Shown here: piece after piece, positions 1 to 64,000 of the stretch
Numbering within the stretch: position 1 is the first letter of the stretch
Layout: every line of letters begins with the position of its first letter
Source: Amaricoccus macauensis
GTDB lineage: Bacteria; Pseudomonadota; Alphaproteobacteria; Rhodobacterales; Rhodobacteraceae
DNA: 64,000 bases
Direction of reading: 5' to 3'
NCBI RefSeq assembly: GCF_014201905.1
Contig: NZ_JACHFM010000002.1
Location: 124,001-188,000, forward strand
The notes under the pieces: generated by a model
The model's input: only the letters and a program-made list of their open reading frames with translations
What the model was told of the DNA's origin: nothing
Databases searched by the model: none
Position numbers and translations under genes: made by a program

Positions 1-116
1 CCATGCTCGAGAAGGACACGACCGGGCTCGCCACGTTCGTGCTCTTCTTCCAGACGTCGCTGACATTCGGGGCGATTTCCATGGGCATCGCCGTCATGCA
101 TCTGGGCGAGGACTGA
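1..116 (+). CDS. C-terminal end of an unrecognised protein (partial)
   Basis: A reading frame open from the window edge ends at the TGA at 114-116. The first possible ATG is at position 3 and would give only 37 residues, with a hydrophobic stretch of roughly residues 9-33 and an acidic GED end, so this looks like the last membrane segment of a longer protein or a very small membrane protein. It sits 16 bases ahead of the next gene on the same strand. Nothing in the visible part identifies a family. Confidence 0.45.
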   Translation, partial: MLEKDTTGLATFVLFFQTSLTFGAISMGIAVMHLGED

Positions 117-132
117 GCGCAGGGGTCCGGCC

Positions 133-483
133 ATGCTGAAGCATCGTGGCTTTCCGGGGCGGCTGCCGGGGTCGGACCTGCAATTCACCATCCGCCGGGC
201 CGACCCGCGCAAGGTGACGCCGCTGAAGGCGCGGGAGCGTTACGCCGACCGGCGGGCGATCGACCGCGCGGCGGACGAGGCGTTCCTTGGCGCGCTGATC
301 GAGCATTTCGGCGAGGAACCGTTCGAGCGGGGCAACCTCGATGCCGGGCGCCTCGGGTGGCTGCTCGGACGCGAGGTGCTGCCGGCCGAGGATCCGTTCG
401 ATCCCGCGAGTTACGAGGCGCTGCTGCGCGTTGATCTCGCCCGGGCGCGGGCAAGCTTTCCGGGGGCCTTCGATGGGATGTGA
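133..483 (+). CDS. Conserved hypothetical protein, 116 aa
   Basis: Small soluble charged protein with no signal peptide and no membrane segment. It is rich in Arg, Asp and Glu and has a repeated pattern of acidic helices, for example AADEAFLGALIEHFGEEPF. It lies on the same strand as pccA with the two lipoprotein genes in between, a position where Rhodobacterales genomes commonly carry short hypothetical genes. I do not recognise a domain. Codon use matches its neighbours (G or C at third positions), which supports real coding. Function unknown. Confidence 0.6.
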   Translation: MLKHRGFPGRLPGSDLQFTIRRADPRKVTPLKARERYADRRAIDRAADEAFLGALIEHFGEEPFERGNLDAGRLGWLLGREVLPAEDPFDPASYEALLRVDLARARASFPGAFDGM

Positions 484-515
484 ACCGTCGCCGTCGTCTG
501 TGCGTTGCCTCCTGG

Positions 516-545
516 GGGACATCCGCCCGCCAGGCGGGACGTCCC
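516..545 (+). terminator. Hairpin ahead of the small lipoprotein gene
   Basis: GGGAC (516-520) pairs with GTCCC (541-545), and CCCG (526-529) pairs with CGGG (535-538) inside it. The right arm is followed by only three T residues, so it could be a weak terminator for the upstream gene or a 5' leader structure of the lipoprotein gene starting at 568. The assignment is inference from pairing alone. Confidence 0.35.
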
Positions 546-567
546 GTTTGGGAAAGGGAGGCATGTC

Positions 568-744
568 ATGTGGAAGGTCATCGCATCTCTGGCGTTCTGC
601 GCCGCGCTGCTTGCGGGGTGCGGCGAGTCCAGATCGACGCGCGTCATTACCGGCGCGGCCGGCGGTGCTGTCGCCGGTGAGGTTCTCGCCGGTGAGCCGC
701 TTGTCGGCGCCGCGGTCGGCGGCGGCATCGGCGCGGTGCGCTGA
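568..744 (+). CDS. Small glycine-zipper lipoprotein, 58 aa
   Basis: The start at 568 is chosen because a strong ribosome binding site (GGGAGG, 555-560) lies just upstream and because the protein then begins with a classical lipoprotein signal: Met-Trp-Lys, a hydrophobic stretch, and lipobox LLAGC. The mature part is a glycine-zipper-like stretch (GAAGGAVAG, GAAVGGGIGAV), as in small outer-membrane or osmotic-stress lipoproteins. An upstream ATG at 505 would add 21 residues that break the signal peptide and is rejected. Likely envelope-anchored; the precise role is unknown. Confidence 0.7.
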   Translation: MWKVIASLAFCAALLAGCGESRSTRVITGAAGGAVAGEVLAGEPLVGAAVGGGIGAVR

Positions 745-852
745 GCGCGGTCGCGCTAGAGCTTGCCTGAGGGGACGCCCGTGCCCGACCGGGGCAGGGG
801 CGTTCGCCTCTGCCGCGGCCCGAACGACAACCAGAACCGGAGGAACGAGACC

Positions 853-1035
853 ATGACTCTCCTGCGCACTGCGGTCGCCCTCGCGATCGTCGGATTTCTC
901 GCAGCCTGTGTCAGCGACGTGCCGTCCGGGACTGCGCCGATCGGGGCTCCGATCGATCCTATGACGGACTCGGGCCTCTCGCCCGATCCGATGAACCCGG
1001 GCGAGATTGACGACAGCGTCGGGACGGCGATGTGA
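853..1035 (+). CDS. Small lipoprotein, 60 aa
   Basis: Begins with a short positively charged end and a hydrophobic core leading to a lipobox (FLAAC), with the acylated Cys near residue 20. A GGAGG ribosome binding site lies about 10 bases ahead of the ATG at 853. The mature peptide is only about 40 residues, rich in Pro, Gly and Asp, and probably unstructured. It lies 35 bases upstream of pccA on the same strand, a common arrangement in this group, though no functional link is evident. Predicted inner- or outer-membrane anchored; function unknown. Confidence 0.65.
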   Translation: MTLLRTAVALAIVGFLAACVSDVPSGTAPIGAPIDPMTDSGLSPDPMNPGEIDDSVGTAM

Positions 1036-1070
1036 TTCAGGCGCGCGACAGCGCAGCCGGCGGAGGCGGA

Positions 1071-3071
1071 ATGTTCAAGAAAATCCTGATCGCGAACCGT
1101 GGCGAGATTGCCTGCCGGGTCATCAAGACGGCGCGGAAAATGGGGATCGCGACCGTCGCGGTCTATTCCGACGCCGACGCGGGCGCGCTGCACGTGGAGA
1201 TGGCTGACGAGGCGGTGCACATCGGCCCGCCCCCGGTCAACCAGTCCTACATCGTGATCGACAAGATCCTCGACGCGATCCGCCAGACCGGCGCCGAGGC
1301 GGTGCATCCGGGCTATGGCTTCCTGTCCGAGCGCGCGGATTTCGCCGACGCGCTGGCGGCGGAAGGCGTGGCGTTCATCGGCCCGCCCGCGTCCGCGATC
1401 CGGGCGATGGGCGACAAGATCACCTCGAAGAAGCTCGCGGCAGAGGCCGGTGTCTCGACGGTGCCGGGCTACATGGGGCTGATCGACGACGCGTCGCACG
1501 CGGTGCGGATCGCGAACGAAATCGGTTATCCGGTGATGATCAAGGCCTCCGCCGGGGGCGGCGGCAAGGGCATGCGCATCGCCTGGAACGACGCGGAGGC
1601 AGCGGAAGGCTTCGAGCGCTCGAAGTCGGAAGCGGCGTCGAGCTTCGGCGACGACCGGATCTTCATCGAGAAATTCGTGACGCAGCCGCGGCACATCGAG
1701 ATTCAGGTGCTCGGCGACAGCCACGGCAACTGCATCTACCTGAACGAGCGCGAATGCTCGATCCAGCGCCGGAACCAGAAGGTCATCGAGGAGGCGCCCT
1801 CGCCGTTCCTCGACGATGCGACGCGCAAGGCGATGGGCGAGCAGGCGGTGGCGCTCTCGAAGGCCGTGGATTACGCGAGCGCGGGCACGGTCGAGTTCAT
1901 CGTCGATGGTGAGCGCAACTTCTACTTCCTTGAAATGAATACACGACTTCAGGTCGAGCATCCGGTGACGGAGCTGATCACCGGGGTCGATCTCGTGGAG
2001 CAGATGATCCGCGTGGCGGCGGGCGAGAAGCTGGCGCTGAAGCAGTCGGACGTGGGCATCAACGGCTGGGCGATCGAGAGCCGGCTCTACGCAGAGGACC
2101 CGTATCGCAACTTCCTGCCGTCGATCGGTCGGCTGGCGCGGTATCGCCCGCCGACGGAGGAAAAGACCGCGACCGGCGCCGTGCGCAACGACACGGGCGT
2201 CTTCGAGGGCGGCGAGATCTCGATGTACTACGACCCGATGATCGCCAAGCTCTGCACCTGGGCGCCGGACCGGGCGAAGGCGATCGCCGGGATGCGCAGC
2301 GCGCTCGACAGCTTCGAGCTGGAAGGGATCGGGCACAACCTGCCGTTCCTGAGCGCGGTGATGGATCACCCGCGCTTCAACAGCGGGGACATCACCACGG
2401 CGTTCATCGCCGAGGAGTACCCCGAGGGCTTCCAGGGGGCGATCCTGCCGGAGGACGCGCTGCGCGATCTGGCGGCGCTGGCGGCGCACATGCATGTGGT
2501 GGCCGAGGGCCGGGCCGCGCAGGTGTCGGGCACCATGCCCTATCATCAGCGGCACGTGGGGCGGGACTGGGTCGTGATGATCGACCGCAAGCCCTATCCT
2601 CTCGCACTCGACAACAGCGGTCACCGAAGCGACGTGACCTGGCCCGACGGGAGGCTCGAGACCCTCGCCTGCGAGTGGACGCCTGGACAGCGCCTCGCCC
2701 GGGCGCGGATCGACGGGCGCGAGGTGGTGGCCAAGGTCAATCCGATCGAGGGGGGCATGCGGCTGCGGCACCGCGGGGCGGACCTGAAGGTTTCCGTCTT
2801 CACGCCGCGCAATGCCGAGCTTGCGGCGCGGATGCCGGTCAAGCTGCCGCCCGACACCTCGAAGTTCCTGCTCTGCCCGATGCCGGGCCTCGTGGTGCGG
2901 ATCGACGTGGCCGAGGGCGACGAGGTCTTTGACGGCCAGACCCTTGCCATGGTCGAGGCGATGAAGATGGAGAACGTCCTGCGCGCCGAGCGCAAGGCGG
3001 TCGTGAAGAAGGTCTGCGCCAAGGCCGGCGACAGCCTCGCGGTCGACGACGTCATCCTGGAGTTCGAGTGA
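1071..3071 (+). CDS. pccA: Propionyl-CoA carboxylase, biotin-containing alpha subunit
   Basis: Carboxylates its biotin with bicarbonate and ATP; the beta subunit (not in this window) then transfers CO2 to propionyl-CoA, giving methylmalonyl-CoA. The 666-residue protein starts FKKILIANRGEIACRV, typical of biotin carboxylases. It has the ATP-grasp glycine loop SAGGGGKGMR at 160-169, and a C-terminal biotinyl domain with VEAMKMEN in which Lys632 is the biotin site. Length and domain order fit PccA. The start at 1071 is preferred over an in-frame codon at 1032 because GGAGGCGG precedes it and the family begins there. Methylmalonyl-CoA mutase follows 0.8 kb downstream. Confidence 0.95.
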   Translation: MFKKILIANRGEIACRVIKTARKMGIATVAVYSDADAGALHVEMADEAVHIGPPPVNQSYIVIDKILDAIRQTGAEAVHPGYGFLSERADFADALAAEGVAFIGPPASAIRAMGDKITSKKLAAEAGVSTVPGYMGLIDDASHAVRIANEIGYPVMIKASAGGGGKGMRIAWNDAEAAEGFERSKSEAASSFGDDRIFIEKFVTQPRHIEIQVLGDSHGNCIYLNERECSIQRRNQKVIEEAPSPFLDDATRKAMGEQAVALSKAVDYASAGTVEFIVDGERNFYFLEMNTRLQVEHPVTELITGVDLVEQMIRVAAGEKLALKQSDVGINGWAIESRLYAEDPYRNFLPSIGRLARYRPPTEEKTATGAVRNDTGVFEGGEISMYYDPMIAKLCTWAPDRAKAIAGMRSALDSFELEGIGHNLPFLSAVMDHPRFNSGDITTAFIAEEYPEGFQGAILPEDALRDLAALAAHMHVVAEGRAAQVSGTMPYHQRHVGRDWVVMIDRKPYPLALDNSGHRSDVTWPDGRLETLACEWTPGQRLARARIDGREVVAKVNPIEGGMRLRHRGADLKVSVFTPRNAELAARMPVKLPPDTSKFLLCPMPGLVVRIDVAEGDEVFDGQTLAMVEAMKMENVLRAERKAVVKKVCAKAGDSLAVDDVILEFE

Positions 3072-3073
3072 CG

Positions 3074-3097
3074 ATGCGCCGGGCTGCGCCCGGGCAT
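3074..3097. terminator. Hairpin between convergent pccA and PepSY gene
   Basis: ATGC (3074-3077) pairs with GCAT (3094-3097) and CCGGGC (3079-3084) with GCCCGG (3088-3093), with one bulged base. It lies directly behind the pccA stop and just past the stop of the convergent gene. No T-run follows on the plus strand, so a terminator role is only inferred from position. Confidence 0.4.
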
Positions 3098-3112
3098 CCC
3101 GGCGCGGTCGCG

Positions 3113-3388
3113 TCAGGGCTTCCGGGTCCAGAGCTCGCCGGTCATCGGGTCGATGCGCATCGAGATGTTGCGGTTCTCGGTATCGACGAATTCGACCTCC
3201 CAGTAGCCGTCGCTGTCCCACTCGACCTCTTCGAACGTGGCCACGGGCTGGGACTTCTCGATGCCGGCGATGATTTCCGCGAGCGGCAAGGCTCCCTGGG
3301 GCGGCACCGGCTGGGCCTGGGCCAGCGCGACCTGTGCGCAAAGCGCGGCGGCAGCCGCGGCAATGGTGACGGTTGCAGGAGTATTCAT
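3113..3388 (-). CDS. PepSY-domain secreted protein, 91 aa
   Basis: An Ala-rich signal peptide of about 23 residues ends near ALAQAQP. The rest forms one small PepSY-like domain: a helix (LAEIIAGIEKS) followed by a beta hairpin that ends in DSDGYWEVEFVDTENRNISM and RIDPMTGELW. This sequence type occurs in short periplasmic PepSY proteins of alphaproteobacteria, which are thought to inhibit or chaperone proteins in the envelope. It shares the minus strand with the DUF4174 gene 26 bases upstream, suggesting one two-gene unit for periplasmic proteins. The exact partner is unknown. Confidence 0.8.
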   Translation of the reverse strand: MNTPATVTIAAAAAALCAQVALAQAQPVPPQGALPLAEIIAGIEKSQPVATFEEVEWDSDGYWEVEFVDTENRNISMRIDPMTGELWTRKP

Positions 3389-3414
3389 GGGGTTTCCTTT
3401 CTCGGGCAGTCGGC

Positions 3415-3822
3415 TCAGGGGCGGTGCGACCCCGTCTCCAGTCGGCGCGACGGCATCCGGTCGATGAAGTTCACGAGCTCGCGCACGCTGGTCGGCATCG
3501 GCCGACGCTGTGCGATGGCGCCGTCGAGGTCGATGAGCACGAGACCGAAGCCCGACGGGCGCAGGCGCTGGCGCAGCGGCCCCTTCGCTTCAGGATCGGT
3601 GTCGGTCAAGACGACAACGCGGCGGTCCTCAAGCGGTTCCGGCTCGGCGTCGAGCCAGCGGATCTGCTGGACGAACTTCGGATCGTCCGGCGTGTCCGCG
3701 AAAACGACGACTGCCCGGGACTGGCCGCTGAGGTCTTCGAGCGTCGGGGCCGGGGTTTCGTCGGCGAGAGCGACGAGCGGCGCGAGGAGCGCGACGATGA
3801 CGGTGGCGAGGGCGCTTTGCAT
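3415..3822 (-). CDS. DUF4174 family secreted protein, 135 aa
   Basis: Signal peptide at residues 1-20 (cleavage near VALADETP), then a thioredoxin-like fold without a CxxC: AVVVFADTPDDPKFVQQIRW, DRRVVVLTDTDP, and a FGLVLIDLDGAIAQR strand-loop, as in DUF4174 proteins. The start at 3822 is chosen because the signal peptide begins there; a much longer frame continues upstream antisense to the mutase gene and is a shadow. It lies 72 bases from the divergent methylmalonyl-CoA mutase gene and directly ahead of the PepSY gene. Function unknown; envelope location predicted. Confidence 0.78.
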   Translation of the reverse strand: MQSALATVIVALLAPLVALADETPAPTLEDLSGQSRAVVVFADTPDDPKFVQQIRWLDAEPEPLEDRRVVVLTDTDPEAKGPLRQRLRPSGFGLVLIDLDGAIAQRRPMPTSVRELVNFIDRMPSRRLETGSHRP

Positions 3823-3894
3823 GGTGTCCTCCCTTTGTGGCGCATCTAGCCGGCCAGAGGCGGGCAAGGCGAGGACATTTTCGGAGGAAGCGGC

Positions 3895-6048
3895 ATGAGC
3901 GACGATCTGGAGACCTGGAACGCGCTGGCAGGCAAGGAACTCCGGGGCAAGCCCGTGGAGAGCCTGACCTGGGAGACGCCGGAGGGCATAGCCGTCAAGC
4001 CGCTCTATACCGAGCGCGATCTCGCCGGGCTCGATCATCTGGGCAGTCTGCCCGGAATGGCACCCTACACCCGGGGCCCGCGGGCCACGATGTACGCCGG
4101 CCGGCCGTGGACGATCCGGCAGTATGCCGGGTTCTCGACCGCCGAGGAGTCGAACGCGTTTTACCGCAAGGCGCTCGCCGCCGGTCAGCAGGGGGTGAGC
4201 GTCGCATTCGACCTCGCGACGCACCGCGGCTACGACAGCGACCATCCGCGCGTGGTGGGTGACGTGGGCAAGGCGGGTGTCGCCATCGACTCTGTCGAGG
4301 ACATGAAGATCCTGTTCGACGGCATCCCGCTCGAAAAGGTCAGCGTCTCGATGACGATGAACGGCGCGGTGATCCCGATCCTCGCCAACTTCATCGTGGC
4401 GGGCGAGGAGCAGGGGGTGCCGCGGGCGGAGCTCTCGGGCACCATCCAGAACGACATCCTGAAGGAATTCATGGTGCGGAACACCTACGTGTATCCGCCC
4501 GAGCCGTCGATGCGGATCATCTCGGACATCATCGGCTACACCGCCGCCGAGATGCCGAAGTTCAACTCGATCTCGATTTCCGGCTACCACATGCAGGAAG
4601 CCGGCGCGAACCTCGTGCAGGAGCTCGGCTTCACGATCGCCGACGGCAAGGAGTACGTGAAGGCGGCGATCGCCGCCGGCATGGACGTGGACGCCTTCGC
4701 CGGCCGGCTCAGCTTCTTCTTCGCGATCGGCATGAACTTCTTCATGGAGGTGGCAAAGCTCCGGGCCGCGCGGCTGCTCTGGCACCGGGTGATGACCGAG
4801 TTCGACGCGAAGAAGCCCGGCAGCAAGATGCTCCGCACCCACTGCCAGACCTCGGGCGTGAGCCTGCAGGAGCAGGATCCCTACAACAACGTCGTGCGCA
4901 CCGCCTACGAGGCGATGGCGGCAGCCCTTGGCGGCACGCAGAGCCTTCACACGAATGCTCTCGACGAAGCCATTGCCCTGCCGACGGAATTCTCGGCGCG
5001 GATTGCGCGGAACACCCAGCTGATCCTGCAGGAAGAGACCGGGATCACCAATGTCGTCGATCCGCTTGCCGGCTCCTACTACATCGAGAGCCTGACGGCG
5101 GAGCTCGCGGCGAAGGCCTGGGAGCTCATCGAGGAAGTCGATGCACTCGGTGGCATGACGAAGGCCGTCGGCAGCGGCATGCCGAAGCTCAGGATCGAGG
5201 AGTCCGCGGCGCGGCGCCAGGCGGCGGTCGACCGGGGCGAAGAGGTGATCGTCGGGGTGAACAAGTACCGGCTCGCCGAGCAGGAGCCCATCGACATCCT
5301 CGACGTGGACAACGTGAAGGTGCGCGACAGCCAGATCGCCCGGCTTGAGCGGATCCGGGCGACGCGGGACGCGGATGCCTGCGCGGCGGCGCTGGCCGAG
5401 GTGGAGCGTGTGGCGCGCGAGGGCGGCAATCTGCTGGCGGCGGCGGTCGAGGCGGCGCGGGCGCGTGCAAGCGTTGGGGAGATTTCGGACGCGATGGAGA
5501 AGGTGTTCGGACGGCACCGCGCCGAGGTGAAGACCCTCGCGGGGGTCTACGGCGCGGCCTACGAGGGCGACGAGGGCTTCGCCCAGATCCAGCGCGACGT
5601 GGAGGCTTTCGCCGAGGAGGAAGGCCGTCGTCCGCGCATGCTCGTGGTGAAGATGGGGCAGGACGGCCACGACCGGGGGGCGAAGGTGATCGCGACCGCC
5701 TTCGCCGACATCGGTTTCGACGTCGATGTCGGCCCGCTGTTCCAGACGCCGGAAGAGGCGGCGCAGGACGCCATCGACAACGACGTGCATGTAGTCGGCA
5801 TTTCCAGTCAGGCAGCGGGGCACAAGACCCTCGCGCCGAAGCTGATCGAGGCGCTGCGCGCCGAGGGCGCGGGCGAGATCCTCGTCATCTGCGGTGGCGT
5901 GATCCCGCAGCAGGACTACGACTTCCTGAAGCGCGCCGGGGTCGCGGCGATCTTCGGGCCGGGGACGAACATCCCCGCGGCGGCGCGGGAGATCCTTGCG
6001 CTGATCCAGGAGCAGAGCCGGCCGGAAGGCGGCACGCCAGCGACCTGA
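3895..6048 (+). CDS. scpA: Methylmalonyl-CoA mutase, single-chain
   Basis: Interconverts (R)-methylmalonyl-CoA and succinyl-CoA using adenosylcobalamin, completing the propionyl-CoA route that begins with pccA. The 717 residues match the catalytic large subunit, with a TIM-barrel substrate domain (including [18 protein letters not shown] and [18 protein letters not shown]-like sequence) and a C-terminal B12 domain. The B12 domain carries DGHDRG at 590-595, where His592 is the lower axial cobalt ligand, and a later GGVIP loop. GGAGG lies 10 bases ahead of the ATG. No small subunit or MeaB-type chaperone gene is next to it. Confidence 0.95.
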
Positions 6049-6072
6049 CGGGGGCCGCCCCGGAGGGCGGAG

Positions 6073-6139
6073 GGGCGATCGTTCCCTCGCCCGCCTGGCG
6101 GATTGGTGGACCTTCGGACGGAGTGGTTTTCGGGTCCAC
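6073..6139. terminator. Two hairpins after methylmalonyl-CoA mutase
   Basis: GGGCGA (6073-6078) pairs with TCGCCC (6087-6092), and GTGGACC (6106-6112) pairs with GGTCCAC (6133-6139). They fill the gap between the mutase gene and the convergent hxlR-type gene, where transcription from both sides should stop. The second hairpin has a large loop containing a short T-run, so its role is less sure. Confidence 0.35.
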
Positions 6140-6233
6140 TTCCCTCGGCGAACAGAGCATTGCCGGCTTCCCGCCCCCTGAGCCGGGCGGCCCTGGCACT
6201 GGCCGCGCCTCGTGATGCGGCCTCTGGTCCGCG

Positions 6234-6887
6234 TCAGCCCTGAGGCGCCAACTGGAACAGGTCCACGAACGCCTGGGCCTGCGCGTGATCTCCTTCCACC
6301 GCGATCGTCCCGGCTGCGGCCATTGCGGCGAGCGGCACCGGGCCATAGACGGCGGCGGCGAGCGTGTTACCGTCGCCGTCGAGAACGAAGGGCGTCTGCG
6401 GGCGCTCGACCGGAAGGATGCCGAGCCGCCCATCCGCCAGGCGGAGTTCGAAGGCTTCGCTGCCGAAGCCGAAACCCGCCGCCATCGTCCGGCCGGCCGC
6501 GGCGTCGCGCATCAGGTTTACCCGCATCGAGAGCATGAGCGCCGTCGGGCTGATGAAACGGGTCGGGTCGTGGCCGGGGGCGAGCAGCGCCCAGCGGCAG
6601 AGTGCCTCCAGCACGGGCAGCAGCGCGCCTCCGAGATCGGTCAGCCCATAGAGCCCAAGGCGCTGGTCGTGATGCACGACGCCCGCCCCGGCGAGTTGCC
6701 CGAGTCGCGCCGTCAGCACACTCGCCGTGATGCCGGGCAGCCCGGCGCGCAGCATCTGGAACCGCTTCGGCGTCAGGATGAGCTCGCGCACCACCAGCAG
6801 CGCCCAGCGGTCGCCGATGAGATTGAGCGCGTGGGCCGCCAGGCAGCCCTCGTCATAGCGCAGTCGCGGAGTCTCGCCGGTAGTCAT
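6234..6887 (-). CDS. HxlR-family winged-helix regulator with C-terminal ligand-type domain
   Basis: The N-terminal 100 residues form an HxlR-type DNA-binding domain: CLAAHALNLIGDRWALLVVREL followed by RFQMLRAGLPGITASVLTARL and the wing region LYGLTDLG. Residues about 110-217 form a second domain resembling SCP2-like regions found in some HxlR proteins, probably for a hydrophobic ligand. It is divergent from the DUF1428 gene with about 120 bases between, so it probably controls that gene and itself. Its own promoter predicts a transcript that starts at the ATG with no leader. Confidence 0.82.
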   Translation of the reverse strand: MTTGETPRLRYDEGCLAAHALNLIGDRWALLVVRELILTPKRFQMLRAGLPGITASVLTARLGQLAGAGVVHHDQRLGLYGLTDLGGALLPVLEALCRWALLAPGHDPTRFISPTALMLSMRVNLMRDAAAGRTMAAGFGFGSEAFELRLADGRLGILPVERPQTPFVLDGDGNTLAAAVYGPVPLAAMAAAGTIAVEGDHAQAQAFVDLFQLAPQG

Positions 6888-6893
6888 GTTTTA

Positions 6894-6922
6894 ATACTAG
6901 AGGTTGTTTTTTCATACTTCAA
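6894..6922 (-). promoter_or_regulatory. Candidate sigma70 promoter of the HxlR-type gene (leaderless)
   Basis: On the minus strand TTGAAG (6917-6922) and TAGTAT (6894-6899) are separated by exactly 17 bases. Only 6 bases separate the -10 element from the ATG at 6885-6887, so the transcript should begin at or next to the start codon. There is accordingly no ribosome binding site. The elements interleave with the divergent promoter on the other strand. Confidence 0.5.
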
Positions 6923-6932
6923 CTGCGATACT
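6904..6932 (+). promoter_or_regulatory. Candidate sigma70 promoter of the DUF1428 gene
   Basis: TTGTTT (6904-6909) and GATACT (6927-6932) have a 17-base spacer and point toward the gene at 7009. The region also holds a repeated GTTTT...ATACT pattern (6888-6898 and 6906-6918), which could be the operator of the divergent HxlR-type regulator. Confidence 0.45.
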
Positions 6933-7008
6933 CCGACTCGCCAGCGGGGTTTCGGCCCCGAGACGGAGGGGCCGCTGGTGGGCGGCCCGCCAATCCAGGG
7001 AGTAGAAG

Positions 7009-7737
7009 ATGGCTTACTATTCCGGGTTTGTTGCTGCCGTACCGGAGGACAACAAGCAGAAGTATCTCGAACACGCCAAGCGGGCATGGCCTCACTTCGA
7101 GAAGCGCGGCGCCACGCGGTCGGTCGAGACCTGGGGCGAGGACGTGCAGCCGGGCAAGCAGACCGACTTCCTGCGCGCCACGCAGGCCGAGCCCGGCGAG
7201 AACGTCGTGTTCTCGTGGATCGAGTGGCCGGACCGCGAGACGGCCGACCGGGCCTGGCAGGAAATGATGTCCGACAAGGACATGGAGGCCGACATCGGCG
7301 AGTTGCCGTTCGACGGCAAGCGCCTGTTCTGGGGTGGCTTCGCTCCGGTCTTCGCCGCGGGCACCGACCGTGGCGCGGGGTACTATCAGGGCTTCCTCGT
7401 TCCGGTCCCCAGGCAGAGCGCCGACGCCTATGTCGCCATGGCGAAGGAAGCGCACGATGGCTCGTTCGCGCCGAACGGCTGTCTCGGAACGTTCGAGAAC
7501 TGGGGCGCGGACGTCCCAAGGGGCAAGCTGACCGACATGTACCGCGCTGTCGCGGCAGAGGACGGCGAGGACGTCGCCTTCTCCTGGACCTCGTGGCCGG
7601 ACCGCGAGACCTGCGACGCCGCTGCCGAGAAGATGATGCAGGAGATGGAGGGCCAGCCGATGCCGGAGATGCCTTTCGACGGCAAGCGCATGATCTGGGG
7701 TGGCTTCACCCCGATCTTCGATTCCGACCGGGCGTGA
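7009..7737 (+). CDS. Tandem-duplicated DUF1428 (YbaA-like) protein
   Basis: Two homologous halves follow each other: residues 1-115 and about 123-237. Both have the same landmarks, YY-GF--VP near the start, a WG-DV--GK-TD strand, a FSW--WPDRET segment, and FDGKR--WGGF-P-F at the end. The usual family member is a single domain of about 115-120 residues belonging to the dimeric alpha-beta barrel fold, so this gene encodes a covalent pseudo-dimer. Cytosolic; the function of the family is unknown. The divergent HxlR-type regulator probably controls it. AGGGAG precedes the ATG. Confidence 0.88.
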   Translation: MAYYSGFVAAVPEDNKQKYLEHAKRAWPHFEKRGATRSVETWGEDVQPGKQTDFLRATQAEPGENVVFSWIEWPDRETADRAWQEMMSDKDMEADIGELPFDGKRLFWGGFAPVFAAGTDRGAGYYQGFLVPVPRQSADAYVAMAKEAHDGSFAPNGCLGTFENWGADVPRGKLTDMYRAVAAEDGEDVAFSWTSWPDRETCDAAAEKMMQEMEGQPMPEMPFDGKRMIWGGFTPIFDSDRA

Positions 7738-7756
7738 ACTCGCTCCGATTGCCCGA

Positions 7757-7783
7757 GGGGGTCGCGGCGATCCCGCGATCCCC
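7757..7783. terminator. Strong terminator hairpin between convergent genes
   Basis: An 11-base arm GGGGGTCGCGG (7757-7767) pairs with CCGCGATCCCC (7773-7783) with one G-T wobble and a 5-base loop, followed by TTT. It lies between the stop of the DUF1428 gene (7737) and the stop of the convergent ankyrin gene (7807), the expected place for a shared terminator. Confidence 0.65.
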
Positions 7784-7806
7784 TTTCGCGTTGGAAACCG
7801 GACCCG

Positions 7807-9339
7807 TTATCCGCGGTCGAGCACGGCGTCGACCTCTGGCGCATAGCGCCGCCCCTCGAATGCTTGGCGCGGGATGCCGTGGGCGAGCAGCGTGGCGGCG
7901 CACCCGGCCCAGTCGCGGGGTGCGGGGTCGCTGATCCCCTGGGAGCGGCTGGAGAAGGCGAGCGTGCCGAGTACGTTGTCGCCAAAGCCATGCTGCGCCC
8001 GCCAGTTCGCTCCCGCATCGAGCAGGAGCGCGGCCATTGCGGCGTCGCCCTTGAACATTGCCGTATTGAGCGCGGTTGCGTCCCATTCGGCGGCGCGTGC
8101 CTCGATCGGCCAGCCTTCGGCAAGCATGACCCGGACGGCGGCGCCGGCGCCGAGGCCGGCGAGTTCAGGCAGCAGGCGAACCTCGTTCGCAGAGAGGCGC
8201 GAGACAATGTCGGGTGCGCTCCGGCGAATCTCCCCGGCAGCGGCGGCGTCGCCACGCGTGCAGGCAGCGACGAAGCTGGCGACGATGCCGGCGGCGCCTT
8301 CGGTTGCGGCGGGGGCGATGCCGAGGCCGCCGAGATGGTCGAGGACGTCCGTCCGGCCGAGCTGCCGGGCGCGATCGGCGACGCTCGCGCCGTCGTCTGC
8401 CACCGCGCGCGGATTGGCCCCGGCGTCGATGAGCGCGCGCAGGTGGGCGAGCGAGCGGCCGCGGTCGAGGGCGTGGCGAAGCAGGTTCTGGTCCGCGTCC
8501 GCCGGCCCGCCGGCCGGTGCCGTGGCATCCGCCCCGCGCGTGAGCAGCAGGTCGAGCATCGCGAGGTTATCGAAGTCGAGCGCGCGGGCGACAGCGTTCG
8601 TTCCGGTGATTCGGGCACCGGCGTCGAGAAGCGCGCGGGCGCAATCGGTCGAGCGCGACTCGGTCGCATGATAGAGCGACTCGCCGTCGTCGGGATCGGC
8701 GCCAGCGGCGAGAAGCAGCGCGGTCATTTCCGGGTCATGGGTGACCCCGGCGGCGGCATAGAGGACGGGCAGCGGGTTCTCCGGCCAGTCCGGGTCGATC
8801 CAGCGGGCGTTCGGGTCGGCACCGGCGGCGAGGAGGCGACGGGCGGTCTCGATCAGCCCGTCCTTCCGGCCGGCGTGGATAAGGCGGGAGCGCACGGTGA
8901 CGGCGAGCGGCGTCAGCTGGTGATTGCCGCGCCGGGAAGCGAACTCCGGCTGGCGCGCGAGGATATGCGAGACCGCATCGGCATCGCCTGCCGCACAGGC
9001 GATCCAGGGATCGGCCGCAACGAGGTCCGGGTCATCGGTGAGCATGCGGATTGCGAGCCGGTGACCGCGCGCGTCGGGCTCGAGCGCCCACGAGAGCCAG
9101 AGACGGCGGCGGGCGGTGAGATCGGCGCGCCGGGCCTCGACGTAGCGCACGAGCTCGGGCCAGCTGCGAAGCCCGGCCTCGCGGGCGAGGGCGCGCTGGG
9201 CGTCACAGAGGCGCGGCGGGGCGAGCGTTTCGCCGAGGCGCGCGAGGGCGGCGGCGTCACCGCCACGGGCGGCGCGCACGAGTTCCTTCGCCTGACGACG
9301 AAGCTGCCCGAGATCGGGCGAGGGGGTAAGGGCGGGCAT
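7807..9339 (-). CDS. Ankyrin-repeat protein, 510 aa
   Basis: The N-terminal 100 residues are helical and charged. They are followed by many ankyrin-type repeats recognisable by LLAAGADPN, LLLAAGADPD, LLDAGARITG, LLTRGAD, LIDAGANPRA and LLLDAGANWRA, spaced about 30-35 residues apart. No signal peptide or membrane segment is seen, so a cytosolic protein-binding scaffold is likely. The long non-repeat N-terminus (DLGQLRRQAKELVRAAR) is of the type found in stand-alone bacterial ankyrin proteins. The start at 9339 fits a GGAGGAG on the coding strand just upstream. Partner unknown; it is a single gene between convergent and divergent neighbours. Confidence 0.85.
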   Translation of the reverse strand: MPALTPSPDLGQLRRQAKELVRAARGGDAAALARLGETLAPPRLCDAQRALAREAGLRSWPELVRYVEARRADLTARRRLWLSWALEPDARGHRLAIRMLTDDPDLVAADPWIACAAGDADAVSHILARQPEFASRRGNHQLTPLAVTVRSRLIHAGRKDGLIETARRLLAAGADPNARWIDPDWPENPLPVLYAAAGVTHDPEMTALLLAAGADPDDGESLYHATESRSTDCARALLDAGARITGTNAVARALDFDNLAMLDLLLTRGADATAPAGGPADADQNLLRHALDRGRSLAHLRALIDAGANPRAVADDGASVADRARQLGRTDVLDHLGGLGIAPAATEGAAGIVASFVAACTRGDAAAAGEIRRSAPDIVSRLSANEVRLLPELAGLGAGAAVRVMLAEGWPIEARAAEWDATALNTAMFKGDAAMAALLLDAGANWRAQHGFGDNVLGTLAFSSRSQGISDPAPRDWAGCAATLLAHGIPRQAFEGRRYAPEVDAVLDRG

Positions 9340-9680
9340 TCGGACTCCTCCCGGTGCATCGGCCGATGACCCGCGAACGGCCGCACGAGGGAGCGGTTCA
9401 GCGTTCGTCGTCTGGTCGAGGAGGCTCGGCCCTTCCCGCGGGTCTGGAGGCGTCTCGATCCGCCGGATCGAAACCTAGCGCGGCACCGCGCGGCGGCGCA
9501 AGCGGCGAGACGTCCGGGAGGGGCCGGAAAGGCGCGAAACAGCGGCGGCGGCCATTCTGCCGAAACTGGCTGAAGCACCTCCGCCCGGCGGGCGGCTTGA
9601 CCGGCAGTTGGGGCGATGCAACACGGAACCGGAGCGAGCCGCGCGTAAGTTTGCGGCGCCACAGTGGGAAGGAACGACTG
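9340..9680. other. Divergent intergenic region without a gene
   Basis: This 341-base stretch separates the ankyrin gene from the divergent malic-enzyme gene and should carry both promoters. Frames through it are only continuations of neighbouring shadow frames. A short palindrome, GATCCGCCGGATC, lies near 9459-9471. I see no convincing -35/-10 pair, RNA gene or repeat. Confidence 0.4.
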
Positions 9681-11960
<2,280 letters not shown>

Positions 11961-11989
11961 GGCTTGCGTTCGATCAAGGCGGCAGGGCA

Positions 11990-12013
11990 CGATCGCGAAC
12001 ACTGTCGCGATCG
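11990..12013. other. Perfect inverted repeat between maeB and prpE
   Basis: CGATCGCGA (11990-11998) and TCGCGATCG (12005-12013) are exact reverse complements around a 6-base loop. No T-run follows, so it could be an operator, an mRNA-stabilising hairpin behind maeB, or an attenuator ahead of prpE at 12064. Confidence 0.45.
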
Positions 12014-12063
12014 GGAGCCGGCCTGCGGCTGACCTCCCGAGGAACCGCAAGGGGGAGGCCGCC

Positions 12064-13962
12064 GTGTCGAGCTACGCAGACGTCTATGCCGGGTGGAAGC
12101 AGGATCCTGAGAGTTTCTGGATGGAGGCGGCGAAAGCCATTGATTGGCTGACTCCGCCGAGCGCTGCGCTCGACGCCTCCCGCGCGCCATTCTACGGCTG
12201 GTTCGCGGACGCAGTGTGCAATGTCTGCTGGAATGCCGTCGACCGGCACGTTGCCGCCGGTCGCGGTGATCAGGCGGCGATCATCTACGATTCGCCGATC
12301 ACCGACACGAAAGGCCGCGTCACCTACTCCGAATTGCAGGAGCGGGTGGCCGGGCTTGCCGGGGCGCTCAAGGCGCGCGGCGTGGAAAAGGGCGACCGGG
12401 TCGTCATCTACATGCCGATGATCCCCGAGGCGCTCATCTCGATGCTCGCCTGCGCCAGACTCGGCGCGATCCATTCGGTGGTCTTCGGCGGTTTCGCCGC
12501 GCCGGAACTCGCCGTCCGCATCGAAGACGCCAAGCCGAAGGCGATCATCGCCGCGTCCTGCGGCATCGAGCCGGGGCGGGTCGTCGCCTACAAGCCACTC
12601 ATCGACGCCGCGATCGAGCGGTCCGAGCACAAGCCGGGCACGGTCATCGTCTTCCAGCGAGAGCAGGCACCGGCCACCCTTGTCGAGGGCCGCGACCTCG
12701 ACTGGTTCGCGGCGCAGGAGGGCGTCGAGCCGGCTGACTGCGTTCCGGTGGGCGGGATGGATCCGCTCTACATCCTCTACACCTCCGGCACCACCGGCCA
12801 GCCAAAGGGTGTGGTGCGCGCCTCCGCCGGCTACATGGTAGCGCTCACCTGGACGATGAAGGCAATCTACGACATGCAGCCCGGCGAGGTGTTCTGGAGC
12901 GCCTCGGATGTCGGCTGGGTGGTCGGGCATTCCTACATCTGCTACGCGCCGCTGCTTTTCGGCGCGACGACGGTCGTCTTCGAGGGCAAGCCGGTGGGCA
13001 CCCCGGACGCGGGCACCTTCTGGCGGGTGATCGAGGAATACGGCGTCCGGAGCTTCTTTACCGCGCCGACCGCGCTTCGGGCCATCAAGCGCGACGACCC
13101 ACAGGGCGAGCTGATCAAGAAGTACGACATCAGCAAGATGCGCTATCTCTACCTCGCCGGCGAACGCGCCGATCCCGACACCATCGAATGGGCGCAGCGC
13201 CATGTGGGGGTGCCGGTGATCGATCACTGGTGGCAGACCGAGACCGGCTGGGCGATCTGCGCCAACCCGGCCGGGATCGAGCTCCTGCCGGTCAAGCCGG
13301 GCTCGCCCGCGGTGGCGATGCCGGGCTATGACGTGCAGGTTCTGGGCGAGGGCGGGGAAGTGCTGAAGCCCGGAATCCTCGGGGCGGTGGCGATCCGCCT
13401 GCCGCTGCCGCCGGGGACGCTGCCGACGCTCTGGAACGCGGATGCCCGCTTCGAGAAGGCGTATCTCGAGACATTCCCCGGCTGGTACGAGACCGGCGAC
13501 GCCGGGCTGATCGACGAGGACGGCTACCTCTACATCATGGCCCGCACCGACGACGTGATCAACGTGGCGGGGCACCGCCTCTCCACTGGCGCGATCGAGG
13601 AGGCGCTGGCCGGGCACCCGGATGTGGCGGAATGCGCGGTGATCGGCGTCGCTGACAAGCTGAAGGGCCAGGCGCCGCTGGGTTTCCTCTGCCTCAACAA
13701 GGGCTGTGACCGGGATCAGGCCGAGGTGATCAAGGAGTGCGTGAAGCGGGTGCGCGACATCATCGGTCCGGTGGCGGCGTTCAAGACCGCGGTGATCGTT
13801 GAGCGACTGCCAAAGACCCGCTCGGGCAAGATCCTGCGCGGCGTGATGAGCCGGATCGCCGACGGCGAAGCCTGGACAGCGCCCGCGACCATCGACGATC
13901 CCGCGACTTTGAGCGAGATCGGCGACAGCCTGCGCCAGATTGGCCTGCCTGTTCGGAGCTGA
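12064..13962 (+). CDS. prpE: Propionyl-CoA synthetase (acyl-CoA synthetase family)
   Basis: AMP-forming ligase activating propionate to propionyl-CoA. The 632 residues have the adenylate-forming core: YTSGTTGQPKG at 239-249, DHWWQTETGW, YETGDAG, and a C-terminal catalytic lysine in KTRSGK (Lys589). The length and the WWQTETGW motif fit PrpE or acetyl-CoA synthetase. PrpE is preferred because pccA and mcm are nearby and the N-terminus is short, but acetate as substrate cannot be excluded from sequence alone. Translation probably starts at GTG (12064), preceded by GGGGGAGG. It lies 103 bases behind maeB on the same strand. Confidence 0.85.
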   Translation: MSSYADVYAGWKQDPESFWMEAAKAIDWLTPPSAALDASRAPFYGWFADAVCNVCWNAVDRHVAAGRGDQAAIIYDSPITDTKGRVTYSELQERVAGLAGALKARGVEKGDRVVIYMPMIPEALISMLACARLGAIHSVVFGGFAAPELAVRIEDAKPKAIIAASCGIEPGRVVAYKPLIDAAIERSEHKPGTVIVFQREQAPATLVEGRDLDWFAAQEGVEPADCVPVGGMDPLYILYTSGTTGQPKGVVRASAGYMVALTWTMKAIYDMQPGEVFWSASDVGWVVGHSYICYAPLLFGATTVVFEGKPVGTPDAGTFWRVIEEYGVRSFFTAPTALRAIKRDDPQGELIKKYDISKMRYLYLAGERADPDTIEWAQRHVGVPVIDHWWQTETGWAICANPAGIELLPVKPGSPAVAMPGYDVQVLGEGGEVLKPGILGAVAIRLPLPPGTLPTLWNADARFEKAYLETFPGWYETGDAGLIDEDGYLYIMARTDDVINVAGHRLSTGAIEEALAGHPDVAECAVIGVADKLKGQAPLGFLCLNKGCDRDQAEVIKECVKRVRDIIGPVAAFKTAVIVERLPKTRSGKILRGVMSRIADGEAWTAPATIDDPATLSEIGDSLRQIGLPVRS

Positions 13963-14076
13963 CTTCGGGATTTGCAATACGCGAATACTGAAGTCTACAT
14001 TCCCGCATTGCGAGCAGGGGAACTCGCGATTTGGAAATCTGCTCCACAACCGATTGGGTTTTAACCTCGCGTCAAC

Positions 14077-14093
14077 TTGGCATGGTAGTTGCT
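14077..14093 (+). promoter_or_regulatory. Candidate sigma54 (RpoN) promoter
   Basis: TTGGCATGGTAGTTGCT has the GG (14079-14080) and GC (14091-14092) dinucleotides with exactly 10 bases between them, the -24/-12 arrangement recognised by sigma54. One base departs from the TGGCAC half. It lies 67 bases ahead of an operon that ends in a sigma54-type response regulator, so self-activation is plausible. A TTGCA half-site lies at 13972-13976. Confidence 0.5.
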
Positions 14094-14160
14094 GGGTTGA
14101 CTTCGGGGCCGCCGGTGAACGTGTGGCCCCATGCTACATGCAGGATGCGAGGAGCCTTCA

Positions 14161-14655
14161 GTGTCAGCTGGAATTCACAGCGGGTTGCGGAGGCTCTCAG
14201 GGGTTCTCGGCGCGACGGTTATTGCCGGCGTGTTCGCCGGACAAGCGATGGCCGCTGCGGCTCTGACGCTGGTGAACGGTTCGAGGCAACTCGAGCTTTC
14301 CATCGACGATCTGCTTTCCATGGAACAGACCACGTTTGCGACCGAAAACGAATTCGTTGATGGCAAGGTCACCTATCGAGGGCCGCTCGTGCGGGATGTG
14401 CTTGCGCGGGTGGGCCTCGATCAGACCGACAATGTCCGGTTCGTCGCCGCGAATGACTACTACGTCGACATCCCGACCCAGAACTTCCGCGACTATGACG
14501 CCATCCTTGCGATCGAGGCCGATGGCGAACGTCTGTCGCGGCGCGACAAGGGGCCGATCTGGCTCATGTATCCGATCTCCGATTTCACCGAACTGCGCGA
14601 TCCGATCTACAGCCGCCGCCTCATCTGGCAGGTCGTGGAGATAACCGCCGAGTGA
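14161..14655 (+). CDS. Periplasmic molybdopterin-binding-domain-like protein, 164 aa
   Basis: A signal peptide (HSGLRRLSGVLGATVIAGVFAGQAMA) is followed by about 130 residues resembling the sulfite-oxidase-type molybdopterin-binding domain, including LELSIDDLLSMEQ, YRGPLVRDVLARVG and RDKGPIWLMYPIS. The protein contains no cysteine, so the Mo-coordinating Cys of true enzymes is absent and a sensing or ligand-binding role is more likely. GTG at 14161 is chosen because GAGGAG (14149-14154) stands 6 bases ahead; an in-frame ATG at 14131 has no such site. The stop overlaps the next start by one base (TGATG), so it is probably co-translated with the membrane kinase-like protein. Confidence 0.8.
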   Translation: MSAGIHSGLRRLSGVLGATVIAGVFAGQAMAAAALTLVNGSRQLELSIDDLLSMEQTTFATENEFVDGKVTYRGPLVRDVLARVGLDQTDNVRFVAANDYYVDIPTQNFRDYDAILAIEADGERLSRRDKGPIWLMYPISDFTELRDPIYSRRLIWQVVEITAE

Positions 14656-16295
14656 TGACCAAACGCCCGTTCACCCGTCCGCTCGTCCTGCTCGTCCTGC
14701 TGTTCATGGTGGGATTCGGCGCGGTCGGATTCTTCTCCATCCGGCGGGATGTGGAGAATCTGCGGGTGATCAGCCAGGACAATACCCAGTGGGCGGCCGC
14801 GCAGATGGAGATCGAGCTGCTGCGCTTCCGGCTCGCGCTGCGGCACGTCGCGGATGATCCGTCACCCGACGCCGCAACGACGATGCGCGACCGTTTCGAC
14901 ATTCTGTGGAGCCGTGTCTTCATGATGGGCCACGGGCTCGTCGGCGCGCGGCTCGAGCAATACGATGGCGAGCACGGATCGGTCTCGAAGCTCGCGAGCT
15001 ACCTTGAAGAGATCGATGGGAAGCTCGCGAACCTCGACCCCGCCGATCGCGCGACGGCCGGCCTCATCGAGGCGACGCTCGACGGTTTCCAGACCGACCT
15101 GCGCGAATACACTCTGCGGGTGGTGCGGGCTGACGGCGAAGCGAGTGCGCAGGTGCGCAGCCGCATCCAGTCCAGCGCGCGGACGACCGCGATCATCTCG
15201 ATGGCGGCGGTGGTGCTCAGCGTGATCGCGCTCGCGCTCATTCTTCGCGAGAATCGGCGGCAACGGCATCTGGCGCTGCTCAGCCAGCGCAGTGCCGAGC
15301 AGGCGGAAATGGCAAGCCGGGCGAAGTCGCGCTTCCTGTCGATGATGAGCCACGAGCTGCGCAATCCGCTGAATGGCATTCTCGGGCCGCTTGCGCTGCT
15401 CGGGCAGAGCGAGCTGGCCGAGCGGCACCGACGGCTTGTGGTGCAGGCCCAGCAGTCGGGCCAGTCGATGTTGCAGATGCTGTCGGGGCTGCTCGACTAT
15501 GGCGAGTTGCAGGACGGGCGCTTCCAGCTCAAGCCACAGCCTTTCCGGGTCGGGGCGCTTGCCGAGGCGATCCAGTCCGAGCTGAAGGGCGAGGGCCTTG
15601 CGCGCGTGGTCGTGACGGTGGAGCCCGGTACGCCGGAGCGGATCATCGGCGACATGGACCGGCTGCGGCAGATCTTCGTGCATCTGGTCTCCTTCCTGAT
15701 CGAGGGTCGGCCGCTCGATCAGGTGGAGCTGAACTTCGGCTACCGTGACGGCTTGTTCAGCGGCGACATCGCGCTCGACGGCGGCGCTGAAAGGGCCAAG
15801 GATTCGACCGACTGGAAGCTCGACCTGCTGACGGGACTGAACGAGTTCAGTCCTGACCAGGTGACTGCGGAGGCGCTGCGTCCGCTGATCGCGCGTGGGC
15901 TGATTTCGGCGTCCGGCGGCATACTGTCGCTGCCGGCGCAGACCGACGACCGTCGCGTGCTCCGTGTTTCAGTTCGCTGTGAGGCGCCGCGGCTCGAGGA
16001 AATCAGGGTGCTGCTTCAGACCCGATCGGCGGCACTGGCCACGATCTATCAGGCGGCGCTCAAGTCCGACCGGGTGGCTTTCGTCTCCGGGGAGGGAGCG
16101 GTCGATGTCGTATTGGTCGATAGTACCAGTGTTGGCGAGGCTCCGCTGATGTCGCGCCTGAGAAGCCATTATCCGGGGGCGCTGTTCGTGTCGCTCGGAC
16201 TGCCACAGGTTCCAGAGTTCTTTGACGATGTGGTCGAATCGCCAAACGACATGGGGCGGCTGCGGCAGACCATCATTGGCCGCCTCGCGTCCTGA
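14655..16295 (+). CDS. Membrane histidine-kinase-like protein with degenerate catalytic and receiver regions
   Basis: Transmembrane segments lie at about residues 9-28 and 174-194, enclosing a helical periplasmic domain of about 145 residues. A dimerisation/phosphoacceptor helix follows with SMMSHELRNPLNG, His233 being the expected phosphorylated residue. The next region aligns in position with an ATPase domain (DRLRQIFVHLVSF) but lacks the N-box Asn and any recognisable DxGxG or GxGLG box. The last 100 residues resemble a receiver (VDVVLVDST) without the usual acidic pocket or conserved Lys. It may act as a sensor or allosteric partner for the hybrid kinase downstream. The start is ATG 14655, overlapping the previous stop; GTG 14652 is an alternative. 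Confidence 0.78.
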   Translation: MTKRPFTRPLVLLVLLFMVGFGAVGFFSIRRDVENLRVISQDNTQWAAAQMEIELLRFRLALRHVADDPSPDAATTMRDRFDILWSRVFMMGHGLVGARLEQYDGEHGSVSKLASYLEEIDGKLANLDPADRATAGLIEATLDGFQTDLREYTLRVVRADGEASAQVRSRIQSSARTTAIISMAAVVLSVIALALILRENRRQRHLALLSQRSAEQAEMASRAKSRFLSMMSHELRNPLNGILGPLALLGQSELAERHRRLVVQAQQSGQSMLQMLSGLLDYGELQDGRFQLKPQPFRVGALAEAIQSELKGEGLARVVVTVEPGTPERIIGDMDRLRQIFVHLVSFLIEGRPLDQVELNFGYRDGLFSGDIALDGGAERAKDSTDWKLDLLTGLNEFSPDQVTAEALRPLIARGLISASGGILSLPAQTDDRRVLRVSVRCEAPRLEEIRVLLQTRSAALATIYQAALKSDRVAFVSGEGAVDVVLVDSTSVGEAPLMSRLRSHYPGALFVSLGLPQVPEFFDDVVESPNDMGRLRQTIIGRLAS

Positions 16296-16316
16296 CGATC
16301 GAGGGTTCTTTGCCTT

Positions 16317-16345
16317 TTGCAAATCCATTGCCGCTCGGGTATCGT
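16317..16345 (+). promoter_or_regulatory. Candidate internal sigma70 promoter ahead of the hybrid kinase
   Basis: TTGCAA (16317-16322) and TATCGT (16340-16345) are 17 bases apart in the 142-base, relatively AT-rich gap between the membrane kinase-like gene and the hybrid kinase gene. This would allow expression of the last two genes apart from the sigma54-like promoter. No activity evidence. Confidence 0.3.
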
Positions 16346-16437
16346 GTCTTGAGCAATTCTCTGTTGGTGATTCAACCATTGGTGGTACATCGTTCTCGAA
16401 TGCACGGTCCTGGCGCTGTGCCGTGGGCGTCAGAGGC

Positions 16438-17928
16438 ATGAGCATCATTGATCCGTTTCGCGACTCGCCCTCGGATGGCGGTCGCAGCGACCGCGAATCG
16501 GCCATGCTCCGCCACGATGTCCGGGGGGCGCTTCAGGGTGTCATCGGTGGGGTGAGCCAGATCGATCTCACGTTGGTACCCGCATCGGTGCGGGAGCAGG
16601 TCGAGCGCACGGCTGCTGCCGCGATGACGCTCGCGCGCTTGCTCGGATGCGATCCGAGTGCCGGCGCAGAGGAGCCGCTGGAGGCGGCGGAGCCGATCGA
16701 TCTCGCCCATCTGGTTGCCTTCCTGCGCCGCCGTCACGCAGGGGAGGCGCGGGAGCGCGGACTCGGCTTCGAGGTGCGGGTTGCGGAGAACGTGCCGCGC
16801 GCGATCGCTCTCGGCCTCACACCGACGACGCGCATCCTCGATAACCTCATCGGCAACGCGCTCAAGTTTGCCGACTGCGGTACCGTGCGGCTGCTGGTGG
16901 AGCGCGCCGGCGATGGCGCGGTGGTTTTTCGGGTGACTGACGAGGGCCCCGGCCTGCGGCCCGCCGAGGGTGACCGCCCCCGGCGGACAGGGGAGGGGCT
17001 CGGGCTGCACATCGTGCATTCGCTGACTGAAGAGCTCGGCGGCACGGTTCAGGTCGCGACACGCTCGTGCGGTGGGGTCGAGGCGGAGGTACGCTTTCCC
17101 GCGCAGGCGGCCGTCAGCGAAATTATTCCGAAAACGATTGCCCCGGTGGCGGATCTGTCCGGCCTCCGGGTATTGCTTGCCGAGGACAACCCCACGAACC
17201 AGATGGTTGCCTCGCAGATGCTGCGCGCACTCAACGCCGACGTGATCATCGCGAGCGACGGGGTCGAAGCGCTCGATCGTTTCGACGCGGAGAAGGTGGA
17301 CCTGGTGGTGGTCGATATCGAGATGCCGAGGTTGTCCGGTCTCGACGTGATCCGGGCGATCCGGACGCGTCCGGACGAGCGCGCTCAGGTGCCGATCGTG
17401 GCGCTGACCGCCTATGCCATGCGGGAGCATCGCGAGCGGATCTCGGCCGCGGGGGCGAACGGGCTCATCTCGAAGCCGATCGTCAGTGTCGAGGCGCTCG
17501 GCCGCGCGCTCGCGGGCCATGCGGCGCGCGCGTTCCCGCGTGAGGCGGAGGTGCCGGACGTCGACGCGGCGGCGGCCTCGGGGCCGGTCATCGACCAGGC
17601 GACGTTCGACGCGCTCGCCGAAGCGATCGGCCCCGACACGGTGGGGGAGCTGATCGAGAAAGTCGTGGCGGACCTGCAGAGCGCCCAGACAACCCTGACC
17701 GCCGCGTTGCCCGACCTCGACAGGGTGGCGATCCGGTCGGCCTCGCACATCCTGATATCCGTCGCCGGAGCCATCGGCGCGCTCAGGCTGCAGGCAAGTG
17801 CCCGGGCGCTGAACGCGCTCGCTCATTGCGAGGCTTCCGAGCGCATGGCGGGAGAGCTTCGCCGCTGCATCGATGAAATCGACGCTGCCGTTGGCTTCGC
17901 TGGCAACTGGCGTGAAAAGAGGCCCTGA
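16438..17928 (+). CDS. Soluble hybrid histidine kinase with receiver and HPt domains
   Basis: No membrane segment. The domains in order are: a dimerisation helix with RHDVRGALQG (His26 probable phosphoacceptor); an intact ATPase domain with NLIGNALKF, DEGPGL and GEGLGLHIV; a receiver with LLAEDNPTNQ, Asp293 in VVVDIEMP and a SKP lysine; and a C-terminal HPt domain with His437 in SASHILIS. It can therefore run a full His-Asp-His relay toward the regulator encoded 2 bases downstream. The start at 16438 is weakly supported (AGAGG only one base ahead). The frame is open further upstream but has no family-like sequence there. The missing sensor domain suggests that the membrane protein upstream supplies the input. 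Confidence 0.88.
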   Translation: MSIIDPFRDSPSDGGRSDRESAMLRHDVRGALQGVIGGVSQIDLTLVPASVREQVERTAAAAMTLARLLGCDPSAGAEEPLEAAEPIDLAHLVAFLRRRHAGEARERGLGFEVRVAENVPRAIALGLTPTTRILDNLIGNALKFADCGTVRLLVERAGDGAVVFRVTDEGPGLRPAEGDRPRRTGEGLGLHIVHSLTEELGGTVQVATRSCGGVEAEVRFPAQAAVSEIIPKTIAPVADLSGLRVLLAEDNPTNQMVASQMLRALNADVIIASDGVEALDRFDAEKVDLVVVDIEMPRLSGLDVIRAIRTRPDERAQVPIVALTAYAMREHRERISAAGANGLISKPIVSVEALGRALAGHAARAFPREAEVPDVDAAAASGPVIDQATFDALAEAIGPDTVGELIEKVVADLQSAQTTLTAALPDLDRVAIRSASHILISVAGAIGALRLQASARALNALAHCEASERMAGELRRCIDEIDAAVGFAGNWREKRP

Positions 17929-17930
17929 TC

Positions 17931-19355
17931 ATGCCTGCACGGATACTGCTGGTCGAGGATACTGCGTCGCTTTCGCTGCTCTACCAGACGGTGCTGACGC
18001 GCGCCGGGCATGGGGTCGTCAGCGTCTTCTCGCTGGCCGAGGCGCGGCAGCGCTGCGAGCAGGCCGCGCCCCGGGTCGTGCTTCTCGATCTGCAATTGCC
18101 GGATGGCGACGGGCTCGAATTGCTCGACCGGTTGCGCATCGATGCGCCGGACACGCGGGTGATCGTCATCACCGCCAATGGCTCGATCAACCGGGCCGTG
18201 CAGGCGATGCGCGCCGGGGCGTTCGACTTCCTGGTGAAGCCTTTCGACGAGGGCCGGCTGCTCAGCGCGGTCGAGAATGCGCTCGCGTCCGCGCCGGCGG
18301 CGGCTGACGACGACGCCGAGGCTGTGCCCGAGGAAGTCACCGGGTTCGAGGGCTTCATCGGCACGTCCATGGCCATGGCGGAGATCTACCGCATGGTCCG
18401 GGCCATCGGCCGCTCGACCGCGACGGTCTTCATCACCGGCGAGAGTGGCACCGGCAAGGAAGTCTGCGCCCGGGCGATCCATGCCATGTCGACGCGGAGG
18501 GCCAGGCCCTTCGTGCCGCTGAATTGCGCGGCCATTCCCCGCGACCTGCTGGAATCGGAGGTGTTCGGCCACCTGAAGGGCGCGTTCACCGGCGCGCTTT
18601 CCGACAAGCCGGGTGCTGCCGCCGTGGCCGACGGCGGGACGCTGTTTCTCGACGAGATCTGCGAGATGGACCTGTCGCTGCAGACGAAGCTGCTGCGCTT
18701 CCTGCAGACCTCGACGATCCAGCCGGTCGGTGCCGCGCGACCGGTGCAGGTCGACGTGCGCATCGTCTGCGCCACGAACCGCGATCCGGCGGAGGAAGTC
18801 CGCGCCGGGCGGTTCCGCGAGGATCTCTACTACCGCCTGCACGTGGTGCCGATCCACATGCCGCCACTTCGCCAGCGGCCCGGCGACATCATGCAGATCG
18901 CCCAGACGAGCCTCGTTGATTTCTCGGCGGAAGAGGGCAAGGACTTCGTCGGCTTCGACAGGGAGGCTGCGGAGGTGCTGACCGCGCGCCCATGGCCCGG
19001 CAATGTGCGGCAGCTTCTCAATGTGGTGCGCAATGTCGTGGTGCTGAACGACGGTCCGCTCGTCAGCGCCGGCATGCTGCCGGGCGAGTTTCCCGCGACG
19101 CCGGCTGTGTCGGCGTTGCCGCTGCACGGCTTGCCCCCTGCGCAGGAAACCGCGGTCAGCCGGTCATCGGCAGGGATCGCCTCGCTGGTCGGCACGCCGA
19201 TGGCCGATGTGGAGCGAGAGCTTATCGAGGCGACAATCGCCCATTGCGACGGCTCGATTCCTCGCGCGGCGCGGATGCTCGAACTCTCGCCGTCGACGAT
19301 CTACCGCAAGCTCGAGATGTGGACCGGGGTTCAGCGGCGGGCCGGCGCCCAGTAG
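17931..19355 (+). CDS. NtrC/LuxO-type sigma54-dependent response regulator
   Basis: The 474 residues comprise a receiver (Asp53 in VLLDLQLP, Lys103), a sigma54-activating AAA+ domain with Walker A GESGTGKE (170-177), the sigma54-contacting GAFTGA loop (217-222) and Walker B GGTLFLDEI, and a C-terminal Fis-type helix-turn-helix (AARMLELSPSTIYRKLEMW). It should remodel sigma54 polymerase once phosphorylated. The HPt-bearing kinase directly upstream is its likely phosphodonor, an arrangement recalling LuxU-LuxO. The sigma54-like element at 14077 makes its own operon a candidate target. The intact GAFTGA argues for a true activator. Confidence 0.92.
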   Translation: MPARILLVEDTASLSLLYQTVLTRAGHGVVSVFSLAEARQRCEQAAPRVVLLDLQLPDGDGLELLDRLRIDAPDTRVIVITANGSINRAVQAMRAGAFDFLVKPFDEGRLLSAVENALASAPAAADDDAEAVPEEVTGFEGFIGTSMAMAEIYRMVRAIGRSTATVFITGESGTGKEVCARAIHAMSTRRARPFVPLNCAAIPRDLLESEVFGHLKGAFTGALSDKPGAAAVADGGTLFLDEICEMDLSLQTKLLRFLQTSTIQPVGAARPVQVDVRIVCATNRDPAEEVRAGRFREDLYYRLHVVPIHMPPLRQRPGDIMQIAQTSLVDFSAEEGKDFVGFDREAAEVLTARPWPGNVRQLLNVVRNVVVLNDGPLVSAGMLPGEFPATPAVSALPLHGLPPAQETAVSRSSAGIASLVGTPMADVERELIEATIAHCDGSIPRAARMLELSPSTIYRKLEMWTGVQRRAGAQ

Positions 19356-19467
19356 CCACGTCAGGGCTTCACGCCGCGGCGCGGGCTCCGGCCGCGATCG
19401 GAAGCGCGGCTCTTGCCATTCCGCTTCACGCCACCATAGTCGGGTCAGCCGAAATGGATGGCCGACA

Positions 19468-19866
19468 ATGACCCTGCTTGCTGCCGCGATCGGCGCCCGC
19501 GCCAATGCCTACGCGCCGTACTCCGGCTTCTCCGTCGGCGCCGCGATCCGCTGCCCGGATGGCAGCGTGCACGCTGGCTGCAACGTCGAGAATGTCGCCT
19601 ATCCCGAGGGGACCTGTGCCGAGGCGGGAGCGATCGCGGCGATGGTCGCCGCCGGGCGCACCGCGATCGCCGAGGTGTGGGTGGTTTCCGACGGACCGGA
19701 ACTCGTCACGCCCTGCGGCGGTTGCCGGCAGAAGCTCGCGGAGTTCGCCGACGCCGGGGTGCCGGTCGTGCTGGCGGATCTCGGTGGAGAGCGGGCGCGG
19801 ACCACGGTTGGCGCGCTCTTGCCCGGCGCCTTCGGGCCGGCGCATCTGGCGGGGACCAGCGAATGA
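19468..19866 (+). CDS. cdd: Cytidine deaminase
   Basis: Converts cytidine and deoxycytidine to uridine and deoxyuridine. The 132 residues carry the zinc site Cys50 and Glu52 in GTCAEAG and Cys83 with Cys86 in TPCGGCRQ, plus the nucleoside-binding NVENVAYPEG. Length is standard for the homotetrameric class. The start at 19468 agrees with the family N-terminus (LLAAAIGARANAYAPYSGFSVGAA), although no strong ribosome binding site is visible. It is the first gene of a salvage operon, and its stop overlaps the deoC start (ATGA). Confidence 0.92.
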   Translation: MTLLAAAIGARANAYAPYSGFSVGAAIRCPDGSVHAGCNVENVAYPEGTCAEAGAIAAMVAAGRTAIAEVWVVSDGPELVTPCGGCRQKLAEFADAGVPVVLADLGGERARTTVGALLPGAFGPAHLAGTSE

Positions 19867-20621
19867 CCCCGATGGACGTCGCCGCCCGCGCGCTCGCGAG
19901 CCTCGATCTGACAAACCTCGACGCTGATTGTGATGCCGCAGCGGTCGACGCGCTCGCGCAACGGGCGCAGACACCGCACGGCCCGGTGGCCGCCATCTGC
20001 ATCTGGCCGGCCTTCGTGGCGCAGGCGCGGCGCGCGCTCGGTGGCAGCGGCATCCGGGTGGCGACGGTGGTGAACTTCCCCGCCGGCACGGCGCCGCTCT
20101 CCGCGACGCTCGGTGAAGTGGAGCGCGCGCTTGGCGATGGCGCCGACGAGATCGACCTTGTCGTTCCATGGCGCCGGCTCGTCGCCGGGCATGCTCCGGC
20201 GGTGACCGACGAGGTCGCCGCGGTCAAGGAGATCTGTGGTCGGGCGCGGCTGAAGACCATCCTCGAGACCGGCGAACTCGCCGATCCCGCCCTGATCCGC
20301 ACCGCCGCCGATGCCGCGCTGGCCGGGGGCGCGGATTTCCTCAAGACCTCGACCGGCAAGGTTCCGGTCAATGCCACGCCCGAGGCGGCGGCGATCCTGC
20401 TCGACGCAATCCTGGCCTCGGGGCGTGACGTCGGCCTGAAGCCTGCGGGCGGCGTGAAGACCACCGCGGACGCGGCGGTCTATCTCGACCTCTGCGACAG
20501 CCGGATGGGGCGGGGATGGGCGACGCCAGAGCATTTCCGCATCGGTGCGTCCGGCGTCCTGACCGCGCTCCTCGCGACGCTCGACGGCGCGGCGGCCGGC
20601 GCGACGGGCGAGGGCTACTGA
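19863..20621 (+). CDS. deoC: Deoxyribose-phosphate aldolase
   Basis: Cleaves 2-deoxyribose-5-phosphate to glyceraldehyde-3-phosphate and acetaldehyde. The 252-residue TIM barrel shows the catalytic Asp in DEIDLVVPW, the Schiff-base Lys161 in FLKTSTGK, and the proton-relay Lys in LKPAGGVK. The start ATG overlaps the cdd stop by four bases, and deoA begins one base after its stop, so the genes are translationally coupled. It is the last step of deoxynucleoside breakdown in this operon. Confidence 0.94.
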
Positions 20622-20622
20622 C

Positions 20623-21930
20623 GTGCTGCCGCAGGAAATCATCATCGCCAAGCGCGACGGCCGCCGGCTGACGGACGACGAGATCCGCTTCTTCGTCCGC
20701 GGCCTGACCGATGAGACGATCAGCGAGGGGCAGGTGGCGGCCCTCGCCATGGCGATCCTCTTGCGCGGCCTCGACATCGACGAGCGCGTGGCCTTGACGC
20801 TCGCCATGCGCGACAGCGGGCGTGTGCTCCACTGGGACCTGCCCGGGCCCGTCGTCGACAAGCACTCCACGGGCGGCGTCGGCGACAACGTCTCGCTCAT
20901 GCTCGCCCCGGCACTCGCCGCCTGCGGCGCCTACGTGCCGATGATCTCCGGCCGTGGGCTCGGGCACACCGGCGGGACGCTCGACAAGTTCGACGCTATC
21001 CCGGGCTATGTGACGCAGCCCGACGAGGCGACGTTCCGCCGGGTGGTCGCGGATGTGGGATGCGCCATCATCGGCCAGACGCCAGACATCGCCCCCGCCG
21101 ACCGCCGGCTCTATGCCATCCGCGACGTGACCGGCACGGTGGAGTCGATCGACCTCATCACCGCCTCGATCCTGTCGAAGAAGCTCGCGGCCGGGCTCGA
21201 CGCGCTGGTGCTCGACGTGAAGGTGGGGACGGGCGCCTTCATGGCGAGCCGCGACGACGCGCTGGCGCTCGCCACGAGCCTGACCGACGTGGCGAACGGT
21301 GCCGGGTGCCGCACGCGGGCGCTCATCACCGACATGAACGAGCCGCTGGCGAGTGCTGCCGGCAATGCGCTCGAAATGGCGAACGCCGCGCGCTTCCTGC
21401 GTGGCGATGCCATCGACAGCCGGCTCTGGGATGTGACGATAGCGCTCGGAGCGGAACTGCTCGCGCTCTCCGGCATCGCCCGCGACGCGGAGGACGGCGC
21501 CGACCGCATGGCGATGGCCTTCGAGTCCGGCGCCGCCGCCGAGCGGTTCGACCGCATGGTGGCAGCCTTGGGTGGCCCGACCGATTTTCTCGACCGCTTC
21601 GAGAGCCATCTTGCCCGGGCGCCGCATGTCGCCGACGTCATGGCCGGCCGCGACGGCTTCGTCGCGGGCATCGACACCCGCGGCCTCGGCCTCGCCGTCG
21701 TCGAACTCGGTGGCGGACGACGCCGCGCGACGGACACCATCGACCACGCCGTCGGGCTCGAGACGCTGGCGGGCCTCGGGCTCGCCGTCGATCCCGACAC
21801 GCCGCTCGCCCGGGTGCACGCCGCCTCCGAGGACGCGCTGGCCGCGGCGGTGGCGCGGGTCCGCGCCGCTTACCGCCTCGACGACACGCCCCCCGAGGAT
21901 GGGCCGCTCGTCCTCGACCGGCTCGGATGA
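20623..21930 (+). CDS. deoA: Thymidine phosphorylase
   Basis: Phosphorolyses thymidine or deoxyuridine to the base and 2-deoxyribose-1-phosphate. The 435 residues match the family: phosphate-binding KHSTGGVGD at 80-88, an early [12 protein letters not shown] helix, and [16 protein letters not shown]. It starts with GTG at 20623, one base past the deoC stop. Its own stop overlaps the deoB start (ATGA at 21927-21930). Its substrate deoxyuridine comes from cdd and its sugar product goes to deoB. Confidence 0.95.
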
Positions 21931-23147
21931 TGGCGCGGGCGTTTCTCCTCGTTCTCGACTCCGTCGGCTGCGGCGGCGCGCCGGACGCGGCCGACTTCGG
22001 CGACGCGGGTGCGAACACGCTCGGCCACATCGCGATCGCCTGCCGGGAGGGCCGGGCCGAGGAGGGCCGCTCCGGCCCGCTCCACCTGCCGAACCTCGCG
22101 GCGCTCGGGCTCGGGCGAGCGATCCACGCCGCCTCCGGGCTCGATCTGCCGGAACTCGACGCGCCGCTCACCGGTGTCTGGGCGGCGGCGACCGAGGTCT
22201 CGCGCGGCAAGGACACGCCGTCTGGCCACTGGGAGCTCGCGGGCGTGCCGGTGCCCTGGGACTGGCACTACTTCCCGAGGACCGACCCGGCGATCCCGCC
22301 CGAGGTGACCGAGTCGCTCATCGCGCGCGCCGGTCTGCCGGGAACGCTCTGCAACGCGCACTCCTCCGGAATGCCGGTCTTGCGAGCGTTCGGCGAGGCG
22401 CACATCGCGAGCGGCAAGCCGATCCTCTACACCTCCGCCGACAGCGTGTTGCAGATCGCGGCGCACGAGACGCATTTCGGGCTGGATCGGCTCTACGAGG
22501 TCTGCCGGATCGCGGCCGAGATCGTTCATCCCATGCGCGTCGGCCGGGTGATCGCGCGGCCGTTCGTCGGCGAGACTGCAGAAAGCTTCCGCCGCACCGC
22601 GAACCGGCGCGATCTCGCGATCCCGCCGCCCGAGCCGACGATCCTCGATCGGGTGCAGGCGGCGCGCGGGCAAACGCACGCGATCGGCAAGATCGGCGAC
22701 ATCTTCGCGCACAGGGGGCTTTCGACGCTCGCGAAGGGCAAGGACGACATGGCGCTGCTCGACGCGACGCTTGCGGCGATCGACACGGCCGGCGACGGCG
22801 ACCTGGTCTTCGCGAACTACGTGGATTTCGATACGCTCTGGGGCCATCCCCGCGACGTCTCGGGGTACGCCCGCGCGCTCGAGGCGTTTGACGCGCGGTT
22901 GCCGGAAGTGACCCGGCGGCTGCGGCCGGGCGACCTGCTCATCATCACCGCCGACCATGGCAACGATCCGACGTGGGTCGGCACCGACCACACGCGCGAG
23001 CGGGTGCCGGTGCTTGTGGCGGCACCGGGGCTTGCACCCGGCGGCGCGGGGCTCGTGGGCTTCGCCGACGTGGCGGAGACCGTGGCCGCGCACCTCGGGA
23101 TCCCGGCGGGGCGGCACGGGCGGGACTTTCTGGGCCACAAGGCATGA
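21927..23147 (+). CDS. deoB: Phosphopentomutase
   Basis: Isomerises (deoxy)ribose-1-phosphate to the 5-phosphate, linking deoA to deoC. The 406 residues belong to the alkaline-phosphatase-like metalloenzymes: Asp11 in VLDSVGCGG, the catalytic Thr97 in KDTPSGHWE, and metal ligands in [10 protein letters not shown] near the C-terminus with a later THTRERVP-type loop (here TDHTRERVP). Two adjacent ATGs (21927 and 21930) are possible starts. The first overlaps the deoA stop and is preferred for coupling. Confidence 0.94.
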
Positions 23148-23265
23148 CGCGCCCCGCGATCGAAGCGTGCCTCGGCCCGCGAAAGGCCCGCGACTCGCGA
23201 TCTCGCGGACCAGATCGCCGATAAGCCCCTGTTTGCCTGCCTGAAACCCAAATGCGAGCGAAGCC

Positions 23266-23895
23266 ATGCAGCACCTGACCATCGTCACGCACCCCCTCGT
23301 GCAGCACAAGCTCACCATCATGCGGGACCGGGAGACCTCGACAGCGGGCTTCCGCGGCCTCCTGCGCGAGATCTCGCTCTTGCTTGCCTATGAGGTGACC
23401 CGCGACCTGCCGCTCACCATGACCTCGATCGAGACGCCGCTGACCGAGATGGAAGCCCCGGTCCTGCAGGGCAAGAAGCTGGCGCTCATCTCGATCCTGC
23501 GCGCCGGAAACGGCCTGCTCGACGGGGTGCTGGAACTCATCCCATCGGCCCGCGTCGGCTTCATCGGACTTTACCGCGACGAGGCGACGCTGCAGCCGGT
23601 GAAGTACTACGACAAGGTGCCGGGCGATCTCGACGAGCGGGTGACGATCGTCCTCGATCCGATGCTCGCCACCGGCAATTCGTCGGTCGCGGCGGTCTCG
23701 CTTCTGAAGGACAAGGGGGCGGCCGACATCCGCTTTCTCTGCCTGCTCGCCGCGCCCGAGGGCGTCGCGCGGATGCGCGAGGCGCACCCGGACGTGCCGA
23801 TCGTGACAGCGGCCCTCGACAAGCGGCTGAACGAAAAGGGCTACATCGTCCCGGGCCTCGGCGATGCCGGTGACCGGATGTTCGGGACGAAGTAG
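23266..23895 (+). CDS. upp: Uracil phosphoribosyltransferase
   Basis: Makes UMP from uracil and PRPP, salvaging the base released by deoA from deoxyuridine. The 209 residues are the normal length. The PRPP loop is DPMLATGNS at 131-139, the dimer-interface [11 protein letters not shown] segment is present, and the C-terminus [13 protein letters not shown] is characteristic of bacterial Upp. It lies 118 bases behind deoB and may be read from the same transcript. It ends only 4 bases from the convergent heavy-metal-sensor-like gene. Confidence 0.96.
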
Positions 23896-23899
23896 CGTC

Positions 23900-24379
23900 T
23901 CAGTGCTTCGACGGAGGCCCCGGAGGGCCCTTGCGGCCGCGTCGCTCCAGCAGTTCCGCCGCATAGGCCTCGCGATCCTGCGGTGACATCCGGTCGATCT
24001 GCGTCATCAGCAGGTCAGTGCTCCGCGCGCCCAGCTGGTTCGCGACGTCAAGTTGCGAGGCAAAGAGCGCCCGCACAGCGTCCGGCTCGAACGGGTCGGC
24101 CCGCAGCGCCGTCGCCATGTTGCGTGAGAGGTTGCTCATCGTCTCGCGCGGCCCGCTCCAGTCCTTGCGCGTGGCGCGCAGCGCCTCGCCGAGATCGCTG
24201 CGATAGGGCTGGGGCAGGGCGCGGGCAAACGGCCAGAGCGCCGGGCCGGGGCCGGGATCGGGCGGCGGCGGCCCCTTGAGGATCGCGCCGCCGATGATGC
24301 CGACCGCCGCGAGGTTCAGCCCCAGCGAGGCGATGAGCAACCAGCGGGTCCAGCGGCGGCGCCAGCGTGGCAACGGCAT
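23900..24379 (-). CDS. Periplasmic heavy-metal-sensor-like membrane protein, 159 aa
   Basis: An Arg/Trp-rich start (PLPRWRRRWTRW) precedes one membrane anchor at about residues 15-34. A Pro-rich linker and then a long helical periplasmic domain follow (LGEALRATRKDW, MATALRADPFEPDAVRALF, LLMTQIDRMSPQDREAYAAEL), of the type found in CnrX/Spy-like heavy-metal sensor proteins. The start at 24379 is chosen because it begins the membrane anchor and lies 4 bases behind the anti-sigma stop. It is the last gene of the sigma operon, so a role in sensing envelope stress or metal for the ECF sigma factor is inferred. Confidence 0.78.
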   Translation of the reverse strand: MPLPRWRRRWTRWLLIASLGLNLAAVGIIGGAILKGPPPPDPGPGPALWPFARALPQPYRSDLGEALRATRKDWSGPRETMSNLSRNMATALRADPFEPDAVRALFASQLDVANQLGARSTDLLMTQIDRMSPQDREAYAAELLERRGRKGPPGPPSKH

Positions 24380-24383
24380 CCGC

Positions 24384-24809
24384 TCAGCCCTCCGCCGATG
24401 CAAGGTCGAAGAACGCGCCCACCGGGTCGTCCGGCATGCTGTCCGCCGCCACCGCACGCGCGCCCGTCCAGACCGTGCCGTCCTCGACCGTCACCCGTCC
24501 GTCGATGCCGATCCAGAAGCCGAGCGCCGCGCAGGCCGCGAGCGCCACCGCCGCCTTCCATCCGCTCAGACGGCGGCGCGGCGCATCGGCATCCGCTGCC
24601 GGCAGGGGCGCGGGTGTCGTCGCCTCGGCCACCACCGCGGTCGGCTCGTGGACAGCGTTTCGCGCATCATCAACCACGGCGGCATCGGCAAGGATCGCCG
24701 AGAGCAAGGCAAGCGGCGGCTCCGCCGGCTCCGCGCGCAGGGCGGCAAACCACGGATCGAGGATCAGCTCCTCTCGCGTCCCCTCGAACGGCTCTCTCCT
24801 CTCAGCCAT
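24384..24809 (-). CDS. Probable anti-sigma factor, single membrane span
   Basis: 141 residues. An N-terminal cytoplasmic segment of about 80 residues is acidic and helical, a single membrane span lies at about 83-101 (WKAAVALAACAALGFWIG), and a short periplasmic tail follows. No HxxxCxxC zinc motif is present, so it is not a zinc-type anti-sigma. The assignment rests on position: its ATG lies inside the last codons of the ECF sigma gene (8-base overlap), the common arrangement for sigma/anti-sigma pairs. With the heavy-metal-sensor-like protein it could form a membrane sensing complex. Confidence 0.65.
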   Translation of the reverse strand: MAERREPFEGTREELILDPWFAALRAEPAEPPLALLSAILADAAVVDDARNAVHEPTAVVAEATTPAPLPAADADAPRRRLSGWKAAVALAACAALGFWIGIDGRVTVEDGTVWTGARAVAADSMPDDPVGAFFDLASAEG

Positions 24810-25380
24810 CGCTGAACCCCAGTGCTTCCCGACGCGGCGCAAGGCGCGCCGCGAGCTCCCGTCTCGCCCGCCCGAGCAGGCTTTCCACCGCCTCGACACT
24901 GGTGTCGAGGATTTCCGCGATCTCCGGGTTCGAGCGTTCCTCGAAGTGCCGGAGCACGACTGCGAGCCGCTGCCGGTCCGGCAATGTCTCGAGGGCGGCG
25001 CGCAGCGCCACCGCCCGGTCGTCGGCCTCGATCTGCGCGAGCGCCCCCGGCGCCTCGTCCGCCTGTTCGGGCATGCCATCGGAGGCGATTTCGCGCCGGC
25101 GCCGCAGGCGGTCGATGCAAAGGTTCGACGCCACCCGGTAGAGCCAGGTGCCGAGCTGCGCCTGCCCGGGTTGCCAGTCGGAAGCGATGCGCCAGAGCCG
25201 GAGCATCGCCTCCTGCGTCACGTCCTCGGCCTCGGCCTGCTCGCGGAGCATCCGCCGGGCGAGGGCAAAGACCCGCGGTGCGTGCCGGGCCGTGAGCAGC
25301 CGTGCCGCCGCCCGGTCGCCCGCGGCGTAGCGTGCGAGCAGCGTCGCATCATCCGCATCTTCGGTCCGGATCGGTGTCAT
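24802..25380 (-). CDS. ECF-type RNA polymerase sigma factor
   Basis: 192 residues with region 2 at about 14-85 (FALARRMLREQAEAEDVTQE, LGTWLYRVASNLCIDRLRRRR) and region 4 at about 125-180 (LPDRQRLAVVLRHFEE and SNPEIAEILDTSVEAVESLLGRARREL helix-turn-helix). This is a standard two-region ECF sigma. The ATG at 25380 is chosen as the family-like start; the open frame upstream is unrelated. It overlaps the anti-sigma gene and follows the EF-hand gene by 88 bases. Activation by an envelope signal is inferred from the neighbours, not from sequence. Confidence 0.9.
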   Translation of the reverse strand: MTPIRTEDADDATLLARYAAGDRAAARLLTARHAPRVFALARRMLREQAEAEDVTQEAMLRLWRIASDWQPGQAQLGTWLYRVASNLCIDRLRRRREIASDGMPEQADEAPGALAQIEADDRAVALRAALETLPDRQRLAVVLRHFEERSNPEIAEILDTSVEAVESLLGRARRELAARLAPRREALGFSDG

Positions 25381-25468
25381 CGGCGGCAGTATGCACCCTC
25401 CCGGCAGTGCCGTCAGGTGGCAGCGGCGCGGCGCTCGAGCGCTTCCGATCATGGCCGCGCCCGCCCCC

Positions 25469-26059
25469 TCAGCCGTTGCTGGTTGACGCCGCCGCATCCG
25501 GCTGCGCCGGCTCGACGTCGGCCGCGCCCCGGCGCATGTCGCCGTGGCCGTGGCCGAACCCGTCCCGGCCGAACCGGTGGGGCGACTTGATCGCGTCGGC
25601 CTCTTCCTGGGAGATCGCCGCATCGCGGTCGGTGTCAGCCTTCGCGAGCAGCATGTTCACCTGCCGCTCGGCCAGCACCTGCACCGTGACGCTGCCGCTC
25701 TCGGTGCCACCGGTCTCGGCGAGGATCCGGTCTGCCATCCGCTCGGTCGGGCTGGCGGAGAAGATCGCGACCAGCGCGTCCTGCGGTCCCGGCAGTGCCG
25801 CGGCAAGCTCGGCGCGGTCGAGCGATGCGTCGTTGTTCGTGTCGGCGGTGGCAATCCGCGCGGTCGCGCGCGCCATCAGCTCGGCCCGGCTGAGCGAGCC
25901 GTCTCCGTCCGTGTCGATCACGGTGAAATCGATCTGTCCGCCGGAGCGTCCGTGCGGGCCGTCGTGCCATCCGCCCTTCGGCTCGGCGGAAGCGAAGCCG
26001 GCGATCGCCAGTCCGCCGACGAGCGCGGTCGCGGCGACGAGGTGGGAGATACGAGCCAT
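25469..26059 (-). CDS. Secreted EF-hand calcium-binding-type protein
   Basis: A signal peptide of about 25 residues (VAATALVGGLAIAGFASAE) is followed by three EF-hand loops: DTDGDGSLSRAE at 49-60, DTNNDASLDRAE at 73-84 and DTDRDAAISQEE at 142-153. The first has a full set of acidic ligands. The spacing suggests a fourth, degenerate loop between the second and third. A His/Gly-rich stretch (FGHGHGD) near the end could bind another metal. Located in the periplasm and encoded ahead of the ECF sigma unit on the same strand, it may belong to the same regulon. Confidence 0.85.
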   Translation of the reverse strand: MARISHLVAATALVGGLAIAGFASAEPKGGWHDGPHGRSGGQIDFTVIDTDGDGSLSRAELMARATARIATADTNNDASLDRAELAAALPGPQDALVAIFSASPTERMADRILAETGGTESGSVTVQVLAERQVNMLLAKADTDRDAAISQEEADAIKSPHRFGRDGFGHGHGDMRRGAADVEPAQPDAAASTSNG

Positions 26060-26092
26060 TCGGAGAATTCCTGTCTTGCCTGCGTTCTGTTC

Positions 26093-26120
26093 TTATCAAC
26101 GTGGCCGCGTGGGGATTCCG
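26093..26120 (-). promoter_or_regulatory. Possible ECF-type promoter ahead of the EF-hand gene
   Basis: On the minus strand GGAATC (26115-26120) and GATAAG (26093-26098) stand 16 bases apart, 34 bases ahead of the EF-hand gene start. GGAAxx is the usual -35 core for ECF sigma factors. The -10 is not a known consensus, so this is a weak candidate for autoregulation of the sigma cluster. Confidence 0.25.
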
Positions 26121-26170
26121 TCGCTGCCTCGGACTGGTTTTTCGTCCGATCCTTGGGTATAGGAAGAGGC

Positions 26171-26593
26171 ATGATCGAAAGCAGTCACTCGACCCCCGCC
26201 AGTGAGCCCGAGCGCGACGCCCGCACGGCGATGCGGCGTGGCTGGTCCCGGCGTTGCCCCGCCTGTGGCAAGGGCGCAATGATGGATGGCTTCCTGACGG
26301 TGCGCCGCGATTGCCCCGATTGCGGGACCGAACTCTACCATCATCGCGCCGACGACGGCCCGGCATGGGCGACGATCCTCATCACCGGCCATATCATGGC
26401 GCCGCTGATGCTCTTCGTCTACGTGGAGTACCGGCCCGAGGCGTGGGTGATGGCGCTCGGCTTCTCGGTGGTCTTCGTCGCCATGTCGCTCTATCTCCTG
26501 CCACGGCTGAAGGGCGGGTTCGTCGGATTGCAGTGGGCGAAACGCATGTACGGCTTCGGCAAGCAGGACGGGAAACTTGTCCCCGGCACCTGA
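26171..26593 (+). CDS. DUF983 membrane protein with two CxxC knuckles
   Basis: 140 residues. The N-terminal cytoplasmic part carries two zinc-knuckle-like pairs, Cys29/Cys32 (RCPACGKG) and Cys48/Cys51 (DCPDCGTE). Two membrane helices follow (about 68-86, TILITGHIMAPLMLFVYVE region, and 92-113, WVMALGFSVVFVAMSLYLL). This is the layout of the DUF983 family, small membrane proteins of unknown function common in alphaproteobacteria. The ATG at 26171 follows AGGAAGAGG. Its end overlaps the NUDIX gene start by 17 bases. Confidence 0.88.
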   Translation: MIESSHSTPASEPERDARTAMRRGWSRRCPACGKGAMMDGFLTVRRDCPDCGTELYHHRADDGPAWATILITGHIMAPLMLFVYVEYRPEAWVMALGFSVVFVAMSLYLLPRLKGGFVGLQWAKRMYGFGKQDGKLVPGT

Positions 26594-27278
26594 CGCTCCG
26601 CCGAACCGCGATCCGCAAATCCGCGACGCCGCAACCATCATCCTCGTTCGCCGCACCGGGCCCGTGCCGCAGGTGCTGATGGGTCAGCGCGGCAACAAGG
26701 CCGTCTTCATGCCCGACAAGTTCGTCTTCCCGGGCGGCGCGGTCGATCCCGACGACTTCGCGCTGCGAGGCGACGTTCCGGCCCTGCGCGAAACCCGGGA
26801 GCGCCTCGCCGTCGACGCCCGGCCGGAGCTTGTCGACGCGCTGCCGCGCGCGGCGGTGCGCGAGCTCTGGGAGGAGACCGGGCTGATGCTCGGGCGCGCC
26901 GATCCCACCGCGGTGGCGCAGGACGTGCCGCCGTCCTGGCGGGGCTTCTTCGAGGAAGGGTTGGTGCCGAACGGCGCCGCGTTGCGTTTCGTCTTCCGCG
27001 CCATCACCCCGCCGGGGCGGCCGCGCCGATTTGACGCACGGTTCTTCCTCGCGGATGCCGGCGACATCTCCGGACGCGACGATGATTTCGGCAACGCCGG
27101 CGACGAGCTGCGTCACCTGCAGTGGCTCGACCTCGCCGCGGCGCGGGATCTGTCGCTGCCCTTCATCACCGAGGTGGTGCTTGGCGAGATCGAGGCGTTG
27201 CTCGAGTCGGGTCTCGTGGACCGGCCGGTGCCGTTCTTCCACCAGACCGCCACGGGGCCCTGCTTCAAGGCGATCTGA
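26577..27278 (+). CDS. NUDIX hydrolase, long-insert (NUDT19/ coenzyme-A-like) type
   Basis: Hydrolyses nucleoside-diphosphate-linked compounds. Gly53-Gly54 of the box (FPGGAVD) is separated by an insertion of about 40 residues from the catalytic helix AAVRELWEETGLM (93-104), a spacing seen in the NUDT19-like subgroup. The metal-binding REXXEE motif is intact. Translation probably starts at TTG (26577), 17 bases inside the DUF983 gene, with AGGA upstream; the next ATG would remove the first strand. Its end overlaps the convergent sqdC gene by 14 bases. The substrate is not predictable; CoA derivatives are a possibility for this subgroup. Confidence 0.85.
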   Translation: MSPAPDAPPNRDPQIRDAATIILVRRTGPVPQVLMGQRGNKAVFMPDKFVFPGGAVDPDDFALRGDVPALRETRERLAVDARPELVDALPRAAVRELWEETGLMLGRADPTAVAQDVPPSWRGFFEEGLVPNGAALRFVFRAITPPGRPRRFDARFFLADAGDISGRDDDFGNAGDELRHLQWLDLAAARDLSLPFITEVVLGEIEALLESGLVDRPVPFFHQTATGPCFKAI

Positions 27279-28065
27279 AGCGGTCGCCCAGGTACTGATC
27301 GAGCCTTGGCCAGCCTCCCGGGCGCCAGCCGGTAAGCCTCAGCCGGCAGGTCGCCATGACCCCCGGTGCCGTCCCTTCGGCGGGCGGCGGCGGTGGATGC
27401 GGGCAGCCGGTCAGCGCCTGCACCCGGCCAAGCAGGTCGTGCCGGTCGAGGACGAGGTCCGAGGCATTGAATGCGCCGGTCTCGGGCGCGGCGAGCAACC
27501 TGACGACGGCACTCGCCACGTCGTCGCCGTGGATCTCCGTCGCCACCCGGGGCGCGACGGTCTCCCCGCGGAGATAGCTCGCGACCAGATCGTCCCATTT
27601 CCCCGGCTCCCCGCCGTAGACCCCGGTCGCGCGCAGCGACGCGCCGCGAGCCCCGAGCGCCTGCTCCGCCGCGAGCTTCACCTCGCCGTAGAGCGAGTCG
27701 GGCCGGGGCACGTCTGCCTCCTTCAGGAACTCGCCCCGCCGGTGGTCGCCGTAAACGGCGCGGGACGAGAGAAAGACGATGCGCGCCTGGCCAACGGCGT
27801 CAAAAAGCCGCAGGGTTCCGTCAAGGTTCAGTCGGCGAAACCGCTCCGGGTCGTCCCCCTCGCCGCCACGGTAGCGGCCGGGGAGGTGGTCGAACGCGAG
27901 ATGCACCAGCGCGTCCGCCGCTGGCAGGGACGGGGCCGGGTCGTCGAGGGTCCAGAGAATGTCTCCCGCGCGCCCGAGCCGGGTGACGCGATGCCCGGCG
28001 GCGGTGAGCGCCGGAGCGACGAACCGTCCCACGACGCCACCGGCGCCCGTCAGGAGGACGTGCAT
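27265..28065 (-). CDS. sqdC: SqdC-like NAD(P)-dependent epimerase/reductase
   Basis: 266 residues with an N-terminal Rossmann fold (VLLTGAGGVVGRFVAPAL, residues 3-20) and a short-chain-type YxxxK in SLYGEVKLAAEQ, placing it among extended NAD-dependent epimerases/dehydratases. The identification rests on gene order: in Rhodobacter sphaeroides the sulfolipid genes run sqdB-sqdD-sqdC, as here. SqdC's exact step is not settled; a reductase acting on sulfoquinovose derivatives has been suggested. The start at 28065 follows GGAGG-like sequence on the coding strand inside the sqdD end (16-base overlap). Confidence 0.8.
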   Translation of the reverse strand: MHVLLTGAGGVVGRFVAPALTAAGHRVTRLGRAGDILWTLDDPAPSLPAADALVHLAFDHLPGRYRGGEGDDPERFRRLNLDGTLRLFDAVGQARIVFLSSRAVYGDHRRGEFLKEADVPRPDSLYGEVKLAAEQALGARGASLRATGVYGGEPGKWDDLVASYLRGETVAPRVATEIHGDDVASAVVRLLAAPETGAFNASDLVLDRHDLLGRVQALTGCPHPPPPPAEGTAPGVMATCRLRLTGWRPGGWPRLDQYLGDRFRSP

Positions 28066-28886
28066 GGCTCTGGCAACTCGGGGAGGGCCACGTCGTCGTG
28101 GAACGCCTGCCAGAGCGCGATCAGCGGCGCGAGCTGCCCGCGCTTCGGGTTCGCCGGATCCCACGGCTTCTCGTACTGGAAGTGAATGACGCGGGCGAGC
28201 GTCCAGTCCCAGAGCTCCGGCAGGTTGAACCAGACGTATTGCAGCAGGTTGTCATAGACCGGCAGCCCCTGCCAGTCGGGGAAGAACGCCTCGAGAAACG
28301 TCTGGTCGGTGCGCTTCCAGAAAGCGCCGGGCGTGTCGAGCCGGGCGAGCATCGCCGCAAAGGTCGCACCCGAGGGCCGCGCCGCGAAGACGCCGGAGTT
28401 CAGCCGGCGGAAGTCGGCGACACTCTCGTAGACGTTCGGCGCGGCGGAGAATTCCGGGTAGTCGAACAGCCGGTCGATCGACCTGAGGACGATGATATCG
28501 GCGTCGAGGAACACCACCCGCTCGTAGGGCAACTGCCAGAGGCGGAGCTTGGCAAAGTTGTCGAGCGGCGTGTGGAACGCCGGCTTCTCGCCCTTGGTGA
28601 ACGGCGCGCGCGTGTGCTGCGCCCGGCGGGAGTGGGCGAGATTGAACTCCTCCGACGTGGGCAGGAGCCCGCAGACGGCGAGACGCGCCCCGCGCTCCGC
28701 CAGCGGCGCCAGGGCCGCCGGATCGACGCCGCCGGTGTGAAGCACGACGACGTCCGCCGTGGTGCCGGTGCGGCGCAGCGAGTTCACCAGCGCCACGGCG
28801 CCGGGAAGATAGTCGGCGTTGGTGACCAGCGTCACATAGGCGCAGGGTCCACCGGGCGCGCGGTCGAGGAGAGGCGCGTCCGTCAT
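28050..28886 (-). CDS. sqdD: SqdD-like glycosyltransferase (GT8), sulfolipid assembly
   Basis: 278 residues of the glycogenin-like GT8 family: an N-terminal nucleotide-sugar fold beginning AYVTLVTNADYLPGAVALVNSL, the metal-binding DAD at 128-130 (VVFLDADIIVL) and an N-terminal-half NSGVFAARPS loop. In the Rhodobacter sqd operon this protein is the proposed transferase that moves sulfoquinovose from UDP-sulfoquinovose to diacylglycerol, forming sulfoquinovosyldiacylglycerol at the membrane. It is flanked by sqdB upstream (45-base gap) and overlaps sqdC downstream, supporting the role. Confidence 0.85.
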   Translation of the reverse strand: MTDAPLLDRAPGGPCAYVTLVTNADYLPGAVALVNSLRRTGTTADVVVLHTGGVDPAALAPLAERGARLAVCGLLPTSEEFNLAHSRRAQHTRAPFTKGEKPAFHTPLDNFAKLRLWQLPYERVVFLDADIIVLRSIDRLFDYPEFSAAPNVYESVADFRRLNSGVFAARPSGATFAAMLARLDTPGAFWKRTDQTFLEAFFPDWQGLPVYDNLLQYVWFNLPELWDWTLARVIHFQYEKPWDPANPKRGQLAPLIALWQAFHDDVALPELPEPCTSS

Positions 28887-28931
28887 GACAACCCCGTCAA
28901 CGGGCGCGCACCATCATCATGCCGGCCTGCA

Positions 28932-30149
28932 TCACGCGGATTTCAGGCCCCGGTGCTCCGGATCGCGCTCGACGCGCTGGGCGATCTCGCGGGTCCACGC
29001 CGAGACGCAGGGGATGCGCGAGCGATCGACGCGGTAGGCGTACTTCTTCGCCACGTCGACGACCTCCTCCAGCAAGCCGGCGCGCAGAGTGATCGGGTCA
29101 AGGCCAAGGGCGAGGAACTGGTCGTTCTTCACCACCAGTTCGTTCTCGGCCGCCTCCTTGCGCGGGTTCGGCAGCCACGCGACCTTGGCGCCGGTCAGTT
29201 CCGAGACCAGGTTCGCGAGATCGCGGACCCGGTGGGTCTCGGTCATCTGGTTGAAGATCTTCACCCGGTCGCCGCGCTTCGGCCCGTCGTTGAGCGCGAG
29301 TTCGATGCAGCGCACCGAGTCCTGAATGTGGATGAAGGCGCGGGTCTGGCCGCCGGTGCCGTGGACGGTGAGCGGATAGCCGATCGCCGCCTGGATCAGG
29401 AAGCGGTTCAGCACCGTGCCATAGTCGCCGTCGTAGTCGAAGCGATTGACGAGCTGGACGTGGCGGCGGGTCTGTTCGGTGTGGGTGCCCCAGACGATGC
29501 CCTGATGCAGGTCGGTGATCCGAAGGCCGTCGTTCTGGGCGTAGAACTGGAAGAGGATCTGATCGAGGCTCTTGGTCATGTGGTAGATCGAGCCCGGGCG
29601 CGTCGGGTAGAGGATTTCCTGCTCCACCGTCTCGCCGCCGATCGTCTCGATGCCGACCGGCAGGTAGCCCTCGGGGATCGCCGCGCCGACCGTGGAATAG
29701 CCGTAGACGCCCATGGTGCCGAGATGGATGAGATGGGCGTCGATCTCGGTCTCGACCAGCGCCGAGAGCAGGTTGTGGGTCGCCGAGACGTTGTTGTCGA
29801 CGGTGTAGACCTTGTGGCGGTCGGTCTTCATCGAGTAGGGCGCGGCGCGCTGCTCAGCGAAGTGGATGACCGCGTCGGGCCGGATCTCGAGGAGCCACTG
29901 CTTCAGCCGCTCGTAGTCCTTCGCAAGGTCGAGCAGGTGGAAGCGGATGCGCCGGCCGGTCTCCTGATGCCAGATGCGCGTGCGCTCCTGGATCGAGTCC
30001 ATGGGCGTCAGCGACTGGACGCCAAGCTCGGTGTCGATCCAGCGGCGCGACAGGTTGTCGAGAATATGGACCTCGTGGCCCTGGTCGGAGAGGTGGAGCG
30101 AGGTGGGCCAGCCAACGAAACCGTCGCCACCGAGTACCGCGATCTTCAT
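28932..30149 (-). CDS. sqdB: UDP-sulfoquinovose synthase
   Basis: Makes UDP-sulfoquinovose from UDP-glucose and sulfite. About 405 residues of an extended short-chain dehydrogenase: nucleotide loop GGDGFVGWPTSLHL at the N-terminus, LGTMGVYGY, and the catalytic YxxxK in IYHMTKS. The segments RWIDTELGVQSLTP and QGIVWGTHTEQT are typical of SQD1/SqdB. The start at 30149 is preferred because GAGGGG stands 9 bases ahead and the sequence begins MKIAVLGGDG. ATGs at 30158 and 30170 would add 3 or 7 residues. First gene of sqdBDC. Confidence 0.93.
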   Translation of the reverse strand: MKIAVLGGDGFVGWPTSLHLSDQGHEVHILDNLSRRWIDTELGVQSLTPMDSIQERTRIWHQETGRRIRFHLLDLAKDYERLKQWLLEIRPDAVIHFAEQRAAPYSMKTDRHKVYTVDNNVSATHNLLSALVETEIDAHLIHLGTMGVYGYSTVGAAIPEGYLPVGIETIGGETVEQEILYPTRPGSIYHMTKSLDQILFQFYAQNDGLRITDLHQGIVWGTHTEQTRRHVQLVNRFDYDGDYGTVLNRFLIQAAIGYPLTVHGTGGQTRAFIHIQDSVRCIELALNDGPKRGDRVKIFNQMTETHRVRDLANLVSELTGAKVAWLPNPRKEAAENELVVKNDQFLALGLDPITLRAGLLEEVVDVAKKYAYRVDRSRIPCVSAWTREIAQRVERDPEHRGLKSA

Positions 30150-30345
30150 GCCGGACATCCCCTCAGCCATCGTCCAGAACCTACTACAACCGGACCATGA
30201 CAGCCCGGCGACTGTCCAGAGCTTTACCGGGTTGGACGGGAAGGCACCAGCGCGAGACGCGCGAACCGGCCACCGGAAAGGGTCGAAACCCTTCGAGCGG
30301 CCGGACTCAGCGCAGGGAACGCCGTCTGCCGCGGGTTGAGCAAGG

Positions 30346-31077
30346 TCAACGCTCGGCCGGCCCGCCGGTCGGCGCAGGCCCGGGTGCGGGGATCGGGGGT
30401 TTCCCGCGCGGCGCGCGCGAGGACGCCGATTGCGCGGGTTCGGTGACGAGGCCGCCGGAGATGATGAGCTTCGCCGCGTCTTCGAGGCTCATGTCGAGGA
30501 GCACGATGTCGCGGCGGGGAACGAAGCGGAGGAACCCGGCGGTCGGGTTCGGGGTCATCGGCAGGAAGATCGAGACAAGCTCGTCCTCGCCCGAGCGCTC
30601 GCGGATCTCGGTCCGGACCCGGCTCGAGATGAAGGCGACCGACCAGACGCCCTTGCGGGGGTATTCCACGAGGCACGCGCCCTCGAAGGTGGTGCCGGTC
30701 TGGGTGAACAGCGTCTCGGCGATCTGCTTCAGGCCGTTGTAGATCGGCCGGACGATCGGGGTGCGCTCGACGATGCGCTCGCCGAAGCCGAGGACCGACT
30801 TGCCGACGAGGTTCTTCGCGAAGGCACCGACGATCGTCGTGAAGGACAGGAAGAGGAGCAGGCCGAGGCCGAAGATGTTCCGGCCGAAGACGTTCTCCGG
30901 GTTGTAGGCGCGCGGGATGAGCGGGATCACCTTGGCGTCGACGAAATCGATCGTCCAGTAGAGCAGGTATCCGGTCAGAAACAGCGGCAGCACGACGACG
31001 AGGCCGGCGAGGAAGTCGTTTCTCAGCCGCTGCATCAGCGGTGGGCGCGGCGTGCGGCGGCGACGTTTGCGGGCCAT
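30346..31077 (-). CDS. DUF502 family inner-membrane protein
   Basis: 243 residues. After a very basic start ([12 protein letters not shown]) come two membrane segments at about 23-43 (AGLVVVLPLFLTGYLLYWT) and 64-85 (FGLGLLLFLSFTTIVGAFA). A conserved domain with RTPIVRPIYNGLKQIAETLF, VWSVAFISS and LPMTPNPTAGFLRFVPRRD follows, diagnostic of DUF502. The C-terminal 30 residues are Pro-rich. The start at 31077 avoids a non-conserved 26-residue extension. The family is widespread and of unknown function; membrane location is clear. Transcribed alone, with an AT-rich promoter-like segment about 100 bases upstream. Confidence 0.88.
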   Translation of the reverse strand: MARKRRRRTPRPPLMQRLRNDFLAGLVVVLPLFLTGYLLYWTIDFVDAKVIPLIPRAYNPENVFGRNIFGLGLLLFLSFTTIVGAFAKNLVGKSVLGFGERIVERTPIVRPIYNGLKQIAETLFTQTGTTFEGACLVEYPRKGVWSVAFISSRVRTEIRERSGEDELVSIFLPMTPNPTAGFLRFVPRRDIVLLDMSLEDAAKLIISGGLVTEPAQSASSRAPRGKPPIPAPGPAPTGGPAER

Positions 31078-31565
31078 CGGGTCTCCGGGATCTTGGCGGG
31101 CCGGAGTGTATGGCGGGGGGATGACCGGAACAAGACGGGGTGCGCAGGGGGGCACGCAAGTTGCGCGTACAGGTTAAGTATATGATGAATATTGATAATT
31201 CTATATCCATTTACCGGATCGAAACTGCCGTTAACGCTCCCGGCCCAGATCGGATGGTGCGCTGCGGCGACGGCAGGCGCGGCATTGGCTCCTGAGACGC
31301 ATCCACTGACCGGCTGGCCTCGACGGTGAGACTGGCAGGGTTTGTGGGGTTACACGCAGGTAGCGCGGGCCTTTGCACGGACGGAGGCGCAAGGCGCCAC
31401 GCCGCAGGCGGCCTTCTTCTTTTCGGCCGAGTTCCTGCGTGGCGCGATCCGGGCGAGCAGTCCGGCCGAACGCTGGCGCGACGGTGAAGCCAGCCGTGGA
31501 GTCCTGCCGCGCTCTGGTCGGGAGGGTGACGCACTCTGCCGGGATGAGAACGATCAGCCGCGCGC
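31078..31565. other. Gene-free 488-base region with an AT-rich island
   Basis: No frame here has a recognisable product; those spanning it are shadows with Arg/Pro-rich translations. Bases 31172-31213 are strikingly AT-rich for this window and contain TATACT-like sequence on the minus strand, a plausible promoter for the DUF502 gene about 95 bases away. The remainder (31214-31565), behind the convergent-facing end of the transglutaminase gene, shows nothing I can interpret. Confidence 0.45.
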
Positions 31566-32444
31566 TCACTCCACCGGCACGACGTCCACCGCCTGTTCCG
31601 TCGATTGCTCGCCGGCGATGCGCAGGACGCCCTTGACCGGGGCGACGTCGCCGTAGTCGCGGCCGCGGGCGACGACGATGTGGTCGGTGCCGGCGGCGAT
31701 GGCGTTCGTCGGGTCGTACTCGGTCCAGCCCGCTTCCCAGCCGCACCAGGTGCGCACCCAGGCGTGCATGGCGTCGGCGCCCTCAAGGCGCGGCTGGCCG
31801 GGCGGCGGGAAGGTGCGCAGGAATCCCGAGACGTAGCCTGCGGGGACGCCGATGCCGCGCAGGCCGGCGATCATCACGTGGGCGAAGTCCTGACAGACGC
31901 CGCGGCGGCGCGCGAAGGCTTCCGCGGGGGGCGTGTCGACGGTGGTGGCGTCGGGGTCGAAATCGAAGTCGCGGTGGATCGCGAGGCCGACCGCCTCGAC
32001 GGCGGCGGCGACGGTCATCGCGGGCGAGACCTGCGCGCGGGCCCATGCAGTGATCTCGGGCGAGAGCGCGACGCGTGGCGAGGCGGTCAGGAAGTGGTGC
32101 GGCGCGGACGCATCGAGGCTGCGATGCTCGGCGATCTCGGTCGAAAGCCGCGAGAGCGGCGGCGAGATGTCGAAGCCGCGCGGCTGGGGCAGGCGCTCGA
32201 CGCGGCTTGTCAGGCGGAAGAGGATCTCGTCGTGGGCCTCGCGGAACACCACCTCGACGCCGGGGTTGCCGAAGAAGTCGGTGAGCGCCCGCTGCTCGGC
32301 GGGCTCGGGGGTGATCGTGAGGGCGCCGGTGATGCGTCGCTGAAGCCCCGGCAGGTCGGCGGGCATCAGCCGCAGGATGTGCCGCCCGGCGTTCGCCGGG
32401 TGGTCGTAGTCGTAGGCGATGGTCATGCCGATGTCGTAGAGCAT
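31566..32444 (-). CDS. Transglutaminase-like cysteine protease/ligase
   Basis: 292 residues: an N-terminal beta domain typical of bacterial transglutaminase-like proteins (IAYDYDHPANAGRHILRLMP) and a papain-like core with the triad Cys184 (RRGVCQDFAH), His227 (MHAWVRTW) and Asp244 (EYDPTN). The full triad predicts catalytic activity, either peptide cleavage or amide transfer. Its ATG overlaps the stop of the ATP-grasp/alpha-E gene (TGATG-type junction). With that gene and the DUF2126 gene it forms a three-gene operon that comparative genomics has linked to peptide modification; substrate unknown. Confidence 0.88.
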   Translation of the reverse strand: MLYDIGMTIAYDYDHPANAGRHILRLMPADLPGLQRRITGALTITPEPAEQRALTDFFGNPGVEVVFREAHDEILFRLTSRVERLPQPRGFDISPPLSRLSTEIAEHRSLDASAPHHFLTASPRVALSPEITAWARAQVSPAMTVAAAVEAVGLAIHRDFDFDPDATTVDTPPAEAFARRRGVCQDFAHVMIAGLRGIGVPAGYVSGFLRTFPPPGQPRLEGADAMHAWVRTWCGWEAGWTEYDPTNAIAAGTDHIVVARGRDYGDVAPVKGVLRIAGEQSTEQAVDVVPVE

Positions 32445-34885
32445 CAGCGCAGATACGTGTCTGAGAGCAGGGTGGAAAGCCCGCCGATGTCGTTGACCAG
32501 ATCGCAGAGCGCGCCGGGGTCGACTGTCCCCGGGGTCTCGACCGCGAGGGCGGTGTGGAGTTGCAGGACGCGGCGCGCGAGCGGCGACATCTGGCCGTTC
32601 ACCTCGGCATCCGGCAGGAACGCCACATGGTCGCGGATTTCGGAAAGCTGGTAGAGCACCGAGCGCGGGTTCAGCGCGTCGAGGGCGAGGAGGTCGACCA
32701 CGGTCTCCCGCGAGGTGGTGACCGCGTAGCGCTGGCGGTGGGTCATGACGCTGTCGCCGATCTCGACGGCGAGATCGAGCGCGCCGTCAGGTGCGCCCGG
32801 GTCGGCGAACGCGGAGAGCGCGCCCGCCATTGTGATGGCGCGCTCGAGGCTGCGGCCGACTGAAAGGAAGCGCCAGCCGGTGAAGCGGTACATGTTTTCG
32901 TGCACGAGCCCGGAGAAGCCGGTGATCTTGCGCAGGAGCACACCAAGCGCGCGGGCGGCGTCGTCCCCCTCGGTGACGCGCCCGGCAAGCTGGTTCGCGG
33001 TCTTCAGGAGGTCGTTCAGCGCCATCCAGCCGTCGATCGAAAAGCGGTCGCGCACGTTGCCGGCGCTGATGATCGCCGAGACGAGGACGTCCGTGAGGGC
33101 GTGGGGGATCGGGCGGTCGAGCTCGACGCCGGCGCGCTCGAGATAGGCCGCGAGGTGCGCGGTGAGGGGCGCCTCGGGGTCGGCGGTCTCGGCGAGGCGC
33201 ACATGGTAGGCGCGGGCCATCCGCATGATGCCCTCGGCGCGCTCCACGTAGCGGCCGAGCCAGAAGAGGTTGTCGGCGGCGCGGGCGGGCAGGACGCCCG
33301 GTGCGGTGCGGGCGAAGCCGCCCGGACGGGGCTCCAGCAGCGAGACATGGTCGACGGGCTCGGGGCTCACCACCCAGACGTCGGCGGCGCTGCCACCGCG
33401 CTGCATGGCGATCGCCTTCGGATCGAGGCTGTTGCCGATGCGGGCGAAGCCGCCGGGCATCACTTCCCAGCCGGTGGCCGTGCGGGCGAGGAAGACGCGC
33501 AGGGACATCGGCCGGGGCACGAGGGCGCCGTCGACCCAGGCGGGCGTCGTCGAGAGCACCACCGCTTCCTGCCCGACGAGGCTGGCGCCGTTGGTCTCGA
33601 TCCAGTCGTCGAAGGCGCCCTGCGCGCCGTCCGCTGGCTCGCCCGGCGCCCCCTCGCGGAGCTGGCGGCCGAGGAGGGTGGCGTCGTCGGGCTCGAAGGG
33701 AAGCCGTGTCGAGAGTGCCGAGCCGATCATCAGCCGGTCGAGGTTGGCGCGTACGTGGGCGCGCTCGGTGGGCTGGCCGCACCACCAGGTGGCGATGTTG
33801 GGCAGGAGCAGCGGCTCGCCGAGCAGTTCCTCGGCGATGCGGGGCAGGAAGGCGAGGAGCGCGCGGCTTTCCAGGACGCCGGAGCCGAGTGCGTTGACGA
33901 GGGTGACCGAGCCCTCGCGCAGGGCGCCGACGAGGCCGGGCGTGCCGAGGCGCGAGGTGTCGTCGAGTTCGAGCGGGTCGGCGAAGGCGGCGTCGAGCCG
34001 GCGCCAGAGCACCGAGATCGGCCGCAGCCCGTCAACGGTGCGCACCATGACCTTGCCGCCCTCGACCGCGAGATCCTCGCCTTCGAGCAGCATGAATCCG
34101 AGATAGCGGGCGATGTAGGCGTGTTCATAGTAGGTGTCGTTGAGCGGCCCGGGCGTCAGGATGGCGATGCGTGACGCGGGGTCGGGCGAGAGGCGTTGCA
34201 GGGCGCCGCGGAAGGCGCGGAAGAAGCCCGCGAGGCGGTGGACGTGGATTTCGGCGGCGAAGTCACTGAAGACCCGCGCGGTCGCCACCCGGTTCTCGAG
34301 GGCGAAGCCCGCGCCGGAGGGCGCCTGCGTGCGGTCGCCGAGCACCCACCAGTTGCCGTCCGGACCGCGGCCGATCTCGAAGGCGACGAGGTGGAGGAAG
34401 TGCCCGCCGCGCGGCCGCACGCCGACCAGCGGGCGCAGCCACTCGCGGTTGGCGGCGATGAGGCCCGCGGGCAGGTGGCCGTTCGCCACCAGCCGGTTCT
34501 CGCCGTAGAGATCGGCAAGGACCATCTCGAGCAGGTTCGCCCGCTGGATCAGGCCGCGCGAGAGGCTCTCGGCCTCGGCCTCCTCGATGAGCACGGGGAC
34601 GTGGGAGAGCGGCCAGTCGCGCTCATTGGCGCCCTTCGCGTCGTACTGGCGGTAGAAGACGCCGGCGTCACGCAGGTACTGGTCGCCGCGCGCGAAGCGC
34701 CGGGTGACGTCGTCGGGCGGGAGCCCGGCCAGATGCCCGATGAACTCGCGCCAGACCGGCCGGATCGCGCCCTCGTGGTCATAGAGCTCGTCCGACGTCC
34801 CGGCGGGCGGGTGATAGCCGGCGAGGAGGCGCGCGATCGCCGCCTCGTCGCCGGCCCGGCCCTGACGGCGCGCGGAGGTTGGCAT
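32444..34885 (-). CDS. Fused circularly permuted ATP-grasp and alpha-E protein
   Basis: 813 residues. Residues 1 to about 480 form the circularly permuted ATP-grasp type seen with alpha-E genes (YDHEGAIRPVWREFIGHLAG, RANLLEMVLADLYG, ILTPGPLNDTYYEHAYIARYLG, VTLVNALGSGVLES, LPNIATWWCG). Residues from about 500 on are the alpha-helical alpha-E (DUF403) domain (ADNLFWLGRYVERAEGIMRM, GLVHENMYRFTGWRFLSVGR). In many genomes these are two genes; here they are one protein. Predicted to ligate an amino-group substrate to a peptide or other carboxylate using ATP. Stop-start overlaps on both sides show tight coupling with the two transglutaminase-type genes. Confidence 0.88.
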   Translation of the reverse strand: MPTSARRQGRAGDEAAIARLLAGYHPPAGTSDELYDHEGAIRPVWREFIGHLAGLPPDDVTRRFARGDQYLRDAGVFYRQYDAKGANERDWPLSHVPVLIEEAEAESLSRGLIQRANLLEMVLADLYGENRLVANGHLPAGLIAANREWLRPLVGVRPRGGHFLHLVAFEIGRGPDGNWWVLGDRTQAPSGAGFALENRVATARVFSDFAAEIHVHRLAGFFRAFRGALQRLSPDPASRIAILTPGPLNDTYYEHAYIARYLGFMLLEGEDLAVEGGKVMVRTVDGLRPISVLWRRLDAAFADPLELDDTSRLGTPGLVGALREGSVTLVNALGSGVLESRALLAFLPRIAEELLGEPLLLPNIATWWCGQPTERAHVRANLDRLMIGSALSTRLPFEPDDATLLGRQLREGAPGEPADGAQGAFDDWIETNGASLVGQEAVVLSTTPAWVDGALVPRPMSLRVFLARTATGWEVMPGGFARIGNSLDPKAIAMQRGGSAADVWVVSPEPVDHVSLLEPRPGGFARTAPGVLPARAADNLFWLGRYVERAEGIMRMARAYHVRLAETADPEAPLTAHLAAYLERAGVELDRPIPHALTDVLVSAIISAGNVRDRFSIDGWMALNDLLKTANQLAGRVTEGDDAARALGVLLRKITGFSGLVHENMYRFTGWRFLSVGRSLERAITMAGALSAFADPGAPDGALDLAVEIGDSVMTHRQRYAVTTSRETVVDLLALDALNPRSVLYQLSEIRDHVAFLPDAEVNGQMSPLARRVLQLHTALAVETPGTVDPGALCDLVNDIGGLSTLLSDTYLR

Positions 34886-37800
34886 CAGATCCCCGGCGCC
34901 CGGCGCAGGTCGAGGGTCATCGGGAACTCGGGCGAGGGGTGTTCCTCGGGCGGCAGGTAGTTGCCGGTGGAGTGGCCCATGGGCTCGAAGCGGGCGAGGC
35001 GGCGGGCGTCGGCCTCGTTGCCGTTGACCGGGAAGGTCTCGTAGTTGCGCCCGCCGGGATGCGCCACGTGGTAGGTGCAGCCGGCGATGGCCCGGCCAGT
35101 CCACGTGTCGTAGATGTCAAAGGTGAGTGGCGCATGGACCGGAATGACCGGGTGCAGCGCCGCCGCAGGCTGCCATGCCTTGAAGCGCACCGCGGCAACG
35201 GAAGTGCCGCTGACCTCGGTCTTCTGCAGCGGCATCCGGCGCTTGTTGCAGGTGACGACGTAGCGGTCGGGGTCGGTGGCGGTGAGCTTCACCTGCAACC
35301 GCTCGACGGAGCTGTCGGTGTAGCGCACGGTGCCGCCGATGGCACCGGTCTCGCCGAGCACGTGCCACGGCTCGAGCGCCTGACGCAGCTCCATGTGGAC
35401 GCCGTCGGTGTCGATCTCGCCGCAGAACGGGAAGCGGAACTCGGCCTGCGCCTCGAACCAGTCGGGGCGCATGTCGAAGCCGTGGGCGCGCAGGTCGCGC
35501 AGGACTTCGCGGAAGTCGGTCCAGACGAAATGCGGCAGCATGAAGCGGTCGTGGAGCGCGGTGCCCCAGCGCGTCAGGTGGCCGGTGACGGGTGCGTGCC
35601 AGAGGCGGGCGACGAGCGCGCGGATCATCAGCTGTTGCGCGAGGCTCATGCGGGCGTCGGGCGGCATCTCGAAGCCGCGGAACTCCACGAGCCCGAGCCG
35701 GCCGGTGGGGCCGTCGGGGGAATAGAGCTTGTCGATGCAGATCTCGGCCCGGTGGGTGTTGCCGGTGACGTCGACGAGCAGGTTTCGCAGCAGCCGGTCG
35801 ACGAGCCACGGCGCGGGCGCCTCGCCGGCGCCGGGGGGCGGGATCTGCGCCAGCGCGATTTCGAGCTCGTAGAGCCCGTCATGGCGGGCCTCGTCGATGC
35901 GCGGCGCCTGACTCGTCGGGCCGATGAAGAGGCCGGAGAAGAGGTAGCTGATCGAGGGATGCCGCTGCCAGTGCAGGATGATCGAGCGCAGGAGGTCCGG
36001 GCGGCGCAGGAAGGGCGAGTCGAGCGTCGTCGCGCCGCCGACCACCACGTGGTTGCCGCCGCCGGTGCCGGTGTGCCGGCCGTCGATCATGAACTTGTCG
36101 GCGCCGAGGCGGCACTGCCGCGCCTCGTCGTAGACGCCGGTGGTGATGGCGACGCAGTCCTCCCACGACGCGGCCGGGTGGATGTTCACCTCGATGACCC
36201 CGGGATCGGGTGCCACGCGGATGACGTTGAGGCGCGGGTCGTTCGGCGGCGCGTAGCCCTCGATGTGCACCGGCAGGCCCATGGTCTTCGCCGCCGTCTC
36301 GGCAGCGGCGACGAGTTCGAGATAGTCCTCGATGGTCTCGACCGGCGGCATGAAGACGCAGAGCCGCCCGTCGCGCGGCTCGACGGACATGGCGGTGCGC
36401 ACCGCCCCGCCGACCTCGGTGAGCTCCTGCTCGACCAGTGTCTGTTGCGCGGTGCCATCGGTGGTGAAATGCGCCATCGGCTGGGCGCGGCCGCCGTGGA
36501 TCGGCTGCGGCGGCTCGGGGGAGCGGGTTCTCGGCGCCCGGTTGCGGAAATCGGGCAGGGGCCCGCGTGGCGTCGTCGGGTCGGCGGTGTTGGTGTAGGG
36601 GTAGTCCGACGGCGAGACCCACGGCAGCTTGCCGAGCGGCAGGCGATAGCCGACCGGGCTGTCGCCGGGGACGAGGTAGAGATGGCTCCGCCGCGTGCGC
36701 CACTTCTCGGAGCTCCAGCGCGGCGCGCCGGACGCCTTGCTCTGCCAGCGCTGGATCGGCAGCACGTAGCCCGAGGGGGTGGCGAGGCCGCGGTCGAAGA
36801 CGCGGGCGATGCGGTGGCGTTCCTCCGGATCCTTGAGCTTGGAGTTCTCCGGCGTGACGTTGGCGGGCAGGTCGCCCTCCCTCACGATCCACTCGGCCGG
36901 GTCCTCGTAGGCCGGCGTCACCATGTCGGGCGCGAGGTCAAGCTCGGCGGCGATTCCCCGCAGCAGCCGCTCGGCCTCGGCGGGGCCGGCCTTGGTGTCG
37001 GCACCCTCCTCGGCGATGAGGGCCGGGTCGCGCCAGATCGGCGCGCCGTCCTTGCGCCAGTAGAGCGAGAAGGTCCAGCGCGGCAGGCTCTCGCCCGGAT
37101 ACCACTTTCCCTGACCGTAGTGCAGGAAGCCGCCCGGCGCGAAGCGGTCGCGCAGCCGGCGGATGAGCTGGTCGGCGAGGCCGCGCTTCATCGGGCCGAC
37201 GGCGCCGGTGTTCCACTCGGCCGCCTCGAAGTCGTCGATCGAGACGAACGTCGGCTCGCCGCCCATGGTGAGGCGCACGTCGCCGGCGGCGAGGCTCGCG
37301 TCGACCTTGCGGCCGACCTCGTTCAGCGCGGTCCATGCCGCGTCGGAGAACGGCCGGGTGATGCGCGGATGCTCGGCGACGCGCGCCACGCGCATGTCGA
37401 AGGCGAAATCCACCTCGGCATAGCTCGCGAGCCCGGAGATCGGCGCGGCGTTGCGGTAGTGCGGGGTGGCGGCCAGCGGGATGTGGCTTTCGCCGGTGAG
37501 GAGCCCGCTCGTCGGGTCGAGCCCGATCCAGCCGGCGCCTGGCAGGTAGACCTCGGCCCATGCGTGCAGGTCGGTGAAGTCGTGGTCGGTGCCGGCCGGC
37601 CCGTCGAGCGCGACGAGATCGGGCTTGAGCTGGATCAGGTAGCCCGAGACGAAGCGCGCCGCGAGGCCGAGGTTGCGCAGGATCTGCACGAGCAGCCACG
37701 ACGTGTCGCGGCACGATCCGGTGCCGCGCGCGAAGGTCTCCTCCGGGGTCTGGACGCCCGGTTCCAGGCGGATGACGTAGCCGATTTCCTGCGAGAGCCG

Positions 37801-38250
37801 CCGGTTCAGGTCGACGACGAAATTGACCGTGTTCGGGGCCGTGGCCGGAACGGACTGCATGAACCGGGTGAGGCGCGGCCCCATGGGCTCGGGCCGGCGG
37901 TAGATCACCAGATCGTCGAGCAGATCCTCGGGGTACTCGAACGGGAACGCCTCCGCCGATTCTTCCACGAAGAAGTCGAAGGGGTTGTAGACCGTCATGT
38001 CGGCGACGAGATCGACCTCGATCCTGAGCTCGGTCACCGGCTCGGGGAAGACGAAGCGCGAGAGCCAGTTGCCGTAAGGGTCCTGCTGGTGGTTCACGAA
38101 GTGGCCCGCCGGGGCGATCTTCAGCGAATGCGACAGCACACGCGTGCGGGAATGCGGCGCCGGCCGCAGGCGGATGATCTGGGGGCCAAGGCTGACCGGG
38201 CGGTCATAACGATAGTGGGTGAGGTGGTAGATGCTGGCCTTGATCGACAT
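34885..38250 (-). CDS. Transglutaminase domain fused to DUF2126 putative amidoligase
   Basis: 1121 residues, first gene of the operon. Residues 1-100 are a bacterial transglutaminase N-terminal beta domain. Residues 100-290 are the transglutaminase core with Cys180 ([10 protein letters not shown]), His229 (DLHAWAEVY) and Asp245 (GLDPTSG). The rest, from [14 protein letters not shown] onward, is the DUF2126 region described as a putative amidoligase, with [28 protein letters not shown] and a long C-terminal domain ([21 protein letters not shown]). It combines a hydrolase-type and a ligase-type activity in one chain. No signal peptide, so probably cytosolic. Function unproven. Confidence 0.9.
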
Positions 38251-38298
38251 CTTGTTCCCGTATCATCGCGAACGACGTCGGCAGGTTTTCATAGAATT

Positions 38299-38308
38299 AA
38301 CAATTGTT
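38299..38308. promoter_or_regulatory. Palindrome in the divergent DUF2126/truA promoter region
   Basis: AACAATTGTT is a perfect 10-base palindrome within a locally AT-rich segment (38287-38310), 49 bases ahead of the DUF2126 operon and 107 ahead of truA. It is a candidate operator or part of a promoter. I cannot assign a regulator. Confidence 0.25.
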
Positions 38309-38414
38309 CCACGGCTATGTTGCGCTGCATCGGGAACCTTTCCAAGGGCGCGGTCTCGCGGCCACGGCTCCGGCGGGGCTTGAGAACCGCGCGGGAGCGG
38401 GGTAGGGGCCCGCC

Positions 38415-39275
38415 ATGCCGCGTTACGCCCTGAAGATCGAATACGATGGCCGGCCGTTCGTCGGCTGGCAATGGCAGGCCGCGCACCCGAGCGTGCAGCG
38501 CCGGCTGGACGACGCCATCGCGCGCATCGCCCCGGAGGCGCCGACGGTGACCGGGGCCGGGCGGACCGACGCGGGCGTTCACGCCACCGGGCAGGTGGCG
38601 CATGTGGACATCGCGCGCTCGTGGGAGCCGGCGCGGCTGCTCGCGGCGGTGAACGCGCATCTTCGGCCGGAGCCGGTGGCGGTGGTGGCGGTCGCGGAGG
38701 TCGATCCGGAGTTCCACGCGCGCTTCTCGGCGGTGGAGCGGGAGTATCTGTTCCGCCTGATTGCGCGTCGGGCGCCGCTGGTGCACGAGCGGGGGCTCGC
38801 CTGGCGCGTGGGGCATGAGCTTGACGTCGCGGCGATGCGCGCGGGCGCGGCGGCGCTGATCGGCCGGCACGACTTCACCACCTTCCGCTCGTCCACCTGT
38901 CAGGCGAAGAGCCCGGTGCGCACGCTCGACGAGGTGACGATCACCGAGGTCGCCCTTCCGACCGGGGTGGAGTACCGCTTCCGCCTGCGGGCGCGGTCCT
39001 TCCTGCACAATCAGGTTCGCGGCATCGTCGGGACGCTGGAGCGGGTCGGGGCGGGATACTGGTCGCCCGGGCGCGTCGCCGAGGCGCTTGCGGCCCGCGA
39101 GCGCGCCGCCTGCGGGCCGGTCTGCCCGCCGGGCGGGCTCTACCTCGCCGCGGTGCGCTATCCGTTCGACCCGTTCGGCGACCCGGGTTCGGCGGGGGCG
39201 GGGGTTTCCTCAGGCGGCAGCGGCGTGGAGGGCTCGGCGGCGGCGGGCTGGCCGGCGGTCCAGAGCCCCTCATAG
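38415..39275 (+). CDS. truA: tRNA pseudouridine synthase A, with extended C-terminus
   Basis: Makes pseudouridine at positions 38-40 of the tRNA anticodon arm. Catalytic Asp52 stands in [12 protein letters not shown]; further landmarks are [37 protein letters not shown] and [14 protein letters not shown]. 286 residues is longer than the usual 250-270. The excess is a Gly/Ser/Ala-rich tail after FDPFGD that is encoded antisense to the end of the MORN gene (118-base overlap), so the tail is probably a late extension by loss of an earlier stop. Confidence 0.94.
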
Positions 39276-40633
39276 GTGCGTCCGTCGGCGAGAGTGATCT
39301 TGCCCTGACCCTCGCGCTGACCGCCGACGAAGGCGCCGACGTAGACCGCGCCGTCCGCATAGGTCGCGGTGCCCTGGCCGTCGAGGAGGCCGGCCTTCCA
39401 CGTGCCCTCGAGGACCGCACCGTCCGGCATGGTCATCTTGCCCTGACCCGAGCGCTGCCCGTCGGCGAAGCCGCCCTCGTAGCGGATGCCGTCGGCGTAG
39501 ACCGCCACCGCCTGGCCGCTGCGCTGGCCGGCCGACCAGTCGCCGTCGTAGCTGTAGCCGTCCTCCGAGGTGAGCTTGCCCTTGCCGTCGTTGCGGCCCT
39601 CGCTGAAGCCGCCGGTGTAGACCAGGCCGTTGGCATAGTGCGCCGTCCCTTCGCCCGAGATCGCGCCGGCCTTCCAGTCGCCTTCGAAGCTGCGCCCGTC
39701 CGCGTAGGTGATCTTGCCGCGGCCGTCGGGCAGCCCGGCGTGGAACGCGCCCTCGTAGACCGAGCCGTCCGGGTAGGTGGCCTTTCCGTCGCCCTCGAAG
39801 CGGCCCTCGGCCCATGTTCCGGTGTAGCGGTAGCCATCGGCGTTGGTCAGCGTGCCGGCGCCGTCGCGCTGGTCAGCCTTGAAGCCGCCCTCGTAGACGT
39901 CGTTCTTTGCGGTCGTGGTGCGGCCGAGCCCCTCACGCCTGCCGGCGACGAACGCGCCCTCGTAGCGGTCGCCATTCGGCTGGGTGAGGGTGCCCTCGCC
40001 GCTGAACTTGCCGGCGGACCATGCGCCCTCGTAGCGGGTGGTGTCGGCGGCGACGTGCGTGCCCTGGCCGTCCGGCAGGCCGTTCGCGATGTCGCCCTCG
40101 TAGGTGGCGCCGTCGGGGTAGGTGATCTTCCCGCGGCCCTGCTCGGCGCCGGCCTTCCACGTGCCTGCATAGATCGTGCCGTCGGGGCGGGTCAGCGTGC
40201 CTTCGCCGTCCTGCTTGCCATCCACGAAGCTGCCCTCGTAGCGGCTGCCGTCGGGGTAGGTGGCGGTCCCCTGACCGCCGATGCGGCCGGCCGCCCATGC
40301 GCCGTCGTAGCTGCCGCCGGCGGGATAGGTGATCCTGCCCTGACCATCGGGCTGGCCGCCGGCGAAGTGGCCCTCGTAGACCGAGCCGTCGGGGAAGGTC
40401 GCGCGGCCCTCGCCCTCGATGCGGCCCTCGACCCAGTCGCCGGTGTAGCTGTAGCCGTTCGGCAGGGTGTAGGTGCCCTTGCCCTGCTGCCGCCCGTCGA
40501 CGAAGCTGCCCTCGTAGACGCCGCCGTTGTCGTATTCCTTGCGGAGCACCTGCTCCTGAGCGAGCGCCGCGACCGGCGCGAGGCCGGCAGCGAGCGCGAG
40601 AACTGCGACAGGCAGGCTCAAGCGTCCCGGCAT
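39158..40633 (-). CDS. Secreted MORN-repeat protein, 18 complete repeats
   Basis: 491 residues. A signal peptide ([22 protein letters not shown]) is followed by 18 uninterrupted MORN repeats of exactly 23 residues (about residues 40-453) with the pattern Y-EG-F--G---G-G--TYPDG, then a partial repeat and a Pro/Glu-rich tail. Such arrays form long beta-hairpin stacks. The signal peptide places it in the periplasm or outside the cell rather than in the cytosol. The start at 40633 is chosen because GAGGAG lies 7 bases ahead and the signal peptide begins there; an ATG at 40672 lacks both. Role unknown. Confidence 0.9.
39275..40516 (-). repeat. 69-base tandem repeat array encoding MORN repeats
   Basis: Eighteen consecutive units of 69 bases keep perfect register, each encoding one 23-residue MORN repeat, with no insertion or deletion across the array. 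Units differ from each other at many positions, so the array is old rather than a recent expansion. Units 7 and 9 are the most diverged (AADTTR and TAKNDV replace the PDG turn). Confidence 0.85.
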
Positions 40634-40793
40634 GGCATTGCTCCTCTTTACCTTCACAGGGACGCGCACCACGCCCCTCCACTCACTTCCTCAAAGCTGC
40701 CTTGCGGTGGCCCGCGACAATAGAAACTGGCGGCCCGCCGGACAAGCGGGATCGGCCGGTCGGCGGCCGCTCCATTGGTCCATCGGCGGAAGT

Positions 40794-41201
40794 CTACTCG
40801 GTCCAGTCGTCCACGGCGCGGATGTCGTCGTCGGACCAGCCGAGGTGGTGGGCGATCTCGTGCACGAGCACGTGCGCGACCAGCCGGTCGAGCCCGACGT
40901 CGCCCCGCTCGATCCACTCCTCGAGGATCGGCCGGCGGTAGAGCCAGACCGCGTCGGGCCGCGTCGGCTGATGCAGCACCGACCGCTCGGTCAGCGCGAT
41001 CCCGTCATAGAGCCCGGTCAGCTCGAACGGATCCTCGATGTCGAGATCGTCGAGGACCGCCTCGTCGGCGAAATCCTCGACCCGAATCGCGAGCCCCTTG
41101 CAGGCGGTCCGCACCTCGGGCGGCAGGTCATCGAACGCACGGCTCGCCAGCACCTCGAAGTCGGCAAGGCTGGGGGCGGGGAGGGAAAGGGGATCGGCCA
41201 C
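40794..41201 (-). CDS. Zincin-like metallopeptidase family protein, 135 aa
   Basis: Small cytosolic protein of the bacterial zincin family often annotated as metallopeptidase. It has HEIAHHLGWSDDDI at 114-127, giving two His ligands and the catalytic Glu, with a downstream Asp as possible third ligand, and a preceding VWLYRRPILEEW segment typical of the family. Starts with GTG (41199-41201), preceded on the coding strand by AAGGAG at 7 bases. Gene order gives no clue to the substrate; the family is widespread in alphaproteobacteria and lacks a settled function. Confidence 0.85.
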   Translation of the reverse strand: MADPLSLPAPSLADFEVLASRAFDDLPPEVRTACKGLAIRVEDFADEAVLDDLDIEDPFELTGLYDGIALTERSVLHQPTRPDAVWLYRRPILEEWIERGDVGLDRLVAHVLVHEIAHHLGWSDDDIRAVDDWTE

Positions 41202-41315
41202 GGGTCGGCTCCTTGGCGGGAGCCCGGGCTATGCCGCAAGGCGGCGGCGCGGTCAAACCGGGTTGGCGTCCTGCCGTCCCGGGATTGCGGGAAGGTCAGG
41301 GCGGCCGACCGCCAC

Positions 41316-41651
41316 CTACTCGGTTGCGTCCAGAACATCCGGGCAGGTCCGGTTGACGACTGCCGCAAGGCTCGCGGCTGCCTTGTCCTTCGGTGCGTCG
41401 GCAAGCGCGTTCAGGCGAATCGCAATGATCATGGCGAGATCGTTGGACATGTTCGCGGTCACGTATTCGTTCGCCTGCCGAAAGCCTTCCCAGGCGCCGG
41501 GACCGGGGGTCCGCTCGGGATCCGAAGATGGTTCGAGGGTCCAAAGTGCTTCCATGCTGACCAGACAATCGATTGCAGTCGACTGGAAGTCAGCGACGGC
41601 TGGTGTCGTCGAGGTGCCAAGTGCCAACGCGACTGCAAGTAATATGCGCAT
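41316..41651 (-). CDS. Hypothetical secreted protein, 111 aa
   Basis: Signal peptide of about 20 residues (RILLAVALALGTSTTPAVAD), then a helical domain with two cysteines, one near the start (DCLVSMEALW) and one near the end (NRTCPDVL), that could form a disulfide in the periplasm. I do not recognise the family. It stands alone, 114 bases upstream of the zincin gene on the same strand, and about 270 bases from ftsK. Composition and codon use support real coding. Confidence 0.65.
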   Translation of the reverse strand: MRILLAVALALGTSTTPAVADFQSTAIDCLVSMEALWTLEPSSDPERTPGPGAWEGFRQANEYVTANMSNDLAMIIAIRLNALADAPKDKAAASLAAVVNRTCPDVLDATE

Positions 41652-41923
41652 CTTCGATCCCGAACTGTCGCGGGTGCGTTGGGGCGGTGTACTATTCTTC
41701 TGCTGAACAGCGTGTTGGCGAAATGCTTGTCCGTCAACGTGATTCGAGGCGAATTACGATGCAGTGCTTCCCAGTTCGGGTTCGCGAGAGGTGGTATCAG
41801 TACGCGACGCAGCCATGAGGTCGCGCAAGGGGCGCCTCCGAGGTGAGCGCTCCCCGCTCCCTGTCGGTGTGCCCGGCAAGGTGCCCGGCCGGTGAGCGGG
41901 ACGACCGCTGAGGCGGGCGGCCC

Positions 41924-44695
41924 TCACCGCTCGGGGATCAGCACCTCGCGCTTGCCCACGTGGTTGGCCTGGCTGACGACGCCCTGGTCCTCCATCATCT
42001 CCACGAGCTTCGCCGCCTTGTTGTAGCCGACGGAGAGCTTGCGCTGGAGGTAGGAGGTCGAGCACTTGCGGTCCTTGGCGACGATCGCCACCGCCTGATC
42101 ATAGAGCGCGTCGTCGCCGCCGGTGTTGCCGCCGAGGCCGAGGACGAGGTCGATTTCGCTCTCCTCGTCGGCGTCCGGGCCGTTCGCGATGCCGTCGTCG
42201 TAGTCGGGCGCGCCCATGCTCTTCAGGTGCTTCACCACCTCCTCGACTTCCTCGTCCGAGACGAAGGGGCCGTGGACGCGGGTGATGCGGCCGCCGCCGG
42301 CCATGTAGAGCATGTCGCCCTGGCCGAGGAGCTGTTCGGCGCCCATCTCGCCCAGGATGGTGCGGCTGTCGATCTTCGAGGTGACCTGGAACGAGATGCG
42401 GGTCGGGAAGTTCGCCTTGATCGTGCCGGTGATCACGTCGACCGAGGGGCGCTGCGTCGCCATGATGAGGTGGATGCCCGAGGCGCGCGCCATCTGGGCG
42501 AGGCGCTGGATGCAGGCCTCGATCTCCTTGCCCGCGACCATCATCAGGTCGGCCATCTCGTCGACGATGACCACGATGAACGGCATCGCCTGCGGCTGGA
42601 AGCTCTCGGTCTCGAACACCGGCTCGCCGGTCTCCTCGTCGAAGCCGGTCTGTACCGTGCGGGTGAACGCCTCGCCGCGCTCCATCGCGTCCTTCACGCG
42701 GGTGTTGTAGCCGTCGATGTTGCGCACGCCCATCTTCGACATCTTGCGGTAGCGCTCTTCCATCTCCGCCACCACCCACTTCAGCGCCACGACAGCCTTC
42801 TTCGGGTCGGTGACGACGGGGGAGAGCAGGTGTGGGATGCCGTCGTAGACGGAGAGTTCCAGCATCTTCGGGTCGATCATGATGAGCCGGCACTCGGCGG
42901 GCGAGAGCTTGTAGAGGAGGCTCAGGATCATGGTGTTGATCGCCACCGACTTGCCCGAGCCGGTGGTGCCGGCGATGAGCAGGTGGGGCATGCGCGCGAG
43001 GTTCGCCACCACGGGCTCGCCGCCGATGTCCTTGCCGAGCGCCAGCGGCAGGGCGTGGCCGGTGTCGCCGAAGCCCTTGGCCGCGAGGATTTCGCGCAGC
43101 AGCACCTTCTCGCGCAGCTCGTTCGGCAGCTCGATGCCGATGACCGAGCGGCCGGGGATCGTCGAGCAGCGGCAGGCGAGCGCCGACATGGAGCGGGCGA
43201 TGTCGTCGGAGAGGCCGATGACGCGGCTGGCCTTGAGGCCGGCGGCGGGCTCGAGCTCGTACATGGTGACGACGGGGCCGGGGCGGATCGAGGTGATCTC
43301 GCCGCGCACGCCGTAGTCGTCGAGCACGGTTTCGAGCATCCGCGCGTTCTCTTCCAGCGCGTCGCTCGACAGGTGGTGGCGCACGATCGTCGACGGGCTC
43401 TGCAGGAGCGAGAGGGGCGGCGGCGCCCACGCCTCGGTGGACTCGGGGTCGAGGCCGAGCTCGGGCTCTTCCTCGCGCCGCGCGCGGGAGCTTTTCGGCA
43501 GGCTGCGGCGGGCGGGCTGGACGCGCGGCTCGGGTGCGCGCGTCTCGGGTGCGCGCCGCGTCTCGGTCGCGCGAGGCTGCGGGGCCGCCGCTGCAACGAG
43601 GCGGCCGGGAGCGAGGTCCCCTTCGTCCTCCATGTCGTAGCGATCGTCGTCCCGGTCGAGGACGGCAATTTCATGCGCGGCGATTTCGTGAGCGGACGCC
43701 TCCGCGGTCTCGGCGTGCCGCGAGGTCAGGGACGGGATGATGCGGGTTTGCGGCCGGGTCTGAACCCGGGTCTGCGGCCGTGTGGTAACGTCGGTCTCGG
43801 CGCGGGCGCGCACCGCCTCGCGGATGCGGTTGAGCACGCCGTCCTCGCCAGCGCCGACCGCCGAGGGGTCGAAGCGCGGGATGCCGCCGCTGCGGGGCAG
43901 GGGGGCCGCAGCGGGGCCGGTATTGGAGGCGGGATCGGCGCCCGCGCGGCGGCCGCGCGCCTCGGCGGCGAGCGTCTTCGCGGCGCGCGCGCCGTCGGCC
44001 GCGCCGCGCACCGCGCCCGAGGCACCACGCACGGCGCCGGAGGCGGCGCGCCCGGTGAGCTTGTGGGCACCGGCATAGACCACGACCGAGCCGAAGCCGA
44101 GGAAGCGCAGGAAGCGCTTCGCCTCGGCCCATGTGACCCCGAGCGCGTAGCCGGTCGAGAGCACGAAGGCCGCGGCGAGGGTGACTGAGACGAGGGGCAA
44201 CGCCAGCGCGGTGTCGAGGGGCACGAGGCTGATCAGGTTGCCGAGTGCCGCGTCGCCGAGGAGGCCGCCGAGGCCGTAGTCCTTCGGCCAGCCGGCAGGC
44301 GGCACGTGGGTCGCGGCGAAGGTCGATGCGACGAAGAGCGCCACCGGCAGGGCGATCGAGCGGCGGAGCGCCCGGCCCTCGCCGCTGTGCAGCACGAACC
44401 GCAGGCCCCAGGCACCGAGCGCCACGGCGATGCCGTAGGCGCCCCAGCCGAGGGCGCGGTGCAGCGGATCGGCGAGCGAGGCGCCGACGAGGCCGAGCGC
44501 GTTCGTCGGCGCCGCGTCGGTGGCGGAGAAGAGGCTCGGATCGTCGGGCGAGTAGGTCCAGATCAGCGCCGCGGCGAGCCCGGCGAGGATGATCAGCACG
44601 AGACCGACGAGTTCACCACCGCGCCGGCGCAGCGCCGCCTCGGTGTCGCTTTCCATGAGCGGCGCCCGCGGCGCGGTCTTCCTGCGTGTCGCCAT
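41924..44695 (-). CDS. ftsK: DNA translocase FtsK
   Basis: Septum-located motor that pumps chromosome ends to opposite cells and activates dimer resolution. 923 residues: four membrane segments in the first 210 residues; an Arg/Pro/Ala-rich linker to about residue 440; a motor domain with Walker [12 protein letters not shown] (Lys582), [12 protein letters not shown] Walker B and [13 protein letters not shown]; and a C-terminal winged-helix gamma domain ([21 protein letters not shown]). The start at 44695 lies one base past the aminotransferase stop; an in-frame codon at 44716 would overlap that gene. The two genes form one unit. Confidence 0.96.
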
Positions 44696-44696
44696 C

Positions 44697-45902
44697 TCAG
44701 GCTGTCTCCTCGGCAATCGTCTTACTCAAGGTATTGCGGATCGCGGTCAGCCCGCGCTCCACCTGCGCCAGCGGCGCGACAAGGGCGACCCGTACATAGG
44801 GATCGCCCGGATTGGGTGACTCGTCCGTGGCGCGGCCGAGATAGCCGCCCGGCAGCACCCGCACGCCGGTCTCGCGCCAGAGCCGGTGGGCGAAGGCCTC
44901 GCCGTCGCCGACCCGGAGCCAGAGGAAGAAGCCGCCCTCGGGCGCCCTGTAGCCGGGCAGGTTGCCGAGGATGCGGTCGGCGGCGGCAAATTTCTCGCGG
45001 TAGAGCGCGCGGCTCGCCTCCACATGCGCCTCGTCCTGCCAGAGCGCGGTCGAAGCGTGCTGGATCGGCAGCGGCAGTGGCGCACCGCCGTAGGCGCGGA
45101 GCTGGCGGAGTGCCGCGATGGAGCGCGGGCCGCCGGCGGCGAAGCCGGAACGCAGGCCGGGCGCGTTCGATCGCTTGGAGAGCGAGTTCACCACCAGCAC
45201 CTGCTCGGGGTCGGCGCCGGCGTCGTACGCGACCCGGAGGGCACCGGGCGGTGGGGTCTCGGGGTAGATCTCCGCGTAACATTCGTCGGAGACCACCCGG
45301 AAGTCGTGCCGCTCGGCCAGCGCGAGCAGCGCCTTCCACCAGTCCTCGCCGGCCACCGCCCCCTGCGGGTTCGCGGGCGAGCAGACATAGGCGAGCGTCA
45401 CCCGGTCGAGGACCTTTGGCGGCAGCGCGGTGTAGTCGGGCAGGAAGCCGGTCGCCTTCGTGGCTGGCACCGGCAACGGCTCGGCACCGACCGCGAGGGC
45501 GGCGGCGCCGTAGGCCTGATAGAACGGGTTCGGAGTCAGGACCAGCGGCCGCGCACCGGCTTTCGTCTCGGGCGAGAGGGCAATGGCGAGGTTGAAGAGC
45601 CCTTCGCGGGTGCCGTTGAGCGGGAAGACCTGGGTCTCGGGATCGAGCGCCACCCCATAGCGGCGGTCGATCCACGCCGCGATCGCGGCGCGGAGCGCCG
45701 GTGTGCCGTCGTTCGGCGGATAGAGCGCGAACTCTCCCGCGTGCGCCGCAATCGTCTCGGCGACGAGCGCCGGAAGCGGGTGCTTCGGCTCGCCGATCGT
45801 CATCATCAACTCAGGTCCGCCCGCAGGCACGCCATCAAGCAGTTTCCGCAAACGCGGAAACGCATATTCCGGCAGGTCTGCGAACCGCGCGGGAAACTGC
45901 AT
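44697..45902 (-). CDS. PLP-dependent aminotransferase, DapC-like
   Basis: 401 residues, fold-type I class I/II aminotransferase. Lys243 in [13 protein letters not shown] binds PLP; substrate-binding landmarks are [26 protein letters not shown] and SDECYAEIY. The beginning [20 protein letters not shown] resembles N-succinyldiaminopimelate aminotransferases (DapC), so lysine/peptidoglycan precursor synthesis is the best guess, but related aspartate-type enzymes share this sequence. The start at 45902 removes a non-conserved 59-residue extension. Directly upstream of ftsK with one base between. Confidence 0.85.
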
Positions 45903-46038
45903 CACTCGGCCTCGTGTCCGGGGTCTGGATAAGTCTGCCCCGTTTTGCCGAAAGTCTACCCTGCAGGCCCCTGTCAGTCCAGCATATTGCGGTGCGGCAG
46001 CTTTGGGGCGGCCGCAGGGAAGCCGGCTGCGAAGTCGT

Positions 46039-47061
46039 TCAGCTTTTTCCCGAAAGGCAGGCGGAGAAGTCCCTCGCAAGCCCGCGGATCAGGTCCGGGT
46101 AGAGCGCCGGGCCGGCGTCGATGGTAGCGCCGAGGTGGTCGAGCGTGCCGGTTGCGACGCTGGTGCCCTCGGTGATCGTCGCCACCAGCTTCGGCGAGAA
46201 CTCCGGCTCGGTGAAGGCGCAGACGATGCCGCCTGACCCGACCTTTTCCCGGATGGCCGCGACCCGTGCCGGCCCGGGCTCGATCCCGTCCTGCAGCGCG
46301 ATGCTGCCGGCGGCGGGCAGGTCGAACGCATGTTCGAAGTACTGGTAGGCGTCGTGGAACACGATGAACGGCTTGCCGTGAAGGGGCTTGAGCTCTTCCC
46401 GGACCTCCGAGGCGAGCTCGCCCATCTCGGCCGCAAACCGGTCGGCATTGGCCCCGTAGGTCGCAGCATTCCCCGGATCGAGTTCCGCGAGCGCCCGCGC
46501 CACATCGGCCGCGGCTGCGGCCGCGTTCGCCGGGTCGAGCCACAGGTGGCCGTCGCGCGCTGCGCCGTGGTCGTGGCCATGTTCGTGATCGTGGGCCCCG
46601 TCGTGATCATGCCCGTCGTGATCATGCCCGTCGTGGTCGTGACCCTCCGCCGCACCGTGGGCATGGTCGTGGTCCTCGCCGTCGCCGTGGACATGCGCCT
46701 CGAACGGACCATCGGCGCGGACCGGCAGGGTCTCGATGCCGGGCGCGTCGGCGAGTTCGAGCTTCACGGCGTGGGTTGCCAGCGCGTCGATCGGCTCCGC
46801 GAGCCAGTGCGTCAGGTCCGGCCCGACCCAGACCACGAGGTCGGCGTCGGAGAGGAGCTGCGCGTCAGATGGCCGCATCGAATAGGCGTGCGGATCGGCG
46901 CCCGGTGGCAGGATGACGCCGGGTTCTCCCACGCCCTGCATCACTGCCGCCACGATCGACTGCACCGGCAGGATGTCCGTCGCAACCTTCGGCACTCCGT
47001 CCGCGGTGGCGGTGGTTGCCGCGCCGAGCGCCGCCGCTCCAGCAAGAAGCCAAGCCCGCAT
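46039..47061 (-). CDS. znuA: Zinc ABC transporter substrate-binding protein
   Basis: Periplasmic Zn2+ carrier for ZnuBC. Signal peptide at about 1-20. Expected zinc ligands are His59 (ADPHAYSMRPSD), His172 (GHLWLDP), a third His in FHDAYQYFEHAF and an acidic residue in AFTEPEFSPK. Between the first two lies a His/Asp-rich loop at about 123-166, the hallmark of zinc rather than manganese carriers. Divergent from zur-znuC-znuB with an 88-base gap containing a Zur-box palindrome. GGAGG and GAGGA precede its ATG. Confidence 0.95.
   Translation of the reverse strand: MRAWLLAGAAALGAATTATADGVPKVATDILPVQSIVAAVMQGVGEPGVILPPGADPHAYSMRPSDAQLLSDADLVVWVGPDLTHWLAEPIDALATHAVKLELADAPGIETLPVRADGPFEAHVHGDGEDHDHAHGAAEGHDHDGHDHDGHDHDGAHDHEHGHDHGAARDGHLWLDPANAAAAAADVARALAELDPGNAATYGANADRFAAEMGELASEVREELKPLHGKPFIVFHDAYQYFEHAFDLPAAGSIALQDGIEPGPARVAAIREKVGSGGIVCAFTEPEFSPKLVATITEGTSVATGTLDHLGATIDAGPALYPDLIRGLARDFSACLSGKS
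46602..46631. repeat. Two perfect 15-base direct repeats in the znuA His loop
   Basis: CGTGATCATGCCCGT occurs twice head to tail (46602-46616 and 46617-46631), with diverged copies on either side. Each unit encodes GHDHD on the minus strand. The loop probably grows and shrinks by slipped replication. Confidence 0.8.
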
Positions 47062-47134
47062 TCCTCAAACCTCCGAGAGTCACTTGTCGCCGGGTGACGG
47101 GAGGACTAGCATCCCTGTTCCCGTTCGCATGAAC

Positions 47135-47149
47135 TGTTATAAAGTAACA
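47135..47149. promoter_or_regulatory. Zur box between znuA and zur
   Basis: TGTTATAAAGTAACA is an inverted repeat (TGTTA/TAACA) closely matching the Zur operator core GTTATxxxATAAC. It lies in the divergent znuA/zur gap. On the plus strand it contains a TATAAA -10-like element (47138-47143) exactly 6 bases ahead of the zur ATG. On the minus strand it contains TATAAC (47136-47141), with TTGACG (47157-47162) upstream at a short 15-base spacing. Zinc-bound Zur here should block both directions. Confidence 0.75.
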
Positions 47150-47698
47150 ATGGTCACGTCAAGAACCACCACGTCAGGAACCGCCACCTCAGCAACCCCT
47201 GGGGGGGCGGCGACCGCGTCGTTCGAGCCGCACGACCACGCGCACTGCGCCGAGGATGCCCGGGCCAGTGTCGAGGCTGCCTGCGCCGCGCGGGGCCTGC
47301 GCCTCACCCCGGCGCGGTCGTTCGTGCTCGACGAGCTGCTCGCCTCGCACCGGGCGATGACGGCCTACGAGTTGCTCGACGCGCTCGCGGCGGCGGGGAT
47401 GCCGAGCCAGCCGCCGGTGGTCTACCGGGCGCTGGAGTTTCTCGTCTCGAACGGCTTCGCGCATCGCATCGAACGCCTGGGCGCGTTCGCCGCCTGCACC
47501 TGCGGGCCGCAGGCGAGCGGCACGGCGCATCGGGCGGCGTTTCTCATCTGCCGCGACTGCCGCCACGTGGCCGAGACCGCCATGTCGCGGCCTCCGAGGA
47601 GCCTCGCCGAGATGGCGGGCGCGGCGGGCTTTGCCATCGAGCGGGTGGTGATCGAGGCCGAGGGGCTCTGCGCCCGCTGCCGGGACGCCGCCCAGTGA
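47150..47698 (+). CDS. zur: Zinc uptake regulator, Fur family
   Basis: 182 residues. A His/Cys-containing N-terminus (HDHAHC) precedes a winged helix (GLRLTPARSFVLDELL, TAYELLDAL, PPVVYRALEFLVSNGFAHRIE). The structural zinc pairs are Cys134/Cys137 (ICRDC) and Cys174/Cys177 (LCARC). The combination with znu genes and a Zur box identifies Zur rather than Fur. The ATG at 47150 directly follows the Zur box with no room for a ribosome binding site; another ATG at 47129 lies upstream of the box. The stop overlaps the znuC GTG start. Confidence 0.9.
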   Translation: MVTSRTTTSGTATSATPGGAATASFEPHDHAHCAEDARASVEAACAARGLRLTPARSFVLDELLASHRAMTAYELLDALAAAGMPSQPPVVYRALEFLVSNGFAHRIERLGAFAACTCGPQASGTAHRAAFLICRDCRHVAETAMSRPPRSLAEMAGAAGFAIERVVIEAEGLCARCRDAAQ

Positions 47699-48564
47699 GC
47701 CAGCTTTCCGTGGACCCGCTTTCCGCGACCCCGAGCCCCGTGTCCCCGCTCATCGAGGCCGAGGGGCTCGGGCTGACGCTCAGCGGCCATCAGATCCTGC
47801 ATGACGTGGACTTCAGCCTCGCGCCCGGTGAGATCGTCACGGTGGTCGGGCCGAACGGCTCGGGCAAGACGACGCTGCTGCGGGTGCTGATCGGCGCGGA
47901 ACGGCCCGACACCGGCCGGATCACCCGCGCGCCCGGGCTCCGCATCGGCTACGTGCCGCAGCGGCTGGCCGTCGACCGGACCATGCCGATCACCGTCGAC
48001 CGCTTCCTGGCGCTGGCCGGTGGCACGCCGGCGGCACGGGCGGGCGCGCTTGAGCGCACCGGGATCGCCGGCCTCGGCGGCCGCCAGCTCGCGGCCCTCT
48101 CCGGTGGCCAGTTCCAGCGGGCGCTTCTCGCCCACGCGGTGTTGCGCGAACCGCAGCTCCTCGTGCTCGACGAGCCGGCGCAGGGCCTCGACCAGCCGGG
48201 CGAGGCGCGGCTCTATGGCCTCGTTGCGGAACTCCGCGCCGAAATCGGCTGCGCGGTGCTCATGGTGAGCCACGACCTGCACGTGGTGATGGCGGCCTCC
48301 GACCGGGTGATCTGCCTCAACGGCCACGTCTGCTGCGAGGGCACGCCGCTTGTCGTCTCCGCCGCGCCGGAATACCGCGCCCTCTTCGGCCACGGCACCC
48401 ACGGCGCGCTCGCGCTCTACCGCCACGATCATGACCACGGCCACGAACACGGCCACGAGGATGGCCATGACCATGACCACGGCCACGGCCATGGACACCA
48501 CCACGGGCATAGCCACGGGCACGAACGCCCCGAAAGCAACTCCGGGCCAGGGACACCCGCGTGA
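47695..48564 (+). CDS. znuC: Zinc ABC transporter ATP-binding protein with His-rich tail
   Basis: ATPase of the zinc importer. 289 residues with Walker A GPNGSGKT (52-59), LSGGQFQRALLAHAVL signature, Walker B LLVLDEPAQGLD and the switch His in VSHDLHVV. After YRALFGHGTHGALALY the last 45 or so residues are a His/Asp/Gly tract (for example HGHGHGHHHGHSHGHE), which could hold or buffer Zn2+ on the cytoplasmic side. It starts with GTG overlapping the zur stop (GTGA) and ends overlapping znuB the same way. Confidence 0.95.
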   Translation: MSQLSVDPLSATPSPVSPLIEAEGLGLTLSGHQILHDVDFSLAPGEIVTVVGPNGSGKTTLLRVLIGAERPDTGRITRAPGLRIGYVPQRLAVDRTMPITVDRFLALAGGTPAARAGALERTGIAGLGGRQLAALSGGQFQRALLAHAVLREPQLLVLDEPAQGLDQPGEARLYGLVAELRAEIGCAVLMVSHDLHVVMAASDRVICLNGHVCCEGTPLVVSAAPEYRALFGHGTHGALALYRHDHDHGHEHGHEDGHDHDHGHGHGHHHGHSHGHERPESNSGPGTPA

Positions 48565-49355
48565 TCCTCGACAGTTTCCTCATTCGTGCCGCCCTCGCCG
48601 GGGTGGGGGTGGCGCTCGCCGCCGCGCCGATCGGCGCCTTCGTGGTCTGGCGCCGGATGGCGTATTTCGGTGACGCGACGGCGCATGCGGCGCTGCTCGG
48701 CGTGACGCTGGCACTCGCCACCGGATTGCCGGTGACCCTCGGCGTGCTGGTGTCGGCGACGGCGATGGCGCTCACCGTCGCCGCGGCGGCCGGGCGCGGC
48801 TGGGCGGCGGACACCGCGCTTGGGGTCGCGGCGCACGCGGCGCTCGCGATCGGCATCGTGGCGCTGAGCTTCCTGCACGGCGTGCGGGTCGACCTGCTCG
48901 GGTACCTCTTCGGCGACATCCTCTCCGTCACCCGCACGGACCTCGCGGTGATCTGGACGGGCGCGGCGCTCATCATCGGGCTTGTCGCATGGCGCTGGCG
49001 CGGGCTCCTGCTCGCGACGCTGAACGAGGATCTGGCCGCGGCGTCGGGGGTGAACCCGCGGCGCGAGGGGCTCGTTCTCACGCTGGCGCTGGCGGTGCTG
49101 ATCGCCGTGGCGCTGAAGATCGTCGGCACGCTGCTCATCACCGCTATGCTGGTGGTGCCGGCCGCCGCCGCGCGGCCGCTGGTGCGCACGCCCGAGGCGA
49201 TGGCGGTGCTCGCCGCCGTGGTCGGGACGGTGGCGGCGCTGACCGGGCTCTACGCCGCCTGGCACTTCGACACGCCGGCGGGGCCGTCGATGGTGGTGGC
49301 GGCCGTGGTGATTCTCGTCGTGACAAGCATGGCCGCGGCGATCCGGGGGCGCTGA
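48561..49355 (+). CDS. znuB: Zinc ABC transporter permease
   Basis: Membrane channel of the importer. 264 hydrophobic residues forming about 7-8 helices, with the family landmarks RRMAYFGDATAHAALLG near the start, LGYLFGDIL in the middle and LKIVGTLLITAMLVVPAAAARPL, as in ABC-3 type permeases. It starts with GTG at 48561, overlapping the znuC stop, so zur, znuC and znuB are translated as a coupled set. Confidence 0.95.
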   Translation: MILDSFLIRAALAGVGVALAAAPIGAFVVWRRMAYFGDATAHAALLGVTLALATGLPVTLGVLVSATAMALTVAAAAGRGWAADTALGVAAHAALAIGIVALSFLHGVRVDLLGYLFGDILSVTRTDLAVIWTGAALIIGLVAWRWRGLLLATLNEDLAAASGVNPRREGLVLTLALAVLIAVALKIVGTLLITAMLVVPAAAARPLVRTPEAMAVLAAVVGTVAALTGLYAAWHFDTPAGPSMVVAAVVILVVTSMAAAIRGR

Positions 49356-49408
49356 GCCGCGACGCGCCGGGCTTGCGCGCGGTGCGAGTGGCAGCCATGC
49401 TCGGGGGC

Positions 49409-49732
49409 ATGGCGAAAGCCCGGCCGGAGATTCTCGACTACTACGCCGAACTTTTCGAGCCTCTCGGCGTCGTCGAGGCGCGCCGGCTCTTCGGGGGCTG
49501 GCAACTGCTGCTCGACGGCCGGGGCTTCGCGTTCGTGATCAGTGACGTGCTCTATTTCCGCACTGACCCGCCGCTGCGAAGCGAGCTGGAGGGGGAGGGG
49601 AGCCGGCCGTTCGCCTATTCCCGCAAGGACGGGCGGGAGATCTCGACGAAGCTCATGAGCGCGCCGGAGGCCGACGTGGACGACCCGGACGCCCTCCGCG
49701 CCTGGGCGGTGCGGGCGTTGGCGGTGGGGTAG
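49409..49732 (+). CDS. TfoX N-terminal-domain protein, 107 aa
   Basis: Single TfoX/Sxy N-terminal domain: EILDYYAELFEPLGVVEARRLFGGWQLLLDGRGFAFV, then VLYFRTDPPLRSELEGEG and PFAYSRKDGREISTKLMSAPEADVDDPDALRAWA. In Vibrio and Haemophilus such domains occur in competence regulators. Alone, as here, the function is unknown. The start at 49409 is preferred for its GGGGG just upstream; ATG 49397 would add 4 residues. It lies 53 bases behind znuB. Confidence 0.85.
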   Translation: MAKARPEILDYYAELFEPLGVVEARRLFGGWQLLLDGRGFAFVISDVLYFRTDPPLRSELEGEGSRPFAYSRKDGREISTKLMSAPEADVDDPDALRAWAVRALAVG

Positions 49733-49750
49733 GGCGCGGTGCGGCGGGCC

Positions 49751-50014
49751 TCAGGTGCGCGGGCTGTCGGCGCCGTCGTCTTCTCCGGCGGTGTCCGCGG
49801 GGACGTCGTCCTCGGAAATGCCGCCCGGCACGTCGAGGTTTTCCTCGAGGTAGTCCTCGAGCCCGACCAGATCCTCAGGCAGCGGCAATCCGAGCGCCTG
49901 CATCTCCGCGAGCTTCTCGCGCAGGGACTCCTGCAGCTCGTGGGCGTTCTTCGGATTTGCGGCGATCTCGTCGAGGAGCATCGCGATGCCGACACGGAAC
50001 TGTTCGAAAGCCAT
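49751..50014 (-). CDS. Small acidic hypothetical protein, 87 aa
   Basis: Begins with an amphipathic helical part (AFEQFRVGIAMLLDEIAA, HELQESLREKLAEMQALGLPLPEDLVGLEDYLEENL) and ends in a strongly acidic tail (SEDDVPADTAGEDDGADSP). No signal peptide. The start at 50014 is chosen for GGAAGGG upstream and because the longer frame runs into Arg/Pro-rich non-coding sequence. I do not recognise the family. Divergent from the UspA gene with 122 bases between, so they may share a control region. Confidence 0.65.
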   Translation of the reverse strand: MAFEQFRVGIAMLLDEIAANPKNAHELQESLREKLAEMQALGLPLPEDLVGLEDYLEENLDVPGGISEDDVPADTAGEDDGADSPRT

Positions 50015-50136
50015 TGGCGTCCCTTCCCTTTCGACCCGGACCGCGTCACAACGTGGCATGGCGCGCGGCGCCGTATGATCATATCGCAGGGGGCGGCGGG
50101 CGGGTCCAGCCTGCACCGATGTCGGAGGAGCGAGCG

Positions 50137-50961
50137 ATGGCATTCAGGACGATTTTCATGGCGGTCGGCACGGCGGACAGCGATGCCGAAATCGACCGGG
50201 CGGTTGCGATCTGTGAACGGGCGGGGGCGCATCTGGCACTGCTGGTGATCGGGGTTGCGCCGCCGCCGCCGGCCTCGCCCTACGGTGTCGTCTCGAACGA
50301 CATCTGGGCCGGAGAGATTCGCGACGGCCAGACCGAGGCCCAGGCGCGGGCCGAGGCGCTCGAGGCGCGCTTTGCCGGCAGTCCGGTGTCGGTGGGGGTC
50401 GAGGCGCAGTATATCGACCGGGGGACGATCGCGACGCTTGCGGCCCGGTTCGCGCGCTATGCCGACCTGACGCTGGTGCCGCCCAACTGCGACGTGCAGA
50501 GCCCGGTGCTCGACGGGGCTCTTTTCGAGTCGGGCCGTCCGGTCCTGCTGCTGCCGACCAGCGAGACGGACTTCCCGACGCCGAAGACGGTGATGATCGC
50601 CTGGAATGCCAGCGTGCAGGCGTCGAAGGCGGTGCGGAGCGCGATCGCCGTGATGCAGACGGCGGAGAAGGTCCATGCGGTGCTGATCGATCCGGTGCCC
50701 TCCTTCGACGGGCACGGGCCGGAGCCGGGGGCTGATCTCGCGACCTATCTCGGGCGGCACGGCATCACGACGGAGGTTCACCGCCTGCCGAAGGAGGGCA
50801 AGGACACCGGCGAGATGCTGCGTCGCGTGGCGACGGATCTGGGCGCCGATCTGGTGGTGATGGGTGGCTACGGGCATTCGCGGCTTCGGGAGCGGATCTT
50901 CGGCGGTGCCACCACCAGCATGGTCAAGACGCCGTCGGTCGCGGTCCTGATGGCGCACTGA
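50137..50961 (+). CDS. Universal stress protein with two UspA-type halves
   Basis: 274 residues made of two UspA-like domains. The first (about 1-145, FRTIFMAVGTADSDAEIDRAVAICERAGAHLALLVI) lacks a clear ATP loop. The second (about 150-274) ends in VVMGGYGHSRLRERIFGGATTSMV, the G-2x-G-9x-G(S/T) motif of ATP-binding members. Cytosolic stress protein, target unknown. GGAGGAG lies 9 bases ahead of the ATG. The NAD kinase gene starts 6 bases downstream. Confidence 0.9.
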   Translation: MAFRTIFMAVGTADSDAEIDRAVAICERAGAHLALLVIGVAPPPPASPYGVVSNDIWAGEIRDGQTEAQARAEALEARFAGSPVSVGVEAQYIDRGTIATLAARFARYADLTLVPPNCDVQSPVLDGALFESGRPVLLLPTSETDFPTPKTVMIAWNASVQASKAVRSAIAVMQTAEKVHAVLIDPVPSFDGHGPEPGADLATYLGRHGITTEVHRLPKEGKDTGEMLRRVATDLGADLVVMGGYGHSRLRERIFGGATTSMVKTPSVAVLMAH

Positions 50962-50967
50962 ACCGTC

Positions 50968-51726
50968 TTGGCCCCGACGCGTGTTCATTTCGTGGCGAGC
51001 CAGGTCCTGCTCGCTCAGGAGGCTCTCGCCCGGCTCATCCGGCGCTACGGCCAGCATCCGGTCGAGGAGGCGGATGCGATCGTGGCGCTTGGCGGCGACG
51101 GGCTGATGCTCACCACCTTGCACCAGAACGCGGGGCTGCCGGTCTATGGCATGAACCGCGGGACGGTGGGGTTCCTGATGAACACCTACAACGACACGGG
51201 CCTGCTGGAGCGGCTGGCGGCGGCTGAGCCGGCGGTGATCAATCCGCTTCGGATGCGTGCCACCCGGGCCGACGGCGAGACGGTGGAGGCGCTGGCGATC
51301 AACGAGGTCTCGATCCTGCGCGCCGGGCCGCAGGCGGCGAAGCTGCGCATCCTCGTTGATGGCCGGGAGCGGTTGTCGGAGCTGGTGGCGGACGGGGCGC
51401 TGCTGGCGACGCCGGCCGGGTCGACGGCCTACAACTATTCGGCGCACGGTCCGATCCTGCCGATCGGCTCGGGTGTGCTGGCGCTCACCCCGATGGCGGC
51501 GTTCCGGCCGCGCCGCTGGCGGGGGGCGCTGCTGCCGAAGCTGGCGCAGGTCACCTTCGAGGTGCTGGAGCCGGAAAAGCGCCCGGTTTCGGCGGTCGCG
51601 GACAGCTATGAGGTCCGCGAGCCGGTGAGCATAGAGGTGGCGAGCGTGCCGGAGATCGGCCACCGGATCCTCTTCGATACCGGGCATGGTCTTGAGGAAC
51701 GGCTGATCCGCGAGCAGTTCATGTGA
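50968..51726 (+). CDS. nadK: NAD kinase
   Basis: Phosphorylates NAD+ to NADP+. 252 residues: GGDG at 42-45 ([13 protein letters not shown]), [12 protein letters not shown], the Asn-Glu pair in INEVSI, and [14 protein letters not shown]. Length is near the lower range for bacterial NadK, as is usual in Rhodobacterales. It probably starts at TTG (50968), as no ATG or GTG fits the family N-terminus; the gap to the UspA gene is 6 bases and no strong ribosome binding site is visible, so coupling to uspA is plausible. Confidence 0.92.
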
Positions 51727-51830
51727 GGCAGGCCGTCGCCGCGCAGGTTGCGCAGGGTGGTCATGCAATTGATTTTGCCGAACAATCAGTCTGAGTGACA
51801 GCCGGATCGCAAGACCGGTTGACCCAAGGG

Positions 51831-52610
51831 TCAGACGGGCGGGTCCAGCAGGTCGGGTTCAGGCGCGGCGACCGGCACGTCGCCGACGACGCTCGCGGGC
51901 AGGCCGAGGAGGAGGAGCGGGCAGGGGTTGCCGACGCCGCGCCGGATCCGGTCCTCGAGCTTCTTCCAGTGAGTCGTCGCCTGGCCGAACTTGTCGGCGA
52001 TGAAGGTGCGGGCGAAGGCCTCGGCGAACTCCGTGCCGCCGGCCACCAGCCGCTCCACCGCCTGCACCTGCCGGTCAGTGCGCCGCTTCATGCCGAATTC
52101 CTGCAGTCCCTCGGCGTCGGCCGCACCGCGCTCGCGCAGGAACGCCGCGACCAGTCCGGCCATGCCGGCATTGAGCGCCGCGCCGCGGGTCACGATGATC
52201 CCGAGGCTGATCACCGACTGGGCGTGCAGGCGCTGGAAATTTTCGAGGTCGCGGTCGAAGAACGGATCCTTGTTGTTCCACTCGATCTCGAGCGCCAGCG
52301 TGCCCTTTTTGCCCCAGCGCACGTGGTCGATCTCGTGGGTCTGCGCCTCCTTGACCCGCCCGTCGACGGTCAACGCCATCTCGAAGCGGTGTTTGCGCCA
52401 ACCGGCGTCCGCGAGCCCGCGCCGAAGCCGCTGGGTCGAGCGCGCCTCGCCGCCGCCGCTGCCGATGATCTCGTCGGCAGGGATGCGGAAGCCTTCGAGG
52501 GCCCGCACGAGCTCCGCCGTCTCGTCGGGGAAGTCGACGGCAAGGATCGCCTCGGCGTGGTTCCGGGTCAGGACGTCGAAGCCGGCGGCGCGAAGGGCGT
52601 CGATCACCAT
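51831..52610 (-). CDS. BglII/BstYI-like type II restriction endonuclease, apparently without a methyltransferase partner
   Basis: 259 residues. The core EIDHVRWGKKGTLALEIEWNNKDPFFDRDLENF fits the BglII/BstYI nuclease family: Asp95 and Glu108/Glu110 are the likely metal-binding PD-(D/E)xK-like residues, and WNNKDPFFDRDL is a strong family signature. The C-terminal half (FARTFIADKFGQATTHWKKLEDRI) is helical. No DNA methyltransferase, transposase or other defence gene lies nearby, only aspS and NAD kinase. It may be an orphan, rely on a methyltransferase elsewhere, or be domesticated. Its start sits directly behind intergenic repeat copy C. Confidence 0.78.
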   Translation of the reverse strand: MVIDALRAAGFDVLTRNHAEAILAVDFPDETAELVRALEGFRIPADEIIGSGGGEARSTQRLRRGLADAGWRKHRFEMALTVDGRVKEAQTHEIDHVRWGKKGTLALEIEWNNKDPFFDRDLENFQRLHAQSVISLGIIVTRGAALNAGMAGLVAAFLRERGAADAEGLQEFGMKRRTDRQVQAVERLVAGGTEFAEAFARTFIADKFGQATTHWKKLEDRIRRGVGNPCPLLLLGLPASVVGDVPVAAPEPDLLDPPV

Positions 52611-52639
52611 GTCAGGGTCGGGAGTCCGGGAGGTGCCGG

Positions 52640-52867
52640 CGACCGATGCGCGCTCCGCGCGCGAGTCCCCGGCGCGCCAAGCGAAAGCACTGCTTTCGCC
52701 GCGCCGACGGCGGGGAGCACGGGACGTGCGGAGGCCGTCAGGGGTGACGATTTCTGCGGGAGGGTGCCAATCCGGCCATGGCTGCCCCGGCGGGCGCGCA
52801 AGCGCGCCTGCCCCTCGAAGGGGCAGTCGCGGACGGATTTGTCACCTGCCAAATCCGTCTCGTTTCG
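52640..52867 (-). repeat. Dispersed structured repeat, copy C (behind aspS)
   Basis: Read on the minus strand, in aspS orientation, it comprises: arms GACGGATTTG (52859-52850) and CAAATCCGTC (52841-52832) with an 8-base loop; a GACTGCCCC...GGGGCAG hairpin; a conserved GC-rich block; hairpin GCGAAAGC/GCTTTCGC (52699-52681) enclosed by CGGCGCG/CGCGCCG with a 4-base bulge; and a final GCGCGC/GCGCGC hairpin (52662-52648). The same series occurs at 60626 and 63699. It fills the 322-base gap between aspS and the endonuclease gene; no gene is in it. Confidence 0.82.
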
Positions 52868-52932
52868 CCGTCGCGACCAGCTTTCGGCCGCGGAATGGCG
52901 GCAATGTGACCCCGGCACCCGCACCACCGGGC

Positions 52933-54714
52933 TCACGCCTTTGGCGCGAGCCGGATCCCGAGGTCGCGGAGCTGTTCGTTCGTGGGCTCCGACGGCGCGC
53001 CCATCATCAGATCCTCGGCGCGCTGGTTCATCGGGAACATGATGACCTCGCGGATGTTCTCGGCCCCCGCGAGCAGCATGACGATGCGGTCCACCCCCGG
53101 CGCGATGCCGGCATGGGGCGGGGCACCGTACTTGAACGCCGAGATCATCCCGCCAAAGTGCTCGTCCACGTAGGCCTGGTCATAGCCGACGATCTCGAAG
53201 GCCTTGTACATGATTTCGGGCTTGTGGTTTCGCACCGCGCCGGAGGAGAGCTCCACGCCGTTGCAGACGATGTCGTACTGGAAGCCGAGCACGTCGAGTG
53301 GCGGCAGCTTTTCAAGCGCCTCGATCCCACCCTGCGGCATCGAGAACGGGTTGTGGCTGAAGTCGAGCTTGCCGGTATCGGGATCGGCCTCGTACATCGG
53401 GAAGTCGACGATCCAGCAGAAGTCGAACCGGTCCTCGACGGTGAGGCCGAGTTCCTTGCCGATGACGTTGCGCGCCTTGCCGGCCACCGGCTCGAACTTC
53501 GCGGGCAGGCCGCCGAGGAAGAAGACCGCGTCGCCCTCGCCCACGCCCATCTGCGCGCGGATCGCCTCGGTGCGCTCCGGCCCGATGGCCTTCGCCACCG
53601 GCCCGGCGGCTTCCATGCCGCCCGCCTCGGCCTTGCGCCAGAAGATGTAGCCCATGCCCGGCAGGCCCTCGCCTTGCGCGAAGGCGTTCATCCGGTCGCA
53701 GAACTTGCGGCTGCCGCCGCCCGGTGCGGGGATGGCGCGGACCTGCGTTCCCGGCTGTTCGAGAAGGCCCGCGAACACCTTGAAATCCGAGCCGCGGAAG
53801 TGGTCGGAGACGATCTGCATCTTGATCGGATTGCGCAGGTCCGGCTTGTCGGAACCGTACCAGAGCATCGAGTCGCGATAGGCGATGCGCGGGAAATCCT
53901 TTGTCACCGGACGGCCGCCGCCCAGTTCCTCGAAGACGCCGCGCATGACGGGCTCGATCGCCTGGAAGACGTCCTCCTGCTCGACGAAGCTCATTTCGAC
54001 GTCGAGCTGGTAGAACTCGCCGGGGGAGCGGTCGGCGCGCGGATCCTCGTCGCGGAAGCAGGGCGCGATCTGGAAGTAGCGATCGAAACCGGCCACCATG
54101 ATGAGCTGCTTGAACTGCTGCGGCGCCTGCGGCAGCGCGTAGAACTTGCCCGGGTGGAGCCGGGAGGGGACGAGGAAGTCGCGCGCGCCCTCGGGCGAGG
54201 ACGCGGTCAGGATTGGCGTCTGGAACTCGGTGAAGCCCTGTGCCCGCATGGCGTCGCGCAGATAGGCGATGACGCGGGAGCGCAGCATGATGTTGGCGTG
54301 CAGGCTCTCGCGGCGCAGGTCGAGGAAGCGGTAGCGCAGGCGCGTCTCCTCGGGGTAGTCGACTTCGCCGAAGACCGGCAGGGGCAGTTCCTCGGCGGCG
54401 GAGAGGACTTCGAGCTCGCGGATGTAGACCTCGATCTCACCAGTCGGGATCTTCGCGTTGACGAGTTCGGGCGCACGGGCCTTCACCACGCCGTCGATGC
54501 GCACGACCCATTCGGCGCGGACCTTCTCGGCGTCCTTGAACGCCGGGCTGTCGCCGTCGATCAGCACCTGGGTGATGCCGTAGTGGTCGCGCAGGTCGAT
54601 GAAGAGCACGCCGCCATGATCGCGCACCCGGTGCACCCAGCCCGAGAGCCGCACGGTCTCGCCGACGGCGGCCTTCGTCAGGTCGGCGCAGGTGTGGCTA
54701 CGGTAACGGTGCAT
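52933..54714 (-). CDS. aspS: Aspartyl-tRNA synthetase, bacterial type
   Basis: Charges tRNA-Asp. 593 residues: N-terminal OB-fold anticodon-binding domain ([23 protein letters not shown]), class II motif 2 ([20 protein letters not shown]), the bacterial GAD insertion (about 290-420), and motif 3 ([18 protein letters not shown]). Length is typical. In alphaproteobacteria the enzyme may also charge tRNA-Asn if no asnS exists; this cannot be decided here. It is followed on its own strand by repeat copy C and preceded by pabC. Confidence 0.97.
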
Positions 54715-54771
54715 CTTTGCTGGCTCCTCGGGCGATCAGGCCCGCGGATACACCCCGGCCCCTCTCCGGTG

Positions 54772-55416
54772 TCAAGCCCGACACTCGAATCGTGCGGAAA
54801 CGAGCCCGCGCAGCGAGTTGCCGATGAAGAGCCGCGCGCCGGCCAGATCCGACGGCCGGAGCACCGACTCGCGGGCGGCGCCGGTGGCGAGAAGCCGGGC
54901 GCGGAGGATGCCCGGCAGCAGACCGCAGGCGAGGGGCGGGGTGAGCAGGCCACCGCCGAGGTCGGCGAAGACCGTGGTGATCGTGCCCTCGCAGATCTCG
55001 CCGCGCTCGTTCAGGAGCAGCGCCTCGTCCACGTCCGGCGGGAGGGCGGCGCGGGCGGCGTCGTGGACCGGGCGGCGGGTGGTCTTCAGGCGCAGCCACG
55101 GATCGCGGGAGGCGAGGCGCTGGGGGGCGAGCGTCACCGTCCATTCGGCCTTTGCCGGCGCGAGGGCCGCGAACGTCGCCTCCGCCACGCCGTCGAGTGC
55201 CAGGGTCAGGCGCACCCGCTGGGTGCTGTTGCCTGTCACGGCGTCGAGCGCGCGCTCGATGCTGGCCGGTCTGAGCGAAATGCCGAGGGCGACGGCACCG
55301 GCGGCGAGCCGCGCGAGGTGCGCGGGCAGGCGGACGAAGCCGGTTGCCGGCTCCCATCGCAGCGTCTCGATGAGGGTCAGCCCGTTGGGAGCGTCGTCGC
55401 GAAGCGGGCCTTCCAC
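54772..55416 (-). CDS. pabC: Aminodeoxychorismate lyase-like class IV aminotransferase
   Basis: 214 residues of the PLP fold-type IV family: LTLIETLRWEPATGFVRLPAHLARL at the start, a central KTTRRPVHD segment with the likely PLP lysine, DEALLLNERGEICEGTITTVF, and PLACGLLPGILRARLL. It should release 4-aminobenzoate and pyruvate from aminodeoxychorismate in folate synthesis. Its start overlaps the end of pabB by 40 bases, so the pair is translationally coupled. The lyase role is inferred from pabB, since sequence alone cannot separate it from related aminotransferases. Confidence 0.88.
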   Translation of the reverse strand: MEGPLRDDAPNGLTLIETLRWEPATGFVRLPAHLARLAAGAVALGISLRPASIERALDAVTGNSTQRVRLTLALDGVAEATFAALAPAKAEWTVTLAPQRLASRDPWLRLKTTRRPVHDAARAALPPDVDEALLLNERGEICEGTITTVFADLGGGLLTPPLACGLLPGILRARLLATGAARESVLRPSDLAGARLFIGNSLRGLVSARFECRA

Positions 55417-56540
55417 AGCGCCTCCTCGTATTCGGCCGCGGCAGTCGAGTCCGCCACGACACCGCCGCCGACATTCAGGACCGCCTCCCCGCCTGCATAA
55501 AGCGCCAACGTGCGGATCGCCACGTTGAAACGCGCGCGGCCGTCCGGCGCGGCCCAGCCGATCGTGCCGCAGTAGACTTCGCGCGGGCCGGCCTCGAGGT
55601 CATGGAGGATCTCCATGGCGCGGACCTTCGGCGCGCCGGTGACCGAGCCGCAGGGGAAGAGCGCTGCGAAGATCTGCGCGAGGCCCGTGCCGGGGCGGAG
55701 GCGCCCGGTGACGCGCGAGACCATCTGATGGACGGTGGCGTAGCTTTCGACGGCGAAGAGGGAGGGCACCTCGACGGAGCCGATTTCGGCGATACGGCCG
55801 ATGTCGTTGCGCAGGAGATCGACGATCATCAGGTTTTCCGCCCGGTCCTTCGGGCTCCGGGCGAGGGCGGCGCGTGCGGCGGCGTCGGCGTCGGGGTCGG
55901 CGAGGCGGGGGGCGGTGCCCTTCATCGGCCGGGTCTCGATCCGGCCCCTGCCGTCGAGGGTGAAGAAGAGTTCCGGCGAGCGGGAGAGGATGTTCGCACC
56001 TGCGAGACGGACCAGCGCGGCCTCGCCGACGGGCTGGCGGGCGGCGAGGGCGGCGGCGATCGCCGCCGGATCTCCGGCCCAGCGGCCGTGGAGCGGAAAG
56101 GTGAGGTTCGCCTGATAAATGTCGCCTGCGCGGATATATTCCGCCACGCAGTCGAAGGCGGTCTGGTAGCGATCGGGGCTCCAGAGCGGGGTGAGGGTGG
56201 TGAGGCTGCCGCCCGGCGCCACGGGCCGGAGGGGGCGGGGTTCGTCGAAGACGCCGAAGGCGAGGAGGGGCTGCCGGCGGGTGGCGGGCAGGCGCGGGGC
56301 GAGGCGGGGCTCAAGGACGAGGCCGAGTTCGTAGGACGCGAAACCGGCGAGCCAGCGTCCGGCGCCGAGAGCTTCGTCAAGGGCGGCGAGGGCGTCGGGC
56401 ACTTCATCCGCGCGTCTTGCGACGATTTGCCGCAACGGGGCCTCGAAGCGGGCGGGCGTGCCCTCCGGGCCGGTCGCGACCTCGACGAACGCTTCCAGTT
56501 CGGCCCCATTGTCAGGGACATGCGCGCGCACGTGCTCCAC
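55377..56540 (-). CDS. pabB: Aminodeoxychorismate synthase component I
   Basis: Converts chorismate and ammonia to aminodeoxychorismate. 387 residues of the chorismate-utilising family: QANLTFPLHGRWAGDP, SPELFFTLDGRGRIETRPMKGTAPR, KDRAENLMIVDLLRNDIGRIAEIGSVEVP, LFPCGSVTGAPKVRAMEI. The PMKGT motif (with the lysine that attacks chorismate C2 in PabB enzymes) and the paired pabC gene support PabB rather than anthranilate synthase TrpE. It starts with GTG at 56540; another GTG lies 9 bases inside. The N-terminal 90 residues are shorter than in E. coli PabB. Confidence 0.92.
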   Translation of the reverse strand: MEHVRAHVPDNGAELEAFVEVATGPEGTPARFEAPLRQIVARRADEVPDALAALDEALGAGRWLAGFASYELGLVLEPRLAPRLPATRRQPLLAFGVFDEPRPLRPVAPGGSLTTLTPLWSPDRYQTAFDCVAEYIRAGDIYQANLTFPLHGRWAGDPAAIAAALAARQPVGEAALVRLAGANILSRSPELFFTLDGRGRIETRPMKGTAPRLADPDADAAARAALARSPKDRAENLMIVDLLRNDIGRIAEIGSVEVPSLFAVESYATVHQMVSRVTGRLRPGTGLAQIFAALFPCGSVTGAPKVRAMEILHDLEAGPREVYCGTIGWAAPDGRARFNVAIRTLALYAGGEAVLNVGGGVVADSTAAAEYEEALWKARFATTLPTG

Positions 56541-56710
56541 TCCGCCGTTGTCCCGTTCGCTCCCGCGCTTACGGCGGACCCGGCGCGAGATCCAGAGGTG
56601 GCCGTGACGGATGGTCGCATCGCGGGGGAAATGTCGAGCGGGGGCCTACCATTGCCATAGGAAGCAAGAACGCTAACTTGGCTTACGACTTGGAATGGCC
56701 GGATCGTATC

Positions 56711-58012
56711 ATGCTTGAGAAAGTCCTCGATTCCGCGCTGCGCAAGGGCATTGCGCATGGCAATCTGCGGCTGGTCTACCCCTCCGGGCGAGGCGAGACC
56801 TACGGCGACGGCAGCGGTCCTCCGATCGCGATCCGGATCACCGACCGCTCGCACATGCGCGCCATCGCCCTTGATCCCGGCCTTGCGGTTGCCGAATCCT
56901 ACATGGACGGCGCGCTGGTGGTCGATCACGGTGACATCTACGACCTGATCGCGATCGCAAAGTCGAACATGCGTCCCGAGGTATCCACCCCGGGGGCGTG
57001 GTTCCAGCACCTGCGCCGCAGCGTCACGCTGGCGCCCTTGGCCCATGCGGTCGGGCTGAAGGCGGCGCGGGCCAACGTGGCGCATCACTACGATCTCGAC
57101 GGCCGGCTTTACCGGCTCTTCCTCGACGGCGACATGCAGTATTCCTGCGCCTGGTTCGAGCGGCCGGACATGACCCTCGATCAGGCGCAGCTCGCGAAGA
57201 AGCGTCTCGTCGCCTCGAAGCTTCTGGTGCGCCCCGGTGCGCGGGTTCTCGACATCGGCTGCGGCTGGGGGGGCATGGCGCTCTATCTCGCGCGCTGCTG
57301 CGATGCCGAGGTCACCGGCATCACTCTCAGTCAGGAGCAGCTTCGCGTGGCCGAAGCGCGCGCCGAGGCCGCCGGTCTCGCCGATCGCGTGCACTTCCGG
57401 CTACAGGACTACCGCGAAATCAGCGAGACCTTCGACAACATCGTCTCGGTCGGCATGTTCGAGCATGTGGGCAAGCGCCAGTTTCCGGTGTTCTTCCAGT
57501 CGGCGGCGCGGCTTCTTGCGCCCGACGGGGTCATGGTGCTGCACAGCATGACCCAGCCATCTCCAGCGCTCTACAATCAGCCGTTCATCGAAAAGTACAT
57601 CTTCCCCGGCGGTTACATCCCGGCAGTCTCCGAGGTGGTTCCGTCGATCGAGAATTCGGGGCTGCTCCTGCGGGACCTCGAGATCCTGTCGGTGCACTAT
57701 GCCGAGACGCTGAGGGCATGGCGCGAGCGCTTTCTAACGCGCCGCGACGAAGTGCTGGAGCTCTACGACGAGCGGTTCATCCGCATGTGGGAGTTCTATC
57801 TCGCGGGTTCGGAAAGCGCGTTCCGGCATGATCATCTCCACGTCTCGCACTTCCAGCTTGCCCACGATCAGGAGCGCGTGCCGCTGACACGAGCCTATAT
57901 CGCCGAGGCGCAGGCGAGGCTTGTCGAGCGCGAGAAGCTGGTGCCGGACTATGCCCGGCTGCACGACAAGGCGCGGCCCGAACTTGCGCCGCTGCGGCGT
58001 GACGCCTCCTGA
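56711..58012 (+). CDS. cfa: Cyclopropane-fatty-acyl-phospholipid synthase
   Basis: Transfers a methylene group from S-adenosylmethionine to double bonds of membrane phospholipid acyl chains. 433 residues: an N-terminal lipid-binding-type domain (1-120), HHYDLDGRLYRLFLDGDMQYSCAWF, SAM loop VLDIGCGWGGMALYLA (179-194), DYREISETFDNIVSVGMFEHVG and FPGGYIPAVSE. The start at 56711 matches the family; the frame is open upstream but unrelated. A transglutaminase-like gene follows 136 bases downstream on the same strand. Confidence 0.93.
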   Translation: MLEKVLDSALRKGIAHGNLRLVYPSGRGETYGDGSGPPIAIRITDRSHMRAIALDPGLAVAESYMDGALVVDHGDIYDLIAIAKSNMRPEVSTPGAWFQHLRRSVTLAPLAHAVGLKAARANVAHHYDLDGRLYRLFLDGDMQYSCAWFERPDMTLDQAQLAKKRLVASKLLVRPGARVLDIGCGWGGMALYLARCCDAEVTGITLSQEQLRVAEARAEAAGLADRVHFRLQDYREISETFDNIVSVGMFEHVGKRQFPVFFQSAARLLAPDGVMVLHSMTQPSPALYNQPFIEKYIFPGGYIPAVSEVVPSIENSGLLLRDLEILSVHYAETLRAWRERFLTRRDEVLELYDERFIRMWEFYLAGSESAFRHDHLHVSHFQLAHDQERVPLTRAYIAEAQARLVEREKLVPDYARLHDKARPELAPLRRDAS

Positions 58013-58148
58013 AGCCCCGGGGGCGAGTTGGTTCGATCGGGGCCAATCGTGATGAGAGCGAGGAACTTCGGGGCCTCCGCTGAGTTTGACTCCTGAACCA
58101 GTCGGCAAGCCCGTACCGTTTGGTAAGATAACCTTTCAGGAAGTCTCG

Positions 58149-58994
58149 ATGCGCATCCGTTGCGGATATAACATCACCTATGCCTGCGAGCGGCCAACCC
58201 CGATGGTTCTGGCGCTTAACATTCATCAATCCCGGCGTGCTGACCTGTTGACTCCACAGATACTTCGGTTCAGCCCGAACGTGCGTGCGCGCGACTTCGT
58301 CGATGATTTTGGCAACGTGCTGACCCGCCTCGTGGCGCCCGAGGGCAGACTGACCGTCTCGACGCTGTTCGACGTGGCCGACAGCGGCAGGCCCGATGAG
58401 GTGGCGCCCGGGGCGCTCGAAGATCCGATCGACGCCCTGCCCGACGATGTGCTCGGCTTCCTGCACGGCAGCCGCTATTGCGAGGCCGATCTGCTTGCCG
58501 ATTTCGCCTGGTCGGAATTCGCGAAGGTGCCTGCCGGCTGGGCACGGGTGCAGGCAATCGTCGGGTTCGTCCACGGGCATATCGCGTTCGACTACAAGAA
58601 GGCCGACAGCCGGCGCACCGCCTTTGGCGCCTTTACCGATCGCGTGGGGGTCTGCCGCGACTTCGCGCATCTCGCGGTGGCGCTCTGCCGGGCGATGAAC
58701 ATCCCCGCGCGCTACTGCACCGGCTATCTCGGCGACATTGGTGTGGAGCCGTCCGGTCCGATGGACTTCAGCGCCTGGTTTCAGGTCTGGCTCGGTGGGC
58801 GCTGGTACACCTGTGACGCGCGCCACAACCGTCCCCGGATCGGCCGGGTGCTGATCGCGACGGGCCGGGACGCGACTGACGTGGCGATCTCGACGTCGTT
58901 CGGTGCGGCGAACCTGGAGGGCTTCGAGGTCTGCACCGACGAGATCTTCCCTGAGGTCGCGCCCGAGGCCCGGCGCGTGGTCTCCGTCGCCTGA
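58149..58994 (+). CDS. Transglutaminase-like protein with Ser in place of the catalytic His
   Basis: 281 residues. The nucleophile Cys169 (RVGVCRDFAHLAVALCRA) and the third position Asp223 (WYTCDARHN) are present. The usual His of HAW is Ser208 (MDFSAWFQVWLGG). The downstream segment IGRVLIATGRDATDVAISTSFG is a recognisable mark of a COG1305 subgroup in alphaproteobacteria. From memory that subgroup often carries Ser here, so this is probably a family trait rather than a local mutation, with altered or no protease activity. No signal peptide. The start at 58149 follows AGGAAG; an ATG-like start at 58086 is less likely. Confidence 0.83.
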   Translation: MRIRCGYNITYACERPTPMVLALNIHQSRRADLLTPQILRFSPNVRARDFVDDFGNVLTRLVAPEGRLTVSTLFDVADSGRPDEVAPGALEDPIDALPDDVLGFLHGSRYCEADLLADFAWSEFAKVPAGWARVQAIVGFVHGHIAFDYKKADSRRTAFGAFTDRVGVCRDFAHLAVALCRAMNIPARYCTGYLGDIGVEPSGPMDFSAWFQVWLGGRWYTCDARHNRPRIGRVLIATGRDATDVAISTSFGAANLEGFEVCTDEIFPEVAPEARRVVSVA

Positions 58995-59023
58995 CGGGCG
59001 CGCAACCTTGGCGCGACCGCAAC

Positions 59024-59051
59024 GTGACGGCCGCGTGACACGCCGCTTGAC
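59024..59051 (+). promoter_or_regulatory. Possible Pho box ahead of ugpB
   Basis: GTGAC (59024-59028), GTGAC (59035-59039) and TTGAC (59047-59051) recur with 11- and 12-base periods, the spacing of PhoB half-sites (here in the ATGACA orientation). They lie about 150 bases ahead of ugpB, whose operon is PhoB-controlled in E. coli and in rhizobia. Sequence match is partial. Confidence 0.35.
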
Positions 59052-59202
59052 GTCGCGGCACCGTCCCCAAGCGGGGCGCCTCCTGTGTTAAATCCTTCAC
59101 TTGCAGCCTGTCCTTGCTATTGTGACGGTGGCGCCGGTCGCCCGGTGCCCAACAGCGGGGCGAACCCACGCCCGTCCGATCGGCAAGGGAGACTTACCCA
59201 GA

Positions 59203-60504
59203 ATGAAACACCTGATGCCCGCGGCGATGGCCGCGCTGCTCGCGACTGCCGCCCCCGCGCTCGCCGTCACCGAAATCAGCTGGTGGCATGCGATGACCGG
59301 CGCCAACAACGAGGTGGTCGAGAAGATCGCCGGCGACTTCAACGCCAGCCAGTCCGACTACAAGGTGGTGCCGGTGTTCAAGGGCACCTATCCCGAGACG
59401 CTGAACGCCGGCATCGCCGCGTTCCGCGCCGGTCAGGCGCCCGACATCATGCAGGTGTTCGACGTGGGCACGGGCGTGATGATGGCCGCCGAGGGCGCGA
59501 TGAAGCCGGTGGCCGACGTGCTGACCGAAGCCGGTGCCACCTTCGACAAGTCGCAGTACCTGCCGGGGATCGTCGCCTACTACTCGAAGCCCGACGGCAC
59601 GATGCTGTCGTTCCCGTACAATTCGTCCTCGCCGATCCTTTACTACAACAAGGACATCTTCCAGAAGGCCGGGCTCGACGTCGATAATCCGCCGAAGACC
59701 TGGAATGAGGTCTGGGACGCGGCGAAGAAGATCAAGGCGTCGGGCGCGGCGCCCTGCGGCTACACCTCGACCTGGCTCACCTGGATCCATCTCGAGAACT
59801 TCGCCGCGTGGAACGATGTCCCCTACGGCACCAACGAGAACGGCCTCGCAGGGCCGGATGTGGAGCTGAAGATCAATGCGCCGATCTTCGTCAACCACTT
59901 CCAGGCGATTGCCGATCTCGCGAAGGACGGCACGTTCAAGTACGGCGGGCGCACGTCCGAGGCGAAGCAGATCTTCCTTGCCGGTGAGTGCGGCATCATG
60001 ACCGAAAGCTCCGGCGGTCTCGGCGACATCGTGAAGTCGGGGATGAACTACGGCATCGGCCAGCTGCCCTATGACAGCGATGCGGCCGGCGCGCCGCAGA
60101 ACACCATCCCGGGCGGCGCGAGCCTCTGGGTCTTCGGCGGCAAGTCGGACGAGACCTACAAGGGCGTCGCCGGGTTCTTCCAGTATCTGTCGCAGACCCC
60201 CGTGCAGGAGTATCTGCACCAGACCTCGGGCTATCTGCCGGTGACGATGGCGGCCTATGAGGCGACGAAGGCGAGCGGCTTCTACGAGAAGAACCCCGGC
60301 CGCGAGACGCCGATCCTCCAGATGATGGGCAAGGCGCCGACGGAGAACTCCAAGGGCGTGCGCCTCGTGAACCTGCCGCAGGTGCGCGACATCCAGAACG
60401 AGGAGTTCGAGAAGATGCTGGCGGGCGAGCAGACCGCGCAGCAGGCGCTCGACAACGCCGTCTCGCGCGGTGACGCGGCGATCAAGGAAGCGCTTGGCAA
60501 CTGA
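59203..60504 (+). CDS. ugpB: Glycerol-3-phosphate ABC transporter substrate-binding protein
   Basis: Periplasmic carrier for sn-glycerol-3-phosphate or glycerophosphodiesters. 433 residues: signal peptide at about 1-21 (LLATAAPALAV), then EISWWHAMTGANNEVVEKI, APDIMQVFDVGTGVMM, SFPYNSSSPILYYNKDIF and WTWIHLEN-like ligand-site sequence (TWLTWIHLENFAAWND), which are closely UgpB-like. GGGAGA lies upstream of the ATG. The gene is separated from ugpA by 358 bases holding repeat copy B, so it may be expressed at a higher level than the membrane components. Confidence 0.92.
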   Translation: MKHLMPAAMAALLATAAPALAVTEISWWHAMTGANNEVVEKIAGDFNASQSDYKVVPVFKGTYPETLNAGIAAFRAGQAPDIMQVFDVGTGVMMAAEGAMKPVADVLTEAGATFDKSQYLPGIVAYYSKPDGTMLSFPYNSSSPILYYNKDIFQKAGLDVDNPPKTWNEVWDAAKKIKASGAAPCGYTSTWLTWIHLENFAAWNDVPYGTNENGLAGPDVELKINAPIFVNHFQAIADLAKDGTFKYGGRTSEAKQIFLAGECGIMTESSGGLGDIVKSGMNYGIGQLPYDSDAAGAPQNTIPGGASLWVFGGKSDETYKGVAGFFQYLSQTPVQEYLHQTSGYLPVTMAAYEATKASGFYEKNPGRETPILQMMGKAPTENSKGVRLVNLPQVRDIQNEEFEKMLAGEQTAQQALDNAVSRGDAAIKEALGN

Positions 60505-60862
60505 GGCCGGGGCCGATGATCGGGGCGCGGAAATGATGCCGCTGGACTTCCGTGCCGTGCGCGTTCTCCGATCGCGCACGGCAACGCGACGACCCGGCGG
60601 CAGATTGCGCGCGCGGCTGAAGCACGACGGATTTGCCGAGCGACAGATCCGTCCGCGCCCGCCGGGCCAGCCACGAACGGATGGCGCGCTGTCGCGGAAA
60701 TCTGCGCCCCTGACGGCTTCCGCGTGTCCCGCACTGCCCGCCGCCGGCGCGGCGAAGGCAGTGCTTTCGCTTGTCGCGCCGGTCCTCGCGAGCCGGTGGC
60801 GCGCCACGGTCGTCAGGGCTCCGCTGTCTGCCCAATGCTGCCGATTGCCCGGGGGAGCCTGA
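60505..60862 (+). repeat. Dispersed structured repeat, copy B (between ugpB and ugpA)
   Basis: The repeat proper spans about 60626-60830. Arms GACGGATTTG (60626-60635) and CAGATCCGTC (60644-60653) differ by one base from perfect pairing. The second hairpin of copies A and C is largely missing (about 34 bases). The GC-rich block follows. Hairpin GCGAAGGC/GCTTTCGC is enclosed by CCGGCGCG (60744-60751) and CGCGCCGG (60775-60782). Bases 60505-60625 contain a further GTGCCGTGCGCG...CGCGCACGGCAA inverted repeat. There is no gene in the gap; the ugpB stop lies ahead in the same orientation. Confidence 0.8.
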
Positions 60863-61741
60863 ATGCGCGCGACCTTCCCGCATCGCTTTCTGCCGTACCT
60901 TCTCGTGGCGCCGCAGCTCGCGATCAGTCTGATCTTCTTCTACTGGCCGGCGGGGCAGGCGCTGCATCAGTCGGTGCTGCGCGAGGATCCGTTCGGGCTG
61001 AAAACCCAGTTCGTCGGCCTCGCGAACTTCCGGCGGGTGCTGGGCGATCCGGCCTATCTCAATTCGGTGCAGGTGACGGCGTTCTTTTCGGTCGCGACGG
61101 CCTTCCTTTCCATGGCGATCGCCCTCGTCCTCGCGGTGCAGGCGGAGAAGATCCTCCGGGGCAAGGGCTTCTACCGCACGCTGATGATCTGGCCCTACGC
61201 GGTGGCGGCGGCGATCGCGGGGATGCTCTGGCTTTTTCTGTTCAACCCGTCGTTCGGCACGCTCGCCTATCCGCTGCGCCAGATGGGAATCGCGTGGGAT
61301 CCGCTGCTGAACGGCAATCAGGCGATGGCGCTTGTCATCGGGGCGGCATCATGGAAGCAGATCAGCTACAATTTCCTGTTCTTTGTCGCGGGCTTGCAGG
61401 CCATCCCTAAATCTCTGATCGAGGCGGCGGCGATTGACGGCGCGGGGCGGACGCGGCGGTTCTGGACCATCGTCTTCCCGCTGCTCGCGCCCACGACGTT
61501 CTTCCTGCTGGTGGTGAACACCGTCTACGCGCTCTTCGATACCTTCGGGATCATCCACGCGGTGACCGGCGGCGGCCCGGGGAAGTCGACGGAGACGCTG
61601 GTCTACAAGGTCTACAACGACGGTTTCGTGAACCTGCAGCTCGGCTCGTCGGCGGCGCAGTCGGTGATCCTCATGGTGATCGTGATCGCGCTGACCGCCT
61701 TCCAGTTCCGCTATATCGAGAGGAAGGTCCACTATGGCTGA
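60863..61741 (+). CDS. ugpA: Glycerol-3-phosphate ABC transporter permease
   Basis: 292 residues, six predicted membrane helices, typical MalF/UgpA-type inner-membrane permease. The cytoplasmic EAA loop that contacts the ATPase is [25 protein letters not shown]. Early segment [25 protein letters not shown] fits UgpA. Its end overlaps the ugpE start by 8 bases. GGGGGAG stands just ahead of the ATG. It pairs with UgpE to form the pore. Confidence 0.93.
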
Positions 61742-62597
61742 GCCCACCATGGTCGGCGCCGGCCGGAGCGGGCAGGCGGCCGCGCATCTGATCCTCGTGC
61801 TCGGTGCGGTCGTCATCGCGTTTCCGATCTGGTACGTGTTCGTGGCCTCGACCCACTCGCTGCAGACGATCCTGCGGCCGCCCCTGCCGATGCTGCCGGG
61901 GAGCGAGGGGATTGCGAATTACTCCGAGGCGCTGGGCGGGGGGATCAACCGGATCGGCGGGGTGAGCGTCGGGCGGCTGCTCTGGAACACCGCCTTCGTC
62001 GCCACGGCGATCGCCGTCGGCAAGATCTTGATCTCCATCACTTCGGCCTATGCCATCGTGTTCTTCCGCTTTCCGCTGCGGATGGTGTTCTTCTGGCTGA
62101 TCTTCATCACGCTGATGCTGCCGGTCGAGGTGCGGATCCTGCCGACCTACAAGGTGATGGTCGATCTCGGGCTGATCGACACCTATGCTGGGCTGATCCT
62201 GCCGCTCATCGCCTCGGCGACCGCGACGCTGCTCTTCCGGCAGTTCTTCATGACGATCCCGAACGAGCTGCTGGAGGCCGCGCGGGTCGATGGCGCGGGG
62301 CCGTGGCGGTTCTTCAAGGACATCCTGCTGCCGCTGTCGGCGACGAACATCGCGGCGCTCTTCGTCATCCTCTTCATCTACGGCTGGACGCAGTACCTCT
62401 GGCCGCTGCTGGTGACGAACTCCAATTCGATGAACACCATCGTCATCGCGCTCCGGAAGATGATCTCCTTCGCCGATGCCGATACCCCCTGGCACTTGGT
62501 GATGGTGACCTGCGTCCTCGCGATCCTGCCGCCGATCCTCGTCGTCGTGCTGATGCAGCGGTGGTTCGTGAAGGGCCTCGTGGAAACGGAGAAATAG
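61734..62597 (+). CDS. ugpE: Glycerol-3-phosphate ABC transporter permease
   Basis: 287 residues, six membrane helices of the MalG/UgpE type: an N-terminal span [23 protein letters not shown], a central [23 protein letters not shown] loop [23 protein letters not shown], and C-terminal [11 protein letters not shown]. The start overlaps the ugpA end by 8 bases and the stop precedes the ugpC TTG by 2, so the membrane and ATPase genes are coupled. Confidence 0.93.
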
Positions 62598-62599
62598 CC

Positions 62600-63637
62600 T
62601 TGGCCACCGTCACGCTTCAGGACATCCGCAAGAGCTACGGGCCGACGGAGGTGATCCACGGCGTCTCGATCGACATCGCCGACGGCGAGTTCGTGGTCCT
62701 CGTCGGGCCGTCCGGGTGCGGCAAGTCGACGCTGCTGCGCATGGTGGCGGGGCTCGAGAGCGTGACATCGGGCACGCTGCGCATCGGTGAGCGGGTGGTG
62801 AACGACCTCGAACCCGCCGAGCGCGACATCGCCATGGTGTTCCAGAACTACGCGCTCTATCCGCACATGTCGGTCCGGAACAATCTCGCCTACGGGCTGA
62901 AGAACCGCGGCTTTGCGCGCGCCGAGATCGACCGGCGGGTGGCGGAGGCGGCGGCGATGCTGGAGATCGCGCCCTATCTCGACCGCAAGCCCGGACAGCT
63001 TTCCGGTGGCCAGCGCCAGCGGGTCGCCATGGGCCGGGCGCTGGTGCGCGAGCCGGCGGCGTTCCTGTTTGACGAGCCGCTCTCAAACCTCGACGCGAAG
63101 CTCAGGATCCAGATGCGGGTCGAGATCCGGCGGTTGCAACGGCGGGTGGGCACGACGTCGCTCTACGTGACGCATGACCAGATCGAGGCGTTGACGCTGG
63201 CGGACCGCCTGGTGGTGCTGAACGGCGGCGTGGTGGAGCAGATCGGCACCCCGGAGGAGGTGTTCGACCGGCCGGCGACGATCTTCGTTGCAGGCTTCAT
63301 CGGGACGCCGCCGATGAACATGGTTCCGGTCGACTGGCTGCGGGGAAAGGGTGAGCTCGACGCGGTGCCGGCGGCGGCCGATGTCGTGGGGATCCGGCCC
63401 GATGATCTCGATCTCGAGGCGCCGCCCGGGTCGCATCTGACGCTGCCCGCGACGCTTGAGCTGCTGGAGCCGGCGGGGGCTGAGTCGCACCTCTACGTGC
63501 GGCTCGACGGGCTCGATCAGCCGGCGACAGTGCGCACGCAGGGCCGGCCGGCGCTGGCGGACGGGGCGCGGCTCGCGCTCCATGTCCGGCCGGAGGCGCT
63601 GCATCCGTTCGTGAAGGCGACCGGGCGGCGGGCGTAG
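62600..63637 (+). CDS. ugpC: Glycerol-3-phosphate ABC transporter ATP-binding protein
   Basis: 345 residues of the MalK/UgpC type: Walker A GPSGCGKS (36-43), Q-loop [16 protein letters not shown], signature [16 protein letters not shown], Walker [16 protein letters not shown] and [16 protein letters not shown]-terminal regulatory TOBE-type domain (about 235-345) includes [11 protein letters not shown] and GIRPDDL. It starts with TTG at 62600, supported by GGAGA 7 bases ahead; no ATG or GTG fits. It powers UgpA-UgpE. Confidence 0.93.
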
Positions 63638-63698
63638 CCGACCTTGCCGCGCGGCCGAGGCAATGCGCCGCCGGGCCATTTCAGAGGCGGTGACGAGC

Positions 63699-63920
63699 GA
63701 CGGATTTGGCGGAGACAAATCCGTCCGCGACTGCCCCTGCGGGGGGCAGGCGCGATTCCGCGCCAGCCGGGGCAGTCACCGACGGATTGGCGCGCTTCCG
63801 CGGAAATCTTCGCCCTTTTCCGGCTTCCGCGCGTCCCGCGCTCCCTGCCCGCGGCCCGGCGAACGCGGTGCGTTCGCTTGTCGGGCCGGGACTCGCGCGG
63901 GCCTTTGGCCCGCGCTTTGG
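63699..63920 (+). repeat. Dispersed structured repeat, copy A (behind ugpC)
   Basis: Perfect 10-base arms GACGGATTTG (63699-63708) and CAAATCCGTC (63716-63725); GACTGCCCC (63729-63737) paired with GGGGCAGTC (63769-63777); a conserved GC-rich block; GCGAACGC (63859-63866) paired with GCGTTCGC (63870-63877) inside CGGCCCG (63852-63858) and CGGGCCG (63882-63888); and a final terminator-like hairpin. Relative to copies B and C the stems carry paired substitutions. No gene lies between 63638 and 63932. Confidence 0.84.
63895..63915 (+). terminator. Terminator-like hairpin at the end of repeat copy A
   Basis: GCGCGGGCC (63895-63903) and GGCCCGCGC (63907-63915) form a perfect 9-base stem with a TTT loop, followed by TTT. 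It is placed where the ugp operon transcript should end, facing the convergent gene at the right edge. Confidence 0.6.
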
Positions 63921-63932
63921 TCGATGAGGCGC

Positions 63933-64000
63933 TCAGGCCACCCGGTCCCAGAACCGGAGTTTGCCGCAGGCGGTGACGAACGGTTCCGCGCCCTTCTCGA
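63933..64000 (-). CDS. C-terminal end of an unrecognised protein (partial)
   Basis: On the minus strand a frame enters from the right edge and ends at TGA (63935-63933), giving the last 21 residues or so, ending PFVTACGKLRFWDRVA. The composition (Cys, Phe, Trp, basic residues) looks like a folded protein end, and the position behind the terminator-like hairpin fits a convergent gene. Too little is visible to name a family. Confidence 0.45.
   Translation of the reverse strand, partial: EKGAEPFVTACGKLRFWDRVA

What the first reader, a model, noticed from the sequence alone, without database searches (positions are those of the whole stretch)
52640..63920. Three-copy dispersed intergenic repeat with compensating stem substitutions
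About 200 bases recur at 52867-52640 (minus), 60626-60830 (plus) and 63699-63920 (plus). All share GACGGATTTG/CAAATCCGTC arms, a GC-rich block and a nested hairpin. In the inner stem the same pair is C-G in copy A (GCGAACGC/GCGTTCGC), A-T in copy C (GCGAAAGC/GCTTTCGC) and G-T wobble in copy B. In the outer stem CGGCCCG/CGGGCCG (A) is matched by CGGCGCG/CGCGCCG (B, C). Paired changes point to selection on a folded RNA or extruded DNA. Each copy follows a stop codon in the direction of that gene. I know of no named family matching it.
Basis: seen in the sequence. Interest (0 to 1): 0.85.

Follow-up and report, generated by a model that had tools for sequence, protein, structure and literature searches.

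The report
Old hairpin-rich mobile element copies
The three repeats are most likely worn copies of a small transposon-like element that cannot move by itself; relatives carry it too, one of them in great number, and its hairpins have kept their shape while their letters changed.

Summary
The repeat is real and not confined to the window: 26 model matches in this genome and 7 of 11 genomes of the genus, Amaricoccus judging by a named relative. The window matches no Rfam family. In that relative many copies are full MITEs: 70 of 112 have both 13-bp terminal repeats, and of these 29 have exact 9-bp target duplications, 44 within one mismatch (0.5 and 0.8 expected). A matching end bounds an element with an IS1595-family transposase. 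The window genome lacks that transposase and detectable terminal repeats; copy B's site is empty in a related operon. So the window copies look like fossils of a non-autonomous transposon. But copies show no orientation preference (7:9 and 25:23) and no clear G-U over A-C excess (35:20, p 0.058), so a sense-strand 3'-UTR RNA is not favoured. What keeps the stems matched (selection on DNA, arm-to-arm copying, or RNA) is open.

The parts
52640..52859 (-). Copy A, core of the element, between aspS (52933-54714 -) and a BglII-like endonuclease gene (51831-52610 -)
   Evidence: (228.3 bits, E 1.4e-43)
60626..60812 (+). Copy B, core, lacking the central hairpin; between the solute-binding-protein gene (59203-60504) and the first permease gene (60863-61741) of an ABC importer operon
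   Evidence: (164.4 bits); site without the element in relative G009
63699..63923 (+). Copy C, core; after the ABC ATPase gene (62600-63637)
   Evidence: (206.1 bits)
52850..52859 (-). Copy A strand S1 (GACGGATTTG); S2 (CAAATCCGTC) at 52832-52841; third strand S3 (GCCGGATTGG, one base off S1 in its first seven) at 52767-52776
60626..60635 (+). Copy B strand S1; its S2 carries one mismatch
63699..63708 (+). Copy C strand S1; S2 at 63716-63725; S3 (GACGGATTGG) at 63781-63790
52670..52706 (-). Copy A right-hand two-part hairpin (outer CGGCGCG/CGCGCCG, inner GCGAAAGC/GCTTTCGC)
60745..60781 (+). Copy B right-hand two-part hairpin (inner pair G-T)
63852..63888 (+). Copy C right-hand two-part hairpin (outer CGGCCCG/CGGGCCG, inner GCGAACGC/GCGTTCGC)

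Best explanation
The three repeats are old, no longer mobile copies of a miniature inverted-repeat transposable element (MITE) family of the genus Amaricoccus. Where the family is young, the element is about 310-340 bp, has 13-bp terminal inverted repeats, is flanked by 9-bp target-site duplications, and shares its ends with an IS1595-family element whose transposase most likely moves it in trans (inferred). Copies persist in gaps downstream of genes and are rare in divergent gaps, where promoters lie. The body is a chain of hairpins, including a three-strand arrangement in which the middle strand can pair with either neighbour. These stems stay paired while their letters drift between subfamilies and species. 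Shown: family, spread, ends and duplications in the relative, empty site for copy B, covariation. Inferred: mobilisation by the IS1595-type transposase, descent of the window copies from full MITEs, and maintenance of the fold at the DNA level in source copies or by arm-to-arm copying, rather than as an RNA function at each locus.
For: 26 matches in the window genome and 150 in G010, which is every candidate scored there. G010 is MAG Amaricoccus sp. Go_SlAct_bin_99: 29 of 30 flank probes found in its contigs. Of 112 full unique copies there, 70 have both terminal repeats within 2 mismatches; of these 29 have an exact 9-bp duplication and 44 are within one mismatch, against 0.52 and 0.77 for shuffled partners. 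The same terminal repeat (12 of 13 bases) ends an element that encodes DDE_Tnp_IS1595 (E 2.4e-41), Zn_ribbon_IS1595 and P63C proteins. This transposase has no match in G000. In G009 the orthologous SBP-permease gap (proteins 89% and 86% identical) is 73 bp without the element, against 358 bp in the window. Context: 0 of 26 copies in G000 and 5 of 92 in bin_99 lie in divergent gaps, against 13 of 51 and 81 of 285 background gaps of 60-600 bp. No predicted gene overlaps a copy by more than 30 (G000) or 60 bases (bin_99).
Against: Terminal repeats are not detectable around the 24 G000 copies tested: best left match 6.46 mismatches of 13 on average, control 6.22; right 5.79, control 5.56. So MITE status of the window copies rests on homology of the body and left flank and on the empty site of copy B alone. 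The transposase element is cut by a contig end; only one end is seen in one piece with the gene. 42 of the 112 bin_99 copies did not show both ends, and 26 of the 70 that did have no 9-bp duplication within one mismatch. No transposition was observed. Covariation across species and two further genera is stronger than a purely selfish, drifting insert seems to need, and rare variants are fewer in stems than elsewhere even among recent copies (31 alleles at 113 paired sites, 43 at 75 unpaired, p 0.0019).
Confidence: 0.82

Rival explanations
1. A structured RNA acting where it is inserted: transcribed from the upstream gene, it folds into alternative hairpins (S1:S2 or S2:S3) and controls decay or read-through, as REP sequences do between malE and malF in E. 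coli (recalled).
For: Strong covariation; mutually exclusive pairings that both covary; copies lie downstream of genes; copy B sits between a binding-protein gene and its permease genes; slight excess of G-U over A-C (35:20 cells, p 0.058; 25:15 distinct, p 0.15).
Against: No orientation preference in co-directional gaps: 7 sense and 9 antisense in G000, 25 and 23 in bin_99. G-U is only 35 of 1514 stem cells, and 8:7 against A-C among rare variants. None of the 6 terminator-like sites in 52600-64000 lies in a copy. Transposon-like ends and duplications in the relative.
Confidence: 0.12
2. The paired changes are made by mutation, not selection: during replication one arm of an imperfect hairpin is copied from the other by template switching, which keeps the arms, the third strand included, matched. 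(This concerns the cause of the covariation and can hold together with the MITE reading.)
For: Mutations that extend identity between arms of quasi-palindromes are known (PMC3820800, start of abstract seen in the listing). Here two-sided changes far outnumber wobble states (198 cells, 35 G-U cells), with no clear strand asymmetry. S3 is a direct repeat of S1 and follows it. Rare variants are fewer in stems.
Against: Unmatched, half-changed arms also persist in G000 (L007 and L017). The same pattern is expected from selection on a DNA hairpin; nothing here separates the two.
Confidence: 0.35
3. A domesticated 3'-end insulator or bidirectional terminator, kept because it stops read-through between convergent genes.
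For: Convergent gaps are enriched: 10 of 26 in G000 and 39 of 92 in bin_99, against 8 of 51 and 45 of 285 background gaps.
Against: No T-run terminator in the three window copies. Loss of insertions from promoters explains the same pattern. Sequence divergence in G000 and the missing central hairpin of copy B suggest decay.
Confidence: 0.12
4. A REP/RAYT-type element moved by a Y1 transposase acting on hairpins.
For: Many extragenic hairpin copies in one genome.
Against: Terminal inverted repeats and 9-bp duplications in G010 are not expected of Y1 transposition (recalled); no RAYT search was made.
Confidence: 0.03

Closest known systems
MITEPye1 of Paracoccus yeei (PMC11578231; section 3.6 read, passages)
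   Same: Short, gene-less, intergenic element with terminal inverted repeats shared with an IS and a predicted stem-loop fold; also an alphaproteobacterium.
   Different: 159 bp, 4-bp duplications, IS1182-type ends, 1-3 copies per chromosome; here 310-340 bp, 9-bp duplications, IS1595-type ends, 150 matches in one genome, and a covarying multi-hairpin body. No sequence comparison was made.
QMITE1/QMITE2 of Coxiella burnetii (PMC5896051, passages seen)
   Same: MITEs with strong palindromic folds; full-size QMITE2 has 7-9 bp duplications and a stem reported to be under purifying selection.
   Different: Other hosts, and no three-strand covariation in the passages seen. No sequence comparison was made.
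IS1595 family insertion sequences, e.g. ISApl4 (PMC12561309, passages seen)
   Same: IS1595 family by the paper's own naming; 8-bp duplications there, 7-9 bp in related IS1016 elements, so 9 bp fits.
   Different: ISApl4 ends are GGGGCTGTACTAGA; the ends here start CACACT. The element here carries a P63C gene. Transposase sequences were not compared.
REP/BIME, ERIC and similar extragenic palindromes (recalled)
   Same: Dispersed extragenic hairpins, mostly at 3' ends of genes.
   Different: No Rfam match at gathering score in the window; on four loci two sub-threshold matches to microRNA families only. Transposon ends and duplications in the relative.

Membership tests
MITE (non-autonomous DNA transposon) | Multicopy, short, without its own transposase gene | tested here: met
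   26 matches in G000, 150 in G010; no predicted gene overlaps a copy by more than 30 or 60 bases
MITE (non-autonomous DNA transposon) | Terminal inverted repeats in a relative with young copies | tested here: met
   In G010: 70 of 112 unique full copies have both ends within 2 mismatches
MITE (non-autonomous DNA transposon) | Terminal inverted repeats in the window genome | tested here: not met
   24 G000 copies, neither end better than control
MITE (non-autonomous DNA transposon) | Target-site duplications of fixed length | tested here: met
   9 bp in G010: 29 of 70 exact, 0.52 expected; not tested in G000, where the ends cannot be placed
MITE (non-autonomous DNA transposon) | Empty site in a relative | tested here: met
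   Copy B against G009. Copy A: its neighbour gene has only a 27% match in the genus, not taken further. Copy C not tested
IS1595-mobilised element | Ends shared with an element that encodes an IS1595-family transposase | tested here: met
   12 of 13 bases at the one end seen with the gene; DDE_Tnp_IS1595 and Zn_ribbon_IS1595; the other end was not identified with certainty
IS1595-mobilised element | Transposition in trans | not testable with these tools
   Needs an experiment
Rfam RNA family | Match at gathering score | tested here: not met
   0 matches in the window; E up to 1 on four loci gave two microRNA matches far below gathering score, one of them across copy C on the other strand
Sense-strand RNA element of 3' UTRs | Fixed orientation relative to the gene upstream | tested here: not met
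   7:9 and 25:23 sense to antisense in co-directional gaps
Sense-strand RNA element of 3' UTRs | G-U tolerated more than A-C in stems | tested here: inconclusive
   35:20, p 0.058; 8:7 among rare variants
REP/RAYT system | Associated RAYT transposase | not tested
   No search made

The most novel reading that the evidence does not exclude
The body is a selected three-strand switching module, not just MITE filler. S1, S2 and S3 keep matching one another through many letter changes (types GACGGAT, GCTGGAT, CGCGGAT, GCCCGAT, GCCGATT, GCCTGAT, ACTCGAT), in Amaricoccus and in two other genera of the family, while the transposon ends seem to differ between species (G003 read by eye). It could be a portable fold that toggles between two hairpin states, for example to gate its own transposition when extruded as single strands, and that is carried by different transposon ends.
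Probability: 0.2. Interest if true: 0.75.

Novelty: new variant of a known kind. Interest (0 to 1): 0.48.

Why it matters
It turns a puzzling intergenic repeat into a transposon family seen at two ages: one species still carries a candidate transposase and young copies with duplications, another only fossils. It gives a natural data set (227 model matches in seven genomes of one genus) to ask why hairpins in mobile DNA keep their pairing: selection on single-stranded or cruciform DNA, arm-to-arm copying during replication, or RNA. The three-strand covariation is unusual, as far as I know, and directly testable.

Tried and rejected
Known RNA family: no Rfam match at gathering score in the window; two weak microRNA matches at E up to 1 on four loci. 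Coding gene: copies lie between predicted genes (home-made gene finder). Intrinsic terminators: 6 terminator-like sites in 52600-64000, as many as in shuffles (6.0), none in a copy. Terminal repeats in G000: neither end above control. Empty site for copy A: its neighbour, a BglII-like endonuclease gene, has only a 27% match in the genus. Copy B in G004, whose permease is closest (91%): the contig ends 158 bases upstream, with no element in that stretch by eye, so the site cannot be judged. Wobble asymmetry as proof of RNA: inconclusive; no control with known RNAs was run. The first count of rare variants included arm sites that were invariant because the copies had been fetched by an exact match to those arms; one search repeats it without them. 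G003 copies seem to have other ends (about ATACCAxCTCCGGTTGATC) and one possible near-duplication, read by eye and not tested. Literature: searches listed no paper that describes this repeat, judged by titles, abstract starts and the passages I opened; only the open-licence PMC library was searched. The 2009 paper on the IS1595 family was seen only in a reference list.

Rows dropped: A2 holds 17 of the 26 G000 loci printed, plus 2 from G010; the shorter or broken copies were left out. A3 holds all 52 matches, among them five weak, overlapping or second matches, two of them on the strand opposite to a copy; they are in the counts. In the three-strand test five such rows and three rows with short arms were left out; 44 were used. 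In one search the group counts cover 25 and 21 of the 52 rows. Of 112 bin_99 copies, 92 could be placed between genes. R1 and A3 are fitted to a structure that I wrote from A2, so counts on A3 lean towards it; A2 itself is a plain MAFFT alignment.

Full report
Observation. The three copies are present at 52640-52859 (-), 60626-60812 (+) and 63699-63923 (+). Copies A and C share 83% identity over about 200 bases (E 9e-53). Single-sequence folds are more stable than most shuffles (z -2.7, -1.4, -2.7).

Family in this genome. BLAST with copies C and A gave 32 and 30 matching pieces in the 4.83-Mb genome, 40 candidates scored each time. A covariance model built from 19 copies gave 26 matches at E up to 0.001, the two weakest near 1e-4.

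Family elsewhere. The model matched 7 of 11 genomes of the genus: G000 26, G010 150 (all candidates scored), G006 24, G003 18, G004 4, G005 4, G008 1 (marginal, E 3e-4). In a draw of 61 genomes of 61 genera of the family it matched 3 including our own: G020 once and G022 twice, with stricter filters. A pattern scan of named genomes gave 111 stretches, all from the MAG Amaricoccus sp. Go_SlAct_bin_99; records of the window's own genome may be left out there. That MAG is G010 (29 of 30 flank probes).

Transposon anatomy in G010. Full copies are mostly 311-338 bp, start CACACTGCACGAC and end GTCGTGCAGTGTG. Among 112 unique full copies, 70 have both ends within two mismatches; the other 42 were not classified. 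Of the 70, 29 have exact 9-bp duplications and 44 are within one mismatch, against 0.52 and 0.77 with shuffled partners; exact 8- and 10-bp duplications number 2 each. Mean pairwise identity among every third core is 93%, which fits recent spread. Tandem pairs about 330-340 bp apart occur. The 112 were fetched by an exact match to the first hairpin, so copies with changed arms are missing, except where they lay near one that matched.

Partner. In the same MAG the terminal repeat also ends a larger element. In L231:1-2161 that element encodes a protein with DDE_Tnp_IS1595 (E 2.4e-41) and Zn_ribbon_IS1595 (7e-10) domains and a P63C protein (E 3.8e-23). The contig ends inside the element; a possible other end lies on another contig (L147) but was not joined. 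The transposase is found once in G010; G006 has a 42% match, G009 a 27% match (E 2e-26), G001 a 26% partial match (E 4e-5), and the other 7 genomes, G000 included, none. IS1595-type elements make 7-9 bp duplications (PMC12561309, passages), which fits 9.

Window copies look like fossils. No terminal repeat above control was found at either end of 24 G000 copies. The body and, by eye, about 30 bases of left flank are shared with G010. Copy B lies between a binding-protein gene and its permease, 358 bp apart. In G009 the orthologous pair (89% and 86% identical proteins) is separated by 73 bp without the element, and the more distant G001 and G005 operons also have short gaps.

Where copies sit. 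With a simple gene finder trained on 16 long window ORFs, the 26 G000 copies fall in convergent gaps 10, co-directional sense 7, co-directional antisense 9, divergent 0. In bin_99, 92 of 112 copies could be placed: convergent 39, sense 25, antisense 23, divergent 5. Background gaps of 60-600 bp: G000 convergent 8, divergent 13 of 51; bin_99 convergent 45, divergent 81 of 285. So copies sit at 3' ends and avoid promoters, with no preferred orientation.

Fold. On A2 (19 copies, plain alignment) local hairpins pair in 95.3% of cells, with 35 two-sided changes (shuffle mean 9.9, 0 of 500) and covariation 0.156 against 0.075. A long-range alternative, S2 with S3, pairs in 91.5% with 34 two-sided changes (0 of 500). 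The number of further pair types is not raised in either (403 and 297 of 500 shuffles reach it), and the two structures share three of their five helices. On A3 (52 matches, fitted) 27 of 37 pairs have two-sided changes, 198 cells against 52, and slid versions reach at most 22 cells. RNAalifold alone recovered only the right-hand hairpin and one long helix that is not in my structures: 24 pairs, 5 with two-sided changes.

Three strands. S1 and S2 form the first hairpin; S3 repeats S1, so S2 can pair with either. In 44 copies S3 matches its own S1 at 6.02 of 7 places and other types at 4.96; the best match lies 52-56 bases after S2 in 30 of 44. With one representative for each of 17 S1 types the match is 5.59 against 4.93 permuted, p 4e-4. 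Representatives are related, so the p-value is optimistic. Not all copies conform: several have best matches of only 4 or 5, or matches elsewhere.

RNA or DNA. If this strand were selected as RNA, G-U should exceed A-C; DNA is symmetric. Counts are 35:20 (p 0.058) in 52 matches, 25:15 distinct (p 0.15), and 8:7 among rare variants in bin_99. Other mismatches (44) outnumber G-U. Rare variants are fewer at paired sites (31 at 113) than at unpaired sites (43 at 75), p 0.0019. This fits DNA-level selection or arm-to-arm copying during replication (quasi-palindrome mutation; PMC3820800, start of abstract), but an RNA role is not excluded.

Verdict. An ordinary kind of thing (a MITE family with fossil copies in the window), with an unusual, well-supported feature: a multi-hairpin body whose stems, including a third strand, covary between subfamilies and species. 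No description was found in the papers searched, which cover open-licence PMC texts only.

Noticed in passing
L142-L252 (Amaricoccus MAG Go_SlAct_bin_99), e.g. L245:1862, L168:540: A second dispersed motif, about AAATCAATG(A/G)CTTnnnnAATTTTCACGCGTGAACA: the word ATCAATG(A/G)CTT occurs at 45 places in 853 kb, and 13 of the 14 printed carry TTCACGCGTGAA behind it. A G006 flank (L297) has the same word before another palindrome (TGTCCCCATGGGGACA). Unexplained.
   Followed up: partly
window 51831-52610 (-): BglII-like restriction endonuclease gene (PF09195, E 7.5e-25) beside copy A; among 11 genomes of the genus only a 27% match outside this one. The next gene (50992-51726 +) is NAD-kinase-like; no methyltransferase was looked for.
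   Followed up: partly
L090, L096, L104, L110 (G003): G003 copies of the family seem to have other terminal repeats (about ATACCAxCTCCGGTTGATC) and in one case (L090) a near 10-bp duplication; the same fold may ride on different transposon ends (by eye).
   Followed up: partly
L156, L162, L167, L170 and others (bin_99): A group of copies in bin_99 with a different right end: the terminal repeat is followed, reading inwards, by AGGAGCC and then the right-hand hairpins on the other strand; 15 such ends.
   Followed up: partly
L231:1-2161: IS1595-type element carrying a P63C-domain gene of unknown role beside the transposase.
   Followed up: no
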